Below, piece after piece: positions 1-64,000 of a DNA stretch of 64,000 nt. The notes below the pieces were generated by a model that worked only from the letters and a program-made list of their open reading frames with translations, was not told the origin of the DNA and made no database searches. Location: positions 62,001 to 126,000 of the forward strand of contig NZ_QWGB01000007.1 of the NCBI RefSeq assembly GCF_003576345.1. Direction: 5' to 3'. The stretch is from Henriciella barbarensis (lineage in GTDB: Bacteria > Pseudomonadota > Alphaproteobacteria > Caulobacterales > Hyphomonadaceae). The translations under genes were made by a program, and so were the position numbers. Each line of letters opens with the position of its first letter. The stretch's first letter is position 1.

Positions 1-300
1 ACGGCTCATGAGCCGGTTCAACGTTGGATGCTCTGCAATCTTTGAGCGCATGTCCGCGAAAACGGTCCTGCCGAGAACGACTAGCCCATTAGCGGCGACC
101 GCAAAGAACAGAAACTGCCCCTGCCAGCTATGGCTGCCAATGATGGCGAATGCCGAAAATAAAGCCGTCGCGCCGGCAGCTATGGAAACCCACAGAAGAT
201 CGAACGTGCCGAGCATCGTCTCGATGGCGAGCAGAACAAGCGCGAGGGTTAGCCAGTGCCATGCGGTAAGCGGCCAGAGAAGGTCGATGAGTGAGGCCAC
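1..300 (-). CDS. NfeD-family membrane protein (3' end outside window)
   Basis: A GTG-started frame runs off the left edge, leaving the first 100 residues. They are strongly hydrophobic, with three likely membrane segments at about residues 12-33, 37-58 and 63-80, followed by a basic stretch ending in an NRLMSR-like sequence. This matches the membrane part of short NfeD (YbbK-type) proteins, which carry a C-terminal OB-fold that would lie outside the window. The GTG starts just after the stop of the SPFH gene, and its GAGGAG ribosome site overlaps that gene's last codons, so the two are probably translationally coupled. NfeD and SPFH proteins are regular operon partners in membrane quality control. 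The assignment rests on the membrane pattern plus this neighbour. Confidence 0.8.
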   Translation of the reverse strand, partial: MASLIDLLWPLTAWHWLTLALVLLAIETMLGTFDLLWVSIAAGATALFSAFAIIGSHSWQGQFLFFAVAANGLVVLGRTVFADMRSKIAEHPTLNRLMSR

Positions 301-302
301 GA

Positions 303-1268
303 CTACTCCTCCCGCCGGCGCGTAGTGGGCACGGCACCGCCCGAATTCGACGCGATCGACTTTCCTGCGCTTTCGGTGAGGCCGCGTATGCCTTCAATCG
401 TACCCAGTATGGAGCTGAACTCTGCGGGGATGATGACGGTCTTATTGCTCTGTGACGTAGCAAGCTTCTCAAACGCCATGACATATTGCTGGCCAAGGAA
501 GTAGTTGATTGCGTTCACATCGCCCTTGGCAATCGCTTCCGATACCATGGCAGTTGCTTTCGCCTCCGCTTCAGCTTCACGTTCGCGCGCCTCAGCATCG
601 CGGAACGCAGCCTCGCGGCGGCCCTCAGCTTCCAGAATCTGGGACTGTTTCGCACCTTCGGCCTTCAGAATAGCCGACTGCTTGTCGCCCTCAGCCGTAA
701 GAATTTCCGCGCGCTTCAGACGCTCCGCCTTCATCTGGCGGGCCATGGCCTCAGTAATATCAGCCGGCGGCGTCAGGTCAGCGATCTCAATTCGCGTCAC
801 CTTGACCCCCCAGGGATTAGTCGCAGCATCGACCACGGAAAGAAGGCGCGCATTGATCTCGTCGCGGTTCGACAGGACCTGATCGAGATCCATGGAGCCA
901 ACCACGGTGCGAATGTTTGTCAGCGACAGATTCTGAATGGCGTTCTGCAGGTTGTTCACTTCATAAGCCGCAGATACCGGATTGATCACCTGAATGAATA
1001 CGACGGCGTCGCAGGACACCATCGCATTGTCCTTGGTAATCACTTCCTGCGTTGGAATGTCGAGCACGCTCTCCATCATATTCATCTTGCGGCCGACGCG
1101 TTGATAGAATGGCACGATGAAGTGAAGCCCCGGCGACAAGGTGGTCGTATACCGCCCGAAATTCTCCACTGTGTAATTGTAGCCCTGCGGCACGACCTTG
1201 ATGGCCGAAACCAGCACAATGAGTGCAACGGCGGCAATAACGATGACAACGATGACAGATGGTTCCAT
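303..1268 (-). CDS. SPFH/stomatin-like membrane protease-associated protein (QmcA type)
   Basis: This 321-residue protein has one N-terminal membrane segment (about residues 4-24) and then an SPFH/Band 7 domain (about 25-190). A long Glu/Ala/Lys-rich coiled coil follows (about 190-250) with repeated EGxKQSxIL-like units, then a conserved C-terminal region. Length and layout match E. coli QmcA and alphaproteobacterial stomatin-like proteins. Such proteins form large membrane-bound oligomers that organise microdomains and modulate proteases such as FtsH; that role is family knowledge, not shown here. The start is fixed by a strong AAGGAGG site about ten bases upstream. NfeD follows directly, giving the classic SPFH-NfeD operon. 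Confidence 0.93.
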   Translation of the reverse strand: MEPSVIVVIVIAAVALIVLVSAIKVVPQGYNYTVENFGRYTTTLSPGLHFIVPFYQRVGRKMNMMESVLDIPTQEVITKDNAMVSCDAVVFIQVINPVSAAYEVNNLQNAIQNLSLTNIRTVVGSMDLDQVLSNRDEINARLLSVVDAATNPWGVKVTRIEIADLTPPADITEAMARQMKAERLKRAEILTAEGDKQSAILKAEGAKQSQILEAEGRREAAFRDAEAREREAEAEAKATAMVSEAIAKGDVNAINYFLGQQYVMAFEKLATSQSNKTVIIPAEFSSILGTIEGIRGLTESAGKSIASNSGGAVPTTRRREE

Positions 1269-1316
1269 CCAGGTTCTCCTCCTTAACCTAGGACTAATAT
1301 CGGGGAGAATTCATCG

Positions 1317-1370
1317 TTTTTCAATAATACTCAATTGAAAAACGGCGCACACCGCCCGGGCATGCGCCGT
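1317..1370 (-). terminator. Rho-independent terminator after the peroxiredoxin gene
   Basis: Read on the minus strand, an 8-bp GC-rich stem (ACGGCGCA at 1342-1349 pairing with TGCGCCGT at 1363-1370) is followed at once by a T run. A second AT-rich inverted repeat (TTTTTCAAT at 1317-1325 with ATTGAAAAA at 1334-1342) shares that run. It lies 40 bases past the peroxiredoxin stop and before the SPFH ribosome site, so it separates the two units. Confidence 0.75.
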
Positions 1371-1411
1371 TTATAGGTCGAGTCAGCAAACTTGCTGACC
1401 GAAAAGTCTGC

Positions 1412-1894
1412 CTAGAGCTGGCCGAGAAGGTAGTCCGCCGACGATACCTTGAACTCGCCGCCATCTTCGACATTAAGCTGCTCAACGACACCATCCTTGA
1501 CCAGCATGGAATAGCGCTTCGACCGCTCACCCATGCCGAAGCCGCTGGCGTCCATCTCGAGGCCCATGGCTTTCGCGAAGGCACCGTTGCCGTCAGCCAG
1601 CATACGGACTTTAGCACCTGCTTTCGCTGAGTCGCCCCAAGCATTCATCACGAAGACGTCGTTGACTGACGTGCAGACAATATCATCGACGCCTTTGCCG
1701 TGGAGTTCTTCGGACTTTTCAACAAAGCCCGGTAGATGTTTGGCGGAGCAGGTTGGCGTGAAAGCACCTGGTACTGCGAAGAGTGCGACGGTCTTTCCCT
1801 TGAAGATGTCATCAGTCTTGCGGGGTTCTGGACCATTGCCCGTCATTTCCATGAGGACCGCGTCCGGAAGTTTGTCGCCTTGCTTGATCGTCAT
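1412..1894 (-). CDS. Prx5-type peroxiredoxin (redoxin-domain peroxidase)
   Basis: The 160-residue product is a full-length atypical peroxiredoxin of the Prx5/AHP1 group. It reduces hydrogen peroxide and organic peroxides in the cytosol. The peroxidatic cysteine is Cys49 in a PGAFTPTCS motif, with the expected Thr two positions before it. A second cysteine, Cys74, sits where human Prx5 has its non-catalytic Cys72. No cysteine is seen near residue 150, so the protein probably relies on an external thiol (glutathione/glutaredoxin or a partner) for recycling. A GGAG site lies nine bases before the ATG. The gene has its own terminator and faces yqgE head to head. Confidence 0.95.
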   Translation of the reverse strand: MTIKQGDKLPDAVLMEMTGNGPEPRKTDDIFKGKTVALFAVPGAFTPTCSAKHLPGFVEKSEELHGKGVDDIVCTSVNDVFVMNAWGDSAKAGAKVRMLADGNGAFAKAMGLEMDASGFGMGERSKRYSMLVKDGVVEQLNVEDGGEFKVSSADYLLGQL

Positions 1895-2011
1895 TGAATT
1901 TCTCCTTGCGAAACTGCCCGCTTCTTACGCAGGTGCGGGCAAGCTTTCAATCGAGCCTTGATAAATCATCAGCCTTGCGCCAGCTTTCTTACAAGAAAAG
2001 GTGACCAGTTC

Positions 2012-2572
2012 ATGATGAGCGATCTGACTGGCAAGCTACTTATTGCCATGCCCTCTATCGGCGACTCGCGATTTTCACGGTCAGTCGTGCTCGTCTGCGC
2101 GCACGAACCTGAATATGCGATGGGCATCGTCCTTAACAAGCCAATTGATGATCTCACCCTGCCCCAGCTGCTATCGCAGCTCGGCATTGAGCAGGATATC
2201 AAAATCCCTGACAGCGCCGTGCTGAATGGTGGTCCCGTTGGTACTGATCGTGGTTTCGTCGTTCACACAGATGACTTCCACTGTGAGGGCGCAACGCTCG
2301 CCATCAATCATGATTTCTGCCTGACCGCGACGCGCGATGCACTTGTGGCAATCGCGTCGGATGAGGCACCGCGAGAATCCGTCATGGCACTCGGTTATTC
2401 CGGCTGGGGCGCAGGCCAGCTTGAGAACGAAATCGCGGAAAACGCATGGATCGTCAGCGAACCGATTCCGGACCTCGTCTTTGGCCCGGGGCACGATTCT
2501 AAGTGGACAACGGCGCTACAGCTCATCGGCATCGACGTGGCTCGGCTGCACAGTGCTGGCGGCAACGCCTGA
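2012..2572 (+). CDS. YqgE/AlgH family protein (DUF179)
   Basis: The 186-residue product matches YqgE/AlgH along its length: an early LLIAMPSIGDSRFSRSVVLVC-like block with an upstream GK, a GIVLNKP block, a NGGPV segment and a C-terminal GYSGWGAGQLE motif. The family is widespread in proteobacteria, but its biochemical role is unsettled; links to alginate regulation and redox homeostasis have been proposed. An in-frame ATG exists at 1958, but residues 1-18 of that longer form do not look like the family, and an AAAAGG site precedes the paired ATGATG at 2012/2015. The start at 2012 is preferred; 2015 is equally possible. Confidence 0.92.
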   Translation: MMSDLTGKLLIAMPSIGDSRFSRSVVLVCAHEPEYAMGIVLNKPIDDLTLPQLLSQLGIEQDIKIPDSAVLNGGPVGTDRGFVVHTDDFHCEGATLAINHDFCLTATRDALVAIASDEAPRESVMALGYSGWGAGQLENEIAENAWIVSEPIPDLVFGPGHDSKWTTALQLIGIDVARLHSAGGNA

Positions 2573-2576
2573 TCCG

Positions 2577-3602
2577 CTAGGCTTTCAAGAGTTTTCCAGC
2601 TTGCAGCGCTGGAAGCGGCCGTGAGAAGGCAAACCCCTGAACGAAATCGAATCCAAGTGATCTCAATAGACTGACCGTTCCCAGGTCCTCGACACCTTCT
2701 GCCGTAGTGCCCAGACCAAGCTCATGCGCGAGACCAGTGACAGACTTCAGGATTATCTGCATACGCTGCCGCTCAAGCTTCTTTATCAAGTCGGCATCAA
2801 CCTTGAGGCCATCGGCAGGCAGCGCTTCCAGCCACTCAAACGATGAGTGCCCGGTCCCGAAATCGTCGAGGACCACGCCTGCCCCAGCCTCTTTTAACGC
2901 CTCGACCGTTTGCAGCACCGTTTCCGGATCACGAAGGGCTGCCTGTTCAGTCAATTCAATTCTCAACTGTCCAGGAGAGAAGTCATGACCCGCGATCAGG
3001 TCGCCCACCAAAGCGACCAGGGATTCTTCGGCGAGATCGGGAGCTGTGACGTTGACGTTCACAAAGAGGTCACATCGGCCGCTATGTCTTATCCATGACG
3101 ACAGCGCTTCGCTGGCCCGCATCAACATCGAGGTTGCAAGGCCTCGATCTTCAGGACTGTAGGGGTGTCCAATACCCGCGCGTGGCCACCGCGCGAGCGC
3201 TTCGAAGCCCCCTATCTCTCCCGTTTGAAGCGACACGATCGGCTGGAAAGCGGCTTCGAGCTCAGCGCCGGAGGGGTCGGCCAGCCATTCTTCTGCATCG
3301 CTGCGGCGCATCAATACTCCCGACGCCGAGCCATCAGCCGCGAAATCACCAGTCAATGTGAGCGACTTTCCAGTTGATAGCTTCAGGCGACAGGAAATCG
3401 GTCCATACGCTGTTGGCTGACCCGAAAAAAGCTGATGTAGCCTTTGGTGACTGAGGCCTGCGAGCACTTTTGAAACAGACTGGAGCGTCCAAACCCCGTC
3501 TATCTCCTGATATCCGGCAGACGCATCGACATGAATTGCGAGGCGCGAGGACTGCGCATCCCAAGACCATTCGCCTAAGGTGAGAGGATCGGCCGACAAC
3601 AT
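2577..3602 (-). CDS. EAL-domain cyclic-di-GMP phosphodiesterase
   Basis: This 341-residue protein ends in a complete EAL domain (about residues 112-335). Visible catalytic or metal residues are E134 (EAL), N185, E216, the paired D246-D247 of DDFGTG, K267, E302 and Q322. The set looks intact, so the enzyme probably hydrolyses c-di-GMP to pGpG. The N-terminal 110 residues, with an early GEWSWD motif and no membrane segment, resemble a PAS-like sensory fold but are too divergent to be sure. It lies 39 bases after thrC on the same strand, at the tail of the oxidase cluster, with only a weak ribosome site. Its tail nearly abuts yqgE (convergent). Confidence 0.9.
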   Translation of the reverse strand: MLSADPLTLGEWSWDAQSSRLAIHVDASAGYQEIDGVWTLQSVSKVLAGLSHQRLHQLFSGQPTAYGPISCRLKLSTGKSLTLTGDFAADGSASGVLMRRSDAEEWLADPSGAELEAAFQPIVSLQTGEIGGFEALARWPRAGIGHPYSPEDRGLATSMLMRASEALSSWIRHSGRCDLFVNVNVTAPDLAEESLVALVGDLIAGHDFSPGQLRIELTEQAALRDPETVLQTVEALKEAGAGVVLDDFGTGHSSFEWLEALPADGLKVDADLIKKLERQRMQIILKSVTGLAHELGLGTTAEGVEDLGTVSLLRSLGFDFVQGFAFSRPLPALQAGKLLKA

Positions 3603-3641
3603 CGAACGAAACCTAGCCTCATTCGCGTACGCTGGCGAGCG

Positions 3642-5027
3642 TCAGTTCCGGCGATTTTCCAGGATGTACTTGCGTACGTCCGAGACTTCGGATGGGAGAC
3701 GTTCAAATTGCTCTGCGCGGTCCGCAAGACCGGCAACGCGATCAGGTAATGGGCATGACCTGCCAACGGCTTCCTTGACGGTTTCAGGAAACTTGGCCGG
3801 GTGCGCGGTTGCTAGAACTACATCCGCGATATCACCGCCGACGGGCTCGCGTCGCGCAACACTGGTGCCAACCGCGGTGTGCGGACAGATCAACCAACCT
3901 GTCTCGTCATGAACCCGGTTCATTTCTTCCAGGGTCTCGCTATCGGAAACAGCTGCCGCCGAGAGGCCACTGCAGCCAAGTGGCCCGGAGATACGATTCG
4001 GCAAATCGACCGATCCCGACTGGGCAAAGCTTTCATAGAGTCCACGAACGAGCTCGGGGTCGCGCCCACTTACTTCATAGACGAGGCGTTCGAAATTGCT
4101 CGGCACCGAAATATCCATAGCTGGGCTTGGCGTTGCCAGCGCGGGTCGGCGAAGCATCCGTCCTTCTTCGAATAGAACGCGCAGCGTGTCGTTTTCATTG
4201 ACGGCGCATACCGCTTCGAAACCAGCTAGCAGGCCGCAGCGGGCCGCGACATAGCCTGCAAGGGCGTCCCCCATATTGCCGCTGGGCACGATGAACCGAA
4301 GCGAGCGGTCATCCCCTAGCGCTGCCTGCGTTGTCGCATAATATACAGCTTGCGCGGCAATCCGCGCCCAGTTGATTGAGTTTACGCCCGAGAGGTACGT
4401 TTCGTTCACGAAATCACGGTCTGCGAACAAGGATTTCACAAAAGCCTGGCAGACATCAAAGTCGTCGTCGATCGCGATGTTGTGCACATTGTCGGCGCCG
4501 GTCGTTGTCATGAAGAGGCGCTGAACCGGAGAGACGCGCTCGTATGGGTGCAGAATGAAGAGGTCGACCTGTGAGGCACCTGCAAAGGCTGCAGCCGCTG
4601 CTCCGCCCGTATCGCCCGATGTCGCGCAGGTGACACTCATTCGTTGGCCACGCGCAGAGAGAACTTCATCAAACAGCTGGGCGATCAACTGCATGGCGAC
4701 ATCCTTGAACGCCAATGTAGGGCCGTGATGTAGCTCCATGATGAAGCGGTTCGCGCCCCACTGGACGAGAGGCGCAACGCTCTTGTGAGAAAAGCTTGAA
4801 TAAGCCCGCTCACAAATGCCTTCGATAGTTTTCTTTGGAAGTTCGTCGCCGGCGAATGCCGCGATCACCCGGCAAGCCACAGAAACGTAGCTCTCATTGG
4901 CGGTTGCCCGCTCAATAGAAGGCCAGCTTTCTGGTACGTAGAGACCGCCATCGGGCGCCAGTCCGGACAGACAGGCGTCCACAAAGCCGACCGGTTCTGC
5001 CTGACCACGAGTGGATGTGAATTTCAC
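3642..5027 (-). CDS. thrC: Threonine synthase
   Basis: The 461-residue enzyme converts O-phospho-L-homoserine to L-threonine using pyridoxal phosphate. The PLP lysine is K108 in the HGPTLAFKD motif, and the N-terminal MKFTSTRG start, a CATSGDTGGAA phosphate-binding loop and a GNMGD block are typical of the long proteobacterial form. The reading frame extends upstream to 5108, but the true start is the GTG at 5027: it has a GGAGG site and overlaps the SURF1 stop (GTGA), as in many alphaproteobacteria where thrC closes the cytochrome oxidase operon. In several of those genomes an M16 peptidase gene follows; here an EAL gene does. Confidence 0.96.
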   Translation of the reverse strand: MKFTSTRGQAEPVGFVDACLSGLAPDGGLYVPESWPSIERATANESYVSVACRVIAAFAGDELPKKTIEGICERAYSSFSHKSVAPLVQWGANRFIMELHHGPTLAFKDVAMQLIAQLFDEVLSARGQRMSVTCATSGDTGGAAAAAFAGASQVDLFILHPYERVSPVQRLFMTTTGADNVHNIAIDDDFDVCQAFVKSLFADRDFVNETYLSGVNSINWARIAAQAVYYATTQAALGDDRSLRFIVPSGNMGDALAGYVAARCGLLAGFEAVCAVNENDTLRVLFEEGRMLRRPALATPSPAMDISVPSNFERLVYEVSGRDPELVRGLYESFAQSGSVDLPNRISGPLGCSGLSAAAVSDSETLEEMNRVHDETGWLICPHTAVGTSVARREPVGGDIADVVLATAHPAKFPETVKEAVGRSCPLPDRVAGLADRAEQFERLPSEVSDVRKYILENRRN

Positions 5028-5719
5028 GAACTGCCTCCGAACTTCAGCCGCCCCTGCGAGCGATGGAAGGCGATGTAGACACCGATGAGGCCAATCGCCA
5101 TTCCCCACCAGGTGAGCGCATAACCGAAGTGACGTTCAGGCGGCAATGGGTCCCGCCCGGTAAGCGTCGCATAGGGATTTTCAGTTGTCCGCGAACGTGA
5201 AATGTCAACGCCAAGCACAACGCGCATCCTGTCCGGCTCGACGACGTTGCCATCCTCCTGCGAATAGCCAAGATTGTTCAGCATCGCAGCGGCGTTAAAG
5301 CCATACCAGAGATCTCGCTGGGGATTGCTCGAACCCGCAAGGCCGTTTGTCTGAGCCGGTCGTTCAAACGCATTGGCCCGACCTACGAAGTCGCCAAGAC
5401 CGGAAATCTTGAGCGGCACAGGATCTGTTCCCGCAACGGCGTCCCACAGAAGCAGGATAACCGCTCCGTCACCATCAATACGCCCGGGTACATAGCGCCG
5501 CCAGATCGCTTCGCCGTCAACAATCCCATACACCTGCTGCGCAAAACCGGTATTCGACGTGTCAACCTCGACACTTATCGTCTCGAAGGGGTCGTTTTCG
5601 ACCTGGCCCTGCGCTTTCTTCTCGCTGTAGCGTGCGTACTGCCAGTTGCCGAGGAGGACGAGAATGACCAGGCTAGCGATGGTAAGCACGGTCAGAAGCG
5701 GCATCGGTCTGAAGGTCAT
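5024..5719 (-). CDS. SURF1 family cytochrome c oxidase assembly protein
   Basis: The 231-residue product has the SURF1 layout. An N-terminal membrane segment (about residues 8-27) ends in a GNWQ motif, a periplasmic domain follows with an R-Y-V-P-G strand, and a second membrane segment near the C-terminus is preceded by PPERHFGYALTWWGMA. SURF1 delivers haem a to subunit I of aa3 oxidase. The frame could begin at a TTG at 5746, but the ATG at 5719 starts directly before the hydrophobic segment and is preferred; no strong ribosome site is visible for either. The 3' end overlaps thrC by four bases. A DUF983 gene often sits between ctaE and surf1 in relatives and is absent here. Confidence 0.92.
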   Translation of the reverse strand: MTFRPMPLLTVLTIASLVILVLLGNWQYARYSEKKAQGQVENDPFETISVEVDTSNTGFAQQVYGIVDGEAIWRRYVPGRIDGDGAVILLLWDAVAGTDPVPLKISGLGDFVGRANAFERPAQTNGLAGSSNPQRDLWYGFNAAAMLNNLGYSQEDGNVVEPDRMRVVLGVDISRSRTTENPYATLTGRDPLPPERHFGYALTWWGMAIGLIGVYIAFHRSQGRLKFGGSS

Positions 5720-5817
5720 AGGCAGGGCCCGTCGAAAGCAGACCAACTGAAGTTTCCAATGGCGCGTTTCGACTGCTGAGCAAACGAGTTCGCCGTCCAG
5801 GCCATCGCCTCACCGTA

Positions 5818-5845
5818 AGCCGGGCGTCGACAGGCGAGCCCGGCT
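5818..5845 (-). terminator. Hairpin between ctaE and surf1 (weak terminator or mRNA processing site)
   Basis: AGCCGGGC (5818-5825) and GCCCGGCT (5838-5845) form a perfect 8-bp stem with a 12-base loop in the 160-base spacer between ctaE and surf1. There is no T run on either strand, so partial termination or message stabilisation is more likely than strong termination. Confidence 0.35.
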
Positions 5846-5880
5846 CTTATCGGTGATACGCTTTCAACCAAGTCAGCCTC

Positions 5881-6756
5881 CTAATGGCCGAGCACCAGGT
5901 AAGGAATGACGTAGACGAATGCGAAGAGGAACAGCCACACCACGTCAACGAAGTGCCAATACCAGGCCGCAAATTCAAAGCCGAGATGCTTCTTCTCAGA
6001 CATGCCGCCCGTCATCAGACGAATGAGACACACTGCCAAGAAGATTGTGCCGATAACGACGTGCGCACCATGGAAGCCGGTCGCCATGAAGAAGGCGGAC
6101 CCATAGATCGTGCCGTCGAAACTAAAGCCGGCATGGGAGTATTCGAGGATTTGGAGACCCGTAAAGAAGATACCAAGCAGAACCGTAATTGCGAGCATAT
6201 TGATCGCTGTCTTGCGGTTGCCATGCTGAAGAGCGTGGTGCGCTGCGGTGACAGTCGTGCCCGATAGAAGCAGGACCAGCGTGTTCATGAGCGGCAGGTG
6301 GAAGGGATCAAACAGCTCTACGCCTGCTGGTGGCCACTGACCGCCAACGGCTTGTAGCGCTTCAGCGTAAAGCGGGTTCGCGGCGTCGAAAGAATCACCA
6401 ACGCGGGCCCCATGGAAAATGGCAAACTCGAAAAAACTCCAGAACCACGCGACGAAGAACATGATCTCCGACGCAATGAAAAGCACCATGCCATATTTCA
6501 GACCAATGGAGACGACGGGCGTATGGTCGCCAGCCCGGCTCTCTTTGATAACTTCACGCCACCACCCGAACATCACATAGCCAACAAAACCGAGGCCAAT
6601 CAGCATGAGCCATGGCGAACCTTCAGGGATGCCAAACATGCCCTTCATGTAGGTGACAGCGCCGATCGCCAGCACAACCATAGCCATCGACCCCAGCAGC
6701 GGCCAGGGAGATGGGTTCACGAGGTGATAGTCATGTTTCACTTCATCATGTGCCAT
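5881..6756 (-). CDS. ctaE: Cytochrome c oxidase subunit III
   Basis: The 291-residue integral membrane protein matches aa3-type subunit III. It has seven hydrophobic segments, an early [12 protein letters not shown] motif, a long [17 protein letters not shown] helix carrying the conserved acidic residues, and the C-terminal GFHGxHVxIG and [14 protein letters not shown] motifs. Subunit III binds lipids and supports proton uptake through the D-channel of subunit I. An AGGGA site precedes the ATG. The 71-base gap to ctaG is unremarkable, and the gene belongs to the cta operon running leftwards. Confidence 0.97.
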
Positions 6757-6827
6757 TGCCCGGAATCCCTATCGTCCATCAATTTATTCGCGCCTTTTAG
6801 CCCGCAGGCTATCGGAGTCGCAACCGT

Positions 6828-7376
6828 CTAGTTAAGTGCCGCCGATTTCGCCGCACCTCGAAAATTGTCTGTCTCATAGAAGGTATAGGACAATGTAATT
6901 GTCCGCACATCTGCAAGATTGGAGTCTGCATCCATCTCCGGAGAGACGAAATACACGACTGGCAGCTTCTTGGTTTCGCCGGCTTCGACGATACGCTCCT
7001 CGAAACAGAAGCATTCCAGCTTGTTATAGTAGATACCAGCCCGGTGCGGCGTGACATTGTACGAAGCCATCAGGCTCACGTCCCGGTCGGACGTGTTCGT
7101 CACTTCGAAGAAGGCAAGACCGTGTTCGCCGAGGTGAACATCCATGCTGGTCTGCAGCGCTCTGAATTGCACAGGCGCATTCATCACATTGGAATCAAAA
7201 CGGACATTGACGGTGCGATCGAGAACTTCCTCTGGAGCAGCCTCAGCAACCTGGGTGGTGCCGCCAAACCCTGTAACGCGGCAGAAGGTGTCGTAGAGAG
7301 GCTTCGAGGCGAAGGCTAGGCCGAGCATTCCAAGTGCCGCTGCGCCAAATCCAAGAGCGAGTGTCCGATTATTCAT
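6828..7376 (-). CDS. ctaG: Cytochrome c oxidase assembly protein CtaG/Cox11
   Basis: The 182-residue protein has one N-terminal membrane anchor (about residues 7-24) with a conserved LYxxFCRVTGFGGTTQ stretch after it, then an immunoglobulin-like periplasmic copper domain. The copper-binding CFCF motif is present, preceded by YNKLE. Cox11/CtaG inserts copper into the CuB centre of subunit I. The start overlaps the stop of the small upstream gene by four bases (ATGA), which indicates translational coupling. Confidence 0.96.
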   Translation of the reverse strand: MNNRTLALGFGAAALGMLGLAFASKPLYDTFCRVTGFGGTTQVAEAAPEEVLDRTVNVRFDSNVMNAPVQFRALQTSMDVHLGEHGLAFFEVTNTSDRDVSLMASYNVTPHRAGIYYNKLECFCFEERIVEAGETKKLPVVYFVSPEMDADSNLADVRTITLSYTFYETDNFRGAAKSAALN

Positions 7377-7633
7377 TTATTACGTCCCTCTTCTGACTGG
7401 CTTTCATCACCCGCGGGCAGGTCCGGCATGGAGCGGCTGTTGTCTTGAGGAGGATTACTCCAGTAGAAGCCCACATCGGGGCCGAGCTCTGAATCGGCAA
7501 GGCGTACAATCGTCGTCACGCCGACGAGAATAACGAATCCGAAAAGCGCGAGCGCAAGCCAAAGATTGCGTTTCTTCTGTGCCTGCCGGGCTCTCTCATC
7601 GGGCTGAGGTGGGGTGCGTGGAGTTTCGGTCAT
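7373..7633 (-). CDS. Small single-span membrane protein of the oxidase operon (CoxF-like)
   Basis: This 86-residue protein has a short proline-rich, charged cytoplasmic N-terminus, a basic KKRN stretch, one membrane helix (about residues 24-43) and an acidic extracytoplasmic tail. Alphaproteobacterial cta operons regularly hold such a gene between ctaB and ctaG, often labelled CoxF or hypothetical; its function is unclear. The frame extends further upstream, but ATG 7633 is chosen because it overlaps the ctaB stop by one base (TGATG). The 3' end overlaps the ctaG start by four bases. The call rests on position and topology more than on sequence motifs. Confidence 0.82.
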   Translation of the reverse strand: MTETPRTPPQPDERARQAQKKRNLWLALALFGFVILVGVTTIVRLADSELGPDVGFYWSNPPQDNSRSMPDLPAGDESQSEEGRNK

Positions 7634-8598
7634 CAAAGCCCCGGCATCACGAAGTAAGCCCCGAATCCATGCTCGACAATCAGTGCTGCAAACAACAGGA
7701 AAAGATAGAGAATGGAGAAGGCGAAAAGCCGCTTGGCCGCCTTTGCGCCCTCTGTCTGCACCGGCACTGCACCAGCATCGCTCCGCCACACATCTACGGC
7801 CAGTTTGACGAAAACGAGACCAAGGACCGCTGCCGCGGCCGCATAGATCACTCCACCTAGTCCTGTCAGAACCGGCGCGAGGGCTAGCGGAGCCAGTAGG
7901 AGCGTATAAACCAGGATCTGATTGCGGGTCGTTCCCGCACCATGGGTTACCGGCAGCATCGGAACGTTAGCTTTCTTGTACTCGCCATGGGCAAGCAAGC
8001 TAAGCGCCCAGAAGTGAGGCGGCGTCCAGAAGAAAATGATCGCAAAGAGAAGCCACGCGTCAAGCGGCGCGCTACCTGTTACAACAGCCCAGCCGATAAC
8101 AGGTGGAAACGCACCGGCGGCGCCGCCGATGACGATGTTTTGCGGCGTACGACGCTTGAGCAGCATCGTGTAAAACCAGCCGTAATAAGCGATGGAGATC
8201 GCGAGAAGCGCCGCCGCGACTGCATTTGAAGCGAGCCACATCAGCAAAACTGAGACACCGCTCATGACGAGGCCGAGTGCAATTGCCTCTTCGCGCGGCA
8301 CGGCGCCCGACGGGATCGGGCGGGTGGATGTCCGCTTCATGATCGCATCGATGTCAGCGTCGTACCACATATTGATGGCGCCAGCAGCGCCCGAGCCGAG
8401 CGCGATCGCTAGCGTGGCGATCGCCGCCATGAGCGGATTGATCGAAACACCGGTCACGCCCACTGCGCTGACGAGGCCCGCAAGTCCTGTAAACACAACA
8501 AGCATCATGATGCGCGGCTTCATGAGCTGCACATAGTCACCCGCAGTCGCGTAACGAGGCGCCTCAGAGGTCATATCAGCTGTTTCGACATGCGACAT
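7633..8598 (-). CDS. ctaB: Protohaem IX farnesyltransferase (haem O synthase)
   Basis: The 321-residue membrane enzyme transfers a farnesyl group from FPP to haem B to make haem O, the precursor of haem A. It has about nine membrane segments and both prenyltransferase motifs: NMWYDADIDAIMKRTSTRP, and a second loop with WTPPHFWALS followed by YKKANVPMLPV. Several in-frame starts exist; the ATG at 8598 has a GGAG site twelve bases upstream and gives a usual family length, while a GTG at 8643 and ATGs at 8616 and 8574 are alternatives. It lies between ctaD and the small coxF-like gene. Confidence 0.95.
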   Translation of the reverse strand: MSHVETADMTSEAPRYATAGDYVQLMKPRIMMLVVFTGLAGLVSAVGVTGVSINPLMAAIATLAIALGSGAAGAINMWYDADIDAIMKRTSTRPIPSGAVPREEAIALGLVMSGVSVLLMWLASNAVAAALLAISIAYYGWFYTMLLKRRTPQNIVIGGAAGAFPPVIGWAVVTGSAPLDAWLLFAIIFFWTPPHFWALSLLAHGEYKKANVPMLPVTHGAGTTRNQILVYTLLLAPLALAPVLTGLGGVIYAAAAAVLGLVFVKLAVDVWRSDAGAVPVQTEGAKAAKRLFAFSILYLFLLFAALIVEHGFGAYFVMPGL

Positions 8599-8627
8599 CG
8601 GATTTGCCTGCTCCATAAAGATGGAAA

Positions 8628-8659
8628 CGGCCCCTCGCGACACTGAACGCGAAGGGCCG
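8628..8659 (-). terminator. Strong hairpin between ctaD and ctaB (attenuator or stabiliser)
   Basis: On the minus strand CGGCCCTTCGCG pairs with CGCGAGGGGCCG with a single G-T wobble and a 7-8 base loop, followed by TTT. It lies just after the ctaD stop and upstream of the chosen ctaB start. In a co-transcribed cluster such a hairpin could lower expression of the assembly genes relative to the structural subunits. Confidence 0.6.
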
Positions 8660-8685
8660 CTTTGTTTCAGTTGTTCGACGGCCCT

Positions 8686-11339
<2,654 letters not shown>

Positions 11340-11493
11340 AACCCGACTCCTTGGTAATTATTTGAGCCTTGCAATAGCCGTCGGTAGAAGCCGCGTCCAC
11401 CCGCCCCTTCAGCAAATTCAAATATGTCGCAGCAGCTTCGCTTTGTTTGCGCGCAGGTCTATATTGTGTGTGATCCATAGGGAGGTATCCGGC

Positions 11494-12045
11494 ATGTTAC
11501 GTATCTTTCTGACTGGCACGGTTGCAATGTTCGCGGCAGCGAGCGCAAGCGCGCAAGTCTTTGTCGTTGGCGGCGGACTAGCGCGAGATTGCTACGATGA
11601 GGCCCAGAGCGGCAACTACGTCTTTCGGCTCGCTGAGCAGACCTGTTCACGCGCCTTGCGCGAAGAGACGCTGACGCGGGAAAATCGCGCGGCAACTTAC
11701 GTGAACCGCGGCGTTCTGCGCATGCGCGAGGGTGAATACGAGCAAGCACTGAGCGACTACACTAATGCAACCTCGATCCTGCCCGATCTCGGCGCCGCCT
11801 ACCTGAATGAGGGTGCGGCCCATATCTACCAGCGGAACTTTTCCGACGCTCTTGTCTCGCTGAACCGGGCAATCGAACTTAATACGAACGACTTGTTCGC
11901 GGCTTATTACAACCGCGGTATCGCGCGTGAGAACACGGGTGATGTGCCCGGAGCCTATTATGACTTCCAGCGATCACTGGAGCTCAAACCGGGTTGGGAC
12001 CTCGCAGAACGCCAATTGAGCCGTTTTGAAGTTCAGGAGCAGTAA
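11494..12045 (+). CDS. Secreted tetratricopeptide-repeat protein
   Basis: The 183-residue product starts at ATG 11494, chosen because an AGGGAGG site lies eight bases upstream; an upstream in-frame ATG at 11362 has no such site and overlaps the ctaC promoter region. Residues 1-20 form a signal peptide ending ASA. The mature protein has about three TPR units (roughly residues 60-165), with the repeated A-x-x-Y-x-N-R-G pattern seen at YVNRGVLRMREG and YYNRGIARENTG. Two cysteines near residues 31 and 49 could form a disulphide. TPRs mediate protein contacts, but the partner is unknown. It is divergent from ctaC and 50 bases before tldD. Confidence 0.85.
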   Translation: MLRIFLTGTVAMFAAASASAQVFVVGGGLARDCYDEAQSGNYVFRLAEQTCSRALREETLTRENRAATYVNRGVLRMREGEYEQALSDYTNATSILPDLGAAYLNEGAAHIYQRNFSDALVSLNRAIELNTNDLFAAYYNRGIARENTGDVPGAYYDFQRSLELKPGWDLAERQLSRFEVQEQ

Positions 12046-12095
12046 GTGCTGTCTGCCCGCTTGCGGGTGAAGCGACGAATGGCCATTGTCATCTC

Positions 12096-13499
12096 ATGCT
12101 AGAAACAGATCTCCCGTTCGACCGCTCCGAAGCGACCCGTATCCTGGCCGAAGCCTGCGAGGGGGCTGACGATGGCGACATCTACGTTCAGCGCGCGCGC
12201 TCTGAAAGCTTCATGTTCGATGATGGCCGGCTGAAGTCGGCCGCTTTCGATACGTCGCAAGGCTTTGGCCTTCGGGTCGTTGCCGGCGAGGCAAGCGGCA
12301 ATGCGCACGCTGGCGAACTCACTCTGGACGCGATCCGCCGGGCAGCGCAGACAGCTTCTGCCGCGAAGCGCGGCTATTCAGGCTCACTTGCGGCGGGCCC
12401 CGTCCCGACGAACAGAAAGCTCTACGCGCCGATTGATCCGACCGAAGCACCGGGCTTCACCATCAAAACCGGACTATTGGCCGAAATCGATGCATGGGTC
12501 CGCGCCAAGGATCCGCGCGTCGTCCAGGTGTCGGTGTCACTGGCTGGAAGCCATGAAGAGATCGATATCCTGCGCCCGGCAGGCGAAACTTTCCACGACG
12601 TCCGCCCTCTCGTCCGGCTGAACATCGCTGTCACGCTGGAAAAGAATGGCCGGCGCGAATCGGCCACATCCGGTGCAGGCGGCCGCGCCGAATACGAAGA
12701 ATGGATCAAACCAGAGCGCTGGCAGGCCATGGCTGAGCGGGCGCTTCGCAAGGCTGAGATCAATCTCGATTCCATCCCGGCCCCAGCTGGCGAGATGGAA
12801 GTGGTGCTTGGACCAGGCTGGCCTGCCGTCCTTCTTCACGAGGCAGTTGGCCACGGGCTTGAAGGCGACTTCAATCGCAAGCAGACCAGCGTCTATTCCG
12901 GCAAGATCGGCCAGCAGGTCGCCGCCAAGGGCGTCACCGTCGTCGATGACGGCACGCTCGACGCCCGGCGCGGGTCACTATCCTTCGATGATGAAGGCAC
13001 GCCCACCCAGCGCAACGTTCTCATTGAGGACGGCATCCTGAAAGGATACATGCAAGACCGCCAGAATGCTCGTCTGATGGGCATGGCACCGACAGGCAAT
13101 GGACGGCGCGAAAGCTATGACGCTGGCATCATGCCGCGCATGACCAATACGGTTATGCTCGGCGGCAAGGATGATCCCGAAGAGATCGTAAAATCAATCA
13201 AGCGCGGGATATGGGCCGTCGACTTTGGCGGCGGCCAGGTCGACATCACGTCAGGCAATTTCGTGTTCCAGTGTACCGAGGCCTATCTCGTCGAGAATGG
13301 CGAGGTTATCGCACCCGTGAAGAACGCGACCCTGATCGGTCACGGTCCGACGGCGCTCAACAAAGTGTCGATGATCGGCAATGACTTCGCGATGGATGAC
13401 GGTGTCGGCACTTGCGGAAAGGCTGGACAGACCGTCCCGGTTGGCGTCGGTCAGCCGACACTGAAGGTCGATGCGCTTACCGTCGGCGGCGCGGGTTAG
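12096..13499 (+). CDS. tldD: Metalloprotease TldD
   Basis: The 467-residue protein is the metal-bearing partner of the TldD/TldE heterodimeric peptidase, which degrades unfolded peptides and matures some peptide antibiotics such as microcin B17. The zinc motif HEAVGHGLEGD lies at residues 248-258 (H248, E249, H253), and the further metal cysteine is in the C-terminal GVGTCGKAGQ segment. Length is close to E. coli TldD (481). The ribosome site is poor. Its partner PmbA/TldE is encoded at 24126-25475, about 11 kb away, so both subunits are available. The last four bases overlap the convergent TonB-like gene. Confidence 0.96.
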   Translation: MLETDLPFDRSEATRILAEACEGADDGDIYVQRARSESFMFDDGRLKSAAFDTSQGFGLRVVAGEASGNAHAGELTLDAIRRAAQTASAAKRGYSGSLAAGPVPTNRKLYAPIDPTEAPGFTIKTGLLAEIDAWVRAKDPRVVQVSVSLAGSHEEIDILRPAGETFHDVRPLVRLNIAVTLEKNGRRESATSGAGGRAEYEEWIKPERWQAMAERALRKAEINLDSIPAPAGEMEVVLGPGWPAVLLHEAVGHGLEGDFNRKQTSVYSGKIGQQVAAKGVTVVDDGTLDARRGSLSFDDEGTPTQRNVLIEDGILKGYMQDRQNARLMGMAPTGNGRRESYDAGIMPRMTNTVMLGGKDDPEEIVKSIKRGIWAVDFGGGQVDITSGNFVFQCTEAYLVENGEVIAPVKNATLIGHGPTALNKVSMIGNDFAMDDGVGTCGKAGQTVPVGVGQPTLKVDALTVGGAG

Positions 13500-13879
13500 G
13501 AAACAGCGCGCTCGTCGCAAGGGCTGAGACCGCTCGTATCAACTCCATCGTGCTCGTCTCCCAGCATGTACACCAGTGGATAAACTACGTCGAACCGTAG
13601 CACGGAACGCCCGCCAACCCGCTTGGGTTCGAACCGAGAAAGTGAAACTGCCCTTTTGGACTGGTAGCAAAAGATCGGCTGCGTGCAAGAAGTTGTGAGG
13701 CTGAATGTGTAGCCGTTTTCGTCGACGGAGAACCTGACCTCGCAATAGCCTTCCATCCCGAGCATCTGAGCCATAGGTGGATAGCTTGGCACTGGTGGCG
13801 ATATAGGCTGCGCGTCCCTATCAGCGTCACTTTGGGCATTAGCAACGACGGTCATTGCTAACAAAGCACCTCTTATCAT
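13496..13879 (-). CDS. Secreted protein with TonB C-terminal-like domain
   Basis: The 127-residue product has a signal peptide (about residues 1-16, ending ANA) and one domain resembling the TonB C-terminal fold: a proline-rich PPVPSYPPMAQMLGMEG entry, then EVRFSVDENGY and a YQSKRAVSLSRFEP block. There is no transmembrane anchor or long proline spacer, so it is not a classical energy transducer; such stand-alone TonB-C proteins are common in Alphaproteobacteria and poorly understood. Three or four cysteines could form disulphides. ATG 13879 is preferred over an upstream TTG because a GGAGGG site lies nine bases before it. Confidence 0.75.
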   Translation of the reverse strand: MIRGALLAMTVVANAQSDADRDAQPISPPVPSYPPMAQMLGMEGYCEVRFSVDENGYTFSLTTSCTQPIFCYQSKRAVSLSRFEPKRVGGRSVLRFDVVYPLVYMLGDEHDGVDTSGLSPCDERAVS

Positions 13880-13951
13880 CCCAACGCCCTCCAACTCCCC
13901 TTAAAGGTTATGACCCTGGGGTTGAGCTAGCAAGATGCAGGAAGATCGAAA

Positions 13952-13991
13952 TAAAAAAAATTTCCCCGCAAGACTGGGTCTCGCGGGGAAA
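13952..13991 (-). terminator. Rho-independent terminator after the POT transporter
   Basis: On the minus strand TTTCCCCGC (13983-13991 complement) pairs with GCGGGGAAA (13961-13969 complement) and is followed by an uninterrupted run of eight Ts. It starts 27 bases past the POT transporter stop. This is the clearest intrinsic terminator in the window. Confidence 0.92.
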
Positions 13992-14017
13992 TCTAAGAAA
14001 TTGGTTTGTTTTGTCGC

Positions 14018-15844
14018 CTAGCTTTGCGTCCGGTCCATTGAGACACCGGACGGGTCCACTTCGGCGCGGCGTTCCTTATCGCCGGGGCCGTGACTGCGCT
14101 CTGCATGTTTGGTGAGATTGCGAAGCCATGGGCTGAGCACGATCAGGACAACACCTAGACCGACGGCCGCACCGCCGAGCTGAAGGTAGACCGCGTTATA
14201 TGCCGCCAGGCTTTCTTCAGCTGGTGCGCCTTCAGGCACTTGCGTTGCTTGAGCGATCCCCGCTGCGATCACGTTCGCGTAGGACGAAGCGAGGAACCAG
14301 TAGCCCATCATGAAGCCGACAATCTGCTTGGCCGATAGCTTGGTCACAGCCGAGAGGCCCACTGGCGACAGGAAGATCTCACCCGTCGTGTGAAGCAGGT
14401 ACATCAACATGATGAACAGGACCGAGATCCGGAGCGCGCCGTCGGCGTCCGGCACAGCGGTCTGGATACCCAGATTGAGCACGAAGAAACCTGCACCGAT
14501 CTGGACCATGGCGAGGCCGAACTTGATGAAACTGTTCGGCTCAATTCCGCGATTGCCGAGCCAGGTCCAGAGGACCGCGATCAGCGGTGCGAAATACATG
14601 ATGTAGAGCGGGTTGGCCGACTGAAGGACCGGTGCCGGGAAAGGCTCGCCTCCGACCTGATTGTCGACGTGCGCTGCTGCGAAGAGGTTCAGTGATGTCG
14701 GTCCCTGGTCGAAGAGCGCCCAGAACAGCACTGACGACACGGTGAGGATGAGAAGTCCGATCATTGCATTACGCGTGTCGGCTTCGAGCTTCGTCAGCAT
14801 GTATACGATGATGCCAAGCGTCACGACCGCAAAAACGCCGTGCATGGCGAGCGTCATGATACTCGCGATTTGCAGAAGGAAGAAGGCTGCCAGCGCAAAG
14901 CCGAGGCCTGCCGCATAAACCAGCCATTCGCGGTTCAGGCCTGCAAAGACCGGCGTTTTCAGATCGACACCTTCTGGCGGATCTGCGCGGCCTTCCAGCC
15001 AGCCCTGCCCCCATACAAATACGAGGAGACCGGCGAGCATGCCGAGGGCCGCAAGTCCGAAGCCTGCCCACCAACCAAGCGTTGCCGCCGCAAGCGCACA
15101 GAAGATGCCGGCAAGGAAGGAGCCGAGATTGATGCCCATATAATAGAGCGTGAAGCCAGAATCGCGCCGGCGATCGCCTTGGTCATAAAGCGCGCCGACA
15201 CATGTGGAGATGTTGGGCTTCAGGAAGCCGACGCCCGCGACGATAAGGGCAAGCGCAGCAAACAGGATGGTCGCGAAGAGCGGATTGCGCTCCTGTTCGA
15301 GGGTCCCCACAAGAACTGTTTCTTCGCCGCCTTGCGTGAATGTGACGGTGCGTGTGGTGGAGCCTTCTTCAGGCTGAACGAAGCTGTCGATCGCGATCTC
15401 TTCGCCGTCAATGACGATGAAACGGTCGCGCGCTTCGCTGTATTCCGGACGCTCCAGCTCGTAGACAGTGCCGTCCACGTTTAGCGTTTCGGTCGCTGCA
15501 GGGCCATGAAGCCCCATCAGGCCATGACCCGCCACAAGCAGGATCGCGCCAAACGTCACGGCTTTCCTGAAGCCAATATATTTGTCGGCAAGCCAGCCAC
15601 CTAAAAGCGGCCCGAGATAGACCAGCGCCACATAGGCACCATAGAGGGTCAGCGAAAAGCTGCTCTCGAACAGAAAGTGCCAGGTGAGATAAAAGATGAG
15701 AAGCGCGCGCATCCCGTAATAGGAAAAACGCTCCCACATCTCTGCGAAGAACAAGATGTAGAGGCCCTTGGGATGTTTCCTGAGCTGCCACATCGTGAAA
15801 CCGAGCGGCGGCACCGCCAAAAGCGATAACAGAACAGAAAACAT
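14018..15844 (-). CDS. Proton-dependent oligopeptide transporter (POT/PTR family)
   Basis: The 608-residue transporter imports di- and tripeptides with protons across the inner membrane. It opens with the family motif FAEMWERFSYYGMRALLIFYL (ExxERFxYYG, residues about 35-45), and has the FYxxINLGS-like motif as LYYMGINLGSFLAG. About fourteen membrane helices are visible. An insert of about 70 residues with charged, extracytoplasmic-looking sequence (roughly residues 118-190) interrupts the N-terminal half; similar insertions occur in marine proteobacterial POT proteins. The start at 15844 has a GAGGG site nine bases upstream. A 14-bp palindrome in the leader suggests its own regulation. Confidence 0.93.
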   Translation of the reverse strand: MFSVLLSLLAVPPLGFTMWQLRKHPKGLYILFFAEMWERFSYYGMRALLIFYLTWHFLFESSFSLTLYGAYVALVYLGPLLGGWLADKYIGFRKAVTFGAILLVAGHGLMGLHGPAATETLNVDGTVYELERPEYSEARDRFIVIDGEEIAIDSFVQPEEGSTTRTVTFTQGGEETVLVGTLEQERNPLFATILFAALALIVAGVGFLKPNISTCVGALYDQGDRRRDSGFTLYYMGINLGSFLAGIFCALAAATLGWWAGFGLAALGMLAGLLVFVWGQGWLEGRADPPEGVDLKTPVFAGLNREWLVYAAGLGFALAAFFLLQIASIMTLAMHGVFAVVTLGIIVYMLTKLEADTRNAMIGLLILTVSSVLFWALFDQGPTSLNLFAAAHVDNQVGGEPFPAPVLQSANPLYIMYFAPLIAVLWTWLGNRGIEPNSFIKFGLAMVQIGAGFFVLNLGIQTAVPDADGALRISVLFIMLMYLLHTTGEIFLSPVGLSAVTKLSAKQIVGFMMGYWFLASSYANVIAAGIAQATQVPEGAPAEESLAAYNAVYLQLGGAAVGLGVVLIVLSPWLRNLTKHAERSHGPGDKERRAEVDPSGVSMDRTQS

Positions 15845-15868
15845 CAGCTAGACCCTCAACCTCTCTGC

Positions 15869-15882
15869 GCGTGATATCACGC
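15869..15882. promoter_or_regulatory. 14-bp perfect palindrome in the POT transporter leader
   Basis: GCGTGATATCACGC is a perfect palindrome 25 bases before the transporter ATG. A matching half-site in the same orientation (GCGTGATC on the minus strand) lies at 15901-15908, about 26 bases further upstream. The arrangement suggests a dimeric regulator; the regulator is unknown. Confidence 0.5.
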
Positions 15883-15967
15883 TTCATCAGCGCACACTTT
15901 GATCACGCTGCTTTGTCGGGCTCAAGCAAAGATGTGCCATTTGTAATCAGAAAGACGCAAAGGCCCG

Positions 15968-17347
15968 CTAGTAAGCCAGCGTTTCGAAGGCTGGTTCGAC
16001 CCGCCTGCCCCATTCACCACGATAGAGTTCGAGAAGCCTATCTGCTGGTGTCAGCCCGCTTTCGGCAATTTCATCCAACTCCGCAATGAAACCAGTCTCG
16101 TCGTCACCGGAGCTATTGTATCTCGCCCGCGCCTTGAGACCGTTCCGGCTGATCGCCAGCACTTGCTTCGCAAGGTCCTGAAGCGTGCCGCCGCCGGGGA
16201 TCGGTGTGCGAAGACCGAGCACACGGACTGACTGACGCATGGCTTCACGCTCTGCCGCAGTCCAATCCTTAACGAGATCCCAAGCCGCATCCAGCGAGCT
16301 CTGCTCGTACAGAATGCCGGTCCAGAAACCTGAGAATGCACATAGACGGCTCCACGGCCCAGAATCGGATCCGCGCATCTCAAGAAAGCGCTTCAAACGC
16401 ACTTCCGGAAAAATCGTCGAAAGATGATCGACGAAGTCGTCGATGGCTGGCTTTTCACCGGGTAGCAGGTCCAGCTCCCCGTTCATGAAATCGCGGAAGC
16501 TTTTGCCGGACGCGTCGAGATACTTGCCGCCGCGGCGCACAAAATACATCGGCACGTCAAGCGCGTACTCCACATACCTTTCAAAACCAGCACCATCTTC
16601 GAACATGAAAGGCAGCATGCCGGACCGGTCCGGATCCGTGTCGGTCCAGATATGTGAGCGGTAAGATAGGAACCCGTTCGGGCGGCCTTCTGTAAAAGGT
16701 GAGTTTGCGAAAAGAGCCGTACCGAGCGGCTGAAGCGCCAGCGATACGCGCATCTTCTTCACCATGTCGGCCTCAGACGCGAAATCGAGGTTCACCTGCA
16801 CCGTACAGGTTCGGAACATCATCTCCCGCCCAAGACGCCCGACCTTCAGCATATAGTCCCGCATAATCGCGTAGCGGCCCTTCGGCATCATGGGAGTATC
16901 CGCCATCGTCCACAGCGGCGACGACCCCATCCCAAGAAAGCCGACGCCAAGCGGGTCAGCAATTTCGCGAACTTCCTTGAGGTGGTCGCCGACTTCATTG
17001 CAGGTTTGATGAATGTGCTCTAATGGCGCGCCGGAAAGCTCGAATTGCCCACCCGGCTCAAGGCTGACGCTCGCGCCATCTTTCTTGAGGCCGATGAGCA
17101 GTCCCGATTCGGAAATCGGTTCCCAGCCGAACTTGTCAGAAAGACCTTCGAGCATGGCGCGGATCGATACGTCGCCATCATAGGGAAGCGGTTTCAGACC
17201 TTCGCGGATGAATCCGAACTTCTCGTGCTCAGTGCCGATTCGCCAGTCGGCTTTAGGCACGCTGCCCTGCTCTATCCATTCGACGAGCTCGGTTTTTGAC
17301 TCGATACGCGGAGCGTTCTCGTCGATGTCGGATGTAGGCGTTGTCAT
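15968..17347 (-). CDS. gshA: Glutamate-cysteine ligase (plant/alphaproteobacterial type)
   Basis: The 459-residue enzyme makes gamma-glutamylcysteine, the first step of glutathione synthesis. It belongs to the GCS2-related plant/alphaproteobacterial class: it has WRIGTEHEKFGF near residue 36, ESGLLIGLKKDGASVSLEPGGQFELSGAP, a FRTCTVQVNLD block and a C-terminal YNSSGDDETGF region. The upstream frame continues to 17455, but ATG 17347 is chosen because a GAGGGG site sits five bases away, overlapping the stop of rsmE ten bases upstream. rsmE and gshA are thus probably co-transcribed. Confidence 0.95.
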   Translation of the reverse strand: MTTPTSDIDENAPRIESKTELVEWIEQGSVPKADWRIGTEHEKFGFIREGLKPLPYDGDVSIRAMLEGLSDKFGWEPISESGLLIGLKKDGASVSLEPGGQFELSGAPLEHIHQTCNEVGDHLKEVREIADPLGVGFLGMGSSPLWTMADTPMMPKGRYAIMRDYMLKVGRLGREMMFRTCTVQVNLDFASEADMVKKMRVSLALQPLGTALFANSPFTEGRPNGFLSYRSHIWTDTDPDRSGMLPFMFEDGAGFERYVEYALDVPMYFVRRGGKYLDASGKSFRDFMNGELDLLPGEKPAIDDFVDHLSTIFPEVRLKRFLEMRGSDSGPWSRLCAFSGFWTGILYEQSSLDAAWDLVKDWTAAEREAMRQSVRVLGLRTPIPGGGTLQDLAKQVLAISRNGLKARARYNSSGDDETGFIAELDEIAESGLTPADRLLELYRGEWGRRVEPAFETLAY

Positions 17348-17357
17348 ACCGGCCCCT

Positions 17358-18119
17358 CTAGCCGTTTTCGGTTTCTGGCAGATAGGGATGTTCCTGCCAG
17401 TCGCCAACACAAGATTGCCATAGTGTGAGCGCAGCAACCACCGCTGTCTCAGCACGAAGAATCCGCGGACCCAGTGTTACCGGTTGAATATGCAGGATTT
17501 TTCGGAGCCAGTCGCGTTCTTTTGTAGAGAAGCCGCCCTCCGGACCGATGAGAATTCCTGCTGGCGTGTCGCTTGCCTCTGACAGCACCTCGCGCATGGG
17601 CCTCGCATCGCCCGCCTCATCACAATAATAAAGCGGCTTACCTGCCGGCCAGTCTTCCAGAGCGCTGATCAGCGGCACGTCATCAAACACTTCGGGCACG
17701 TCCATTCGCTCGGTCTGCTCAGCCGCCTCGATCACCACTGATTGCAACCTGTCACGGCGCACCCGGCTGGACTGAGTACGTTCTGTCATCACAGGCTGGA
17801 TGCGCCTTACACCAAGCTCGCACGCTTTCTCGACGACAAAATCGGTGCGGGCCTTTTTAAGCGGAGCGAAGAACAAAGTCAGATCCGGCGTTTCCACCTG
17901 TGGCCGCGACTGTCTTTCTGGCAGAATGGACGCGCGCTTGCCGCTCTCTCGAACCACAGCGGCAATCCACTCACCATCCTGCCCATTGAAGACTCGCACT
18001 GGCGCACCCTCACCCAGCCGCATAACACGCAGGATATAGTTTGCCTGGTTGTCGTTGAGCGCCACCTTTTCTCCTGAAGACAAGGCCGCATCGATGAACA
18101 GTCTGGGAACGGAACTCAT
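17358..18119 (-). CDS. rsmE: 16S rRNA (uracil1498-N3)-methyltransferase
   Basis: The 253-residue protein has the RsmE layout: an N-terminal PUA-like RNA-binding region starting PRLFID, then a SPOUT methyltransferase domain with the AdoMet knot. Characteristic blocks are ACELGVRRIQPVMTERTQ, IEAAEQTERMDVP, ILIGPEGGFS and the C-terminal LGPRILRAETAVVAAL. It methylates U1498 of 16S rRNA. Start choice is uncertain: ATG 18119 gives the usual family start, while ATG 18128 has the closer AGAAGG site. It is divergent from the aldehyde dehydrogenase with a 58-base gap and precedes gshA. Confidence 0.95.
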   Translation of the reverse strand: MSSVPRLFIDAALSSGEKVALNDNQANYILRVMRLGEGAPVRVFNGQDGEWIAAVVRESGKRASILPERQSRPQVETPDLTLFFAPLKKARTDFVVEKACELGVRRIQPVMTERTQSSRVRRDRLQSVVIEAAEQTERMDVPEVFDDVPLISALEDWPAGKPLYYCDEAGDARPMREVLSEASDTPAGILIGPEGGFSTKERDWLRKILHIQPVTLGPRILRAETAVVAALTLWQSCVGDWQEHPYLPETENG

Positions 18120-18177
18120 GAGGCCCATATAGCCTTCTGTTGCCAGAGAGTTAAGCCAAAACCAGCGAGGCCGCGCG

Positions 18178-19542
18178 ATGAGTGTCAGCTCCATCAATCC
18201 CGCCACCGAAGAAGTCATTGAAACTTTCGAAACTCACAGTCAGGTCGACGTGGACGCCGCGCTGGCCAAGGCCGATGAACGGTATGCCGACTGGCGGCTG
18301 ACGAGTTTTAACGACCGCGCCAAGCTGATGGAGAAGGCGGCCCAGGTGCTTGAGAGCCGCGTCGAGGACTGGGCCCCAGCCATGAGCCGCGAGATGGGCA
18401 AACCACTCGCGCAGGCTGAAGGCGAACTGAAGAAGTGTGCCTGGGTTTGCCGCCACTATGCAGCGAATGCAGAAAGCTATCTCAAAGATGAGACGATCAA
18501 GACGGATGCGAGCCAATCATTTGTACGGCATCTCCCCGTTGGACCGGTGCTCGCCGTCATGCCCTGGAATTTTCCGTATTGGCAGGTCTTTCGTTTTGCA
18601 GCGCCGGCGCTCATGGCGGGCAATGTCGGCCTTCTGAAGCATGCGTCGAACGTCTGGCGCTGCGCTCTCAATATAGAAGATGTATTTCGCGAGGCCGGCT
18701 TCCCGGACGGTTGTTTTCAGACCCTGCTGATCGGATCAGATGGCGTCGAGAATGTCTTGCGCGATCGGCGCGTGCGCGCGGCAACCCTTACCGGGTCGGG
18801 CCCGGCAGGCGCTTCGGTCGCCTCGATCTCCGGTGACGAGATCAAGCCAACCGTGCTGGAGCTTGGCGGGACCGACGCCTTCATAATCATGCCCTCGGCT
18901 GATATTGAAAGCGCGGTCGAGACGGCCATCGACGCCCGCGTACAGAATAATGGACAGTCCTGTATCGCTGCCAAACGCTTCTTTGCACATGAAGACATCT
19001 ATAACGAATTTCGAGACCGCTTCGTGGAAGGCATGAAAGCCCTCAAGATTGGCGATCCTTTGGCAGATGAAACCAATATCGGCCCTCTGGCCATGAAGTC
19101 ACTTCGCGACGACCTCGCCGAACAGGTGGCCAGGTCGGTCGCTGCTGGCGCAAGGCCGCTACTTGAGGCATCGCCCCTACCGGACAAGGGCTGGTGGTAC
19201 GGCCCGCAAATCCTCGAAGACGCTCCGGACGCTGCGCCTGCCGCCCATGAAGAAATGTTCGGCCCGGTTGCCTCGCTTTGGAAAGTCTCCAGCCTGTCGC
19301 AGGCAATCGAGCGCGCAAATAACAGTCCCTTTGGCTTGGGCTCGTCTATTTGCACGACAGAGAAAAGAGAGATCGAAACCGCCATTCGCGACCTTGATGC
19401 CGGCTCCACATTCGTGAACTCGAAGGTGGCGAGTGACCCGCGCCTTCCCTTTGGTGGTGTGAAGTCGTCGGGTTATGGGCGCGAACTTGCCGCAGACGGC
19501 ATCAAGGCCTTCATTAATCGCAAGACCGTGTCTATCGCCTGA
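18178..19542 (+). CDS. NAD(P)-dependent succinate-semialdehyde dehydrogenase (Sad/YneI-like)
   Basis: The 454-residue aldehyde dehydrogenase most resembles the short Sad (YneI) group, which oxidises succinate semialdehyde to succinate. The catalytic Cys is in NNGQSCIAAKRF, the catalytic Glu in VLELGGTDAFI, the cofactor loop in TLTGSGPAGASV, and the MPWNFPYWQVFRFAAPAL block matches the group closely. The usual ELGGSDPF reads ELGGTDAF here, which may shift substrate use, so related short semialdehydes remain possible. A GAGG site precedes the ATG. It is divergent from rsmE and heads a plus-strand run with ubiA and a DsbA-like gene. Confidence 0.9.
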   Translation: MSVSSINPATEEVIETFETHSQVDVDAALAKADERYADWRLTSFNDRAKLMEKAAQVLESRVEDWAPAMSREMGKPLAQAEGELKKCAWVCRHYAANAESYLKDETIKTDASQSFVRHLPVGPVLAVMPWNFPYWQVFRFAAPALMAGNVGLLKHASNVWRCALNIEDVFREAGFPDGCFQTLLIGSDGVENVLRDRRVRAATLTGSGPAGASVASISGDEIKPTVLELGGTDAFIIMPSADIESAVETAIDARVQNNGQSCIAAKRFFAHEDIYNEFRDRFVEGMKALKIGDPLADETNIGPLAMKSLRDDLAEQVARSVAAGARPLLEASPLPDKGWWYGPQILEDAPDAAPAAHEEMFGPVASLWKVSSLSQAIERANNSPFGLGSSICTTEKREIETAIRDLDAGSTFVNSKVASDPRLPFGGVKSSGYGRELAADGIKAFINRKTVSIA

Positions 19543-19568
19543 GGCGCGATTGCGGTTATACCGTGCCC

Positions 19569-20564
19569 ATGAACGAACCGACCACACCAAGCACGTCACC
19601 TGAAACGCAGGAAGCAGCTCCGCGCCCGGAAGCAGCCCAGAATGCTGAGAGCACGGGCGCCAAGGCCCCGGCCGACAGCGCGCTGCCCGGATGGCTCACC
19701 TCCTTGCCTGATACGCTACGCCCTTACGCGGCGTTGGCCCGCCTCGACCGTCCGATCGGGACCTGGCTCGTTATGCTCCCAGCCCTGGCCTCTCTCGCCT
19801 ATACGCGGATGGAGACCGGCTTTGCCTGGATCGACATCTGGTGGGACGTTCTCATTATCGTTGGCGCGGTCACCATGCGCGGAGCGGCCTGCACCTGGAA
19901 TGACATCACCGACCGGGATTTTGACAGCGCTGTTGCACGAACCGCGAACCGACCCCTGCCAGCCGGCGACGTTACGGTCACACAGGCCTATGTATTTCTT
20001 GGCATTCAGGTCGCTATCGCCTTTATTGCCTGGATATGCATCCCGACCGATGCGAAGATTGTCTCCCTGCTCGCCCTGCCCCTGATTGCTGCTTACCCTT
20101 TCATGAAGCGTGTGACCTGGTGGCCGCAGGTCTGGCTGGGTTTCACCATTAATTGGGGCGTGCTCGTCGCTGCCGCGATGGCGACCCATGTTTCCTTCGG
20201 TAGCATCCTTCTCTACCTGGGCTTTGCGGCCTGGACCGTTGGCTATGATACCATTTACGCCATGCAGGACCGGGACGACGATGCGTTGATTGGCGTGAGA
20301 TCGACCGCGCGGCTTCTGGGTGAACAAACGATACTGGGGGCCTTCTGCTTCTACCTCGCAGCCACCGCTTTCTTTGGCGGCGCGGTTGCCGCAAATGGCG
20401 GCATGCCGCTTGGCGTGCTTGCGGTTATCTCCTTCTTTGGCCACGCCATCTGGCAGGTCTACAAGATGAACAAGGATGATGACCACGCGCTGATGGTATT
20501 CAAGTCGAACGCCTGGGCAGCGCTGATACTTGTGGCTGGCTATACGCTGTCGGCTATCGTCTAG
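19569..20564 (+). CDS. ubiA: 4-hydroxybenzoate polyprenyltransferase
   Basis: The 331-residue membrane enzyme attaches the polyprenyl tail to 4-hydroxybenzoate in ubiquinone synthesis. It has about eight to nine membrane segments and both aspartate-rich motifs: NDITDRDFD (about residues 112-120) and YAMQDRDDDALIGVRST. A roughly 50-residue hydrophilic Ala/Pro/Glu-rich N-terminal extension precedes LRPYAALARLDRPIGTWL, where most homologues begin. ATG 19569 is used; a GTG six bases earlier is also in frame, and neither has a clear ribosome site. The 26-base gap suggests co-transcription with the upstream dehydrogenase. Confidence 0.95.
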   Translation: MNEPTTPSTSPETQEAAPRPEAAQNAESTGAKAPADSALPGWLTSLPDTLRPYAALARLDRPIGTWLVMLPALASLAYTRMETGFAWIDIWWDVLIIVGAVTMRGAACTWNDITDRDFDSAVARTANRPLPAGDVTVTQAYVFLGIQVAIAFIAWICIPTDAKIVSLLALPLIAAYPFMKRVTWWPQVWLGFTINWGVLVAAAMATHVSFGSILLYLGFAAWTVGYDTIYAMQDRDDDALIGVRSTARLLGEQTILGAFCFYLAATAFFGGAVAANGGMPLGVLAVISFFGHAIWQVYKMNKDDDHALMVFKSNAWAALILVAGYTLSAIV

Positions 20565-20593
20565 GGTCAGTCGCACCCAGCAAGGAGGAAAAG

Positions 20594-21262
20594 ATGACCA
20601 AACTTACCATCGAAATGGTTTCCGATCTCGTTTGCCCCTGGTGCTGGCTCGGCCTCCGGCGGATCCGTAGCGCCATCAATCTCGTTGAAGATGTCGATGT
20701 CGAGCTTGTCTTTCGTCCTTTCGAACTGGACCCGACCATTCCTCAGGGCGGAGTCAATTATCGCGATTATATGGCCAGCAAGTTTGGCCCTGAAACCGAG
20801 GACAATCGCTGGGCTTCCATGCGGGAAGCCCTTGTTCAGTATGGCGAGGAAGAAGGCATACCTTTCAATTTCGGCGAGTTGCGCCACCGGCCCAACAGCT
20901 TTGATGCTCATCGCCTTGTTCGCTGGGCCCAAGGACAGGGCAAGGGCGTAGAGGCCAAAGAGGCGCTATTTTCTGCCTATTTTGAGCATGCGCGGGATAT
21001 CGGGGATTATAACGTGCTTGCAGACATTGGAGAGTTCATCGGACTTGAGCGCGATATCGTCGCTGGGCTTCTGGATTCCGGAGCTGACGCCGAAGCCGTC
21101 CGCGAAGAAGAAACCCTTTTTCGTGAGATGGGGATCGGCGGCGTGCCAACCTACATCGCAATGCGCCGCATCGCTGTACAAGGCGCTGAAAGTTCCGAAA
21201 AGCTAGCGAAATTCCTGAGTGCATCCGCCAAGCAGATGCCCCAGCAGCGCAGCTATGGCTAG
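20594..21262 (+). CDS. DsbA-family thioredoxin-fold oxidoreductase (FrnE/HCCA isomerase type)
   Basis: The 222-residue cytosolic protein has a thioredoxin fold with a CPWCW motif at residues 14-18, an inserted helical domain, and a GIGGVPTYIA cis-proline loop. It lacks a signal peptide, and the order of blocks (FRPFELDP, LRHRPNSFDAHRL, LFSAYFEHARDIGD) matches the FrnE/2-hydroxychromene-2-carboxylate isomerase-like group. Some members are disulphide isomerases linked to oxidative stress; the substrate here is not predictable. An AAGGAGG site precedes the ATG. Its stop overlaps that of the convergent ABC transporter by four bases. Confidence 0.9.
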   Translation: MTKLTIEMVSDLVCPWCWLGLRRIRSAINLVEDVDVELVFRPFELDPTIPQGGVNYRDYMASKFGPETEDNRWASMREALVQYGEEEGIPFNFGELRHRPNSFDAHRLVRWAQGQGKGVEAKEALFSAYFEHARDIGDYNVLADIGEFIGLERDIVAGLLDSGADAEAVREEETLFREMGIGGVPTYIAMRRIAVQGAESSEKLAKFLSASAKQMPQQRSYG

Positions 21263-23019
21263 CTGAGCTGCAGCTCGACGAGCTGCTTGTAGAGACCACC
21301 CTGGCGGATCAGATCCTGATGGGTGCCTTCTTCCGCCACCTTGCCATCGTCGAGCACAATGATGCGGTCGGCCGAACGAACGGTCGATAGCCTGTGAGCG
21401 ATGACGAGCGTCGTACGGTCCTTTGCATACTCTGCGAGTGCCGCCTGCACTTTTGCCTCGCTCTCGGCATCAAGCGCGGAAGTTGCTTCATCCAGCAGCA
21501 GGATCGGCGCCTGACGGATGATTGCACGGGCGAGAGAGATACGTTGACGCTGACCGCCAGAAAGGTTGCGCCCCATCTCACCGCAAGGCGCTTCATAACC
21601 GCTTGGAAGCCCGAGGATGAAATCATGGGCGCTGGCCGCACGGGCGGCATTCTTGATCTCTTCTCGGCTTGCGCCCATGCGGCCAAGCGCGATGTTGGCG
21701 GCCACGGTATCGTCGAACAGCAATGCTTCCTGGGCGACGAGCGCCGTGGATCTGCGCAGGCTCGCACCCGTGTAGGCGCGCACGTCGGATCCGTCGACCA
21801 TGACCGAGCCAGAAACCGGCTCATAAAGTCGCAACAACAAGTTGAAAACTGTAGATTTTCCAGCGCCAGATGGCCCCACCAGGGCGACGGTTTCACCCGG
21901 GCTGGCCGAAAAGCTGAGGCCTTTCAACGCCTGCGACCCATCAGGATAGGCGAAGTGAACATCCTGAAACTCAACGCTGCCGCGGGCAGTCTCAAGCATG
22001 CGCGCACCTGCACGGTCCTTGATCTGTGGTTCGGCGTCGATGATTTCAAAAACACGGTCAGCGGCCGCGCCGCCTTCCTGGGCAACGGCATTCAGCGTGC
22101 CGAGCGCGCGCACTTCTGGCGCCGCAACGGCGACTGCACCAATGACGCCGACGAAGTTGCCTAATGAGGTGTCGCCGTCCGCAATGCGCCATGCGGTCAG
22201 CGCCAGTATACCCACGAGCGCAAGACCACCCGTGATCTCCAGAATCGGGTCCACGGCGGCCCTGTCAGTCAGGACTTTCAGGAAAAGCCGCGACCGCTCG
22301 ACGAAGCCTCGCTTCGCCCTGCCCTTTTGATACTCTTCCAGACCATAGGCTTTGACCACGCGCGCCGACTGAAAGCTCTCTGAGAGGAGCGACGCTACTT
22401 CGCCAATCTGCTTCTGCGCCTGCTTCGATCGTTTGCGAACACGGTTGCCCAGGCTGATCACAGGCCCGAAGGCGATAGGATAGACGAGGATCAGGATCAG
22501 CGTCAGCTTCCAGTCCATGATGAACATGGTGATCAGCACGCCGATGACTGTGAGCACGCCTTTAGTCAGATTGTTTGCCAGCCGAAGACCCGCATCCCTG
22601 ATTGCATTCACATCATTGATGAAACGCGAGACAAACCCGCCCGATCTGTCTGCTGACAGACGCGCAAAGTCGCCTTCGGTCAGTGATGCGAACTGATCTG
22701 CCTGAATGTCGACAATAGCGCGTTGCACGCCAGTGTTATTGGCCAGCGTCATACCGTAAAGCGACAGGGAGCGAACGGCCGCCGCAAACCCGATGATACC
22801 AATCAGCCACCACAAACTGGGCGGCACTGATGCGCTCTGCGGTCCGACGAGGTCTTCTAGGCCCTCGACGACAAGCTTCAGAAGATAGCCATATGACGCA
22901 GCCGCAATCGCTGTTACCGCCGCGCAGACCGTACCGATAACGAACCACTTCAGGTGAGGCCTGAACCGCTCCTTGATCAGCCTGAACAGGCTGTGAGTGC
23001 GTTCTGGGCCGCTCGCCAT
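21259..23019 (-). CDS. ABC exporter with fused ATPase (MsbA-like)
   Basis: The 586-residue half-transporter has six membrane helices (about residues 25-305) and a C-terminal nucleotide-binding domain. Walker A is GPSGAGKS (382-389), the signature LSGGQ is at 486-490, Walker B ILLLDE ends at 511, and the H-loop is AHRLS. The arrangement fits lipid A-core/lipid flippases of the MsbA family. In Alphaproteobacteria an MsbA-like gene commonly follows cysQ and a DUF4170 gene and precedes waaA, which agrees with the two genes upstream here. waaA itself is not adjacent. ATG 23019 starts one base after the previous stop. Substrate is inferred, not shown. Confidence 0.9.
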   Translation of the reverse strand: MASGPERTHSLFRLIKERFRPHLKWFVIGTVCAAVTAIAAASYGYLLKLVVEGLEDLVGPQSASVPPSLWWLIGIIGFAAAVRSLSLYGMTLANNTGVQRAIVDIQADQFASLTEGDFARLSADRSGGFVSRFINDVNAIRDAGLRLANNLTKGVLTVIGVLITMFIMDWKLTLILILVYPIAFGPVISLGNRVRKRSKQAQKQIGEVASLLSESFQSARVVKAYGLEEYQKGRAKRGFVERSRLFLKVLTDRAAVDPILEITGGLALVGILALTAWRIADGDTSLGNFVGVIGAVAVAAPEVRALGTLNAVAQEGGAAADRVFEIIDAEPQIKDRAGARMLETARGSVEFQDVHFAYPDGSQALKGLSFSASPGETVALVGPSGAGKSTVFNLLLRLYEPVSGSVMVDGSDVRAYTGASLRRSTALVAQEALLFDDTVAANIALGRMGASREEIKNAARAASAHDFILGLPSGYEAPCGEMGRNLSGGQRQRISLARAIIRQAPILLLDEATSALDAESEAKVQAALAEYAKDRTTLVIAHRLSTVRSADRIIVLDDGKVAEEGTHQDLIRQGGLYKQLVELQLS

Positions 23020-23020
23020 A

Positions 23021-24139
23021 TCAGACGTGATGGTGGGAGCCCGTTTCAGGATCGAGCAGCCTGTGGGCGTGCAGGATAAAGTAGCGCATTTCCGCATTAT
23101 CCACGGTTCGCTGCGCTGCGTTCTTCCACGCGTCGTAGGCGGCTTTGTAACTCGGGAAGGCCCCGACAAAGTCCAGCTTGGAAAGGTCCTCGAACTCGAT
23201 GCCGCGAACGTCTTTCAGCTCGCCACCAATGACGAGGTGAAGTAGTTGCTTGGTATCCGGCATGTCAGCCATTTTCGTCTGCTCCGTTTCGCTCGCCCTG
23301 TCATATGGTCTGACCGTCCAGTTCGGGTCAGGTAATCGGACGCCTTTGACGCGCTCCACTAACAGAGGATGCAGGCGCTTTCCAGCCGCAATAAGACTAC
23401 GTTGGGCCGGTTCACTGCGATTGAAACTGAAGCGCTCGCCCAGATGGGTTGACGCAACGCCGCCAGCCTCTTCGACAATGACTGCCCCTGCGGCAAGATC
23501 CCAGTCAGATTTGCGCCAGAGCGCAAGCGTTGCATCCCACTTTCCCGTTGCCACCCAGCACATACGCAACAGTGTTGCGTTAGGCTTTGGTCGGGCAAGC
23601 CTCATCTCTGGCCAGGGCACGCGCCATGCCGGATGGGTCAGCATCGATTCGGATGCGATCATCTTGCACCCGGTTTCTTCATCACAACTGCTGGTCAGCA
23701 ATCGCTGCCCGTTGAGCCAGGCCCCTTTGCCGCGCTCGGCCACATAGGTTTCGCCGAGCGCAGGTGCATGCACCACACCGCAGACGGCATGGCCATCCTT
23801 CACCAAGGCGCCAGCAATTGCCCAGTAAGGCTCACCGCCCATGAAAGCACGCGTTCCATCGATCGGATCAACGCACCACACAACATCGGTAAGATGGGTG
23901 TCCCGAGAAAGCGCCGTCTCTTCTGACAACCATCCATAATCGGGCCTGCTGCCCAGCAGGTGGCGCTTTATTATACGGTCGGCTTCCAGGTCTGCATTCG
24001 TGACGGGGTGGCCCGGCGTTTTTTCCCAGGCTTTTGTATCACCGCGCTCAAACCGCGCCAGCGCCATGTTTCCAGCCTCGATCACGGCTTCCTGCAGAAG
24101 CATGAAATCATCGCTGAAAGGCGTCTCAGTTGCCTGCAA
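23021..24139 (-). CDS. 3'(2'),5'-bisphosphate nucleotidase (CysQ-like) fused to DUF4170
   Basis: The 372-residue product joins two domains usually encoded by separate adjacent genes. Residues about 10-270 are an inositol-monophosphatase-fold phosphatase with SEE (73-74), DPIDGT (91-96) and WDLAAGAVIVEEAGG metal and substrate motifs, as in CysQ, which hydrolyses PAP. The last 83 residues match DUF4170, including VGAFPSYKAAYDAWKNAAQ. No stop separates them, and the linker holds only two internal Met codons (at 23272 and 23263). A GGAG site before 23272 could allow a separate DUF4170 product. The start is uncertain: TTG 24139 has a GAGGG site and overlaps the pmbA end; ATG 24103 is the alternative. 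Confidence 0.85.
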   Translation of the reverse strand: MQATETPFSDDFMLLQEAVIEAGNMALARFERGDTKAWEKTPGHPVTNADLEADRIIKRHLLGSRPDYGWLSEETALSRDTHLTDVVWCVDPIDGTRAFMGGEPYWAIAGALVKDGHAVCGVVHAPALGETYVAERGKGAWLNGQRLLTSSCDEETGCKMIASESMLTHPAWRVPWPEMRLARPKPNATLLRMCWVATGKWDATLALWRKSDWDLAAGAVIVEEAGGVASTHLGERFSFNRSEPAQRSLIAAGKRLHPLLVERVKGVRLPDPNWTVRPYDRASETEQTKMADMPDTKQLLHLVIGGELKDVRGIEFEDLSKLDFVGAFPSYKAAYDAWKNAAQRTVDNAEMRYFILHAHRLLDPETGSHHHV

Positions 24140-25475
24140 TCGACATACCCTCGACCAGTAGACTTGGCGCATTGATGCGGCCACGGAACTCAAGGTCTGA
24201 TGCCGGAACCAGGCGCGCAAAAATGGCTGGCAGATCTCCGGCTATCGTTACTTCGGAAACCGGATGCTGGATCTCTCCACCTTCGAACCAGAAGCCAGCC
24301 ACACCGACCGAATAGTCGCCGGTGTTTGGATTGATGGACGGCCCAAACATGTCAGTGACGAGCAACCCCTTACCCGCCTCTGCCATCAGTGTTTCCGGCG
24401 TTTTTGGCCCCGCCTCGATATGCGTGTTAGACGTGCCAACGCCCGGCGGGTTGCCAAAGCCGCCAGCTGCAAAGCCGTTTGGCGCAAGACCAAGCTGGCG
24501 CGCTGAGGATGTATTCAACAGCCAGCGCGTCAGGACACCATCCTCTACCAGTGCAGACTTTGCGACCGGCAGACCTTCGCCATCATGGTTGCGACAACCG
24601 AGCGCCAGCTCAAGAAAGGGATCGTCGATAATATTGAGGCCGTCGCCGAAGACCTTCTGATCCATGCGATCTTTCAGAAAGCTCACGCCGCGTGCGACGG
24701 ACGGGCCTGAAATGGCTGAGAGGAATGCGCCGATGAGGCTGGAAGAAACGCGCTTGTCATAGATGACGGCGGCCTTCTGGGTCTTCACCTTGCGCGGGCC
24801 CAGCCGCGCAACAGCGCGCTCGCCAGCCGTCCGGCCGATTTCTGCTGGTGCCGGGCGGTGCGCTATCTTGCGCACGCTCCAGCTGTCGTAGTCACGCTCC
24901 ATTGCGTCGTCGCGCATTGCTACGGCAGCCAGCCCGAGGCCTGTAGAGCCGCCCGCGAGGTAAGAAGAAAATCCGTTGCTCGCAGCAACCCAGCGCTCTG
25001 ATCGGCTCCAGCCATTACCGCAACCTGCAACTGTCTTTACCCCGTTCACAGCAAGCGCAGCGGTCTCTGCCTCGATTGCATCCGCCTCAAGCCGGTCGAG
25101 CGGAATTTCGCCGTCGCCTTCAAGATCAAGCTCTGGAGGATTGGTCTCCAGAAGTTCCGCGTCAGGCAGGCCGGCATACTTGTCTTCCGGCACAGCCTTG
25201 GCCATGGCGACGCACCGCTCCGCCATGGTCTTCAGCGCGTCTTCTGACAGGTCCGAACCCGAAACATGGGCCTGCCGCTGACCGAACAAGGCTCGAAGAG
25301 ACACGCCCTGCGACTCACTACGTTCAACATTTTCGAGCTTGCCATCGCGAACATCGACGCTGACGCCGTCGGAGATGGAAAGAGAGCAATCAGCCGCCGT
25401 CGCTCCGGCAGCTAGGCATTGGTCGATGAGTTTCGCGAGAATTTCCTGCGGGGGCGTTTTGAAACTGGATGTCAT
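24126..25475 (-). CDS. pmbA: Metalloprotease subunit PmbA/TldE
   Basis: The 449-residue protein is the TldE/PmbA partner of TldD. It lacks the HExxxH zinc motif, as expected for this subunit, and shows the family blocks VRDGKLENVERSES, GVSLRALFG, a GLPVAKSALVEDGVLTRWLL core and the C-terminal NPNTGDYSVGVAGFWFEGG. ATG 25475 is chosen; the frame extends to a TTG at 25517, and neither start has a good ribosome site. Its 3' end overlaps the proposed TTG start of the CysQ-DUF4170 gene, a gene order (pmbA-cysQ) that recurs in Alphaproteobacteria. Confidence 0.95.
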   Translation of the reverse strand: MTSSFKTPPQEILAKLIDQCLAAGATAADCSLSISDGVSVDVRDGKLENVERSESQGVSLRALFGQRQAHVSGSDLSEDALKTMAERCVAMAKAVPEDKYAGLPDAELLETNPPELDLEGDGEIPLDRLEADAIEAETAALAVNGVKTVAGCGNGWSRSERWVAASNGFSSYLAGGSTGLGLAAVAMRDDAMERDYDSWSVRKIAHRPAPAEIGRTAGERAVARLGPRKVKTQKAAVIYDKRVSSSLIGAFLSAISGPSVARGVSFLKDRMDQKVFGDGLNIIDDPFLELALGCRNHDGEGLPVAKSALVEDGVLTRWLLNTSSARQLGLAPNGFAAGGFGNPPGVGTSNTHIEAGPKTPETLMAEAGKGLLVTDMFGPSINPNTGDYSVGVAGFWFEGGEIQHPVSEVTIAGDLPAIFARLVPASDLEFRGRINAPSLLVEGMSIAGN

Positions 25476-25558
25476 GCGGGTTGAGGTAACCCTCTCTTGC
25501 AAGAGCGGCAACGCCAAAGCTGACAGCTTTTACAGACAGCTCTGCGCGTATAGCCGGG

Positions 25559-27022
25559 TTATACGTGACGGATCCGTTCCAACGCCTGAGGGGCGATGTC
25601 TCTAATGGCATCAAGTAGCACGTGTAGATCAGCTTCGCGGGTACGGTGATTGGTGATGTTCGCGCGGATGGCGAGCTTACCTTTCACCTTCGTTGTCGAC
25701 GGCGCCGCGACGCCTGTTTCCTGTAGCCGGACAACAATTTCTTCGTTCAGCGCGTCCAGCTCCGCTTCGGATAGCCCATCCACCACATAGCGGAAGCAAC
25801 AGATCGACGTTTCTACAGGCGCCAGGCGCTCGAAAGAAGCCGCTTCGTCAACAAGTGCGGCTAGAGTTCGGACGAGGTAGCAGTTTTCGGATATCGCCGC
25901 GCCAAGTCGCTCAGGCCCGAACTCAGCAATATGCGCCCAGACCTTGAGCGCCCGGAAGCCTCTCGACAGTTCAGGTCCATACTCGACCGGCCAGGGGTTG
26001 CCAGCCGCCAGCCCTCTTTCAGTGGCCTTCAAGTACTCCGGGCGCGTTGAAAAGGCGCGGCGATGAAGCACTTCATCGCGCACCAGAACGAAACCTGAGT
26101 CGTAATTGACGTGCAGCCACTTGTGAAAGTCAAAGGCGATGGAATGCGCGCGCTCTATTCCACGCAGCCTCGGTGCCACGACCTCGCTCAAAATTCCCGA
26201 CGCCGCAAACGCACCGTCAACGTGAAACCATATGCCTTCTTCGTCTGCGACATCCGCGACACCGTCCAACTCATCGATGGCCCCCGTATTGACCGTACCG
26301 GCTGTCCCGATGATGGCGAACGGAACAAGACCTGCTGCCCGATCCTGATCGATGGCTGCCCGCAAAGCTGATAGGTCCATACGGAACGCGTCGTTCACAG
26401 GGATTTTGCGGAGCGCCGATGTCCCCAGACCCAGAATGTCCAGGGCGCGGGCATTGCATGCATGCGCTTCGGCAGAGGTATAGGCGACGAGCTTCGAGCC
26501 ATCGATGCCCGCCTCCCTCGAGGCAAAGTCAAGCGCGGCGTCTCGAGCCACTTTCATCGCAACTACCGTCGCCATGGACGTACCTGTGACGACCAGACCA
26601 CTCGCCGATTCTGGAAAGCGAAACTGTTCGGCGACCCATCGGGTCAAGGCGTGCTCAACCCTGAGGCCAACATGATCCCGTCCGCCACAGTTTGCGTTGA
26701 TCGACGCTTCGATAATCGCAGGCAGCAATCCGAACGGCGTTCCACTGCCATGAACCCACCCCAGAAAGCGCGGATGTGTGTTTCCGACCCCGTATGGTAG
26801 CAGCGATGCAAGTGCAGCGTCGACACTATCTGCCGCTAGAGGTGCATCGACGAGCGCCCTATCGAGCTGCGCGTCCACATTCTCCGGCACCGGTGACCAG
26901 ACCCTGCCCGTGCCGGCCTGCTCAAGCCGGTCGAGCGCTCGGTCCAGCGTTTGTTGGGCACGCTGCCTGAACGCAGTCCAGTCATCCGGTTCCAGAGCGC
27001 TCTTTTCAGAAAAATCGGTCAC
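25559..27022 (-). CDS. Group II pyridoxal-dependent decarboxylase (aromatic-L-amino-acid decarboxylase-like)
   Basis: The 487-residue enzyme has the fold type I PLP signature of group II decarboxylases. The Schiff-base lysine is K301 in DFHKWL, the aspartate contacting the ring is D269 in FHVDGAF, and H187 (EAHACN) stacks on the cofactor. Relatives decarboxylate Dopa, tryptophan, tyrosine, glutamate or diaminobutyrate. HVDGAF replaces the common HVDAAYAG, so the substrate cannot be read from the motif. It starts at a GTG with an AAGGG site, lies 45 bases after the MATE gene and 83 bases before pmbA. Co-expression with the exporter could indicate amine export, but this is only inference. Confidence 0.85.
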   Translation of the reverse strand: MTDFSEKSALEPDDWTAFRQRAQQTLDRALDRLEQAGTGRVWSPVPENVDAQLDRALVDAPLAADSVDAALASLLPYGVGNTHPRFLGWVHGSGTPFGLLPAIIEASINANCGGRDHVGLRVEHALTRWVAEQFRFPESASGLVVTGTSMATVVAMKVARDAALDFASREAGIDGSKLVAYTSAEAHACNARALDILGLGTSALRKIPVNDAFRMDLSALRAAIDQDRAAGLVPFAIIGTAGTVNTGAIDELDGVADVADEEGIWFHVDGAFAASGILSEVVAPRLRGIERAHSIAFDFHKWLHVNYDSGFVLVRDEVLHRRAFSTRPEYLKATERGLAAGNPWPVEYGPELSRGFRALKVWAHIAEFGPERLGAAISENCYLVRTLAALVDEAASFERLAPVETSICCFRYVVDGLSEAELDALNEEIVVRLQETGVAAPSTTKVKGKLAIRANITNHRTREADLHVLLDAIRDIAPQALERIRHV

Positions 27023-27067
27023 AGCCTGGTCCCTTGGGTTTCAACAGCGGTCGCCACTCACTCGCGT

Positions 27068-28435
27068 CTAATCGCTTTCATAGCAATCAGGCGATGTGCC
27101 TCGGCGCGCATCAACTTCCTTTAATGCGTGGCGCCGGATGATCAGAAGACCAATCAAACCAGAGACGGCATTCGCTACGAAAGTCGCGATCGCGAGCCCG
27201 AGAAAGCCACCTGTCAGGACACCTATCCATGCTCCCGTTGCCAGAAGCCCGATTGCCCGACCTGCTCCAACAAAAAGCCCACTGACCGACCGCCCGAGAC
27301 CATTGAGTGCGGCGGTCAGCGATATGATCACTCCATAACCGGCATAGGAAAGCGGTACGATAGCGAGATAGAGCGCGGCAACTTCGCGTGTGGCTTCAGA
27401 GTCCGTAAAAAATGAGACCAGCCAGCCGCCGGCGAAGTAGAAAAAGACGGCGAGTGCGAGCGCCCAGATAACTGACACCTGCGCGGAGAACCAGAGGCTT
27501 TCACGTGAACGATCGGTGTTTCCTGCGCCGCTATTTTGGCCGACAAATGGTGCAGCGGCGGCAGAAAGCGCCAGCAGCGGAACAACGGAGAAAGACTGGA
27601 TTTTCGTGACCAGCCCGAACGCTGCGACCTCTGCTGAGCCAAGCGTCGACACTGCAGCCGTCGCGATGGAAATCGCTATCGGATTCACGGAGGTCGAGAG
27701 CGAGGCTGGCAGACCAATACGGGCGACCTGTTGCCAACGGCCGAGCCCACGCTTTAAGGCACTCACCGATGTGGCAAGCAGGTCCTTTCGCCAGAGCAGG
27801 TAGAACGCGCCGAACGTGGCAACAGCACGTGCCGTGATCGTCGCAACTGCGGCGCCCTGCATCCCGAATTCGGGTACCGGACCGAGCCCGAAGATAAAGA
27901 TGGGATTGATCGCAATATTCAGGATCGCGATGGAGCTCATCAGAATAGCGGGGCTAACACCATCACCTGTCGCGCGGAGCAGGCCATTTGTCGCCACTGG
28001 AACGACGAGGAAGACGACACCAGCGAACCAGATCATCATGAACGCCCTGGCATCCTGGTGAATTTGCCCTTCTGCACCAAGTAGGCTGAGGATCGGCCCA
28101 ATGAATGCGAACCCGAACAGCGAGAGCGCGACCGAAATGATAACCGCCATACCGATCGCGCCCGTCGTAAGTTCCGCCTGGTCCTCAATGGAAGCATCGG
28201 CGCCAATCATACGGGACAGAACGGAGGACGCCCCTGCGCTCAGACCAATCGCAAGACTGATCAGCGTCATGACGATAGGAAAGGTATAGGAAATAGCTGC
28301 AAGCTTCTCTTCACCAAGCTGCCCAACGAAATACGCATCTGACACGCCAATCGCTTTCACGGCCAGAACGCCCGAAATCATGGGGATCCAGACCTTCGAA
28401 AACGACGCGCGTACGGAGCCTTCAGTGAGCTGCAA
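27068..28435 (-). CDS. MATE-family efflux transporter
   Basis: The 455-residue protein has about twelve membrane helices in two homologous halves and aligns with MATE exporters from its first residues (LTEGSVRASFSKVWIPMISGVLAVKAIGVSDAYFVGQLG). MATE proteins export cationic drugs or metabolites in exchange for Na+ or H+. The start appears to be a TTG at 28435: an AAAGG site lies about seven bases upstream, and the next Met (residue 19) would cut into the first helix. It is divergent from trmFO and followed by the PLP decarboxylase. The substrate is unknown. Confidence 0.9.
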   Translation of the reverse strand: MQLTEGSVRASFSKVWIPMISGVLAVKAIGVSDAYFVGQLGEEKLAAISYTFPIVMTLISLAIGLSAGASSVLSRMIGADASIEDQAELTTGAIGMAVIISVALSLFGFAFIGPILSLLGAEGQIHQDARAFMMIWFAGVVFLVVPVATNGLLRATGDGVSPAILMSSIAILNIAINPIFIFGLGPVPEFGMQGAAVATITARAVATFGAFYLLWRKDLLATSVSALKRGLGRWQQVARIGLPASLSTSVNPIAISIATAAVSTLGSAEVAAFGLVTKIQSFSVVPLLALSAAAAPFVGQNSGAGNTDRSRESLWFSAQVSVIWALALAVFFYFAGGWLVSFFTDSEATREVAALYLAIVPLSYAGYGVIISLTAALNGLGRSVSGLFVGAGRAIGLLATGAWIGVLTGGFLGLAIATFVANAVSGLIGLLIIRRHALKEVDARRGTSPDCYESD

Positions 28436-28573
28436 GGGAGGCCTTTCGGAAACGTTGTCATCCCGCCACGACCGGCAGGCACCGCACCGTAGCTATGATG
28501 CCGCGACCTCACGTCCAGCCATGGTGCCCGCGTCAGCTTGACCTTCCGGCCCTGAACCCGCACATCGCAGGAC

Positions 28574-29986
28574 ATGAGCATCAAACCGATCCACATCATA
28601 GGCGGCGGAATGGCCGGGTCCGAAGCGGCCTGGCAGGCCGCAAATATGGGCGTGCCCGTCATCATTCATGAGATGCGAGGCGTGCGCGGCACCGAGGCGC
28701 ACCAGACTGACAAGCTGGCCGAGCTCGTCTGCTCGAATTCGTTCCGGTCAGACGATCACACCTCGAATGCAGTCGGTGTCCTACACGAAGAAATGCGCCG
28801 GGCGAATGGCCTGATCATCACAAAGGGTGGCGAGCACTCCGTCCCGGCTGGCAGCGCGCTGGCCGTAGACCGCGAAGGCTTTTCCGAGGATGTCACCGCG
28901 ACGCTCGAAGCCCACCCGAACATCACCATCGTGCGCGAAGCCATCGACGACATTCCGCCAGAAGATTGGGACAGTGTCATCATCGCGACGGGCCCGCTGA
29001 CCTCAATCAAGCTCGCCGAAGCCATCCGTGCGCATACGGGCGAGGAAGACCTCGCCTTCTTCGATGCTATCGCGCCCATCGTCTATTTCGAGAGCATCGA
29101 CATGGACAAGGCATGGCGCCAGAGCCGTTACGACAAGCCCGGCCCGCACGGCGAGAAAGCTGCCTATATCAACTGCGCCATGGATGAAGACCAATACAAC
29201 GCCTTCATCGACGCACTGATGGCCGGTGAAAAGACCGAGTTCAAGGACTGGGAAAAAGACACGCCTTATTTCGAAGGCTGCCTGCCGATTGAAGTCATGG
29301 CCGAGCGCGGCCGCGAAACGCTGCGTTTCGGCCCGATGAAGCCGGTCGGTCTCACGAACCCACACGATCCGGACGTGAAATCATATGCCGTGGTCCAGCT
29401 GCGCCAGGACAATGCGCTCGGCACGCTCTGGAACATGGTTGGCTTCCAGACCAAGCTGAAATACGGCGCGCAAGCTGAGATATTCCGGATGATCCCGGGG
29501 CTGGAGAACGCGCAGTTCGCACGCCTCGGCGGCATTCACCGCAACACGTTCCTGAACTCGCCAAAGCTGCTCGACAGCCAGCTGCGCATGAAGTCGATGC
29601 CACGCCTTCGCTTCGCAGGTCAGGTGACAGGCGTTGAAGGCTATGTCGAAAGTGCCGCCATGGGCCTGCTGGCTGGTCGGTTCGCCGCAGCCGAACGCCT
29701 TGGGCTAGAGCTTGAGCCGCCGCCACCAACCACCGCGCTCGGCGCTCTGGTCGGCCACATCACGGGCGGCCATCTTGAAGGCAAACAAAGCTTTCAGCCG
29801 ATGAATATCAACTTCGGCCTTTTCCCCGATCCAGACCCAGAGACCATCCCGAAAAAGGATGAGGAAGGCCGACGCCTGCGCGGCAAGGCCAAGGGCCGCG
29901 CCAAAAAGGGCGTTCAGGCCATCCGGGCGCTGCAGGATATCGACGCCTGGCTCGCGGCGCAGCGCGAGCGTGTCGCGGCCGAGTAG
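28574..29986 (+). CDS. trmFO: Methylenetetrahydrofolate-tRNA-(uracil54-C5)-methyltransferase
   Basis: The 470-residue flavoenzyme makes ribothymidine 54 in tRNA using methylene-THF rather than AdoMet. The FAD loop [11 protein letters not shown] is at residues 10-20. The two functional cysteines known from the Bacillus enzyme correspond to C53 ([11 protein letters not shown]) and C236 ([13 protein letters not shown]). The conserved [10 protein letters not shown] and GLLAGRFAA motifs are present. A Lys/Arg-rich tail extends beyond the core (about residues 430-470). TrmFO is common in Alphaproteobacteria and Firmicutes. The ribosome site GCAGGA is close to the ATG. An epimerase gene follows after six bases. 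Confidence 0.97.
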
Positions 29987-29992
29987 CTTTCC

Positions 29993-30967
29993 ATGCGAGT
30001 CCTGCTGACCGGTTCTTCTGGCTGGCTGGGTCGACACCTCGCCCCTCTGCTGGAGGAAAGCGGCCACAAGGTCACCGGCCTCGACGTTGCGCCGGGAGCG
30101 CACACCAGCGAGATTGGCACAATCGCCGATCGGCCTTTCGTAAACCGCGTCATTGCTGACTATGGTATCGAGGCAATCATACATGCTGGCGGCCTGCACA
30201 AGCCGGACATTGCCCGCTTCCCGAGACAGGCCTTCATCAACATTAATGTGACGGGAACGATGAACTTGCTTGAGGCGGCTGTTGCAGCTGGCCATGAAAG
30301 GTTCGTCTTCACCTCGACCACCTCCCTGATGATTTCGCAAGCGATCCGCTCCGAATTGAGCGATCACGCAACATGGCTGGATGAAAGCCACGCTCCGCTT
30401 GCACCGCGTAACATCTATGGCGTCACCAAGCTCACCGCCGAACACCTCTGCCGCGAGGTCCATCAGCAGACCGGGCTCGCTTGTCTTGTCCTTCGCACGT
30501 CCCGTTTCTTCCCTGAAGACGACGACACGCTGACCGATCCGCCGCCCGAAAACCTCAAAGCAAACGAATTCCTGAACCGCCGACTAACGGTCGAAGACGC
30601 GGCCCGCGCTCATCTGGTCGCCCTCGATAAAGCCGCGGACATCGGCTTCGGCGTCTATGTCGTCTCTGCTCCGACACCCTTCTTGCAGCAGGACTGCGCG
30701 GCCCTCAAAGCCGCAGCGCCAGAAGTGATTGCCAATTACTTCCCTGACGCGTCTGACCTCTATGCCACGCGCGGCTGGAAGCTGCCTCTCTCAATTGGCC
30801 GGGTGTACGATGCGTCTGCTTTTCAGCGTGACCTTGGCTTCCGGTTCAAGACAGACTTTGCGACCATCCTCAAATCGCTTCGCTCGGGCAAGGACCTGCC
30901 CTTCGCACACGACGCATCCTACCCATCGCCGAGCGTTGAGGGCGCTGATCTGATCTGGCGAGACTGA
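29993..30967 (+). CDS. NAD-dependent epimerase/dehydratase (extended SDR)
   Basis: The 324-residue protein is an extended short-chain dehydrogenase acting on a nucleotide-sugar-like or related substrate. The cofactor motif GSSGWLG is at residues 7-13, an HAGGLHKPD block follows, then a TS(T)TSLM catalytic Ser/Thr strand and the YGVTK catalytic pair. The closing region has a REDxAxAH-like stretch (VEDAARAHL). The substrate is not identifiable. It starts six bases after trmFO with no clear ribosome site and is probably co-transcribed with it; the function is unrelated as far as can be seen. Confidence 0.88.
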   Translation: MRVLLTGSSGWLGRHLAPLLEESGHKVTGLDVAPGAHTSEIGTIADRPFVNRVIADYGIEAIIHAGGLHKPDIARFPRQAFININVTGTMNLLEAAVAAGHERFVFTSTTSLMISQAIRSELSDHATWLDESHAPLAPRNIYGVTKLTAEHLCREVHQQTGLACLVLRTSRFFPEDDDTLTDPPPENLKANEFLNRRLTVEDAARAHLVALDKAADIGFGVYVVSAPTPFLQQDCAALKAAAPEVIANYFPDASDLYATRGWKLPLSIGRVYDASAFQRDLGFRFKTDFATILKSLRSGKDLPFAHDASYPSPSVEGADLIWRD

Positions 30968-30983
30968 TCGGTAAAGCGATGCT

Positions 30984-31745
30984 ATGAGCGCGGCCATGAC
31001 CGCGCTCTATGACACAATCGGCCTCAACTACGCCCAGCTTCGCAAGCCCGACGCGCGGATTGCGCGTCAGATCCATGAGGCGCTTGGTGACGCCAGAACT
31101 ATCCTGAATGTCGGCGCGGGAAGCGGTTCCTACGAGCCCGAAGGACGCGACCTGACAGCTATTGAGCCATCAGCGAAAATGATCGCGCAACGCCCAGACA
31201 CCGGCGCATCTGCCATTCAAGGAAGCGCAGAGGCTCTACCCTTCGCGGATGAAAGCTTTGACGCTTCAATGGCAGTGCTGACGATCCACCACTGGAGCGA
31301 CCAGGCAAAAGGCTGCGCCGAGATGCGAAGGGTAACGCGTGGGCCCGTCGTCTTCCTCACCTTCGATGCCAATCATGAGGACTTCTGACTATTCGATTAT
31401 TTCCCGGCGCTGCTTACCCTAGATGAAGCCGCCATGCCGCCAATGCAACGGTATGCACATTGGCTAGGCGACGTCACGGTCGAACCCGTTCCGATCCCCT
31501 ATGACTGCACCGACGGATTCCTCGCCGCTTACTGGAGACGTCCTGCCGCCTATCTCGACGCGCGTATCCGCCGCGCCATGTCATCCTTCTGGAAAATAGG
31601 CGACGTGTCGGAAGGGCTCGAACGGCTGGATCGCGACCTCAAGAATGGCTCCTGGGTGGCGCGCTATGGGCATCTGATAAAGCTGGACACGCTCGACTGT
31701 GGCTACCGGCTAGTACGAACGACTCATCCTGCAAAATGTCAGTGA
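30984..31745 (+). pseudogene. Class I SAM-dependent methyltransferase interrupted by an in-frame TGA
   Basis: The frame encodes a 254-codon class I methyltransferase with motif I ILNVGAGSGSY, an acidic IEPS end to strand 2, and ALPFADESFDASMAVLTIHHW (motif II/post-II). It is cut by TGA at 31386-31388 after residue 134, at a site reading H-E-D-F-stop-L-F-D-Y-F-P. The same frame then stays open for 118 codons and continues the expected C-terminal half. Homologues typically have Trp here, so a single TGG-to-TGA change explains it. It is either a recent nonsense mutation or a sequencing error. A translated product from 30984 to 31388 would lack the C-terminal substrate region. A possible second start is ATG 30996. 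Confidence 0.8.
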
Positions 31746-32224
31746 TACACCCCCAGAGGACCGCCCGACCCGGAGTGGCCTTGATGAAGCCTATCATTCC
31801 CGGTTGAGGTTAGAGCATCCCGATTATTCTTGCTGCCTATGATAAAGATCGCCTGTTCAAGCATCCCCGGCATCGGCTCAAGCACATCATTGATCTGATG
31901 CAAAAGTATACGGCTTTCGTCTGAAAGAACCCCCGCAGCCAGAGCGATCTCAGTGAGATTGGCGATGGCGCAATTGCTTTGTTCTCTGTTCATGGTGCCT
32001 TTCAGCAGTTGCAGGCAGTCTTCAGGGCTCTCCCGAAACTCCCATGCAGCGGAGGCCGCCTGCCAATCGGGACAACTGATTGCGCCATGAAGGGCGCGAA
32101 CGATCTGGGTCGTGTCATCACCACTATCCTTGTTTTCCATCATCATGATGCAGGCCAGCATAAACGCTGCCTTGGCCGTTAGCGGTCTTTGCGTCGACGC
32201 CACTTTGATTGAGGATTTCATCAT
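31739..32224 (-). CDS. Hypothetical all-helical protein, possibly TerB-like
   Basis: The 161-residue protein is predicted mostly helical, with no signal peptide or membrane segment. The stretch TAKAAFMLACIMMME near residue 16, then ALHGAISCPDW, and especially LTEIALAAGVLSDESRILLHQINDVLE (about residues 90-117), follow the hydrophobic spacing of TerB/DjlA-type helical domains, but the resemblance is weak. The last 30 residues look disordered. A GGAG site supports the paired ATGATG start. It is divergent from the HTH-membrane gene with 196 bases between, and its 3' end overlaps the interrupted methyltransferase by seven bases. Confidence 0.6.
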   Translation of the reverse strand: MMKSSIKVASTQRPLTAKAAFMLACIMMMENKDSGDDTTQIVRALHGAISCPDWQAASAAWEFRESPEDCLQLLKGTMNREQSNCAIANLTEIALAAGVLSDESRILLHQINDVLEPMPGMLEQAIFIIGSKNNRDALTSTGNDRLHQGHSGSGGPLGVYH

Positions 32225-32318
32225 CGTGTCTCCAACTCGGTTCAGTTCAGGTCATGGCGAATGCGTTCGCTACGGACGCTAACCGACAGCATCCTGCCGC
32301 ACACACCAACTGCCAGAA

Positions 32319-32338
32319 CCGAAGTTCAGCCGAAGTTC
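32319..32338. promoter_or_regulatory. Direct repeats in the divergent TerB-like/HTH-membrane intergenic region
   Basis: CCGAAGTTC occurs twice, at 32319-32327 and 32330-32338, spaced 11 bases start to start, which is one helical turn. An AT-rich block (32355-32375) follows toward the HTH-membrane gene. This looks like a site for a regulator binding side by side, perhaps the encoded HTH protein itself; that is inference. Confidence 0.4.
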
Positions 32339-32420
32339 GGACACACATACTACTGTTTTTATTGGAATTAATTTCTTGCAGGGTTTCAACCATACATGAA
32401 CATGCTATGCGTGATCCAAC

Positions 32421-33266
32421 ATGGCAGAATACATATTTCATGAGCCCCCGAACGATCACGACTTCCGCGAGCTCCTCCAGTTTATTTGCGATCATGGGAT
32501 CGGGCGGCCGGTCGGCCCTAGCGGTCACTTCGAACCATGGAGCGACGAGGCCATGGAGGCTGCCTTCGCTGAAACGGCGACGTCCGTGGACAAAAGGTCA
32601 ATCCAGAGCTGGCGAAGTGGGGCGTCGGTACCACGTCTGGACAAGGTTCGCTCCCTTGCCGGCCTGATCACCCGGTCGGCGGACCAGCGCACCCTCTGGC
32701 TCAAGGCTCTGATCGACGCACGCCGCAAATCGCTCGATGCGCGAAAAAGGCAAGCAACGGCAGAAAAGCCCTCGTCACCTCCCACTCACGCACCTGACGA
32801 CCCTCCTCTAAGGCCACGCAACAGCAAATGGGTCACCACAGCTGCCGCAATTGCGCTTGCCGGGCTGACGCTCATCGGCGCCATGTTCGTTTTCAGTGAC
32901 CGGGATGCTGAGGCCAGCATTGCGAACATTCAGTTCTGCACGAAAGAAAACTTCTCCACGGAGAGCTTTACCTGTCTGGAAACGTCGCAGTCATTCGACG
33001 AAAACATCACGACGCTCATGGTGACGTTTGATCTGGTCAACGTCCCGGACGGCATGTCGTTTGAGCGCATCTGGTACCGCGAAGGCCTCGAATTTCTCCG
33101 CAAGTCCAGCTTCAACGATGAAGCCTGGCCAGGATACACATTTCTCAACTTCGATCGGTTTCCGGAGGGCAATTACACCCTCCGGATCATCGTCGATGGA
33201 AAACCGTTCACATCGACTTTCAAGGTTGGCGACGAGACAGGTTATCTTGCCTACGAGCGGGACTAA
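32421..33266 (+). CDS. Membrane protein with N-terminal HTH-like domain and extracytoplasmic C-terminal domain
   Basis: The 281-residue protein has three parts. Residues about 40-100 resemble an XRE/Cro-type helix-turn-helix, with S-I-Q-S-W-R-S-G-A-S-V-P beginning a recognition helix. A charged, proline-rich linker follows (104-135), then one membrane helix (about 138-158). The outer C-terminal domain (about 165-281) is beta-rich with two cysteines about 11 residues apart and a PEGNYTLRIIVDGKPF strand pair. The topology is that of a one-component membrane-bound regulator of the ToxR/CadC style but with an unrelated DNA-binding fold. The ligand is unknown. No clear ribosome site is seen. It overlaps the convergent GST gene by four bases. 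Confidence 0.65.
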   Translation: MAEYIFHEPPNDHDFRELLQFICDHGIGRPVGPSGHFEPWSDEAMEAAFAETATSVDKRSIQSWRSGASVPRLDKVRSLAGLITRSADQRTLWLKALIDARRKSLDARKRQATAEKPSSPPTHAPDDPPLRPRNSKWVTTAAAIALAGLTLIGAMFVFSDRDAEASIANIQFCTKENFSTESFTCLETSQSFDENITTLMVTFDLVNVPDGMSFERIWYREGLEFLRKSSFNDEAWPGYTFLNFDRFPEGNYTLRIIVDGKPFTSTFKVGDETGYLAYERD

Positions 33267-33871
33267 CCGATCTGCGCTTTCGTCCGCTCGCGCCAATTGC
33301 CGATATTCTCGAACTCTTCGTGCGGCTTCCATTTCATGACACCGGCGAAGCCAGTGAAGCAGTAGAGCGTGATATCGGCGATTGAGAAACGGTCGGCGGC
33401 GAGAAAGTCGTTATTCGCAAGGTGGGCGTTAATACGCTTTGCCATCGCGCGCGCACCCTTCTCCGCCTTTGCGCCGACTTCTGGTAATTGTGGGACTTCG
33501 AGCGGTGCCATGGCCGGATGGCTATTGCGGAACCAGGTCGCGAACTGGATGAAGAGCATCAGCTCAACGCGGCGGTCCCACATCTCGATCAGCGCCTTCT
33601 CCTTTGGGTCGGCGCCCATCAGGTTCGGCTCAGGGAAAATGCCTTCGAAGTATGTGCAAATCGCGCGGCTTTCGGTCAGCGTCGTACCATCATCCAGAAC
33701 AAGCGACGGCACTTGAGAAAAGGGCGACACCTTCCGGTAATCGTCAGTCTTGTGCTCCTGCTTCATGATCGAGATCTCTTCGATCTCCACCTCACTGAGC
33801 TTGCCCTTGGCTTTCAGGAAATTGGTGACCCGTTCGGGGTTCGGCGCTTGCGGGCTATGATAAAGCTTCAT
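33263..33871 (-). CDS. Glutathione S-transferase family protein
   Basis: The 202-residue protein has an N-terminal thioredoxin-like domain beginning MKLYHSPQAPNPERV, with the conserved cis-Pro in the SQVPSLVLDDGTTLTESRAIC block, and a helical C-terminal domain with DRFSIADITLYCF (the N-capping box). It should use glutathione for conjugation or peroxide reduction; the natural substrate is unknown. There is no Cys at the N-terminal catalytic position; Ser6 could serve. ATG 33871 is supported by an AGGAGG site. The gene supports the glutathione pathway begun by gshA at 15968. Confidence 0.92.
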   Translation of the reverse strand: MKLYHSPQAPNPERVTNFLKAKGKLSEVEIEEISIMKQEHKTDDYRKVSPFSQVPSLVLDDGTTLTESRAICTYFEGIFPEPNLMGADPKEKALIEMWDRRVELMLFIQFATWFRNSHPAMAPLEVPQLPEVGAKAEKGARAMAKRINAHLANNDFLAADRFSIADITLYCFTGFAGVMKWKPHEEFENIGNWRERTKAQIG

Positions 33872-33984
33872 CGGTTTCCTCCTCGGTTTACCGAGACATG
33901 TAGCGCGCCATAGGCGGCATGCGAAGCCTTCCGTGGCGAACATATCTAACGATTTAGGAGCAACAAATCGGCACACACACGCCG

Positions 33985-34069
33985 CCTCCCCAGTAAAAGC
34001 TGGGGTCCATGGCGGCTGGGCACATACGTGGACCCCCAGCCGCCATAGGTCTCAGCTTTCGCTGGGAGG
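33985..34069. repeat. REPIN-like extragenic imperfect palindrome, copy 1
   Basis: Two arms of about 35 bases (33985-34020 and 34035-34069) form one large imperfect inverted repeat around a 15-base loop. The inner 12 bp (ATGGCGGCTGGG with CCCAGCCGCCAT) pair perfectly. Each arm carries its own small hairpin of the CCCAGC-n4-GCTGGG kind. The second copy, at 41369-41455, has the same architecture. Two inverted REP units make this look like a REPIN, normally spread by a RAYT transposase, which is not present in this window. Confidence 0.8.
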
Positions 34070-34089
34070 TCGGAAAAAGGACTAGTCGG

Positions 34090-36132
34090 CTAATTAAACC
34101 GCTTCCTCACGCCAAACGTCGCGTTCAGCGGCTCCCCCGGGAAATAACGATTGTTGCCGAAGGCAAGGTCGGCCCGATCAGCATAATTTACGTCGAACAG
34201 GTTCCGCACGATCACAAACCCTTCGAGGGTCTCGGTAAACGCATAGGACGCGCGCGCATGCGTCGACGTATGCCCCGGATAGGTCTGCGTATTGCCCGGG
34301 TCGACATAGTACTCCCCGATATACTCGGCCGAGAGGCTAGCCTCGAACCGCTCGGTCGGGTGCCATGTCACGCGTATATCGCCGAGCCAGTTTGGCGCTG
34401 TATCGACTTCATTGCCATCGCGAATGACCTCGGAGCCGGAAGAGACGATTCGGTTAAAGGTGTAGGTGTGCTCAGAGTAACTCGCCGTGCCCGAAATGGT
34501 GAACGCCTCGTTCACCATCCAGTTTGCCTGAGCCTCTATGCCGGTATGACGTGTGGACCCGTCGGTCACGTTCAGCCCATCGGAATCGCGAAAGAAGAAG
34601 TTCTCTTTCTCCGCATAGTACGCTGCGACGTCAAAAATCACGGCGTCATTGAGCGCAGATCCGCGAACGCCAACTTCAAAACTGTCCATGGTTTCGACAC
34701 CGGCCTCAGCAATGCCTTGTTGGCTCTGTAGACGATAGAGGTCAGATGCTTGCGGCGCGCGCTCACCGCGAGAATAGTTCGCGTAATAGCTGACCGCACC
34801 GTTAACCGGTGACCAGATCGCGCCAAGTTTTGGCGTCAGCAGGTCAAAACTGTCCTCACGGTTCGCTGGCACGAGAAACCGGCCGTTCGGCCCAGGCGGC
34901 ACATCGGTCTCGTAGTCATAGTCGTGGGTTTCCCCACGCAGCCCCGCCAGAATGGTGAGTTCGTCCGAAACGGTCCATTCGGCCTCGGTCCAGAATGCGA
35001 ACACGGTCGTGTCCACGGTGTAGTCATAGTGTACGCCGACCGGGAACCGGCTATCGCTAGGGAAAAAGCCGAAAGGCTCCAGCTGGGTTTCTTTCAGCCA
35101 GCCCGAAGCAATGTCGGCGTCAGCGCCAATACGCAGCGTCACTGCATCACTGGCTGCGAACTCATACTTCGACTGAACGCCGAACGCATCGTGCCCATTC
35201 TCTTCCACGCCGCCATTCGGCAGGAAGTGCTGCGCAAACTCCATCTCCTGCCAGCGATAAAATGGCGTCAGCGTCAGCTCACCCGGACCAACGTCACGAG
35301 ACAGGCGAACAGCGCCCATGGCCCATTGCGCGTCGCGATAGGCTTCCGGATTCGGGTTCTGCGTTGCAAGGTCATCATCGCGATACGCCTTGTACCCCTG
35401 AATGAAGCCGCCTGTTTCCTGATTAAGGTTGGATGCGCTGACGAAGGCGAGACCGTCCCACCCAGCCACGTCGAAAGCATACTGCGCAGACAGCTTTTGC
35501 TGCTCGACGCCCGTGAAGTCACGCCAGCCCGCATCATCATGAAGCGACAGCGACACCCGCGCCGTGTCGTCGAGATTGCCAGTAATGTCTGCCTTGTAGC
35601 GGTTAAGCGTCGATCCGGAGAAACGCGCATCGGCATACGTGCCGGGTTGTGGCGCGCCCAGGATCACATTGATCAGACCATGCACTGCGTTGGATCCGTA
35701 TTTCGCTGAGCCCGGCCCCCGCACGATCTCGATTGTGTCTGCCGTTTCATGGTGGATTTCGAACAGCGAATTGACGTTGCCAAATGCGGGTGAGCGGGTC
35801 GGGACGCCATTTTGCAGGATGAGGAAGCTCCCCTGCCCCGCGCCGCCTGTCAGCACAGGAGACCGAAGTGCGATCAGGTGCTCCTGACCGGAATTCATCT
35901 GGACGTTCACGCCCGGCAACTCATTCAGGATCTGCGCCGGGTGGTCGGCATTCACCGTGACGATGACGTCCTCATCGACCGTTGCGACACTACCTGGCTG
36001 TTCATCGGTCCGGTCTCCAAAGACAAGAACGGGCGAAAGCCGCGCACCGTCATCGCCTGATTGCGCGTGCGCCCCCGCAAAAGACGCGAGAGCAAGGCTG
36101 GCTGTTGTCGCAAGCAGAAGACGTGACGGCAT
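34090..36132 (-). CDS. TonB-dependent outer-membrane receptor
   Basis: The 680-residue receptor has a signal peptide (about residues 1-23, ending AHA), a plug domain (about 45-150) with the LNELPGVNVQMN block and VRGPGSAKYGSNAVHGLINVI, and a 22-strand barrel ending in aromatic-terminated FGVRKRFN. It imports a substrate across the outer membrane with energy from TonB-ExbBD. The plug VRGPGSAKYG/NAVHGLINV pattern is common to siderophore, haem, vitamin B12 and other receptors and does not fix the substrate. It is the downstream gene of nupC, 81 bases away, so nucleoside uptake is a plausible but unproven role. No Fur box or B12 riboswitch was seen upstream. Confidence 0.9.
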   Translation of the reverse strand: MPSRLLLATTASLALASFAGAHAQSGDDGARLSPVLVFGDRTDEQPGSVATVDEDVIVTVNADHPAQILNELPGVNVQMNSGQEHLIALRSPVLTGGAGQGSFLILQNGVPTRSPAFGNVNSLFEIHHETADTIEIVRGPGSAKYGSNAVHGLINVILGAPQPGTYADARFSGSTLNRYKADITGNLDDTARVSLSLHDDAGWRDFTGVEQQKLSAQYAFDVAGWDGLAFVSASNLNQETGGFIQGYKAYRDDDLATQNPNPEAYRDAQWAMGAVRLSRDVGPGELTLTPFYRWQEMEFAQHFLPNGGVEENGHDAFGVQSKYEFAASDAVTLRIGADADIASGWLKETQLEPFGFFPSDSRFPVGVHYDYTVDTTVFAFWTEAEWTVSDELTILAGLRGETHDYDYETDVPPGPNGRFLVPANREDSFDLLTPKLGAIWSPVNGAVSYYANYSRGERAPQASDLYRLQSQQGIAEAGVETMDSFEVGVRGSALNDAVIFDVAAYYAEKENFFFRDSDGLNVTDGSTRHTGIEAQANWMVNEAFTISGTASYSEHTYTFNRIVSSGSEVIRDGNEVDTAPNWLGDIRVTWHPTERFEASLSAEYIGEYYVDPGNTQTYPGHTSTHARASYAFTETLEGFVIVRNLFDVNYADRADLAFGNNRYFPGEPLNATFGVRKRFN

Positions 36133-36213
36133 GAAAGAACCCGAGAATTCAGAAAGGATACGAATTCCAGAGTGTAGGTCGCTGCCCCATGGCTGACGAC
36201 CCCAATCGCTGCG

Positions 36214-37497
36214 TCAGCCTGCTGCACCAATGAATAGTTGTACCGGTAGCGCGCCAACGACAGCGCCGGAAAGGCATGTCGCCAGCGTACCCGCAATCAA
36301 CGTCTTCCAGGAGAGTTCGAGGAAGGTGGAGCGGCGTTCCGGGCAGATGATGTTGAGGCCGCCAATCAGGATGCCAATAGAGCCGAAGTTCGCAAAGCCG
36401 CAGATCGCGTGCGCTGTGATAATGCGCGTGCGCGGGTCCATCGCATCGGCGGGCACATTGCCTAGCTCGATAAAAGCCACAAACTCGGTAAGCACCGTCT
36501 TGATACCCATGAGCGAGCCGGACAGGGGCGCTTCGCTCCACGGAACACCAATCATGTACATCAGCGGCGAAAAGACCCAGCCGAGCACGCGCTGAATTGA
36601 AAGCGGCTCCCCGCCGACGGCTGGAAGCGCGCCGAGACCGGCATTTACCAGCCAGAGCAGCGCAAGCGCCGCGATCAGCATGGTAGCGATGTTAAGAACG
36701 ATCTGGAGACCATCGGCAGCGCCTGTTGCGAACGCGTCCATGGTTGAATTGTATTTGAAATCCGGCTCGTGCGCGCGGGCGGAGGAATCAACTGTCTCGG
36801 GAACCATGACAAGTGCCATGGCAACGGCCGCAGGCGCTGCAATGATTGACGCGGTCAGAAGCTGCGCCAGAGGGTTCGCCATCACGCCGTCGAGGAAAGT
36901 CGTGTAGATGACCAGCACTGAGCCGGCGATTGTCGCGAAACCAGCCGTCATCAGGATGAAGATTTCGGACCGGGTCATGCCCTTGATGTACGGCTTCACG
37001 AGAACTGGCGCCTCGGTCATACCCATGAAGACGTTTGCTGACACGGCGAGCGAGGTTGCACCGCCAAGGCCCATCAATTTGCGGAAGATGAAGGCAAAGC
37101 CCTTCGTGACCCAGCGCAGGATATGCCAGTGCCAGAGAATGGCCGACAGTGCCGCTACAACGATAACAACGGGCAGGATCTGGAAGAAGAAAAGCGGCGG
37201 GGCATCGCCGGTCATGATCTCGCTGGCCGCCTGGTTGTCGCCGACATAACCAAAGACGAAACTTGTACCGTTACGCGTGGCTTCCTGAAGCGCTTCGACG
37301 ATGAAGTTGGCCTTAAAGAGCAGATTTCGCACGAACGGGATACCGAACAGCACAAGCGCAAATGCGAACTGCATGACGACGGCGCCAAGCACCAGTCTTA
37401 CCGGAAACTGACTGCGCTTTTCAGACAGGCCCCAGCCAATTGCGAAGATAAGCGCGATGCCCAGAAGTGCGCGCGCATTGTCCCAGCCCCATTCCAT
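36214..37497 (-). CDS. Concentrative nucleoside transporter (NupC/CNT family)
   Basis: The 427-residue inner-membrane protein matches CNT nucleoside symporters, with eight or more helices and two re-entrant segments. The first re-entrant helix has G159-M160-T161-E162 in SANVFMGMTEAPVLVKPY, and the second half has GFATIAGSVLV with S193-V194. In CNT proteins these positions contact the nucleobase. Gly-Met as found here is the pair seen in the purine-selective human CNT2, whereas broad or pyrimidine transporters have Gln. A purine nucleoside preference is therefore inferred. It precedes the TonB receptor gene on the same strand and faces away from the 89-residue protein gene. Confidence 0.95.
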   Translation of the reverse strand: MEWGWDNARALLGIALIFAIGWGLSEKRSQFPVRLVLGAVVMQFAFALVLFGIPFVRNLLFKANFIVEALQEATRNGTSFVFGYVGDNQAASEIMTGDAPPLFFFQILPVVIVVAALSAILWHWHILRWVTKGFAFIFRKLMGLGGATSLAVSANVFMGMTEAPVLVKPYIKGMTRSEIFILMTAGFATIAGSVLVIYTTFLDGVMANPLAQLLTASIIAAPAAVAMALVMVPETVDSSARAHEPDFKYNSTMDAFATGAADGLQIVLNIATMLIAALALLWLVNAGLGALPAVGGEPLSIQRVLGWVFSPLMYMIGVPWSEAPLSGSLMGIKTVLTEFVAFIELGNVPADAMDPRTRIITAHAICGFANFGSIGILIGGLNIICPERRSTFLELSWKTLIAGTLATCLSGAVVGALPVQLFIGAAG

Positions 37498-37584
37498 CCG
37501 GCTAACTCCCTGATGCCCTTTAGACTCACAAGCCTTATCGCGCGTGCCCCATATCCACCAGTCCCGGGACTCAGAACCTTTATC

Positions 37585-37609
37585 GGAACGGTGAGTCTGC
37601 CAGCACGTT
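37585..37609 (+). promoter_or_regulatory. EcfG-type (general stress response) promoter
   Basis: GGAAC (37585-37589) and CGTT (37606-37609) are separated by exactly 16 bases, which matches the alphaproteobacterial EcfG/SigT consensus. A start point about seven bases later leaves a leader of roughly 30 bases with a GGAG site before ATG 37649. A 12-bp palindrome AGTCCCGGGACT lies 13 bases upstream (37560-37571). Confidence 0.7.
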
Positions 37610-37648
37610 GCTTAAGAGGTAGAACGCCAAGCAATTGAAGGAGCGATC

Positions 37649-37918
37649 ATGAAACGCAAGACTTTCACCCCGCTACGCGACCAGAAGGTCAATATGGAGC
37701 CTCGTCCGGTCACGACTGATCAGATCGACGGCGTAATGAATTCCTCGGCTGCGCTCGACGAGAAGATGGAAAAACTCAATGAGCTGCGCCAGGCCCATAG
37801 CGATTGGGCAAATCGCCAACCAGAGACAGATGGCAAACCACTGCTTCGCTATATTGATGATGCCGTGAAACGCCTTCTTCACGACGACAAGCTGGAGCAG
37901 AAAGTCGAGGTCGCGTAA
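37649..37918 (+). CDS. Small hypothetical protein, likely stress-induced
   Basis: This 89-residue, charged protein has no signal peptide, membrane segment or recognised domain. Residues 30-85 are predicted helical (LDEKMEKLNELRQAHSDW, then LLRYIDDAVKRLLHDD), suggesting a small helical bundle or coiled coil. A GGAG site lies six bases before the ATG. The gene is monocistronic, with an EcfG-type promoter in front and a strong terminator behind. Small proteins of unknown function are a common part of the EcfG regulon; a role in stress is inferred from the promoter only. Confidence 0.75.
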   Translation: MKRKTFTPLRDQKVNMEPRPVTTDQIDGVMNSSAALDEKMEKLNELRQAHSDWANRQPETDGKPLLRYIDDAVKRLLHDDKLEQKVEVA

Positions 37919-37942
37919 TCGACCCAGAAAACTGGATGAAGA

Positions 37943-37975
37943 AGCCGCGGGCGCCTGTATGGTCCCGCGGCTTTT
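37943..37975 (+). terminator. Rho-independent terminator of the 89-residue gene
   Basis: AGCCGCGGG (37943-37951) pairs with CCCGCGGCT (37964-37972) around a 12-base loop and runs into TTTTGTTTG. It begins 25 bases past the stop codon. The complementary strand lacks a matching T run for the convergent glyoxalase-fold gene. Confidence 0.9.
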
Positions 37976-37997
37976 GTTTGTGACTTAAGTCCAGCAC

Positions 37998-38366
37998 CTA
38001 GCCGAGTTTGCAGACGCAGATTTTGTGGCCGTCAGGATCGCGGAAATAGGCGCCATAAAAGGTCGGCATACGATTGCCGGGTTCGCCATCCGGAGTCGCG
38101 CCAAGTTCGATCGCCTTCGCATAAGCCTTGTCGACCGTCTCATTGTCAGCGCATGCAATCGCCGGCATGACGCCATTGCCACACGTTGCTTCCTGCTCGT
38201 CGTAAGGGCCGCCGATCGCGAGCATGGGCTGGCCAGGGCCAGTGCCGTAAAAATACAAGCGACCATTGTCGAAAAAGCGCTTCGCGCCAACCGTTGGCAT
38301 GAAGCCATCATAAAATTCCAGGGCTTTCTCGATATTGTTCGAGCCGAGTGTCACATAAGCGAGCAT
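37998..38366 (-). CDS. VOC (glyoxalase/bleomycin-resistance fold) family protein
   Basis: The 122-residue protein has two beta-alpha-beta-beta-beta modules typical of the VOC superfamily. It starts MLAYVTLGSNNIEKALEFYDGFM and ends with the diagnostic FRDPDGHKICVCKLG strand. No complete set of metal-binding His/Glu residues can be identified, so it may bind a metabolite rather than act as glyoxalase I. ATG 38366 has an AAGGAGG site; the longer frame to 38552 runs through the SDR promoter. It is divergent from the SDR gene and convergent with the 89-residue gene. Confidence 0.9.
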   Translation of the reverse strand: MLAYVTLGSNNIEKALEFYDGFMPTVGAKRFFDNGRLYFYGTGPGQPMLAIGGPYDEQEATCGNGVMPAIACADNETVDKAYAKAIELGATPDGEPGNRMPTFYGAYFRDPDGHKICVCKLG

Positions 38367-38444
38367 GTCAGTCCTCCTTGCTGATTTGACGCCACTTGCA
38401 GCATGTAAGCCCAGCGCCAGCAAGCACTTCCCCAGCGCGAATGC

Positions 38445-38460
38445 TTGACGTTTACGTGAG
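38445..38460 (+). promoter_or_regulatory. MerR/LiuR-like operator with -35 element before the SDR gene
   Basis: TTGACG at 38445-38450 gives a -35 match and continues into TTTACGTGAG, so that two ACGT blocks lie six bases apart. This resembles operators of LiuR-type MerR regulators of acyl-CoA metabolism, which sit between over-spaced -35 and -10 boxes. A candidate -10 (AAGGCT, 38471-38476) lies 20 bases beyond the -35. The match is by eye only. Confidence 0.35.
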
Positions 38461-38511
38461 CGGGTGCTGCAAGGCTGACCGTCAAGTTTTACCTCAGTCA
38501 GGAGATACCCC

Positions 38512-39429
38512 ATGGCAGACATTCGTTTTGACGGCAAAGTTGCTATCGTCACCGGTGCAGGCGGCGGTCTCGGCCGTTGTCACGCACTCGAACTCGCCCG
38601 CCGCGGCGCAAAAGTCGTCGTGAACGATCTCGGTGCGTCGATGGACGGATCGGGCGGCAGCTCGGCAGCAGCCGATGAAGTCGTCAAGGAAATTGAAGCG
38701 CTTGGCGGCGAAGCCATCGCGAACGGCTCTTCCGTGACCGACGACGCCGGCGTGAAGAAGATGATCGACGACGCCATGAACAAGTGGGGCCGTATCGACA
38801 TCCTGATCGCCAATGCAGGTATCCTTCGCGACAAGTCCTTTTCCAAGATGACGATGGAAGACATCCAGCTCGTCGTCGATGTCCACCTCATGGGCTCCTT
38901 CAAGCCGATCAAGGCGGCTTGGGACATCATGAAAGAGCAGAACTTCGGACGCATCGTCGTGACGACTTCTTCGACCGGCCTCTACGGCAATTTCGGTCAG
39001 GCCAATTACGGCGCCGCAAAGCTCGGTCTCGTCGGCATGATGAACACGCTGAAGATCGAAGGCGCGAAGAACAACATCAAGATCAACGCTGTCTGCCCGG
39101 TCGCCGCGACCCGCATGACCGAAGGCCTGATGCCTGAGGAAGTCCTGAAGCAGCTGAAGCCTGAATATGTCACGCCGGGCGTGATGAACCTTGTAAAGGA
39201 CGAAGCTCCGACCGGCATGGTTCTTTCCGCTGGCGCAGGCGCTTTCTCCATGGCCGAGATTGTCGAAACCAATGGTGCATTCGTTGGTCAGGGCGATGCC
39301 CTCACCGCCGAAGCCGTTGCCGACAAGTGGGACCAGATCACCGACAAGTCGACCCAGACGCACTTCAACGCTGGCGGCGAGCACGGCCAGAACATCTTCC
39401 GCCTCCTCGCTGAGGGCGCAAAAGGCTAG
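38512..39429 (+). CDS. SDR-family dehydrogenase resembling the 3-hydroxyacyl-CoA dehydrogenase domain of peroxisomal MFE-2
   Basis: The 305-residue protein has a classical SDR core with TGAGGGLGR (residues 15-23), NDLGASMDG after strand 2, NAGILRD, the catalytic Ser in SSTG and YGAAK (Tyr/Lys). The long insert with the NDLGxxxDGxG stretch and the LxPEyVxPgV region are hallmarks of the multifunctional enzyme type 2 dehydrogenase subfamily, so a (3R)-hydroxyacyl-CoA substrate is likely. It lacks the hydratase and SCP-2 domains. A GGAG site precedes the ATG. The LiuR-like sequence upstream would fit acyl-CoA metabolism. Confidence 0.88.
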   Translation: MADIRFDGKVAIVTGAGGGLGRCHALELARRGAKVVVNDLGASMDGSGGSSAAADEVVKEIEALGGEAIANGSSVTDDAGVKKMIDDAMNKWGRIDILIANAGILRDKSFSKMTMEDIQLVVDVHLMGSFKPIKAAWDIMKEQNFGRIVVTTSSTGLYGNFGQANYGAAKLGLVGMMNTLKIEGAKNNIKINAVCPVAATRMTEGLMPEEVLKQLKPEYVTPGVMNLVKDEAPTGMVLSAGAGAFSMAEIVETNGAFVGQGDALTAEAVADKWDQITDKSTQTHFNAGGEHGQNIFRLLAEGAKG

Positions 39430-39455
39430 TTCAGCCCGACAGTCGAAATTATTCG

Positions 39456-39497
39456 GGGCCACGCCCGCAGCTTGCAATCAGGCTGCAGGCGTGGCCC
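39456..39497 (+). terminator. Long GC-rich hairpin after the SDR gene
   Basis: GGGCCACGCC (39456-39465) pairs with GGCGTGGCCC (39488-39497), and the stem extends inward through GCAGC/GCTGC. It starts 26 bases past the SDR stop. Only a short AATCATTT follows, so termination is likely but may not be complete before the Kazal lipoprotein gene. Confidence 0.6.
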
Positions 39498-39533
39498 AAT
39501 CATTTCCAGCCACACCGTTTCGGAGGAAATGAC

Positions 39534-39887
39534 ATGCGCCTTGCCCTGCTTACCGCCAGCCTGTTCCTGCTTGCTGCCTGCCAGCCAGAGCCAATCCCTG
39601 TTGATGGTGACCCCGCGTCGCGCCCAGCCGACACGCCCCGGGCAGAAGGTGAAATGTGCGGCGGTATCGCAGCGATCCAATGTGGTGAGGGGCTCTACTG
39701 CGCCGACAGACCCGGCCAATGCGTCAACACGGCTGACGGCTCCGGCATCTGCGCCCCGCGCCCGGAAGTCTGCACGCAGCAATACGACCCGGTCTGCGGC
39801 TGCGATGGCAAGACATATGGCAATGCCTGCACGGCAGCATCGGCCGGCGTCAGCATCGCATCACAGGGTGAGTGTCCCGCAGACTGA
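39534..39887 (+). CDS. Lipoprotein with Kazal-type domain
   Basis: The 117-residue product begins with a lipoprotein signal ending in LLAAC (lipidated Cys16). A cysteine-rich region (about residues 38-76) follows that resembles IGFBP-like modules. Residues about 80-114 form a Kazal-type serine protease inhibitor domain with the typical VCGCDGKTYGNACTAASAG core. Such domains are rare in bacteria but recur in marine proteobacteria, where they may protect the cell envelope from foreign or own proteases. The reactive-site residue cannot be assigned. A GGAGG site lies five bases before the ATG. It is convergent with pcm. Confidence 0.9.
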   Translation: MRLALLTASLFLLAACQPEPIPVDGDPASRPADTPRAEGEMCGGIAAIQCGEGLYCADRPGQCVNTADGSGICAPRPEVCTQQYDPVCGCDGKTYGNACTAASAGVSIASQGECPAD

Positions 39888-39895
39888 GATTGGCG

Positions 39896-40540
39896 CTACA
39901 GCGCCTCAGCAAGCCCCTCGACAAGCGGCAGGAACGGCTCCGCAAGCGGCGAATGGGTACGCGCGCCTTCCTTGGTGACTGCTCGAAGGGTCTGGCGTCC
40001 ATCCGCCCCGGCCACTGGCGCAACGACTTTGCCGCCTGCTGTAAGCTGCGTAACGACATCGTCGGGTATCTTGGTGACCGCACCGGTCGCGAGAATACGA
40101 TCGTAGGGCGCATGCTCACGCCAGCCTGCTAATCCGTCAGCCTGACGCAGACTGACATTCCGGATGCCCAGCGCATCTAGATTGCTGCGCGCGGCTTCAA
40201 CCAGCGTTCTGTACCGATCAACCGCCCAGACCTTACCGGCGAGTTTCGCCAACAGCGCGGCCGTATAGCCGCTGCCGACGCCGACAAGCAAAACGTTCTC
40301 CTTGCCGCCGGGAGTGACCTCCAGAGCTGTAAGAAGCTGCGCAATGGTCAGCGGCTTGGGCAGGACCTGACCGCAGCCAAGCGGCAGGACAGCGTCCTCA
40401 GCCGCAAGCTTATGCAGCGATTTGTCGACAAAGTCTCGCCGGTCGACGGTCTCCATCGCGGACAGGACAGCATCATCCCGTATGCCCTGTTGGCGAAGCT
40501 GCAGGATGAAGCGGGCGGCGCGGAACGGATCGGCGCTCAC
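39896..40540 (-). CDS. pcm: Protein-L-isoaspartate O-methyltransferase
   Basis: The 214-residue enzyme repairs isoaspartyl residues in aged proteins by methylation. It shows [25 protein letters not shown], the substrate block [19 protein letters not shown] (usual form G-Q-T-I-S-Q-P, here altered), motif [17 protein letters not shown] and post-I VWAVDR. The altered GQVLPKP and the ATGAV motif are seen in alphaproteobacterial members. The start is GTG 40540, overlapping the surE stop by four bases (GTGA); a GTG nine bases earlier is possible. The surE-pcm pair is a well-known conserved operon. Confidence 0.93.
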
Positions 40541-41298
40541 TGCTTCCACTCAGACTTGAGCGTCTCTAGATAACGGTTGTGTGTGAGGTCCACATGAAGC
40601 GGCGTCACAGAGATACGGCCCTCATAGATAGCCCTCAGATCAGTGCCTTCCGGCGGACGCGACAGCCTGCCCTTGAAGCCGATCCAGAAATAGCCATTGC
40701 CGCGAAGGTCCTCGCGCCGTTCCGTGTGGATGATCTGCTCGTCGCGAAAGCCCTGACGGGTGACCTCAACGCCAGCGACATCGTCAGGCTCACGGTCCGG
40801 GAAGTTGATGTTCATCACGACATCATTTGGCCAGCCCTTTTCTATCAACGGCTTGATGACCTTGGCGCCCCAGCTCTTCGAAGTTTCCCATGGCAGCGAC
40901 CCGCGCTCACGAAAACTCTGCGCCTGGCTGAGCGCGATGGACGGCACACCAAGATGCATGCCGAACATGGCGCCCGCGATCGTCCCTGAGAGGCTCGTGT
41001 CCTCAGCGATATTCTGGCCGCGATTGACGCCGGACAGAATGAGGTCAGGCTTTTCCGGCATCAGATTATGGACTGCCAGAAGCACACAGTCGGTTGGCGT
41101 GCCCATCACAGCCCAACAATTCTCACGCACTTCGCGCGTACGTACAGGCTGGGTCAGCGTGATAGAGCGCGACTGGCCAGACTGTTCGACCTCAGGCGCG
41201 GCTATCCAGATATCGTCAGAGAGCTCTCTCGCAATCGACTCCAGCACCGATAACCCCGGCGCGTGGATCCCGTCATCATTGGTGAGGAGAATTCTCAT
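40537..41298 (-). CDS. surE: 5'/3'-nucleotidase SurE
   Basis: The 253-residue survival protein removes phosphate from nucleoside monophosphates. The N-terminal metal-binding motif [16 protein letters not shown] carries the paired aspartates, followed by [23 protein letters not shown], which holds the metal-site Asn and phosphate-binding Ser residues. NINFPD is the later conserved strand. It is translationally coupled to pcm downstream. Between it and serS lies a 164-base spacer filled with extragenic repeats, so it may need its own promoter or read-through. Confidence 0.97.
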
Positions 41299-41319
41299 TC
41301 GTCGTTCCTGCTCGCTTCA

Positions 41320-41342
41320 CATCCTTAGACAAGCTCAGGATG
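41320..41342. repeat. Single REP-type palindrome in the serS-surE spacer
   Basis: CATCCT and AGGATG bracket an 11-base centre (TAGACAAGCTC) that itself resembles the frequent alphaproteobacterial CTTCGACAAGCTCAGGATG extragenic repeat. It is a different family from the adjacent REPIN-like element. Confidence 0.6.
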
Positions 41343-41368
41343 AGGTTCATTCCGCTTAGTTCTAATTC

Positions 41369-41455
41369 CGCCTTCCCAGCGTAAGCTGGGATCCATGGCG
41401 GTTGAGATCTCAGCTTCCAGCCGCCATGGGCCCCACCTTTCGGTGGGGAGACGGG
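41369..41455. repeat. REPIN-like extragenic imperfect palindrome, copy 2
   Basis: Same design as the element at 33985-34069: left and right arms of about 36 bases with CCATGGCGG and CCGCCATGG meeting at the centre, and a small hairpin in each arm (CCCAGC-GTAA-GCTGGG on the left and CCCCACC-TTTC-GGTGGGG on the right). The right arm has compensatory changes that keep its stem. It ends seven bases before the serS stop codon and could also stop transcription there. Confidence 0.8.
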
Positions 41456-41462
41456 AAGTGAC

Positions 41463-42929
41463 TTACCCAATCACCTCTAACCCACCCATATAGGGCCGCA
41501 GCACAGCCGGCACGCCAATCGTACCATCCTCGCGCTGATAGTTCTCCAGCACGGCGACGAGCGTACGGCCAACGGCAAGGCCAGAGCCATTCAGCGTGTG
41601 CACGAATTCAGGCTTCGGCTTCGGATTGTCCGCGCTCGGCGCCGGACGCCAGCGCGCATTCATCCGCCGACCCTGAAAGTCACCGCAGTAGGAGCATGAG
41701 CTGATCTCACGATAGGTCTCCTGGCTCGGTAGCCACACTTCCAGATCGTAGGTCTTACGTGCGCCGAAGCCCATATCGCCCGTACAAAGCAGCATCCGCC
41801 GATAGGGCAGCTCAAGGCGCTCAAGGATGGTTTCTGCGCATCGCGTCATCCGCTCCAGCTCTTCAAGGCCTTCGGCTTCGTCCTTCACGATAGAGACAAG
41901 CTCAACCTTGTTGAACTGGTGCAGGCGGATCATGCCCTTGGTGTCACGCCCTGCACTGCCAGCTTCCGAACGGAAGCATGGGGTGTGGGCGGTATAGCGA
42001 CGCGGCATGTAGTCGGCGTCAACGATAGTTTCGCGCACAAGGTTGGTGAGTGGAACTTCTGCTGTTGGGATAAGATAGTGTGGATCATCGTATTCACCGT
42101 TATTAGCCTTCTCGAACCAGTCGCGTTGACGGTTGAGAGTGCGTTCACGGATCTGCTCGCTTGAAAGGTTTTGGTATCCAATTTCGCGAAACTCATCCAA
42201 TTGCGCCTCTTGCGCTTGTCTCATGTCTTTCTGAAAGCCTTCCAAATCGAACCGTGCGGCTTTAAAAAGATCGATCTCAAATTTTGGAAGTTGGCCTGTG
42301 CCCTGAAGCGCGTCGGAGCGAACCAAGAATGGCGGGCTTGTCTCCGTATAGCCATGCTCACCGGTCTGGACGTCCAGCATATAGCTGGCGAGCGCCCGCT
42401 CAAGCCGCGCCAATCCGGCTGACAATACCACAAAGCGCGCGCCGGACATCTTTGCGGCCGTCTCGAAGTCCATCATTCCGAGGGCTTCACCAAGATCCGC
42501 ATGGTCCTTTGGCGCAAATCCGAGCGCAGTCGGCGCGCCGACCTTTTTCTGCTCGGTATTATCTGCCTCGTCGGCGCCTTGCGGCACTTCGTCCAGCGGC
42601 AGGTTCGGCAGGCCAAGGATCAGCTCATCCAGTTCCTTGCGGGCGGCTTCTTCCTGCTCACCGGCAACTTCGATGGTTTTCTTGGCTTCGGCAACTTCAT
42701 CGCGCAGGCGTTCGAACTCCGCCTCGTCGCCGCTCGCCTTTGCTTTGCCGATCAGCTTGGAATTGGCATTGCGTGCGCTTTCGGCTTCCTGCTTGTCCGT
42801 TAGTGCCTGACGCAGGGCAGCGTCATGGGCGAGGATGTCATCGACCTTATCGCCAAGGCCGGACGCCCGCCGGTTCCAGGCCTTGCGAAAGTGGTCGGGG
42901 TTCTCACGAATGGCGCGAATATCGAACAT
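41463..42929 (-). CDS. serS: Seryl-tRNA synthetase
   Basis: The 488-residue enzyme charges tRNA-Ser. It begins [14 protein letters not shown] with the long N-terminal coiled-coil arm that grips the tRNA variable loop (about residues 30-110), followed by a class II catalytic core. Motif 2 ([27 protein letters not shown]) and motif 3 ([19 protein letters not shown]) are present, as is the AEVPLTN TXE-like substrate motif. It is longer than E. coli SerS (430) owing to insertions, for example around residues 235-290. It lies 92 bases after tatC on the same strand, an arrangement conserved among Alphaproteobacteria. Confidence 0.97.
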
Positions 42930-43021
42930 GGGATTGGCCTTCAGGCAGCTCTTTGTCTCTTGCCGAAGCGTCTAGTCTAATTGGCGCGTCAGCGGAACCG
43001 TCTGAACTGAACCAGCAGACG

Positions 43022-43864
43022 TCAATTATCGCCAGTGTCTATCGCTTCGTCCTCAGCTGCCTTCTTCTCCATCATGGAGACGCAGATGATTGAGATCTCA
43101 TAGAGCAAGAAGACAGGCACAGCGAGCATGACCTGAGAGATGAGGTCAGGCGGCGTGAAGAAGGCGGCGGCGACCAGAATGCCGACAACCGCGTATTTGC
43201 GGCCAGAGCGCAGCGTATCGCTACCAATGATGCCCGCGCGTCCAAGAAGACTGAGCACGACCGGTAGCTGGAAGCTGAGACCGAAAGCCAGCATCAGCGC
43301 CATGACGAGTGAGAGGTATTCCGACACCTTGATCTGCGGCGTGATGGCGGCACGCCCCTCGGCGGCCTGCTGTTCGAATGAGAGCGCAAAGTTCGAGATG
43401 AGTGGCAGCATGACCCAATAGACGAACAAAGCACCGAGCAGGAACAGGACAGGCGCGGCGATCAGGAATGGAAGGACGGCGCCCTTCTCACGCTTGTAGA
43501 GGCCAGGTGCCACAAAGGAATAGATCTGCCAGCCCATAACTGGAAAAGCGACAAAGACACCGGCGAAGAGCGCCAGCTTCAACTCAACAAAGAACACTTC
43601 CAGAGGCGCTGTATAGATCAGCTCAAAGCGCGTCTCGCCGCGCTCAAGCTCTGCGACCTTAACCAGCGGGTCGAGCAGAATGTTATAAAGCGGCCTCGCG
43701 AAGAAGAAGCAGAGAAGCGCGGCCCCGGCCAGCGCCGCGATCGACCAGATCAACCGAGTGCGAAGCTCTATAAGATGGTCGAGAAGCGGCGCGCGGGAGG
43801 ATTCCATCTCGCCGTCCTCATCGGTAAAGTTCGGCTGCTCGTCGGCGCGCATGCCCTTGCTCAT
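43022..43864 (-). CDS. tatC: Sec-independent protein translocase subunit TatC
   Basis: The 280-residue membrane protein has six helices and the signal-peptide-recognition motif LLDHLIELRTRLIWS near residue 27. The conserved acidic residue in the ALPVFLLYEI segment and the FSFVAPGLYKREK loop are present. TatC binds twin-arginine signal peptides and forms the receptor complex with TatB. The start codon overlaps the tatB stop (ATGA). All three tat genes are in the order tatA-tatB-tatC in the direction of transcription. Confidence 0.97.
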   Translation of the reverse strand: MSKGMRADEQPNFTDEDGEMESSRAPLLDHLIELRTRLIWSIAALAGAALLCFFFARPLYNILLDPLVKVAELERGETRFELIYTAPLEVFFVELKLALFAGVFVAFPVMGWQIYSFVAPGLYKREKGAVLPFLIAAPVLFLLGALFVYWVMLPLISNFALSFEQQAAEGRAAITPQIKVSEYLSLVMALMLAFGLSFQLPVVLSLLGRAGIIGSDTLRSGRKYAVVGILVAAAFFTPPDLISQVMLAVPVFLLYEISIICVSMMEKKAAEDEAIDTGDN

Positions 43865-44334
43865 GAGGACGCTGCCTTCTTGTCATCGTCCGGCGTCGCC
43901 GGAGTGTCCGGCTCGATATCGGCCTCGGCGCTGTTTCCAGCGGGTTTCTCACCTGCAGCGCTTTCATCCGTTTTGGTCGACGCATCCTTGTTATCTGAGA
44001 TGACGCCCGGTCCGCCTTCCTTGCCAGCTTCAGGCCAGGGGTTTTCCATCATCACCCGGCGATTGATGTCGCTTTCGGCCTTCTTCATGTCGTTGACCGC
44101 GTCGGTCAGCGCATTGTCACGGCGCAGATCCTCGATCTCCTTGCGCAGCTCATCGAGCTCGGCCTGGCGAGCAATATCGTCAAAGGCGGACTGAAACTCG
44201 CGCGCCATGGCGCGGCCCTTGGCGACAAACTGGCCAAGCTTGCGCATCATCAGCGGCAGGTCCTTCGGACCGACGATGATCAATGCAACAATCGCCACGA
44301 GCATGAACTCGGTGAGACCAAATTGTGGAAGCAT
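43861..44334 (-). CDS. tatB: Twin-arginine translocase subunit TatB
   Basis: The 157-residue protein has a short N-terminal membrane helix ending in IVGPKDLPLMMRKLG (the GP hinge with Glu/Lys variation), a long amphipathic helix (to about residue 95), and a disordered acidic tail rich in Glu, Asp and Pro. FGLTEFMLVAIVALIIVGPKDLP is diagnostic. TatB passes substrates from TatC to TatA. It lies 23 bases downstream of tatA and overlaps tatC by four bases. Confidence 0.95.
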   Translation of the reverse strand: MLPQFGLTEFMLVAIVALIIVGPKDLPLMMRKLGQFVAKGRAMAREFQSAFDDIARQAELDELRKEIEDLRRDNALTDAVNDMKKAESDINRRVMMENPWPEAGKEGGPGVISDNKDASTKTDESAAGEKPAGNSAEADIEPDTPATPDDDKKAASS

Positions 44335-44357
44335 GCTTAGCCGGCCTCACTTGCCTG

Positions 44358-44612
44358 TCAGCTGGAGGTTTTCGACTTATCCTTCTCAGGCGTGACGTTC
44401 ACCATCTTGTCGTCACTGAGGTGGCGCGACTGTTTGGACTCGGACTTTTCCTTGTCCTCGCTGTCTGCCTCCTCGTCGTCATTCAGCCCCTTGCGGAAAC
44501 TGCGGACGCCTTTGGCCATATCACCCATGATGGATGAAATACGCCCACGTCCGCCGAACAGCAGAAGGGCAACGATCAGCACGATGAGAAGCTGCATCCA
44601 GCTAGGGGCCAT
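44358..44612 (-). CDS. tatA: Twin-arginine translocase subunit TatA
   Basis: The 84-residue pore-forming subunit has one membrane helix (about residues 6-20), the [25 protein letters not shown] hinge and amphipathic helix, and a charged tail. FGGRGRI replaces the FG-x-x-KLP form usual elsewhere, as happens in several Alphaproteobacteria. TatA oligomers form the translocation path. The gap of 83 bases to scpB is the largest in this part of the run and contains no clear terminator. Confidence 0.95.
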
Positions 44613-44695
44613 TGAAGGTCTCCAGAAGTTCTTCTGAACAAGTAGCGCCCATCAATAGAACTCTCAATGGGTAACGATCACACAATAACGTGCAA

Positions 44696-45478
44696 TCAGT
44701 CGTCTTCGCTGCCCATGAAGTCGGTCACGAAGGCGCCGTCCTGCTCAATTCCATGGTCTTCGGCTTCGCCCTCAATCGCGGGCATGTCGATATCGCCCGG
44801 ATTAAAGTCCGGCGGCACCACATCAGATAGCAGGCCGCCCGCCTGAAGTTCGGCGCGGCCCGGCAGCATATCCAGGCTCTCGAGCCCGAAGTGTTCGAGG
44901 AAACCATTGGTGGTGCCATAGGTCACCGGGCGACCCGGCGTCTGGCGGCGGCCTTTGATCTTGACCCAGCCAGCCTCCATCAACTGGTCGATCGTGCCTT
45001 TCGACACGGCCACACCGCGTACAGCTTCAATCTCGGCGCGCGTGACGGGCTGGCCATAAGAGATGATCGCAAGCGTCTCGAGCGCGGCCTGCGAGAGCTT
45101 TTTCTGCTCCTGGCGCTCCTCCACGAAGAGGTACGCGAGGTCTTCGGCTGTCTGGAAACGCCATTTGCCCGCAACCTCAACCAAGGTGACACCCCGGTGC
45201 GCATAGGCCGCCTTCAGCGACATCAGCACGGTCGCCGCATCGATGCCCTGCGGCAGCACTTCGGCGACCTGTTCAGCGCTCAGCGGCTCACCCGCAGCAA
45301 ACAGGATTGCCTCGGCCCGGCGCAGCGCATCTGCGATGACATCTGCGCCGCCGTCGGCCTCACGCTGAAGCAACTCTTCAGAGCGTTTGTAGGCAAAGGA
45401 AAGCTGGCGCACCGCATCGCGGATTTCTTCCGGGGCATCTTCCAGCTTCTCATTTTCAAAACGGGGTATCGCGGTCAT
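44696..45478 (-). CDS. scpB: Segregation and condensation protein B
   Basis: The 260-residue protein has two winged-helix domains (about residues 45-215). Conserved blocks are EAILFAAGEPLS, the RFQTAEDLAYL segment, LSQAALETLAIISYGQPVTRAEIEAVRGV and TPGRPVTYGTTNGFLEHFGL. A 40-residue hydrophilic N-terminal extension and an acidic 45-residue tail flank the core. ScpB works with ScpA and SMC in chromosome compaction and segregation. Its start overlaps the scpA stop (ATGA), so the two are made together. Confidence 0.96.
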   Translation of the reverse strand: MTAIPRFENEKLEDAPEEIRDAVRQLSFAYKRSEELLQREADGGADVIADALRRAEAILFAAGEPLSAEQVAEVLPQGIDAATVLMSLKAAYAHRGVTLVEVAGKWRFQTAEDLAYLFVEERQEQKKLSQAALETLAIISYGQPVTRAEIEAVRGVAVSKGTIDQLMEAGWVKIKGRRQTPGRPVTYGTTNGFLEHFGLESLDMLPGRAELQAGGLLSDVVPPDFNPGDIDMPAIEGEAEDHGIEQDGAFVTDFMGSEDD

Positions 45479-46293
45479 CCGCCCATCCCTTCCTGTCTGT
45501 CCTGGCTGCTGCGCAGGTAAAGCGGCTGGAAGTGAGCTCCCTGCCTGATTTCAATGTCGCCATCGCGCGCCAGTTCCAGCGCAGCGGCGAAGACGCTGGC
45601 CGTGACCGAACGCGGTGGAATATCGCCAGCGACATCCTTCATGCGCTGGCGCAGCTCATCCAGGCTCGCCCAGTTATCGATCAGCTTGCTCAAGCTTTTG
45701 AGCGAGTCGCGCGCATGCTCCAGAGGTAGAACATATTGATGCACAACCTTGTGCGGGGCAGCTTCTTCGCGTCGCTGACGGATGCCGCCGAAGGCTTGCA
45801 TGAGGTGCCAGAGTGACGTGTCGTATTCCGTATGTTTGATGACGCGCGGCTGTTCGGGCGCCCCGCGCAGGAAGACTTCCTGGCCAAGCTGCGCGAGATC
45901 CATCAGCTCCTCGCCAGCCTCACGCATGGCTTCCAGACGCTTCAGGCGGAAAGCGAGGCGGGCCGCCATCTCCTCGCCGTCAATCTCATCATTGGCGGCC
46001 TTTTCTGGCTTGGGCAGCAGCAAGCGCGACTTCATGAAAGCAAGCCATGCGGCCATCAGCAGATAGTCAGCCGCAAGGTCGATCCGCTTCTCGCGGGCGT
46101 CCTCAATGAAGCCGATATACTGGTTGGCAAGCTCCAGCATGGAGACCTTCAGCAGGTCTACTTTCTGGCGACGCGCCAGATCCAGCAGCAGATGAAGCGG
46201 CCCCTCATATCCATCGATATCGACTGCGAAATAATCCCCGTTTTCGAGGTCATCGCGGTCGATCAGGTCGCTGGAGACGAGCTGCGAACTCAT
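45475..46293 (-). CDS. scpA: Segregation and condensation protein A (kleisin)
   Basis: The 272-residue kleisin bridges the SMC heads. The N-terminal VDIDGYEGPLHLLLDLARRQKVDLLKVSMLELANQYI block and YLLMAAWLAFMKSRLLLP helix are diagnostic, and a C-terminal winged helix ends in a QxxxFxPLYL strand. The protein is coupled at both ends: its ATG overlaps the nagZ stop, and its stop overlaps the scpB start. Confidence 0.96.
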   Translation of the reverse strand: MSSQLVSSDLIDRDDLENGDYFAVDIDGYEGPLHLLLDLARRQKVDLLKVSMLELANQYIGFIEDAREKRIDLAADYLLMAAWLAFMKSRLLLPKPEKAANDEIDGEEMAARLAFRLKRLEAMREAGEELMDLAQLGQEVFLRGAPEQPRVIKHTEYDTSLWHLMQAFGGIRQRREEAAPHKVVHQYVLPLEHARDSLKSLSKLIDNWASLDELRQRMKDVAGDIPPRSVTASVFAAALELARDGDIEIRQGAHFQPLYLRSSQDRQEGMGG

Positions 46294-47333
46294 ACGCTAA
46301 TCGTTCCGACATTCGGAATAAGTGATTTGAAGCGCGCCCAGCCTGCCTCGGTATCAAAAGGCTTCTCGTGCTGGGCGGCCGCTTCAGCCCCTTCTGCGCG
46401 CGTAAGCGTCTTGCCAGAAAGATCTGGCGCGGCCTCGGCCACCTCACGCATTTCGGCAAAGATTGCGTCCGCATCATGCAGGAAGCCTGAGCAGTGCAGG
46501 AGCATGTCACAGCCTGCCGCAATCGACGCGTCGGCGCGCTCGGTGAGCGTCCCGCCAAGAGCCTGCATGCCAAGATCGTCTGTCATAAGCAGCCCATCAA
46601 ACCCGATTCGCTGCCGGATGACCTCATTTATCATGATCGGAGAGACCGTTGCAGCACGTCCTTCATCGAAATGATCATAGGAAATATGAGCCGTCATGGC
46701 CATCGGCGCATGGGTGACATGGGTAAAGACGGCGAAATCTGACGAAAGCTCATTGTCGCCCGCCGTGACGCGCGGCAGCTCAAGATGGCTGTCTGCGGTG
46801 GACCGACCATGACCGGGGATATGTTTGATAACGCCTGCAACGCCGCCATCCTCAAGGCCTTTCAGCGCGGCTGTCGCAATCGCCCCGACAATATCCGGAT
46901 CAGTGCCAAAAGCGCGGTCACCGATGACGTCATGCGCGCCCGGCTGAGGCAGATCGCAGACCGGCGCGCAATCTGCGTGGATGCCGATTGATGTGAGTTC
47001 GGCGGCCATCAGACGATGGCCAAGCCATGTCGCCTCAAGGCCTAGTTCCTTGTCGCGGCCATAAAGCTCTCCATAGAGCTCCCCGCGCGGGAAAAGCGGC
47101 CACTCAGGAGATTTGAGGCGCGCCACGCGCCCGCCCTCCTGATCAATGAAGATGAGGATCTCACGGCCAACCGCTTCCCAGATGCCGTCAACGCAGCGGC
47201 GCACCTGGTCGCGCGTCTGGCACGACCGGCCCATGAGGATCACGCCCCAGGGCTTCTGATCTGCGAAAAGGGCCGATTCTTCCTTTTGAAGAACCGGCCC
47301 CGAAATGCTCAATATACAAGCCTTGTTGGTCAT
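46290..47333 (-). CDS. nagZ: Beta-N-acetylhexosaminidase NagZ (GH3)
   Basis: The 347-residue cytoplasmic glycosidase releases GlcNAc from 1,6-anhydromuropeptides during peptidoglycan recycling. GH3 motifs are IDQEGGRVARL (residues 63-73), VIKHIPGHGRSTADSH (168-183, with the catalytic His of the mobile loop) and the nucleophile aspartate in LLMTDDLGMQAL (D252). Products of NagZ also signal beta-lactamase induction in other bacteria. It is coupled to both neighbours by ATGA overlaps. nagZ between SPOR and scpA is a conserved alphaproteobacterial order. Confidence 0.96.
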   Translation of the reverse strand: MTNKACILSISGPVLQKEESALFADQKPWGVILMGRSCQTRDQVRRCVDGIWEAVGREILIFIDQEGGRVARLKSPEWPLFPRGELYGELYGRDKELGLEATWLGHRLMAAELTSIGIHADCAPVCDLPQPGAHDVIGDRAFGTDPDIVGAIATAALKGLEDGGVAGVIKHIPGHGRSTADSHLELPRVTAGDNELSSDFAVFTHVTHAPMAMTAHISYDHFDEGRAATVSPIMINEVIRQRIGFDGLLMTDDLGMQALGGTLTERADASIAAGCDMLLHCSGFLHDADAIFAEMREVAEAAPDLSGKTLTRAEGAEAAAQHEKPFDTEAGWARFKSLIPNVGTISV

Positions 47334-48139
47334 GGCGTCTCGCGAGTGATGATACAGTCTCCACCAACCCGTTTATAGGATTCGCAGAATTCGCTTGCAT
47401 CGCTTCTTGTATCAAAGCGCCCTGCTCTCACCCGGAAGAAAATACCGTTCGCGCCGAGGTCAGCCCGTTCAACCACTTTCTCGGCGCCGGTAAACACGTC
47501 TGGATAACGGCTCTGCACGCGGCTCCACGCCTCATCAGCGGCCGCCTGGCTACGAACGGCTGAGATCTGAACCAGAAATGGGCCGTTCGCGGTGAAAGCA
47601 AACCGTCCGCCGCGCGCCGGCTCAACAGGCGGGGCCGTGTCTATGGCTGGGTCGTCATGACGTTCTTCCGTCGCGGCTGGCGCAGGCTGTTCCAGCGGCG
47701 GCAGATCATCAGCCTGCACTTCGGCTGGCGCTGCACTCTGAGACGAGCTCGAACCGGACCCGCCGCGCAGGTCCATTGGTGGCCCGGCTAGCATGGCAAG
47801 CTCGCGTTCGCCTGCAACCGGCTGCGTCTCTGGAGGCCGGGTCGATCCGTCAATATTGTCATAGAGCCTGCGATCCAGATCCTCGATCTGGATGCCGCCG
47901 CGGTCTTCGGGCACGGTCTTGAAGGGCTCAGCCTCTGCCGCAACCATTGGCAGCTCACCGTCGTCTTCACGCACGCCCTGACGATAGGTGTTCCAGACAA
48001 CAGCGGCAAAGACGATCAGGACACCGATAGCCAGAGCGAGGATCAGCGGTCCGCGCGCGGACTCGTCATCGCGTATCTCAAACCCACGATATTCATCCTC
48101 ATAGGACGCGTAGTCGTATCTGTTGCTGCCGTGGCTCAT
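47330..48139 (-). CDS. Membrane-anchored SPOR-domain protein
   Basis: The 269-residue bitopic protein has a Tyr/Asp-rich cytoplasmic N-terminus (1-30), one membrane helix (about 31-50), a proline- and glutamate-rich periplasmic linker, and a C-terminal SPOR domain (about 187-266) with PFLVQISAVRSQAAADEAWSRVQ and an RVRAGRF strand. SPOR domains bind denuded septal peptidoglycan, so it should locate to the division site. Its position next to nagZ is conserved. argS often lies just upstream of this gene in relatives but is not present here. Confidence 0.92.
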   Translation of the reverse strand: MSHGSNRYDYASYEDEYRGFEIRDDESARGPLILALAIGVLIVFAAVVWNTYRQGVREDDGELPMVAAEAEPFKTVPEDRGGIQIEDLDRRLYDNIDGSTRPPETQPVAGERELAMLAGPPMDLRGGSGSSSSQSAAPAEVQADDLPPLEQPAPAATEERHDDPAIDTAPPVEPARGGRFAFTANGPFLVQISAVRSQAAADEAWSRVQSRYPDVFTGAEKVVERADLGANGIFFRVRAGRFDTRSDASEFCESYKRVGGDCIITRETP

Positions 48140-48239
48140 CGCACGCCTGCCCCTTCGTCGCCTTTGATTATTGGTTAAGAAATTGCCAGTGCTTTGTTAA
48201 CGATCCTTGAATCGGCGTGCCCTTTGCCCTGCAAGCGGC

Positions 48240-49442
48240 TCAGACAATGCCCTCAATGCTGAAAACCTTGCGGTGCAGGTCGATGGCGTAATTGTCCGTC
48301 ATCCCGGCGATATAGTCACAGACCAGCCTTGCACGCCGCGCCTCTGGCGCCTGCTCTGCGTCCTGCCTCAGCGGCGGCGGCAGGATGTCAGGCTCGGCGA
48401 GGAAAAGCTCGAACAGCTCTTTCAGGACGCGTTTTGCCTGGCTGCGCATCCGGTTGACCTTGTAATGCTTGTACATCCGTTCAAACAGGAAGGCCCGCAG
48501 CGCCCGCTGCTGTGCATCGAAATCATCGGAGAACGCGACCAGCGGCTCCGGCATCGCGCGCACTTCAGCAGCTGACTGCGGATTATGGTGCGCCACACGT
48601 CTCTCCGTCTCGGCGACAAGGTCTCCGATCCAGAGGCCAATCAGGCGGCGCACAGACTCATAGACCGTGCGCTGTGTGTCGAGCACAGGATGCTCGATAC
48701 GGACTGAGCGGAACACATCTCCGACCAGCGGCAGGTGCAACATGTCATCAATAGTGAAAAGGCCTGCAGCGATGCCGTCGTCGATGTCGTGATTATTGTA
48801 GGCAATATCATCGGCCAGTGCGGCGATCTGGGCTTCTGGCCCCGCGAACTGGTCCAGCTCCAGCCGCTCCAGTTGCGGGAAGTCGCGGAATGCAGCCGGC
48901 AGCGCTGAAACAGGTGTGCCATCGGTAATTAGCGGGCCGTTATGCTTGACGAGGCCTTCAAGCATCTCCCAGGTCAGGTTCAGGCCATCGAAATTGGGAT
49001 AGCGCTGTTCCAGACGGGTCACGACGCGCAGGGTCTGCGCATTATGGTCGAAGCCTTCAAAGGCCTCCATACAGGCGTCCAACTGGTCTTCGCCTGCATG
49101 ACCGAATGGCGGATGGCCGAGATCATGGGCCAGCGCCATCGCCTCAGCCAGGTCTTCATCGACGCCAAGCCTGCGCGCAACGGACCGCGCAATTTGTGCA
49201 ACCTCCAGCGAATGGGTCAGCCGCGTGCGATAATGATCGCCCTCATGAGCCACGAAAACCTGCGTTTTCTGCTTCAGGCGGCGAAAACCGGACGAGTGGA
49301 TAATACGGTCCCGGTCGCGCTGAAACGGCGTGCGTGTGGCCGATTCAGCCTCTTCGTGGAAACGCCCGCGGGAGCTTTCCCACAGTGTTGCAAACACAGC
49401 TCTCTTTTCTGGAAGCGCTGGTTTACCTATCTTGTGAGTCAT
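48240..49442 (-). CDS. dgt: Deoxyguanosinetriphosphate triphosphohydrolase-like protein
   Basis: The 400-residue HD-domain enzyme hydrolyses dNTPs to deoxynucleosides and triphosphate. The HD metal residues are H77 (RLTHSLEV), H106-D107 (LAHDLGHPPFGHAGE) and the later Asp in ALADDIAYNNHDIDDG. The opening ESSRGRFHEE and RTPFQRDRDRIIHSSGFRRLKQKTQVF are typical of the short alphaproteobacterial form. ATG 49442 is chosen from a frame that extends to 49511. Its start codon overlaps that of erpA on the other strand. No argS gene follows, unlike in many relatives. Confidence 0.94.
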   Translation of the reverse strand: MTHKIGKPALPEKRAVFATLWESSRGRFHEEAESATRTPFQRDRDRIIHSSGFRRLKQKTQVFVAHEGDHYRTRLTHSLEVAQIARSVARRLGVDEDLAEAMALAHDLGHPPFGHAGEDQLDACMEAFEGFDHNAQTLRVVTRLEQRYPNFDGLNLTWEMLEGLVKHNGPLITDGTPVSALPAAFRDFPQLERLELDQFAGPEAQIAALADDIAYNNHDIDDGIAAGLFTIDDMLHLPLVGDVFRSVRIEHPVLDTQRTVYESVRRLIGLWIGDLVAETERRVAHHNPQSAAEVRAMPEPLVAFSDDFDAQQRALRAFLFERMYKHYKVNRMRSQAKRVLKELFELFLAEPDILPPPLRQDAEQAPEARRARLVCDYIAGMTDNYAIDLHRKVFSIEGIV

Positions 49443-49767
49443 GAGCGACGTCACCCTTTCAGAGAATGCTGCCCGGCGCATTAATGCGATTCTGGCAAAA
49501 CAGTCCGACAAGGACTACCTTCGCGTGTCAGTCGAAGGTGGTGGCTGTTCGGGCTTTTCCTACAAGTTCGATCTTGAGGACACGAAAAACGATGATGACG
49601 TCATCGTCGAGCGCGATGGCGCGCGCGTCCTGGTCGATGAGATGAGCATGGAATTCATGCGCGGCTCAGAGATCGACTTCTCCAACGAATTGATCGGCGC
49701 AGCGTTCAAGATCAACAATCCGAACGCAACAGCGGCCTGTGGCTGCGGGACAAGCTTCTCCCTCTGA
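49441..49767 (+). CDS. erpA: A-type iron-sulfur carrier protein ErpA/IscA
   Basis: The 108-residue protein carries the three cluster-binding cysteines of A-type carriers: C36 in GGGCSGFSY, and C100 and C102 in the C-terminal ACGCGTSF. It delivers Fe-S clusters to apo-proteins. The alphaproteobacterial group paired with dgt is closest to ErpA. There is no good ribosome site, and the ATG shares two bases with the ATG of the divergent dgt gene, so each promoter must lie inside the other gene or transcripts must be nearly leaderless. Confidence 0.94.
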   Translation: MSDVTLSENAARRINAILAKQSDKDYLRVSVEGGGCSGFSYKFDLEDTKNDDDVIVERDGARVLVDEMSMEFMRGSEIDFSNELIGAAFKINNPNATAACGCGTSFSL

Positions 49768-49807
49768 GGGACTTTGAGCCCGGGCACGGCCAGCACCTAC
49801 ATTTTTT

Positions 49808-49832
49808 GGAACACGCCCCGCCTGTGAGGGTT
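49808..49832 (+). promoter_or_regulatory. Possible EcfG-type promoter before the SYLF gene
   Basis: GGAAC (49808-49812) is followed after 16 bases by GGTT (49829-49832), one mismatch from the CGTT consensus. It would give a leader of about 60 bases before ATG 49900. It is weaker than the element at 37585. Confidence 0.4.
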
Positions 49833-49899
49833 TGTTCTGCCATACCAAGCTTTGGGCAATGAGGCCCGGGGCGAACGCAAGTTCAGGAGGCAGAACGCC

Positions 49900-50559
49900 A
49901 TGACCCTATCCAAGAAACTTCTTCGAAATTCGACGCTTGCCGCAGGCGCAACCGCGCTGCTCGCAGGTGCTCCAGCCCTCGCGGATAACCACAAGGAACA
50001 TAGCGAGCCGGCCTACAAGTTCGAGAACGTCCAGGAAGCGAAGGCGACCTTGGACAACTGCCGTACCGTTGCTGAAACCTGCGGCGCAGACATTGATGCT
50101 GCCGCTGGCGTACTTGTCTTCCCGGAAGTCTGGAAAGCCGACCTCATCGTAGGCGGCGCCGGCGGTGAAGGTGTTCTGTTCATCGATGGAGAGCCGACCG
50201 GCCAGTACTATATCGGTAAGGCGTCCGTCGGCCTCCAGGCTGGCGTCGACAAATCCCAGATGGTCTACGTTTTCCAAGAGCAGGACGCGCTTGATGAGCT
50301 GATGGATGGTGACGAATGGGAAGTCGGCGCAGCCGCTGGCGCAACCGTTGTCGATGCCGACGCCAATGCGATGGCCGCCACAGGCGATCCACGGATCTAC
50401 ATCATCAATGCAGAAGGCCTGAATGCCGAGCTCAGCGTGAACGCGCTACGCATCTGGCACGATGATGAGCCAGAAGCCGAAGACGATGATGACATGATGG
50501 ACCATGACGATATGGACCATGATGACGATGACATTTTGGATATGGACGACGACGACTAA
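49900..50559 (+). CDS. Secreted SYLF-domain (YSC84/lipid-binding) protein with Asp/His-rich tail
   Basis: The 219-residue product has a signal peptide (about residues 1-28, ending ALA), an N-terminal helical segment with a Cys pair, then a SYLF/YSC84-type domain (about residues 65-175) with AAGVLVFPEVWKADLIVGGAGGEGVLF, GQYYIGKASVGLQAG and VYVFQEQDALDEL. Eukaryotic members bind phosphoinositides; bacterial roles are unclear. The last 35 residues are almost only Asp, His and Met (repeated M-D-H-D-D), which could bind metal ions such as calcium or copper. ATG 49900 is backed by an AGGAGG site. A possible EcfG promoter and a strong terminator bracket the gene. Confidence 0.88.
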   Translation: MTLSKKLLRNSTLAAGATALLAGAPALADNHKEHSEPAYKFENVQEAKATLDNCRTVAETCGADIDAAAGVLVFPEVWKADLIVGGAGGEGVLFIDGEPTGQYYIGKASVGLQAGVDKSQMVYVFQEQDALDELMDGDEWEVGAAAGATVVDADANAMAATGDPRIYIINAEGLNAELSVNALRIWHDDEPEAEDDDDMMDHDDMDHDDDDILDMDDDD

Positions 50560-50582
50560 GTCTCTGAAATTAATATCCGATT

Positions 50583-50614
50583 GGAAGGCGCTCTTCGGGG
50601 GCGCCTTCTTTTTT
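50583..50614 (+). terminator. Rho-independent terminator after the SYLF gene
   Basis: AAGGCGC (50585-50591) pairs with GCGCCTT (50601-50607) around a nine-base loop and is followed by CTTTTTT. It starts 25 bases past the stop. Confidence 0.9.
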
Positions 50615-50650
50615 ATGTTAATGACGGGCATGGTGTCGTAGCATCACATC

Positions 50651-51076
50651 ATGACTGACGCAGAACGGCAGGCGCCGGTTTTCGGGCCCAATGGTGCAGT
50701 CCTGAACAGTGCCACGATGACGGACGAATTGCGCGCGCAATACACTGCGCATCAGAAGCCGCCAAGGAAGCGGGACCTCTTGGTTTTCGTCTGCAGCCTT
50801 GTCTGTGTCACCCTGCTTACCTGGCTGGAACCGAGGCAGATCGCAGGTGGTTGGCTGATGCTACCCTCCTTGATGGCATTGATCGCTGTCATGATGATCG
50901 ATTTCGCGCGATACGGGAACTGGCTGGATATCTGCCAGGTTGCGTCCATGTCCGCGCTTTGCGCAGGGCTTATCTTTGACACCTCGCTCTGGCTCGTCCT
51001 GACTCTAGCACTCATCGGGATTGCCATCCCGACCGCCATATTGCTGCTTCGTTATCTGTTTCTTCCGCGCCTTTGA
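50651..51076 (+). CDS. Hypothetical membrane protein
   Basis: The 141-residue product has a hydrophilic N-terminus of about 40 residues ending in a basic PPRKR stretch, then four hydrophobic segments (about residues 43-60, 65-82, 92-110 and 112-136). No family motif was recognised. It has no strong ribosome site. It lies downstream of the SYLF terminator and 68 bases before a nitroreductase gene, with which it may be transcribed. Confidence 0.7.
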   Translation: MTDAERQAPVFGPNGAVLNSATMTDELRAQYTAHQKPPRKRDLLVFVCSLVCVTLLTWLEPRQIAGGWLMLPSLMALIAVMMIDFARYGNWLDICQVASMSALCAGLIFDTSLWLVLTLALIGIAIPTAILLLRYLFLPRL

Positions 51077-51143
51077 CGCTCAGGCTCTTCCCTTCCCCAG
51101 CGTCGCTGTCCTAGACCGCTATTCAAGCAAGGAGAGCCAACCC

Positions 51144-51815
51144 ATGGATGTGAGCCAGGCCGTAAATCAGCGCATCTCGACGCGCGCTTTTCTCGATAAG
51201 CAGATCACCGCCGATGAGCTCCGTGACTGGCTGGCGACAGCGCAGCGGGCACCATCTGGCGGTAATCTTCAGCCATGGCGGGTGATAGCCGTTACTGGCG
51301 AGGAGAAGCAGGCCGTTATTGACCTTGCCCAGAAAAAGCTCGCCGAAGACCCACGCGGGGAACGGACTGACCGGCCGATCTATCCCAAAGACCTCTGGGA
51401 GCCGCATGAAGCGCGTCGCCGCAAGGTTGGGGAGATGATGTATGAGAAGCTTGAGATCCCTCGCGAAGACAAAGCCAAGCGAATTCAATGGTTTTCGCGC
51501 AATTTCCGCTTCTTTGATGCGCCGCTGGCCGTCTTCTTCGTGATCGATGAGCGCATGGGTCACGGCCAATGGGCCCATACAGGCATGTTCATGCAGACGC
51601 TGGCTCTGCTTGCTGAAGAACGCGGCTGGGGCACCTGTTTCCAGGAGTGCTGGGGCATCCTGCGACCGACACTGAAAACGCATTTCGGGCTTGGCGAAAC
51701 CGAGATGCTTTATTGCGGCATGGCTGTCGGTTACCCTGAGCCGGATCACCCCGTGAACCAGCTCCGTGCGGAGCGGGCCGAGGTGGATGAGTTCGCCGAA
51801 CTCAAAGGCTTCTAA
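51144..51815 (+). CDS. Nitroreductase-family FMN oxidoreductase (first of two)
   Basis: The 223-residue protein belongs to the NfnB/NfsB-like FMN fold. The N-terminal RISTRAFLD motif and PSGGNLQPWRVI phosphate and flavin contacts are visible, as is GWGTCFQECW and the C-terminal GYPEPDHPVN strand. It should use NAD(P)H to reduce nitroaromatics, quinones or enones; the natural substrate is unknown. ATG 51144 has an AAGGAGA site; the longer frame from 51021 overlaps the preceding membrane protein. A second nitroreductase lies at 56158, and both share the subfamily pattern. Confidence 0.9.
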   Translation: MDVSQAVNQRISTRAFLDKQITADELRDWLATAQRAPSGGNLQPWRVIAVTGEEKQAVIDLAQKKLAEDPRGERTDRPIYPKDLWEPHEARRRKVGEMMYEKLEIPREDKAKRIQWFSRNFRFFDAPLAVFFVIDERMGHGQWAHTGMFMQTLALLAEERGWGTCFQECWGILRPTLKTHFGLGETEMLYCGMAVGYPEPDHPVNQLRAERAEVDEFAELKGF

Positions 51816-51865
51816 GCGACATTTAAAAAATGAAAAAAGACAAATAATTTAAGGAGTTGGACAGA

Positions 51866-52012
51866 ATGTCGCAGCTCCCGGAAGCTTTGGGCAGGCGTCG
51901 CAGTGCGGTTTACCGTTTCTACCACAGTAATTGCTGCAGGAAGGAAGCCGCAACTGGCTGCAACATTAATCTGACGGCCGAAAGTTTCGCTGAAATTTCC
52001 GCCGCGCCGTAG
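51866..52012 (+). CDS. Possible 48-residue small protein upstream of H-NOX
   Basis: An ATG at 51866 follows an AAGGAG site at about eleven bases and an AT-rich stretch with poly-A tracts. It opens a 48-codon frame ending 56 bases before the H-NOX start. The product is basic with three Cys residues, CC and C separated by eight residues, and no known domain. The spacer it sits in (51816-52068, 253 bases) holds no other assignable gene. It could be a chance frame or a leader peptide. Confidence 0.3.
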   Translation: MSQLPEALGRRRSAVYRFYHSNCCRKEAATGCNINLTAESFAEISAAP

Positions 52013-52068
52013 AGCGTTCAGCAATTGGAACTGTCGCATTTCACCTCATCACTTGAGGGGGGATGACC

Positions 52069-52614
52069 ATGAAGGGTGTGGTATTCACTGAATTTCTCGA
52101 TCACGTCGAAGCTGAACTGGGTGTCATTCAGACACAGCGTATTATCGATAGATGCGAGCTGGAGTCTGAGGGCGCGTATACCTCAGTTGGCACCTACCCA
52201 TGCGCTGAGATGAGCCAACTCATAGGCGCTGTCTCACAAACCACGGGCCGTTGCCCGACAACGCTGCTGAAGGCGTTCGGTCATCATCTGGCTAGCTCAT
52301 TCAGGCAGGGCTATCCGGCCTATTTCGAAGTTGCTGACTTCTTCGATTTCGTAGAGTCCATAGATTCTCACATTCATGTGGAAGTCCAGAAGCTCTACGC
52401 GGATGCGGAGCTCCCTGAGTTTCACATCATCATGCGGACGGACGACACGCTGGTCGTCGATTACATCTCATCACGGGCGCTTGAGCATCTGGCGTACGGT
52501 CTTCTGGAAGCTTCGGCTCAAGCTTTTGGAGAGACAGTCGCCATGCACATGACGCCCAGAGGTGACGGCTCCAGTCGGGTCGTCCGTTTCCAGCTTGAGC
52601 GGAGGCCGCAATGA
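52069..52614 (+). CDS. H-NOX haem nitric oxide sensor
   Basis: The 181-residue protein is a complete stand-alone H-NOX domain. The proximal haem ligand is H103, followed at the expected +7 and +13 positions by Y110 and P116, matching His105/Pro118 of soluble guanylate cyclase. The haem-propionate motif YxSxR is Y132-S134-R136. The position of the distal Tyr used by oxygen-binding members appears to be Leu or Ala, which fits an NO-selective site. The start is ATG 52069, six bases after a GAGGGGGG site; ATG 52063 is too close to that site. Its stop overlaps the next gene by four bases, so sensor and effector are coupled. Confidence 0.93.
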   Translation: MKGVVFTEFLDHVEAELGVIQTQRIIDRCELESEGAYTSVGTYPCAEMSQLIGAVSQTTGRCPTTLLKAFGHHLASSFRQGYPAYFEVADFFDFVESIDSHIHVEVQKLYADAELPEFHIIMRTDDTLVVDYISSRALEHLAYGLLEASAQAFGETVAMHMTPRGDGSSRVVRFQLERRPQ

Positions 52615-54101
52615 CCTACACACTCTCCGATCAGGACGTCGCAATGCTCGAGAGGCGCGCTTTACGTGAACGCCAATCTCGAAAGGCCGCCGAAAAGATT
52701 CTTGAACAGAAATCGCTGGAACTATTTTCAGCGAACACAGACCTGAAAAAGGCGAAAGAAAACCTGAGAGCTCAGATCGAAGCGCTGCAGGTGGAGCGCG
52801 ACCGCGTCCTCGAAGCCTCCCGGGTTGATCATCTTACCGGCCTCGCAAACCGAACCGCCTTTTTTGAGCGCCTTGTGACGGCACTTCTGGCCCCTCGCCT
52901 GCAGAAGACGTCGCTAAAATTACTTCTCGTCGATCTGCGTCGCTTCAAATCGATAAACGCTCGGGTCGGCCAGTACGGGGGTGACCTCGTGCTGAAAGCC
53001 GTCGCAGCGCGGCTGCAACAGGTCGCAGACGAGGCCAGTGGGTTTGCCGCCCGGTTTGGCGGCAATGAATTCGCGCTCTGTGTTGAACTGCCCGCCAGGC
53101 ACGCCTTCTGCTACGCTCAGCACCTACAGGAGGTTCTGCATCAGCCGATCGAGGTTCTAAATCGGCAGCTAACGCTCGACGTGGCGATCGGGGCGGCGGG
53201 CACAAACACCGCCGGCTCTGACATCGAAGGCCTCCGCCGCGCTGCAGACTTCGCGATGCAGAAGGCGCGTGCCCTGCCAGTGGGCGGGGTCTGTGCCTAC
53301 GACAGCGAATTGAAAGCCGAAGCAAGTCGGCGCCACGATCTCGAAATACTGCTTCGCAAAGCCATCAAAAAAAACGAGATTGAGCCCTGGTTCCAGCCGA
53401 TCATCGACCCACGCGACCCGTCGAAGCTCTCATTCGAGGTTTTGGCGAGGTGGATGGGGCCAGACGGCTTTGTCGCGCCAATGGAGTTTATTCCGCTTGC
53501 TGAAGAGCTGGGGCTTCGTCGTCGCCTAGACCGGTATCTGCTTCAGCGCGCCTGTGAACTCGCCAAGCCATGGATAGACGATGGCTGGTTGAGCGACATT
53601 TCCGTGAACGTGTCACCATCCGACCTGATGTCGCCGGATTTTGTCAGAATACTCTCTGAAGTGCTTGAACAGATTGATTTTCCTCGCGATCGACTTGTTA
53701 TTGAAGTGACGGAATCGGTCTTTATCGAAGACCTCGCCTTCGCGAGAAGCCAACTCGACGCGCTGCACGCGCTTGGCCTCAAGGTGGCACTTGATGACTT
53801 CGGCACGGGCTACTCGAATCTACGCTCGCTCGTCGGGCTACCGCTGTCAAAGATCAAGCTCGATCGCTCGCTGATTTCTGACCTCGACATCAATGACAGC
53901 GTGGCCATGCTGATCAGCACCATCACGCAATGGGCGCGGGCTATCAATCTCACAATCGTCGCTGAAGGGGTTGAGACAGAGAACCAGCTGACGGTTCTCA
54001 AAGCGCTGGGTTGTACCAATTTACAGGGCTATCTGTTCGGCAAGGCGCAATGCGCGAACGACATCGAAGTAGCGTACCAGCCGAAGAAGATTGCCGTCTG
54101 A
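52611..54101 (+). CDS. GGDEF-EAL protein with degenerate GGDEF, partner of H-NOX
   Basis: The 496-residue cytosolic protein has an N-terminal coiled coil (about residues 10-70) with the RKAAEKILEQKSLELFSAN stretch often seen in H-NOX-partner signalling proteins. The GGDEF domain (about 72-230) reads GGNEF at 150-154, which loses the metal-binding acid, so cyclase activity is unlikely. The EAL domain (about 245-490) keeps E276 (as EVL), N333, E365, D395-D396, K416, E452 and Q472. It should therefore be a c-di-GMP phosphodiesterase, regulated by NO through the H-NOX protein. There is no PAS, receiver or membrane segment. Confidence 0.93.
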   Translation: MTYTLSDQDVAMLERRALRERQSRKAAEKILEQKSLELFSANTDLKKAKENLRAQIEALQVERDRVLEASRVDHLTGLANRTAFFERLVTALLAPRLQKTSLKLLLVDLRRFKSINARVGQYGGDLVLKAVAARLQQVADEASGFAARFGGNEFALCVELPARHAFCYAQHLQEVLHQPIEVLNRQLTLDVAIGAAGTNTAGSDIEGLRRAADFAMQKARALPVGGVCAYDSELKAEASRRHDLEILLRKAIKKNEIEPWFQPIIDPRDPSKLSFEVLARWMGPDGFVAPMEFIPLAEELGLRRRLDRYLLQRACELAKPWIDDGWLSDISVNVSPSDLMSPDFVRILSEVLEQIDFPRDRLVIEVTESVFIEDLAFARSQLDALHALGLKVALDDFGTGYSNLRSLVGLPLSKIKLDRSLISDLDINDSVAMLISTITQWARAINLTIVAEGVETENQLTVLKALGCTNLQGYLFGKAQCANDIEVAYQPKKIAV

Positions 54102-54244
54102 AAGTGCACGCCCACAATTGTTTCCTGCCAGGTAGACTTTCCAGCCGGTCGTTCACGTAACTTCCCCTAAAATCATGGTGCAGTGACGGTGTACTGGCGG
54201 TGTTTTCTCGACGGTGTTTGAAAGAGCGCGCGAAATCGGCTTGC

Positions 54245-54273
54245 TTGACGCCTCAAAGGATCCGGCATAGCTT
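54245..54273 (+). promoter_or_regulatory. Sigma70-type promoter with a likely leaderless start
   Basis: TTGACG (54245-54250) and a degenerate -10 TAGCTT (54268-54273) are 17 bases apart. A start point six to seven bases on falls at or next to ATG 54280, and no ribosome site is visible. The alphaproteobacterial consensus is TTGACG with a flexible -10. Confidence 0.4.
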
Positions 54274-54279
54274 TTATCG

Positions 54280-54660
54280 ATGAACGATAAAACTGACTTC
54301 CGACCCGGTGATGTTGTCTCTGTTCGCTTTGGCGGCGTGCTTCGACATTATGGCGTTGTTGGCTGGGATGGCCGGATCATATCGAACACGCGCCGCCATG
54401 ATGGTGTCGTCACGCAGTCCATTAAAGACTTCGCTGAAGGCCGTGAAATCAGGAACCATGGCCGCAGCGCTTCGGCATGTGACTTTACGGCAATTGATCG
54501 CGCCAGCCGGCGTATCGGTCATGACTACCATCTGACCGGCTCGAACTGTGTCCACTTCGTGCGCGGTGCGCATGGCCGCAAGCCAACCGTGACGCAGATT
54601 GCGCGCGGCACGTTCGAGGCCTTCAGGGACATGGTGGGGTCGAAGCGCCGCCGCTGGTAG
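54280..54660 (+). CDS. LRAT/NC-domain (NlpC/P60-related) protein
   Basis: The 126-residue protein fits the lecithin-retinol acyltransferase-like NC family. It starts with a DFRPGDVVSVRFGG strand, has H23 in LRHYGVVGWDG (catalytic His) and the diagnostic SNCVHFVR segment with the catalytic Cys90. No signal peptide or membrane segment is seen. Bacterial members are thought to be acyltransferases or thiol peptidases; the substrate is unknown. The C-terminus is rich in Arg and Lys. No ribosome site is visible, and the promoter lies just before the ATG. Confidence 0.85.
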   Translation: MNDKTDFRPGDVVSVRFGGVLRHYGVVGWDGRIISNTRRHDGVVTQSIKDFAEGREIRNHGRSASACDFTAIDRASRRIGHDYHLTGSNCVHFVRGAHGRKPTVTQIARGTFEAFRDMVGSKRRRW

Positions 54661-54708
54661 GCAGCAGGCGGCTTGGCGGTCGGCTGACGGGCAGGCGCGC
54701 TGCGCTGC

Positions 54709-55110
54709 TCAGCCCTTCCAGTTATGCGGCGGTTTTCCGTGCTTGCCAGTGCTTTCCCACTGGGCCTCTTCGGCCTTGTTCGAAAGCTGCAGGTTGAAAA
54801 GTACGCCCTTGAACATTGGCAGCAAGGCCAGCGCTGTTCCGACCATGGCACTGAGCAGCACGACAAAGCCGAGAATTTTCAGCCACAGCGCCATCTCTAC
54901 CATTGGCAAGATGAAGTAGAATGGCGCGAAGACGATCATCACCAAAAAGCCAACAAAGAAGGCTGGGCCATCGGCGGTGTCAGCCGAGCGGAAATCCTGG
55001 CCGCAGGCCTCACACTCATCGCGAAAGACAAGATAACGGCCGAAGAGCCTGCCTTCGCCGCAATTGGGGCAGCGTTGCTTGATACCGCGCTTGATCGGGT
55101 CGTTTATCAT
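54709..55110 (-). CDS. DUF983 family zinc-ribbon membrane protein
   Basis: The 133-residue protein begins with two CxxC-type cysteine pairs (CPNCGEGRLF and CEACGQDF), as in a zinc ribbon, then two membrane helices (about residues 53-75 and 80-102). This is the DUF983 pattern. In many Alphaproteobacteria DUF983 lies inside the cytochrome oxidase cluster between ctaE and surf1 and may aid oxidase assembly; here it is about 50 kb away from that cluster. ATG 55110 is used; the frame extends to 55164 without a better start. Confidence 0.88.
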   Translation of the reverse strand: MINDPIKRGIKQRCPNCGEGRLFGRYLVFRDECEACGQDFRSADTADGPAFFVGFLVMIVFAPFYFILPMVEMALWLKILGFVVLLSAMVGTALALLPMFKGVLFNLQLSNKAEEAQWESTGKHGKPPHNWKG

Positions 55111-55176
55111 GGAGCAGATATGCACTCTGCGCGCCCGCGCCGATAGTGCGGCGCGAGCGCACATCAGGCTTGTTAC

Positions 55177-55971
55177 CTAGTGGCCGGCCTCTCCCGCGTC
55201 TCCGGACTTTCTGCGCTTTCGCGCAACAAGGTTCAGGATTTCGACAAAGACCGAGAAAGCCATGGCCGCGTAGATATAGCCCTTGGGCACGTGAACACCG
55301 AAGCCATCGGCGATCAGCACCATGCCTATCATCAACAGGAACGCCAGTGCGAGCATGACCACGGTCGGATTCTTGTTGATGAACCGTGCCAGCGGCCCAG
55401 CAGCGAGCAACATGACCAGAACTGCGATAACGACGGCCACGACCATGATCGGGACCTGATCGGTCATGCCTACGGCGGTCAGGATCGAGTCGATCGAGAA
55501 GACCATGTCGAGGAGGATGATCTGGACCAGTACGCTCGCGAAGCCCACGCTGGCACGCTTGTCACCAAAGACGCTGTCGCTCGGTTCCGGGTCGATATGG
55601 TGGTGGATCTCTGTCGTCGCTTTCCAGACGAGGAAGAGGCCGCCGGATACGAGAATGATGTCGCGCCAGGAAAAGGCCGTTTCGAATGTAACCTCGCCAT
55701 GATCGCCGGGCGGGCCGGCAATGCCGAGATCAAAGACCGTCGCCGTCAGGCCGACGATCCATGCGATCGTTGCCAGCAGCGCCAAACGCAGAATGAGCGC
55801 TAGGCCGATGCCGATCCGCCGCGCGGCTGGCCGCTGCTTTTCCGGGAGCTTGTTTGTGAGAATTGAGATGAAGACAAGATTGTCGATGCCAAGCACGATC
55901 TCGAGAATGATCAAGGTGGCGAGTGCCGCCCATGCCTCAGGCGTTGCAAACACTGCAAGATAATCAGCCAA
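55177..55971 (-). CDS. TerC-family integral membrane protein
   Basis: The 264-residue protein has about seven membrane helices and the two TerC acidic motifs: [17 protein letters not shown] at the N-terminus and [18 protein letters not shown] in the middle. TerC proteins are linked to metal (Mn2+) export and to tellurite resistance. The adjacent DUF983 gene is on the same strand 66 bases downstream. Length and motif order match the YkoY/YjbE-type subgroup. It has its own intergenic region, shared with the divergent nitroreductase gene. Confidence 0.92.
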
Positions 55972-56086
55972 ATCTCTTTCCCCCTGTCCTGTAGGTCGAG
56001 TTAGTAATGGCTTGAGCAGGCGCCGGGTTCCAGCCCTGCTTGCCCTGACTTTGAGCTAATTTGAATTTGCCGCTCAACGGGCCTTG

Positions 56087-56103
56087 GCTACCGCAGCGGT
56101 AGC
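56087..56103. promoter_or_regulatory. 17-bp palindrome between terC and the second nitroreductase
   Basis: GCTACCGC-A-GCGGTAGC is a perfect inverted repeat with 8-bp arms, 54 bases before ATG 56158 in a 186-base divergent spacer. It is too short-looped for a terminator, and lacks a T run. An operator for a dimeric regulator such as a TetR, LysR or MarR protein is plausible; none is encoded nearby. Confidence 0.45.
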
Positions 56104-56157
56104 AAACTAGCTTGCGCGGCAGAAATGCCCGATTCAGGCACGAGGGAGAGATTGAGG

Positions 56158-56835
56158 ATGGAATACGAACAGGTTGTACGCGAGCGTCGCAGCATCAGGG
56201 GCTTTCAGAAGAAGCCCGTCCCAAAAGCATTGGTGCGCGAAGTTCTGGAGATCGCGATGCGCGCGCCGACCTCACTTAACACCCAGCCCTGGAATTTCTA
56301 CGTCGTCGCTGGCGATGTGCTGGACAAGATTCGCAAGGGCAATGTGGAGCGCAATGTGGCTGGCGTGCCCGACAGCCGTGAGTTCCGTATGGGTCCTGGC
56401 TATGAGGGCCCCCACCGCGAGCGCCAGATCGAGATCGCGAAACAGCTGTTCGCCGTCATGGGCATTGAACGCCACGACAAGGAAGCACGTATGGACTGGG
56501 TGCTGCGCGGCTTCCGTCAATTCGATGCGCCGGTCTCCATCGTGGTGACCTATGACAAGTCCATTCAGGGCAGCGACATCGCGCCTTTTGATTGCGGCGG
56601 CGTGGTCAACTGCATCGTCAATACGGCCTGGTCGAAAGGTCTGGGTTGCGTCATCAACAGCCAGGGAATCATGCAGAGCCCTGTGGTTCGCGAGCACGCG
56701 AAAATCCCGGACGATCAGGTGATCCAGACCTGTATTGCGATGGGGTGGCCTGACGACGAATTCCCGGCCAACTCGGTCGTTTCGAACCGCAAGTCGGTTG
56801 ATGAGGCCGCGACCTTCCTTGGCTTCGACGACTAG
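56158..56835 (+). CDS. Nitroreductase-family FMN oxidoreductase (second of two)
   Basis: The 225-residue protein has the RRSIRGFQKKPVP and PTSLNTQPWNFYVV flavin-contacting motifs and a glycine-rich GLGCVINSQGI segment, then GWPDDEFPANSV. The pattern resembles NfsA/NfsB-like and nitrobenzoate-type reductases. ATG 56158 is preceded by GGGAGAG at seven bases; an upstream ATG at 56125 lacks such a site. The substrate is unknown. It ends about 100 bases before the EmrAB genes, so co-induction by xenobiotics is possible but not shown. Confidence 0.9.
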   Translation: MEYEQVVRERRSIRGFQKKPVPKALVREVLEIAMRAPTSLNTQPWNFYVVAGDVLDKIRKGNVERNVAGVPDSREFRMGPGYEGPHRERQIEIAKQLFAVMGIERHDKEARMDWVLRGFRQFDAPVSIVVTYDKSIQGSDIAPFDCGGVVNCIVNTAWSKGLGCVINSQGIMQSPVVREHAKIPDDQVIQTCIAMGWPDDEFPANSVVSNRKSVDEAATFLGFDD

Positions 56836-56871
56836 TCGACGGGGAGCTTCGAGTTGCCTTTGCGTCACCTC

Positions 56872-56887
56872 TCGAACAATCGTTCGA
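56872..56887. promoter_or_regulatory. Candidate operator overlapping the emrAB promoter
   Basis: TCGAAC-AATC-GTTCGA (56872-56887) is an inverted repeat with 6-bp arms. A -10-like TTAGAT lies at 56895-56900; counting 17 bases back puts a -35 inside the palindrome. A repressor bound there would block transcription of emrA-emrB. No regulator gene is adjacent. Confidence 0.45.
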
Positions 56888-56937
56888 ACTGGCGTTAGAT
56901 AGCCTTCAGGGATGGAAACCAGGAAGGCTACACGCTC

Positions 56938-58098
56938 ATGGATGGCGGGGCCGCACAGACTGATACCGGCGTAAAGTCCGGTCTCGCAGGACGTTGGCCG
57001 TGGCTGACGGGCCGGCGCGTCAGGATGGCCGTGATTGTCGCAGCCCTGTTGATCGCTGCAGTCTTTCTTTTCCGGTTTTTGAGTGTACGCGCCGGCTATG
57101 TCTCGACGGCGGATGCGCGAATCGCGTCCGACATGGTGGCGGTATCGACTGATATTTCGGGCCGCATCACAGTGCTGGCGGTCAGCAAGGGCGACCGCGT
57201 CGAGGCTGGCGATGTCATCTTCGAAATCGACCGGCGTGAAGCTGAACTGACGCTTGCGCAGTATCAGGCAGAGGCTGACCGGCTCCGCGCAGAAATCCAG
57301 CGCGAGGAAATGCGCGCAAACCTCTCAACGTCGAAGGCCGGCAGTGAAGTGGCCGCACGCAGGGCCGGAACCCTGTCGGCCAGCGCGTCAGTGGCGGCCG
57401 CCATGTCAGACTTCGAAACGGCGCAGTCTGATTTTGCGCGCACCGAGGACCTCTTCAATCGTGGACGGGTGACGCAGGCCGCGCTGGACCGCGCCCAGAA
57501 TGAGCTGGACACCGCCCAGCAAGCCGTTAGGCGCGCAGAAGCCGACGCCGACCGGGCGCTTGCCGAACAACGCACGGCAAGCATTGCAGGCGAGGAAGTC
57601 GCGCTGATCGAATACGATCTCTCAGTCCTTCGCGCCGCGCTGCGCCAGGCGGAGGCACGGGTCGAGGCGCAACAGGTCGTGGTCGACCAGCATACGATCC
57701 GCAGCCCCATCGACGGTGTCGTGGACGAGATTTTCTATGATGTAGGCGAGCATTCGCTACGCGGTTTTCGCATGGCGCTTGTTCATGACCCTGGTGCGGC
57801 ATGGGTGTCCGCCAATATCAAGGAGACCGAGATCCGGCACGTGCAGCCCGGCGCGGGGGTGAAGGTCCAGATCGACAGCTATCCGGGCCGCGAGTTCGAG
57901 GGTCGCGTGGCATCCATCAATGACTCGACATTGGCCGAAGCCGCTCTCATGCCAAACCCGAATGCCAATGGCGTCTTCACCAAGATCACGCAGCGCATCT
58001 CCGTCCGTATCGATCTTGATGCCGGCGACCTGGCTTTGCGACCCGGAACCATGGCGACGGTCAGAATTGAGAAAACACCGCCCGGGGAAGCGGGGTGA
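56938..58098 (+). CDS. EmrA/HlyD-type membrane fusion protein
   Basis: The 386-residue protein has one N-terminal membrane helix (about residues 29-47), a lipoyl half-motif VSTADARIASDMVAVSTDISGRI, a long helical hairpin (about 100-240) rich in Glu/Arg/Ala, the second lipoyl strand HTIRSPIDGVVDEIFYDVGEH, and beta-barrel and membrane-proximal segments. It couples the MFS pump EmrB to an outer-membrane channel. An AGGAAGG site lies nine bases before the ATG. It overlaps emrB by four bases (GTGA). Confidence 0.93.
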   Translation: MDGGAAQTDTGVKSGLAGRWPWLTGRRVRMAVIVAALLIAAVFLFRFLSVRAGYVSTADARIASDMVAVSTDISGRITVLAVSKGDRVEAGDVIFEIDRREAELTLAQYQAEADRLRAEIQREEMRANLSTSKAGSEVAARRAGTLSASASVAAAMSDFETAQSDFARTEDLFNRGRVTQAALDRAQNELDTAQQAVRRAEADADRALAEQRTASIAGEEVALIEYDLSVLRAALRQAEARVEAQQVVVDQHTIRSPIDGVVDEIFYDVGEHSLRGFRMALVHDPGAAWVSANIKETEIRHVQPGAGVKVQIDSYPGREFEGRVASINDSTLAEAALMPNPNANGVFTKITQRISVRIDLDAGDLALRPGTMATVRIEKTPPGEAG

Positions 58099-59741
58099 GC
58101 GTTACGTCAGGAATGCCGCGGCCGGGTAAATTTCGCGCGCCGCTGCCCCTGCCAGCCGACATTCCGCCGCTTGCCAATAGCGCCATCCGTGAGCGCTTTG
58201 CCCAGTTCGGCGCGTCATACCGGTGGCTTCTGCTTTTCTCCATGCTGATCGGGTCAATGTCGACGCTTCTCGCAGCGACGACCATCAATGTTGCCCTGCC
58301 CGCGATTATCGGTGCGTTCGGCCTTGGTCAGGATCAGGCACAGTGGATGTCTACGGCCTTCCTCGCGTCTTCCACCATTGCGATGCTGGCAAACGCTTGG
58401 GCCATGTCCGCTTACGGACCGCGCGCGACCTATATATTCGGCATGCTGATGTTTGTTGCGGGCTCGCTGCTGGGCGCCGTCAGCAACACGCTTGCCTTGC
58501 TGATCGTGTCGCGGGCGATGCAGGGCATGGCGGCGGGACTACTTCAGCCCATGTCGATGTTCCTGATCTTCCAGACCTTTCCGGACAAGCAGCGCGGCAC
58601 GGCGATTGGCATCTTTTCCATTGGCGTTGTGCTCGCGCCAGCCTTTGGTCCGGCGCTCGGGGGGGTCGCCGTCGACCTGTCGAGCTGGCGGCTGGTTTTT
58701 GTCGCAACGGTTCCGCTCGCGCTGCTGGCGCTGGCGGCGGCACCACTTCTCATGCCCAAGGCGGACCCGGCGCAACAAGCGGAGAAACGCCCGCTCGACT
58801 GGCAGGGCCTGCTCTTGCTCAGCGTTTCTGCCGTGTCCTTCCTGTCGGGCTTTGCGGGCGGGAACCGCGATGGCTGGGATTCCGATATTTCCCTGATCAA
58901 GTTCGCTGTCGGCTTTGTTGCCGGGATCGCCTTTTTCTTCTGGGAGCGGCGTCACCCCTTCCCTGCTCTGAACCCCAAGATCTTTACCTATCGCCAGTTC
59001 TGGTCTGCAGGGCTTGTCATCTCGGCAACCGGCATCGCGATCTATGGCTCGACCTATATGATCCCGTTGTTCGTGCAGCTGGTGCAGAACTATTCGCCGA
59101 CGGCAGCGGGCATCATGATGATCCCGGCGGGTCTTGCCATGGTGATTGGCTTTCCGATTGCCGGGCGGCTGACCGACAAGGTGGATGTGCGCTGGCTGCT
59201 GGCGTTCGGCATTATCTCGTTCGGGACGTCGGCCTTCCTGCTATCGCATGTCACGGCGTTGACGCCATACTGGACACTGGTTGTCTGGATCGTGCTGAGC
59301 CGCATCGGAATCAGCTTCTGCATGCCGCCCGCCAATACGACGGCCGTGCGGGCCGTACCGCCGCCATTGCTCGCATCTGCGACTGGCGGCGCATCCTTCC
59401 TGATGCAGATTGGCGGGGCATTTGGTGTAAACCTTCTAGCGATCCTGCTGCAGCGCCGGCTGATCTTTCACGGCGAGCATCTGGCCTCTGGAGTCAATGA
59501 AGCGAATGCGCAGCTATCCTACACCCACGTCCAGATTGCACGCGAACTGGAGCGGAGCGGCATGCCACAGCTGCCGGCGTTTCAGTCAGCATTTGGAGAG
59601 CTCGGCCGGCAGATCTCGAATGAGGCGGCGGTGTATGCTTTCCGCGACTGCTTCCTCGTTATCGGTATATGGTTTGTCATCGTGCTCGGCTTCCTGGCAC
59701 TGATGCCGAAGCCGAAGCTGGACCCATTGCAGGGGAGATAG
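58095..59741 (+). CDS. DHA2-family MFS multidrug transporter (EmrB-like)
   Basis: The 548-residue pump has fourteen predicted helices. It begins at GTG 58095 overlapping emrA. The early ATTINVALPAIIGAFGLG, motif A-type segment and the MQGMAAGLLQPMSMFLIF and GWxxGPALGG-like helix C region (SIGVVLAPAFGPALGG) match EmrB/QacA. It should expel hydrophobic compounds with EmrA. It is followed by a shared hairpin and the convergent M16 peptidase gene. Confidence 0.94.
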   Translation: MSVTSGMPRPGKFRAPLPLPADIPPLANSAIRERFAQFGASYRWLLLFSMLIGSMSTLLAATTINVALPAIIGAFGLGQDQAQWMSTAFLASSTIAMLANAWAMSAYGPRATYIFGMLMFVAGSLLGAVSNTLALLIVSRAMQGMAAGLLQPMSMFLIFQTFPDKQRGTAIGIFSIGVVLAPAFGPALGGVAVDLSSWRLVFVATVPLALLALAAAPLLMPKADPAQQAEKRPLDWQGLLLLSVSAVSFLSGFAGGNRDGWDSDISLIKFAVGFVAGIAFFFWERRHPFPALNPKIFTYRQFWSAGLVISATGIAIYGSTYMIPLFVQLVQNYSPTAAGIMMIPAGLAMVIGFPIAGRLTDKVDVRWLLAFGIISFGTSAFLLSHVTALTPYWTLVVWIVLSRIGISFCMPPANTTAVRAVPPPLLASATGGASFLMQIGGAFGVNLLAILLQRRLIFHGEHLASGVNEANAQLSYTHVQIARELERSGMPQLPAFQSAFGELGRQISNEAAVYAFRDCFLVIGIWFVIVLGFLALMPKPKLDPLQGR

Positions 59742-59772
59742 GCGCGCCGGTTAGCGCGTCGCAACCGGCGCC
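59742..59772. terminator. Hairpin between emrB and the M16 peptidase gene (possible bidirectional terminator)
   Basis: GCCGGTT (59746-59752) pairs with AACCGGC (59763-59769), with extra GC pairs possible outside. It sits between two convergent stop codons. No T run is visible in either direction, so efficiency is uncertain. Confidence 0.4.
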
Positions 59773-59779
59773 TCCTCGC

Positions 59780-62665
59780 TTAATCCGCGTCAGCGCTCGC
59801 TTCGACGGGATTGCCGTGAATGTCGAGGACAGTGACATCCCCGCCCGCAAAGTCGGTGACCGGTTCAAGCTGCGTTTCGGCATCACCAACTATGACCCAC
59901 GTCATCTGAGGCTCCGCGAGATATTCGCTGATTACGCGCTGATACTCTTCCAGCGGCATGGAGACGAGCGCCTGCTGTTCTTGCTCCACAAAGTCGATCG
60001 GGCGGTCATATTCACTGATCTCATGCAGGATGCCGAGCTTTGCGCTCAGGCTTTCGAAGGCGCGCGTGTTCGCCTTCACGACTTTCTGGCGCGTCAGCTC
60101 CACCGCAGCATCATCAAAGGTCGGGCCGTAATCCTGAAGCATTTGCCGAATGACATCGAGCGACGCGCCGGTGGCGTTGGCCCGCACGCTGGTGCCGACC
60201 CTGAAGGTCTGCGGCGAGGTGCCTTCGCTGAGATAGGAATAGGCGCCGTAGGTGTAGCCCTTCTCGATCCGCAGGACCTGGGCAAGGTCGCCGCTGATCC
60301 CGCCGCCAAGCTTTTCGTTGGCGAAGTCGATCGGATTATAGTCAGGATCGGTCGTCGGCACGATCAGCTTACCGATATTCAGTACACTCTGTTTTGATCC
60401 CGGCACATCGATGAAGTAGACCTTGCCCTCGTCATCCTGCTCGGCGACCTCGTATTCAGGGCGCACAATGTCTTCGTCCGAGAGCAGTGCCGTGACGCCA
60501 GCAAACGCCTCTTCTGCGCGCGCCCGCGACACATCGCCGGCAATATGCATCCGGACATCACTGGCGAGCATCTGATCCAAATAGGATTTGAGGTCATCGA
60601 GCTCTATGGCCGTTATGCTTTCCTCGGTACCGATACTGAACCGGCCCTGTGGATGGTCTGCGCCGTAGATCAGCTGCGCGAAGGCGCCGGCGGCGATGTA
60701 TTGCGGATTGGCCTGTCGGTCGCGAATGGTTGTGAGCGCGGCTGACTTCTCGCGTTCAAAGTCCTCAACATCCCATCGCGGCGATGAAATCATCTGCTCG
60801 ATCAATGCGACCGTCTCTTCGAAATTGCGGGCGAGTGAGGTGGCGCTGATAGTGACGCTAGTGGCGTCAGCGCGGACGCTGACACCGGAACCGAGAAGGC
60901 CGATTGCCTGTTCCAGTTCGGCCGGCGTCTTCGTCGCCGTCCCCTCGTTCAACATAGCCGCCACGAGGTTGGCGGTCCCGACCTTGTCCTGCGGATCGAG
61001 CCATGAGCCGGCATCGAAGACGATGTCGAAGGTGACCAGCGGAAGCTCGTCATTCTCGATACCGAAAAGCTCCGCACCCTCCCCCCGCGATGCCTGCCAG
61101 ACTTCGGGCATCTCTATAAGCGGGAGCTCGCCGAATGGCGGCTCGGAGCGGTCATACTGGCTTGGCGTCTTCGCATATTCCGCTTCTTCGCCCTGCGAGA
61201 CTTCCTCGCTCGCAACGTCGGCGCGGACATCCTCAATCCAGACTTCGGCCTGCTCTGCGCCCTCCAGAGCGAGCGCGGCTTCACCCTGCGGCACGAAGCT
61301 GGTGATGATGGAGGGCTTGTCCTTGATGTAAGTCTCATAGACGCGCATCACATCTTCAGCCGTCACCGCACGCAGCAGCTCCGCTGTGCGGATAGAATTG
61401 GCGGGGTCGCCAGCAAACTCGTTATCGGTGGCAAGCTGGTTCGCTTTCCCGAGCACGGTCGAAAGCTCATTATACAGAACTGTTTCCTGCTCGGCCTTGA
61501 TGCGCTGCAAGTCAAGCTCATTGACGCCATGCTCCTCGAAGTCCGAGAGCGCGGAATCAAGCGCCGCTTTCACTGCATCCAGGTCGGTTCCGGACTTTGC
61601 ACGTATACGGAACACAAACTCACCGGCGAGTTCCATACTATTATTGTAGGCGGAGACATCCGGAGCAAGCGCCTGTTCCTCGACGATCTCACGGTAAAGC
61701 GGTGAGTTCTTCGTTCCCGCAATCAGGCGAGCGAGTACGTTGAGCGCCTGCTCATCCTCATCATAGGAGGCGACTGTCGGGAAGGTCAGCCTCAGTTCTG
61801 GCAGGGTCGCGAAGTTATCCTCAAACCAGAGAGAACGCGTCTCGCTCAGCGAGACCGGCATCGGCGCGAGAGGCTGGACGTCAGGCCCACGGCGGATTTC
61901 GCCGAACCAGCGCTGGACCTTTTCCCTCATCTCTTCGATGTCGATATCGCCAACAATGGCGAGCGTTGCATTCGCTGCACCGTAATACTCCGTATAGAAT
62001 TCTTTCAGGTCGTCCAGAGTTGCCGCCTGCAGGTCCGGTAGCTGACCGATGACGGTCCAGCTATAGGGATGGCCTTCAGGATAAAGCGCCTTGCGGATCA
62101 CTTCCTGCGTATAGCCATAGGGCCGGTTATCGACCCGTTCGCGCTTCTCGTTCTTGACGACCTGCTTCTCACGCTCGAGCGCAGCTTCGGTCACCGTGTT
62201 GATCATGTAGCCAAGCCGGTCAGAGTCGATCCAGAGGATCTTGTCGACAGCGTCTTTCGGGACGACTTCGTAATAGATCGTGCCGTCCGACCATGTCCCG
62301 CCATTACGGCTGCCGCCCCAATCCGGGATGGCTTTGCGGTTCCAGCCGCGGGGCACGTTTTCAGAATCGTTGAACGCCATATGTTCGAAGAAATGCGCAA
62401 AGCCGGTCCGGCCCGGGCGCTCCCGGTTCGAGCCGACATGAACGACGGTCGAGAAGGCGACGATCGGGTCAGACCTGTCGACCTGCAGGATGACCTCGAG
62501 CCCGTTTTCGAGGGTGAATTTCTCAAACTCGATCTCGAACTCCGGGACCTCCGCAACCGCCGCGCCCTGCGCTTGTGCAGGTCCTGCCTGCTGGGCGACC
62601 GCGGTGACAGGCGCGATTGTCAGTGTGAGGATGGTTGCAAGCGCTGTGCAGGCCCGAAGCTTCAT
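59780..62665 (-). CDS. M16 family zinc peptidase (two-domain, secreted)
   Basis: The 961-residue product has a signal peptide (about residues 1-24) and two M16 halves. The first carries the inverted zinc motif H91-F-F-E94-H95 and a distal glutamate near 173 (EKQVVKNEKRE). The second half keeps the fold but lacks the motif, as usual. Substrates are periplasmic peptides or small proteins. The family and length resemble pitrilysin-like secreted peptidases of Alphaproteobacteria, some of which lie near cta clusters. ATG 62665 has a GGGAG site; an upstream ATG at 62704 gives a longer leader without signal features. It lies 115 bases after the phytoene-synthase-like gene. Confidence 0.93.
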   Translation of the reverse strand: MKLRACTALATILTLTIAPVTAVAQQAGPAQAQGAAVAEVPEFEIEFEKFTLENGLEVILQVDRSDPIVAFSTVVHVGSNRERPGRTGFAHFFEHMAFNDSENVPRGWNRKAIPDWGGSRNGGTWSDGTIYYEVVPKDAVDKILWIDSDRLGYMINTVTEAALEREKQVVKNEKRERVDNRPYGYTQEVIRKALYPEGHPYSWTVIGQLPDLQAATLDDLKEFYTEYYGAANATLAIVGDIDIEEMREKVQRWFGEIRRGPDVQPLAPMPVSLSETRSLWFEDNFATLPELRLTFPTVASYDEDEQALNVLARLIAGTKNSPLYREIVEEQALAPDVSAYNNSMELAGEFVFRIRAKSGTDLDAVKAALDSALSDFEEHGVNELDLQRIKAEQETVLYNELSTVLGKANQLATDNEFAGDPANSIRTAELLRAVTAEDVMRVYETYIKDKPSIITSFVPQGEAALALEGAEQAEVWIEDVRADVASEEVSQGEEAEYAKTPSQYDRSEPPFGELPLIEMPEVWQASRGEGAELFGIENDELPLVTFDIVFDAGSWLDPQDKVGTANLVAAMLNEGTATKTPAELEQAIGLLGSGVSVRADATSVTISATSLARNFEETVALIEQMISSPRWDVEDFEREKSAALTTIRDRQANPQYIAAGAFAQLIYGADHPQGRFSIGTEESITAIELDDLKSYLDQMLASDVRMHIAGDVSRARAEEAFAGVTALLSDEDIVRPEYEVAEQDDEGKVYFIDVPGSKQSVLNIGKLIVPTTDPDYNPIDFANEKLGGGISGDLAQVLRIEKGYTYGAYSYLSEGTSPQTFRVGTSVRANATGASLDVIRQMLQDYGPTFDDAAVELTRQKVVKANTRAFESLSAKLGILHEISEYDRPIDFVEQEQQALVSMPLEEYQRVISEYLAEPQMTWVIVGDAETQLEPVTDFAGGDVTVLDIHGNPVEASADAD

Positions 62666-62780
62666 GTCGTACTCCCTCTTCGAATTTGACGCGCCGAAAC
62701 GCACGGCGCCGACCGAACTTCGGCCAATAAGACCAATGTAGCTTATTGATTTTCGATGTCACGCGCCCAGCTGGTGCGCG

Positions 62781-63431
62781 TCAGACTTTCCCGGATAGAA
62801 CAGCCTTCAACACGCATAGCCGCTTTGCTAACGGGCGAGGTGAGGCACCGCGCGCATAGAGACGGCGCAGGCGGAGATGCGCCAGCGCGGGCAACACTTC
62901 AGGCGGAAGACGAAGGCGCTGTGCGCGCACCTGGGGCGCGTCGCCCCGGCGCCCAGCAGCGAACTCCGCTGCCAGCTCGTCAATGTCTTCGCCAAGATCG
63001 ACAGACGGCGCGACGAGCTTCGTTGCGCTTCGCGCGATCGCAGCCTCAGGCTCAAGAGAGCGATCCTTCTGCTCGAATGCCGCTTCATATCCGTCAATGA
63101 TCAAGGAAAGATCGGCCATCGTGAGCGCTGATTGTTCCAGCATTCCGACAAGGGCGAGAACTACGTCATGGGCACGTGGGGGGCTACCCTCGTCCAATTC
63201 GCTGAGCGCGTCACGCCACCACTGAAAGCGGATAGCGCCCAGGGTCGGTTCAGTCACGATAAGACGGACGCGCGCCAACTCCCAGCAGAACGCGTAAAGC
63301 GCGATCAGGGCATGACGCGCCTCAGTCTGTGCATAACGGGAAGAAAGCCAGCGATCTTCGTCGCCTGTCCGCAGCCTTCGGTCGATATTCGCCCATATTT
63401 CAGGGTCCGGCGGGGTGGAACTAATCGTCAT
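62781..63431 (-). CDS. Squalene/phytoene synthase-family protein (NDUFAF6-like)
   Basis: The 216-residue protein has the helical prenyl-synthase fold, with LIALYAFCWELARVRLIVTEPTLGAIRFQWWRDAL near residues 45-78. The usual DxxxD aspartate-rich motifs are not obvious. This matches the short alphaproteobacterial relatives of human NDUFAF6, which are linked to complex I assembly rather than to carotenoids. A phytoene synthase role is therefore doubtful. It ends in a basic region with the VLPALAHLRL pattern typical of the family. ATG 63431 is chosen; a longer frame starts at 63452. It is divergent from sodB with a 62-base gap. Confidence 0.8.
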   Translation of the reverse strand: MTISSTPPDPEIWANIDRRLRTGDEDRWLSSRYAQTEARHALIALYAFCWELARVRLIVTEPTLGAIRFQWWRDALSELDEGSPPRAHDVVLALVGMLEQSALTMADLSLIIDGYEAAFEQKDRSLEPEAAIARSATKLVAPSVDLGEDIDELAAEFAAGRRGDAPQVRAQRLRLPPEVLPALAHLRLRRLYARGASPRPLAKRLCVLKAVLSGKV

Positions 63432-63493
63432 GGCAACCATATCTGTGGGCAAACGCCTTTATCAAAGGCAGCAATACAGCAAGGAGTGACCCC

Positions 63494-64000
63494 ATGGCAT
63501 TTGATCTTCCACCTCTTCCCTATTCCCGCGACGCGCTTGCACCGCACGTTTCCGAAGACACACTGAACTTTCACTATGGCAAACACCACCAAGCCTATGT
63601 GAACAACCTCAACAAGCTGATCGAGGGCACCGACCACGCCAACGCGCCGCTTGAGAAGATCATTCAGGACGCATCAGGCGACAGTTCAAAGGCCGGCCTT
63701 TTCAACAATGCCGCGCAGGTCTGGAACCACACCTTCTACTGGCACTCCATGAAACCAAGCGGCGGCGGCAAGCCGACCGGTGCAATCGCCGACAAGATCA
63801 ATGACGACTTCGGCTCCTACGAAAAGTTCGCTGAAGAATTCAAGGCAGCGGGCGGCAGCCAGTTCGGTTCCGGCTGGGCCTGGCTGGTCCTGAAGGACGG
63901 CAAGCTTGGCATCCGCAAGACGCCGAACGCCGAGACGCCTCTGACCGAAGCAGGCGCGACCCCGCTCCTCACAATGGATGTCTGGGAGCACGCCTATTAC
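63494..64000 (+). CDS. sodB: Iron superoxide dismutase (3' end outside window)
   Basis: The first 169 residues of an Fe/Mn-SOD are present. Metal ligands are H27, H79 and D162-H166 (in MDVWEHAYY). The YHYGKHH-type segment and FNNAAQVWNHTFYW are diagnostic; the Gln in NAAQVWNH marks the Fe form. It converts superoxide to hydrogen peroxide and oxygen. An AAGGAG site lies seven bases before the ATG. The normal length of about 200 residues means roughly 30 are missing at the right edge. Confidence 0.97.
   Translation, partial: MAFDLPPLPYSRDALAPHVSEDTLNFHYGKHHQAYVNNLNKLIEGTDHANAPLEKIIQDASGDSSKAGLFNNAAQVWNHTFYWHSMKPSGGGKPTGAIADKINDDFGSYEKFAEEFKAAGGSQFGSGWAWLVLKDGKLGIRKTPNAETPLTEAGATPLLTMDVWEHAYY

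What the first reader, a model, noticed from the sequence alone, without database searches (positions are those of the whole stretch)
52069..54101. NO-sensing H-NOX coupled to a c-di-GMP phosphodiesterase
A stand-alone H-NOX protein with intact haem residues (H103, P116, Y132/S134/R136) overlaps by four bases a GGDEF-EAL gene. H-NOX/c-di-GMP modules are known from Legionella and Shewanella, but the usual effector is a cyclase or a histidine kinase. Here the cyclase half is degenerate and the EAL half looks complete, so NO would act on c-di-GMP breakdown. The distal pocket lacks the Tyr used for O2 binding, which fits NO selectivity.
Basis: partly seen in the sequence, partly recalled or inferred. 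Interest (0 to 1): 0.7.

Follow-up and report, generated by a model that had tools for sequence, protein, structure and literature searches.

The report
NO-sensor paired with c-di-GMP phosphodiesterase
A bacterium carries a nitric-oxide sensor gene joined to a gene for an enzyme that should only destroy the biofilm signal c-di-GMP; this type of pair is known, but here the signal-making half looks lost, and the enzyme's first helix is shared by most gene neighbours of one large group of such sensors.

Summary
Observation confirmed. 52069-52614 encodes a stand-alone H-NOX with the haem residues named; 52611-54101 encodes a GGDEF-EAL protein overlapping it by ATGA. The cyclase half is broken (GGNEF, no I-site); the EAL half keeps the nine catalytic residues checked.

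Interpretation partly supported. NO control of c-di-GMP hydrolysis through H-NOX is already reported for Shewanella woodyi, whose H-NOX is a relative (38% identity), so the pathway is not new. Two comparative results add to it. (1) Of 45 H-NOX-adjacent GGDEF partners (44 distinct), 38 keep the motif; the exceptions come from six genomes of one family, and the five intact ones form one clade. (2) Residues 12-55 form a helix shared by partners of one large H-NOX clade whatever their output (kinase or GGDEF-EAL): 105 of 111 H-NOX, against 0 of 22 in the other clade. In 398 genomes, 28 of 28 matches at E<=1e-9 lie within 1 kb downstream of H-NOX. No Pfam model above its cut-off covered it.

Best reading: H-NOX docks on this helix; NO switches the EAL. 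Haem binding, docking and the direction of the effect are untested.

The parts
52069..52614 (+). H-NOX (HNOB) haem NO sensor, 181 aa; alternative in-frame start at 52063; proximal His103 codon at 52375-52377
   Evidence: PF07700 E 8.6e-36; sequence; fold match to 6bdd, TM 0.92
52611..52614 (+). four-base ATGA overlap (start of GGDEF-EAL gene / stop of H-NOX gene)
   Evidence: sequence
52611..54101 (+). GGDEF-EAL protein, 496 aa, predicted c-di-GMP phosphodiesterase
   Evidence: PF00563 217.6 bits, PF00990 97.8 bits; model pLDDT 89.9
52644..52775 (+). N-terminal partner helix (residues 12-55), shared by proteins encoded next to one H-NOX clade; candidate H-NOX docking/transmitter helix
   Evidence: inside a predicted helix 7-69
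52824..53270 (+). degenerate GGDEF domain (residues 72-220)
   Evidence: PF00990 range; motif states
53058..53072 (+). GGNEF in place of GGDEF/GGEEF (residues 150-154)
   Evidence: sequence; 38 of 45 adjacent GGDEF partners keep [RK]xGG[DE]EF
53352..54044 (+). EAL phosphodiesterase domain (residues 248-478), catalytic residues complete
   Evidence: PF00563 range; invariant residues

Best explanation
A two-gene NO-to-c-di-GMP switch of the H-NOX/HaCE kind whose output has narrowed to c-di-GMP breakdown. H-NOX (haem on His103) binds the N-terminal helix (residues 12-55) of the GGDEF-EAL protein. NO binding changes H-NOX shape, and the change runs down the helix into the GGDEF-EAL part and turns hydrolysis up, so NO lowers c-di-GMP. 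The GGDEF domain no longer makes c-di-GMP; it probably serves as a relay and may still bind GTP. Shown here: gene pair, residues, loss of the GGDEF motif in one clade, purifying selection, helix shared by partners of one H-NOX clade. Inferred: haem and NO binding, docking on the helix, direction of the effect (by analogy with S. woodyi), loss of cyclase activity, GTP binding.
For: Intact H-NOX; the nearest solved relatives are K. algicida and S. woodyi H-NOX. Nine EAL residues complete, GGDEF broken. Five intact broken-GGDEF proteins form one clade (100/100) beside three intact-GGDEF proteins (96/96); the H-NOX tree branches the same way. dN/dS in three Henriciella pairs: EAL 0.012-0.028, GGDEF 0.072-0.101, H-NOX 0.047-0.132. 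N116 and D125 are invariant in the 23-row alignment; by recalled PleD numbering these contact guanine. Helix: in the protein just downstream of H-NOX in 102 of 128 loci fetched by H-NOX similarity alone; 0 of 4386 reversed ORFs at E<=0.01; 105 of 111 clade-B and 0 of 22 clade-A H-NOX, 5 label changes against 25.9 in shuffles; phylum sample 28 of 28 hits at E<=1e-9 adjacent; family sample 22 of 24 adjacent; a further 35 of 36 loci, of which L225 and L272 are one place. In G009, of the same genus and with no H-NOX match, an orthologue (52% identity) with GGNEF and EAL survives, with a weaker helix (33.5 bits) and Gln where 104 of 104 helix rows have Arg.
Against: No biochemical data and no complex prediction. 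GGNEF is one residue from GGDEF and Asp108 (metal site, recalled) is kept in Henriciella, so some cyclase activity is not excluded. Faster change of GGDEF than EAL is also seen in the intact-GGDEF sister proteins L133-L135 (GGDEF 0.131-0.173, EAL 0.026-0.060), and in the pair L130/L131 H-NOX (0.084) is more constrained than EAL (0.162), so these rates do not by themselves show loss of function. The tree program flags long branches between the broken clade and its sister group, and the H-NOX bootstrap had not settled. The direction of the NO effect is by analogy only; an H-NOX whose NO form was inert is known. The helix could be a dimerisation coil that travels with these genes; weaker versions occur away from H-NOX (11 of 42 hits at E<=1e-7, 31 of 66 at E<=0.01), and G032 has a good one (E 7.7e-11) with no H-NOX match. 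No globin match and no NirK over cut-off; other NO enzymes were not searched, so the source of NO is unknown.
Confidence: 0.64

Rival explanations
1. Same pair, opposite sign: unliganded H-NOX holds the phosphodiesterase on and NO turns it off, so NO raises c-di-GMP.
For: Signs differ among H-NOX systems: NO can raise or lower c-di-GMP (PMC8738867 sections 5 and 10). Sequence does not fix the sign.
Against: The nearest studied direct H-NOX/GGDEF-EAL system, S. woodyi, shows NO raising hydrolysis, and its H-NOX is among the closest solved relatives.
Confidence: 0.15
2. The H-NOX does not act as an NO sensor here but senses redox state or another ligand, and controls the EAL in that way.
For: In C. 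crescentus the NO form of H-NOX did not inhibit HnoK, and Cys oxidation did. No globin match and no NirK over cut-off in this genome.
Against: The only Cys residues of this H-NOX are 29, 45 and 62; none lies in the C-terminal half, where (recalled) the zinc-Cys site of the redox-sensing groups sits. The haem residues are kept.
Confidence: 0.1
3. The GGDEF half keeps some cyclase activity and the protein is bifunctional like SwDGC.
For: Asp108, N116, D125 and E153 are kept; in the catalytic motifs the third GGDEF residue, the D of ND and the H of GH changed in Henriciella. Purifying selection still acts on the domain.
Against: 38 of 45 adjacent GGDEF partners keep Asp or Glu at the third motif position; the related proteins of another genus have gone further (NLQHFQ, SGTEF). 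The higher substitution rate of GGDEF than EAL is no argument, since it holds for the intact-GGDEF sister proteins too; for this reason this rival was raised from 0.12 to 0.15 on rechecking.
Confidence: 0.15
4. The shared N-terminal helix is an ordinary signalling-helix coiled coil for dimerisation, with no role in H-NOX recognition.
For: The S-helix is a known 40-45-residue coil in front of kinases and GGDEF (PMC1592074). 59 of 103 helix-bearing ORFs carry a His-box pattern, and Pfam lists HisKA at E<=0.01 in 10 of 10 non-GGDEF partners scanned, one of them (L027) just under the curated cut-off. Weaker matches occur away from H-NOX.
Against: The ERT signature lies inside 8 of 103; in 27 of 103 an E[RK]T was found around or after its end, at offsets 37-46 in 25 of these. 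In the phylum sample the strong form (E<=1e-9) was found only beside H-NOX (28 of 28), it tracks one H-NOX clade and is weakened in G009, where no H-NOX was found.
Confidence: 0.25

Closest known systems
Shewanella woodyi SwH-NOX / SwDGC (HaCE)
   Same: stand-alone H-NOX beside a GGDEF-EAL protein; direct control; NO raises hydrolysis; H-NOX 38% identical over the fold
   Different: SwDGC has working GGDEF and EAL domains; here the GGDEF motif is lost. Whether SwDGC has the helix was not tested: its sequence was not reached
Legionella pneumophila Hnox1 / Lpg1057
   Same: H-NOX next to a GGDEF-EAL protein
   Different: there the cyclase works and the phosphodiesterase is likely inactive: the mirror image of this pair
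RbdA, RmcA, PdeB and CC3396 type GGDEF-EAL phosphodiesterases
   Same: GGDEF domain without cyclase role; GTP binding there can switch EAL activity (PMC9061725 passages); PA0575 and PA0861 (RmcA and RbdA, names recalled) are among the best fold matches
   Different: their sensors are in the same chain (recalled for RbdA and RmcA); here the sensor is a separate H-NOX. PdeB keeps the residues for GTP binding, here the motif is GGNEF. GTP binding untested
Signalling helix (S-helix)
   Same: helical segment of 40-45 residues in front of kinase and GGDEF outputs
   Different: no ERT signature inside the motif in 95 of 103 rows; near the N-terminus with the sensor in trans; strong form beside H-NOX in the phylum sample
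Agrobacterium vitis and Methylobacterium/Methylorubrum H-NOX / GGDEF-EAL pairs (L119, L051, L054, L080)
   Same: same architecture, same N-terminal helix, EAL residues kept
   Different: GGDEF motif intact

Membership tests
H-NOX (PF07700) | HNOB domain over its full length | tested here: met
   positions 1-162 of 163, 123.7 bits against cut-off 25.5
H-NOX (PF07700) | proximal His, Pro, YxSxR | tested here: met
   H103, P116, Y132, S134, R136
H-NOX (PF07700) | haem and NO binding | not testable with these tools
   needs purified protein and spectra
HaCE (H-NOX-associated c-di-GMP processing enzyme) | GGDEF and/or EAL protein encoded next to H-NOX | tested here: met
   overlapping genes, kept in relatives
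HaCE (H-NOX-associated c-di-GMP processing enzyme) | activity changed by NO-bound H-NOX | not testable with these tools
   needs enzyme assay
EAL phosphodiesterase | full set of metal and catalytic residues | tested here: met
   E276, N333, E365, E368, D395, D396, K416, E452, Q472 invariant in A1, 23 sequences; same spacing as the RocR residues, which are recalled; RocR aligned at a 100-101 offset
Diguanylate cyclase | GG[DE]EF motif | tested here: not met
   GGNEF
Diguanylate cyclase | I-site RxxD (not in all cyclases, recalled) | tested here: not met
   EASG
Signalling helix (S-helix) | ERT signature in the central heptad | tested here: not met
   none in P0002 residues 12-55; inside 8 of 103 helix matches
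Signalling helix (S-helix) | forms a parallel coiled-coil dimer | not tested
   only a monomer model was made
O2-binding H-NOX | distal pocket Tyr | tested here: not met
   L141; no Tyr in that column in 129 of 130 rows that have a residue; mapping to Tt Tyr140 from recalled numbering

The most novel reading that the evidence does not exclude
The 44-residue N-terminal helix is a dedicated socket for stand-alone H-NOX proteins: one plug-in NO sensor that drives histidine kinases, GGDEF-EAL enzymes and degenerate phosphodiesterases through the same docking helix. It defines a partner family that the libraries scanned here do not name, would let unlinked H-NOX targets be found by sequence (for instance the f24 hybrid kinases in genomes whose H-NOX lies elsewhere), and in Hyphomonadaceae was kept while the cyclase output was discarded, giving a phosphodiesterase-only NO switch.
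Probability: 0.55. Interest if true: 0.68.

Novelty: new variant of a known kind. Interest (0 to 1): 0.5.

Why it matters
How stand-alone H-NOX proteins hand the NO signal to very different outputs is open: the 2022 review read here says no high-resolution structure of an H-NOX with its signalling partner exists (PMC8738867 section 5). A short helix shared by kinase and c-di-GMP partners points to one common contact site that can be tested by mutation. The Hyphomonadaceae pairs add a natural simplification: an H-NOX target that seems to have only the hydrolysing output, which would remove the two-way activity that complicates the S. woodyi enzyme.

Tried and rejected
Considered and rejected: chance or pseudogene (domains full length, conserved, purifying selection). 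O2 sensor (no distal Tyr). Zinc-Cys redox sensor (no Cys after residue 62). Novel pathway of NO acting on hydrolysis (reported in S. woodyi). Missing distal Tyr as a special feature (absent in the whole sample). Faster GGDEF evolution as proof of lost function (same in the intact sister proteins).

Led nowhere: viral-contig scan with the H-NOX gave 0 loci. A search of a neighbouring unnamed genus (14 genomes) for the S. woodyi H-NOX did not reach it (best 40% identity), so whether SwDGC has the helix stays open. NirK gave no match over cut-off, globin none; other NO enzymes were not searched. The upstream intergenic region, aligned in three species and judged by eye, showed only patchy conservation and no regulator site was assigned. 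Ten literature searches were made; those aimed at an H-NOX partner helix listed no paper on it, but only openly licensed papers are held, and the 2014 paper on H-NOX/HaCE regulation was not held. Papers: PMC8738867 outline with abstract and sections 5, 9, 10; PMC1592074 passages and section 3 parts 1-2 of 7; PMC8846402, PMC12329717, PMC10746521, PMC5588039, PMC9061725 passages only; all others search listings.

Rows dropped: the partner tree (40 rows) leaves out 5 of the 45 GGDEF partners (L017 broken, L003, and the GGDEF-only L045, L046, L048) and holds one protein twice (L002, L137). The H-NOX tree (133 rows) leaves out L049 (same contig as L022), L017 (broken gene), the second H-NOX of L106, and L144 (broken). 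Six clade-B H-NOX lack a helix partner: L120 (46 bases left after the gene), L121 (no same-strand ORF of 150 aa or more in the stretch listed), L059 (next same-strand ORF looks by eye like a transcription regulator), L147 (decayed H-NOX, no partner seen), and L047 and L148 (long branches, not followed up). L043 was labelled 'up' by the script because its ORFs are over-long; its helix lies just downstream of the H-NOX match. The helix searches use a profile to which some of the same genomes contributed.

Full report
What is there. The window lies in a 3.33 Mb genome whose nearest named relative by this locus is Henriciella sp. UWMA-0297 (L049, H-NOX 92% identical). A 181-residue H-NOX gene (52069-52614) overlaps by ATGA a 496-residue GGDEF-EAL gene (52611-54101). 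Pfam finds HNOB over 162 of 163 positions and GGDEF plus EAL in the second protein. The AlphaFold model of the H-NOX (pLDDT 87.3) matches solved H-NOX structures, best K. algicida (TM 0.92), and S. woodyi third (TM 0.83). The GGDEF-EAL model (pLDDT 89.9) matches the GGDEF-EAL parts of MorA, PA0575, DosP and PA0861.

Residues. Position 141 is Leu; no Tyr occurs there in the 129 of 130 aligned H-NOX rows that have a residue. The GGDEF motif is GGNEF, with other changes (ND to NA, GH to GQ) and no I-site. The nine EAL residues checked are invariant across 23 sequences. Asp108, Asn116, Asp125 and Glu153 of the GGDEF domain are kept in Henriciella, so nucleotide binding is possible though cyclase activity is unlikely.

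Where the cyclase was lost. 38 keep [RK]xGG[DE]EF and 7 do not: L001, L022 with L049, L024, L015, L018 and L017, six genomes in all. In a tree of 40 partner rows the five intact non-canonical proteins form one clade (100/100), beside three proteins of the same family with intact GGDEF (96/96); L017 is broken by stops and was not in the tree. The program warns that long branches meet between these groups, but the H-NOX tree branches the same way. L015, L017 and L018, from another genus of the family, show deeper decay (SGTEF, metal Asp to Asn). So the motif was lost once on the simplest reading. In three Henriciella pairs dN/dS is 0.012-0.028 for EAL, 0.072-0.101 for GGDEF, 0.066-0.074 for the N-terminal 70 residues and 0.047-0.132 for H-NOX: every part is under purifying selection, EAL most. 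This ranking is no proof of lost cyclase function, because GGDEF also changes faster than EAL in the intact-GGDEF sister proteins L133-L135 (0.131-0.173 against 0.026-0.060), and in L130/L131 H-NOX (0.084) is more constrained than EAL (0.162). In the window's genome 14 of 17 GGDEF domains keep the motif.

The helix. Residues 12-55 of the GGDEF-EAL protein match a segment, mostly near the N-terminus, of proteins encoded just downstream of H-NOX in 102 of 128 loci (103 ORFs), including 71 ORFs without a detected GGDEF or EAL domain. Ten of these scanned with Pfam all list HisKA at E<=0.01, L027 just under the curated cut-off. None of 4386 reversed ORFs matches at E<=0.01. No Pfam model above its curated cut-off covered this segment in the proteins scanned; two sub-threshold coil models touched it (L060, L108), and NCBIfam models of whole kinases or cyclases, below their cut-offs, run into or across it. 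One Arg is constant in 104 of 104 aligned rows. In the H-NOX tree a clade of 22 has no helix partner and a clade of 111 has 105; the label needs 5 changes against 25.9 in shuffles, 0 of 500 as low, though near relatives cluster anyway and the bootstrap had not settled. Genome-wide with the 47-row profile: in 105 family genomes, 24 have one match each and 22 lie within 1 kb downstream of H-NOX. In 385 class genomes, 7 of 7 matches at E<=1e-9 are adjacent by comparing coordinates, while 22 genomes have a match at E<=0.01, most of the weaker ones not adjacent. In 398 phylum genomes, 28 of 28 at E<=1e-9, 31 of 42 at E<=1e-7 and 35 of 66 at E<=0.01 are adjacent; all 42 at E<=1e-7 lie in genomes with an H-NOX, which 103 of 398 have. 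These samples overlap partly with each other and with the profile. In 36 further loci (26 of the best-scoring H-NOX and 10), 35 have it next door at E<=0.01 (L225 and L272 are one place; L224 lacks it).

A natural test. G009, in the same genus, has no PF07700 match but carries an orthologue of the GGDEF-EAL protein, 52% identical, with GGNEF and the EAL residues kept by eye, near a nitroreductase 92% identical to that at window 56125-56835. Its helix scores 33.5 bits against 58.8 in the window, and the constant Arg is Gln. This fits relaxation of a docking site once the sensor is gone. It is one case. Against it, G032 has a kinase-like protein with a good helix match (44.2 bits) and no H-NOX match.

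How it works. By analogy with S. woodyi, where NO-bound H-NOX raises hydrolysis and lowers synthesis by SwDGC, NO should raise c-di-GMP breakdown here. The helix, part of a long predicted helix 7-69 leading to the GGDEF domain, is the likely contact and lever. GGDEF domains without cyclase role can still gate EAL activity by binding GTP, which is possible here but untested.

What is known and what is not. The pathway type is known. The loss of the cyclase motif in this family and the H-NOX-linked helix were not seen in the papers found by searches, of which only passages or sections of seven papers were read; the library holds only openly licensed papers, so this is not a claim that they are absent from print. 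The closest described element is the S-helix. Its ERT signature lies inside 8 of 103 helix matches; an E[RK]T was found around or after the end in 27 of 103, at offsets 37-46 in 25 of those. The helix may therefore be a separate segment in front of an S-helix, or a specialised variant of one. Odds: on rechecking, the bifunctional rival was raised from 0.12 to 0.15 and the best explanation lowered from 0.66 to 0.64, because the rate comparison does not separate intact from broken GGDEF.

Noticed in passing
L199:1453-2970 (+), genome G009: Orthologue of the window's GGDEF-EAL protein with GGNEF and an EAL domain but no H-NOX match in the genome; helix weakened.
   Followed up: partly
L210, L212 and other f24 genomes: Hybrid kinase-like proteins with a weaker form of the helix, not next to H-NOX, in genomes that carry an H-NOX elsewhere (Pro in place of the proximal His where aligned: L045, L046, L048); possible unlinked partners.
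   Followed up: no
L011, L025, L026, L027: Small 145-157 aa proteins beside H-NOX with the helix plus a HisKA-like stretch (L011 and L027 scanned) and no ATPase domain found in the same ORF.
   Followed up: no
L072:5533-6774: The helix occurs twice in tandem (residues 4-42 and 43-84) in front of a histidine kinase in an Anaerolineae MAG.
   Followed up: no
L017 / L132 (G072): Both the H-NOX gene and its GGDEF-EAL partner are interrupted by stops: the pair is decaying in one species.
   Followed up: no
L147:4453-5049 (-): Decayed H-NOX, by eye with Arg where the proximal His should be, and no signalling partner seen nearby.
   Followed up: partly
phylum sample, families f192, f197, f208 and others: H-NOX domains inside open frames of about 420-470 aa, so probably fused to another domain.
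   Followed up: no
window 51141-51815 and 56125-56835: Two nitroreductase-family genes lie on either side of the pair; gene order is kept in two same-genus relatives as far as the fetched stretches reach.
   Followed up: partly
clade A H-NOX loci (L002-L010, L033): A second H-NOX clade, with Trp aligned at position 74, has GGDEF-EAL partners in which the helix was not found, so its docking may differ.
   Followed up: no
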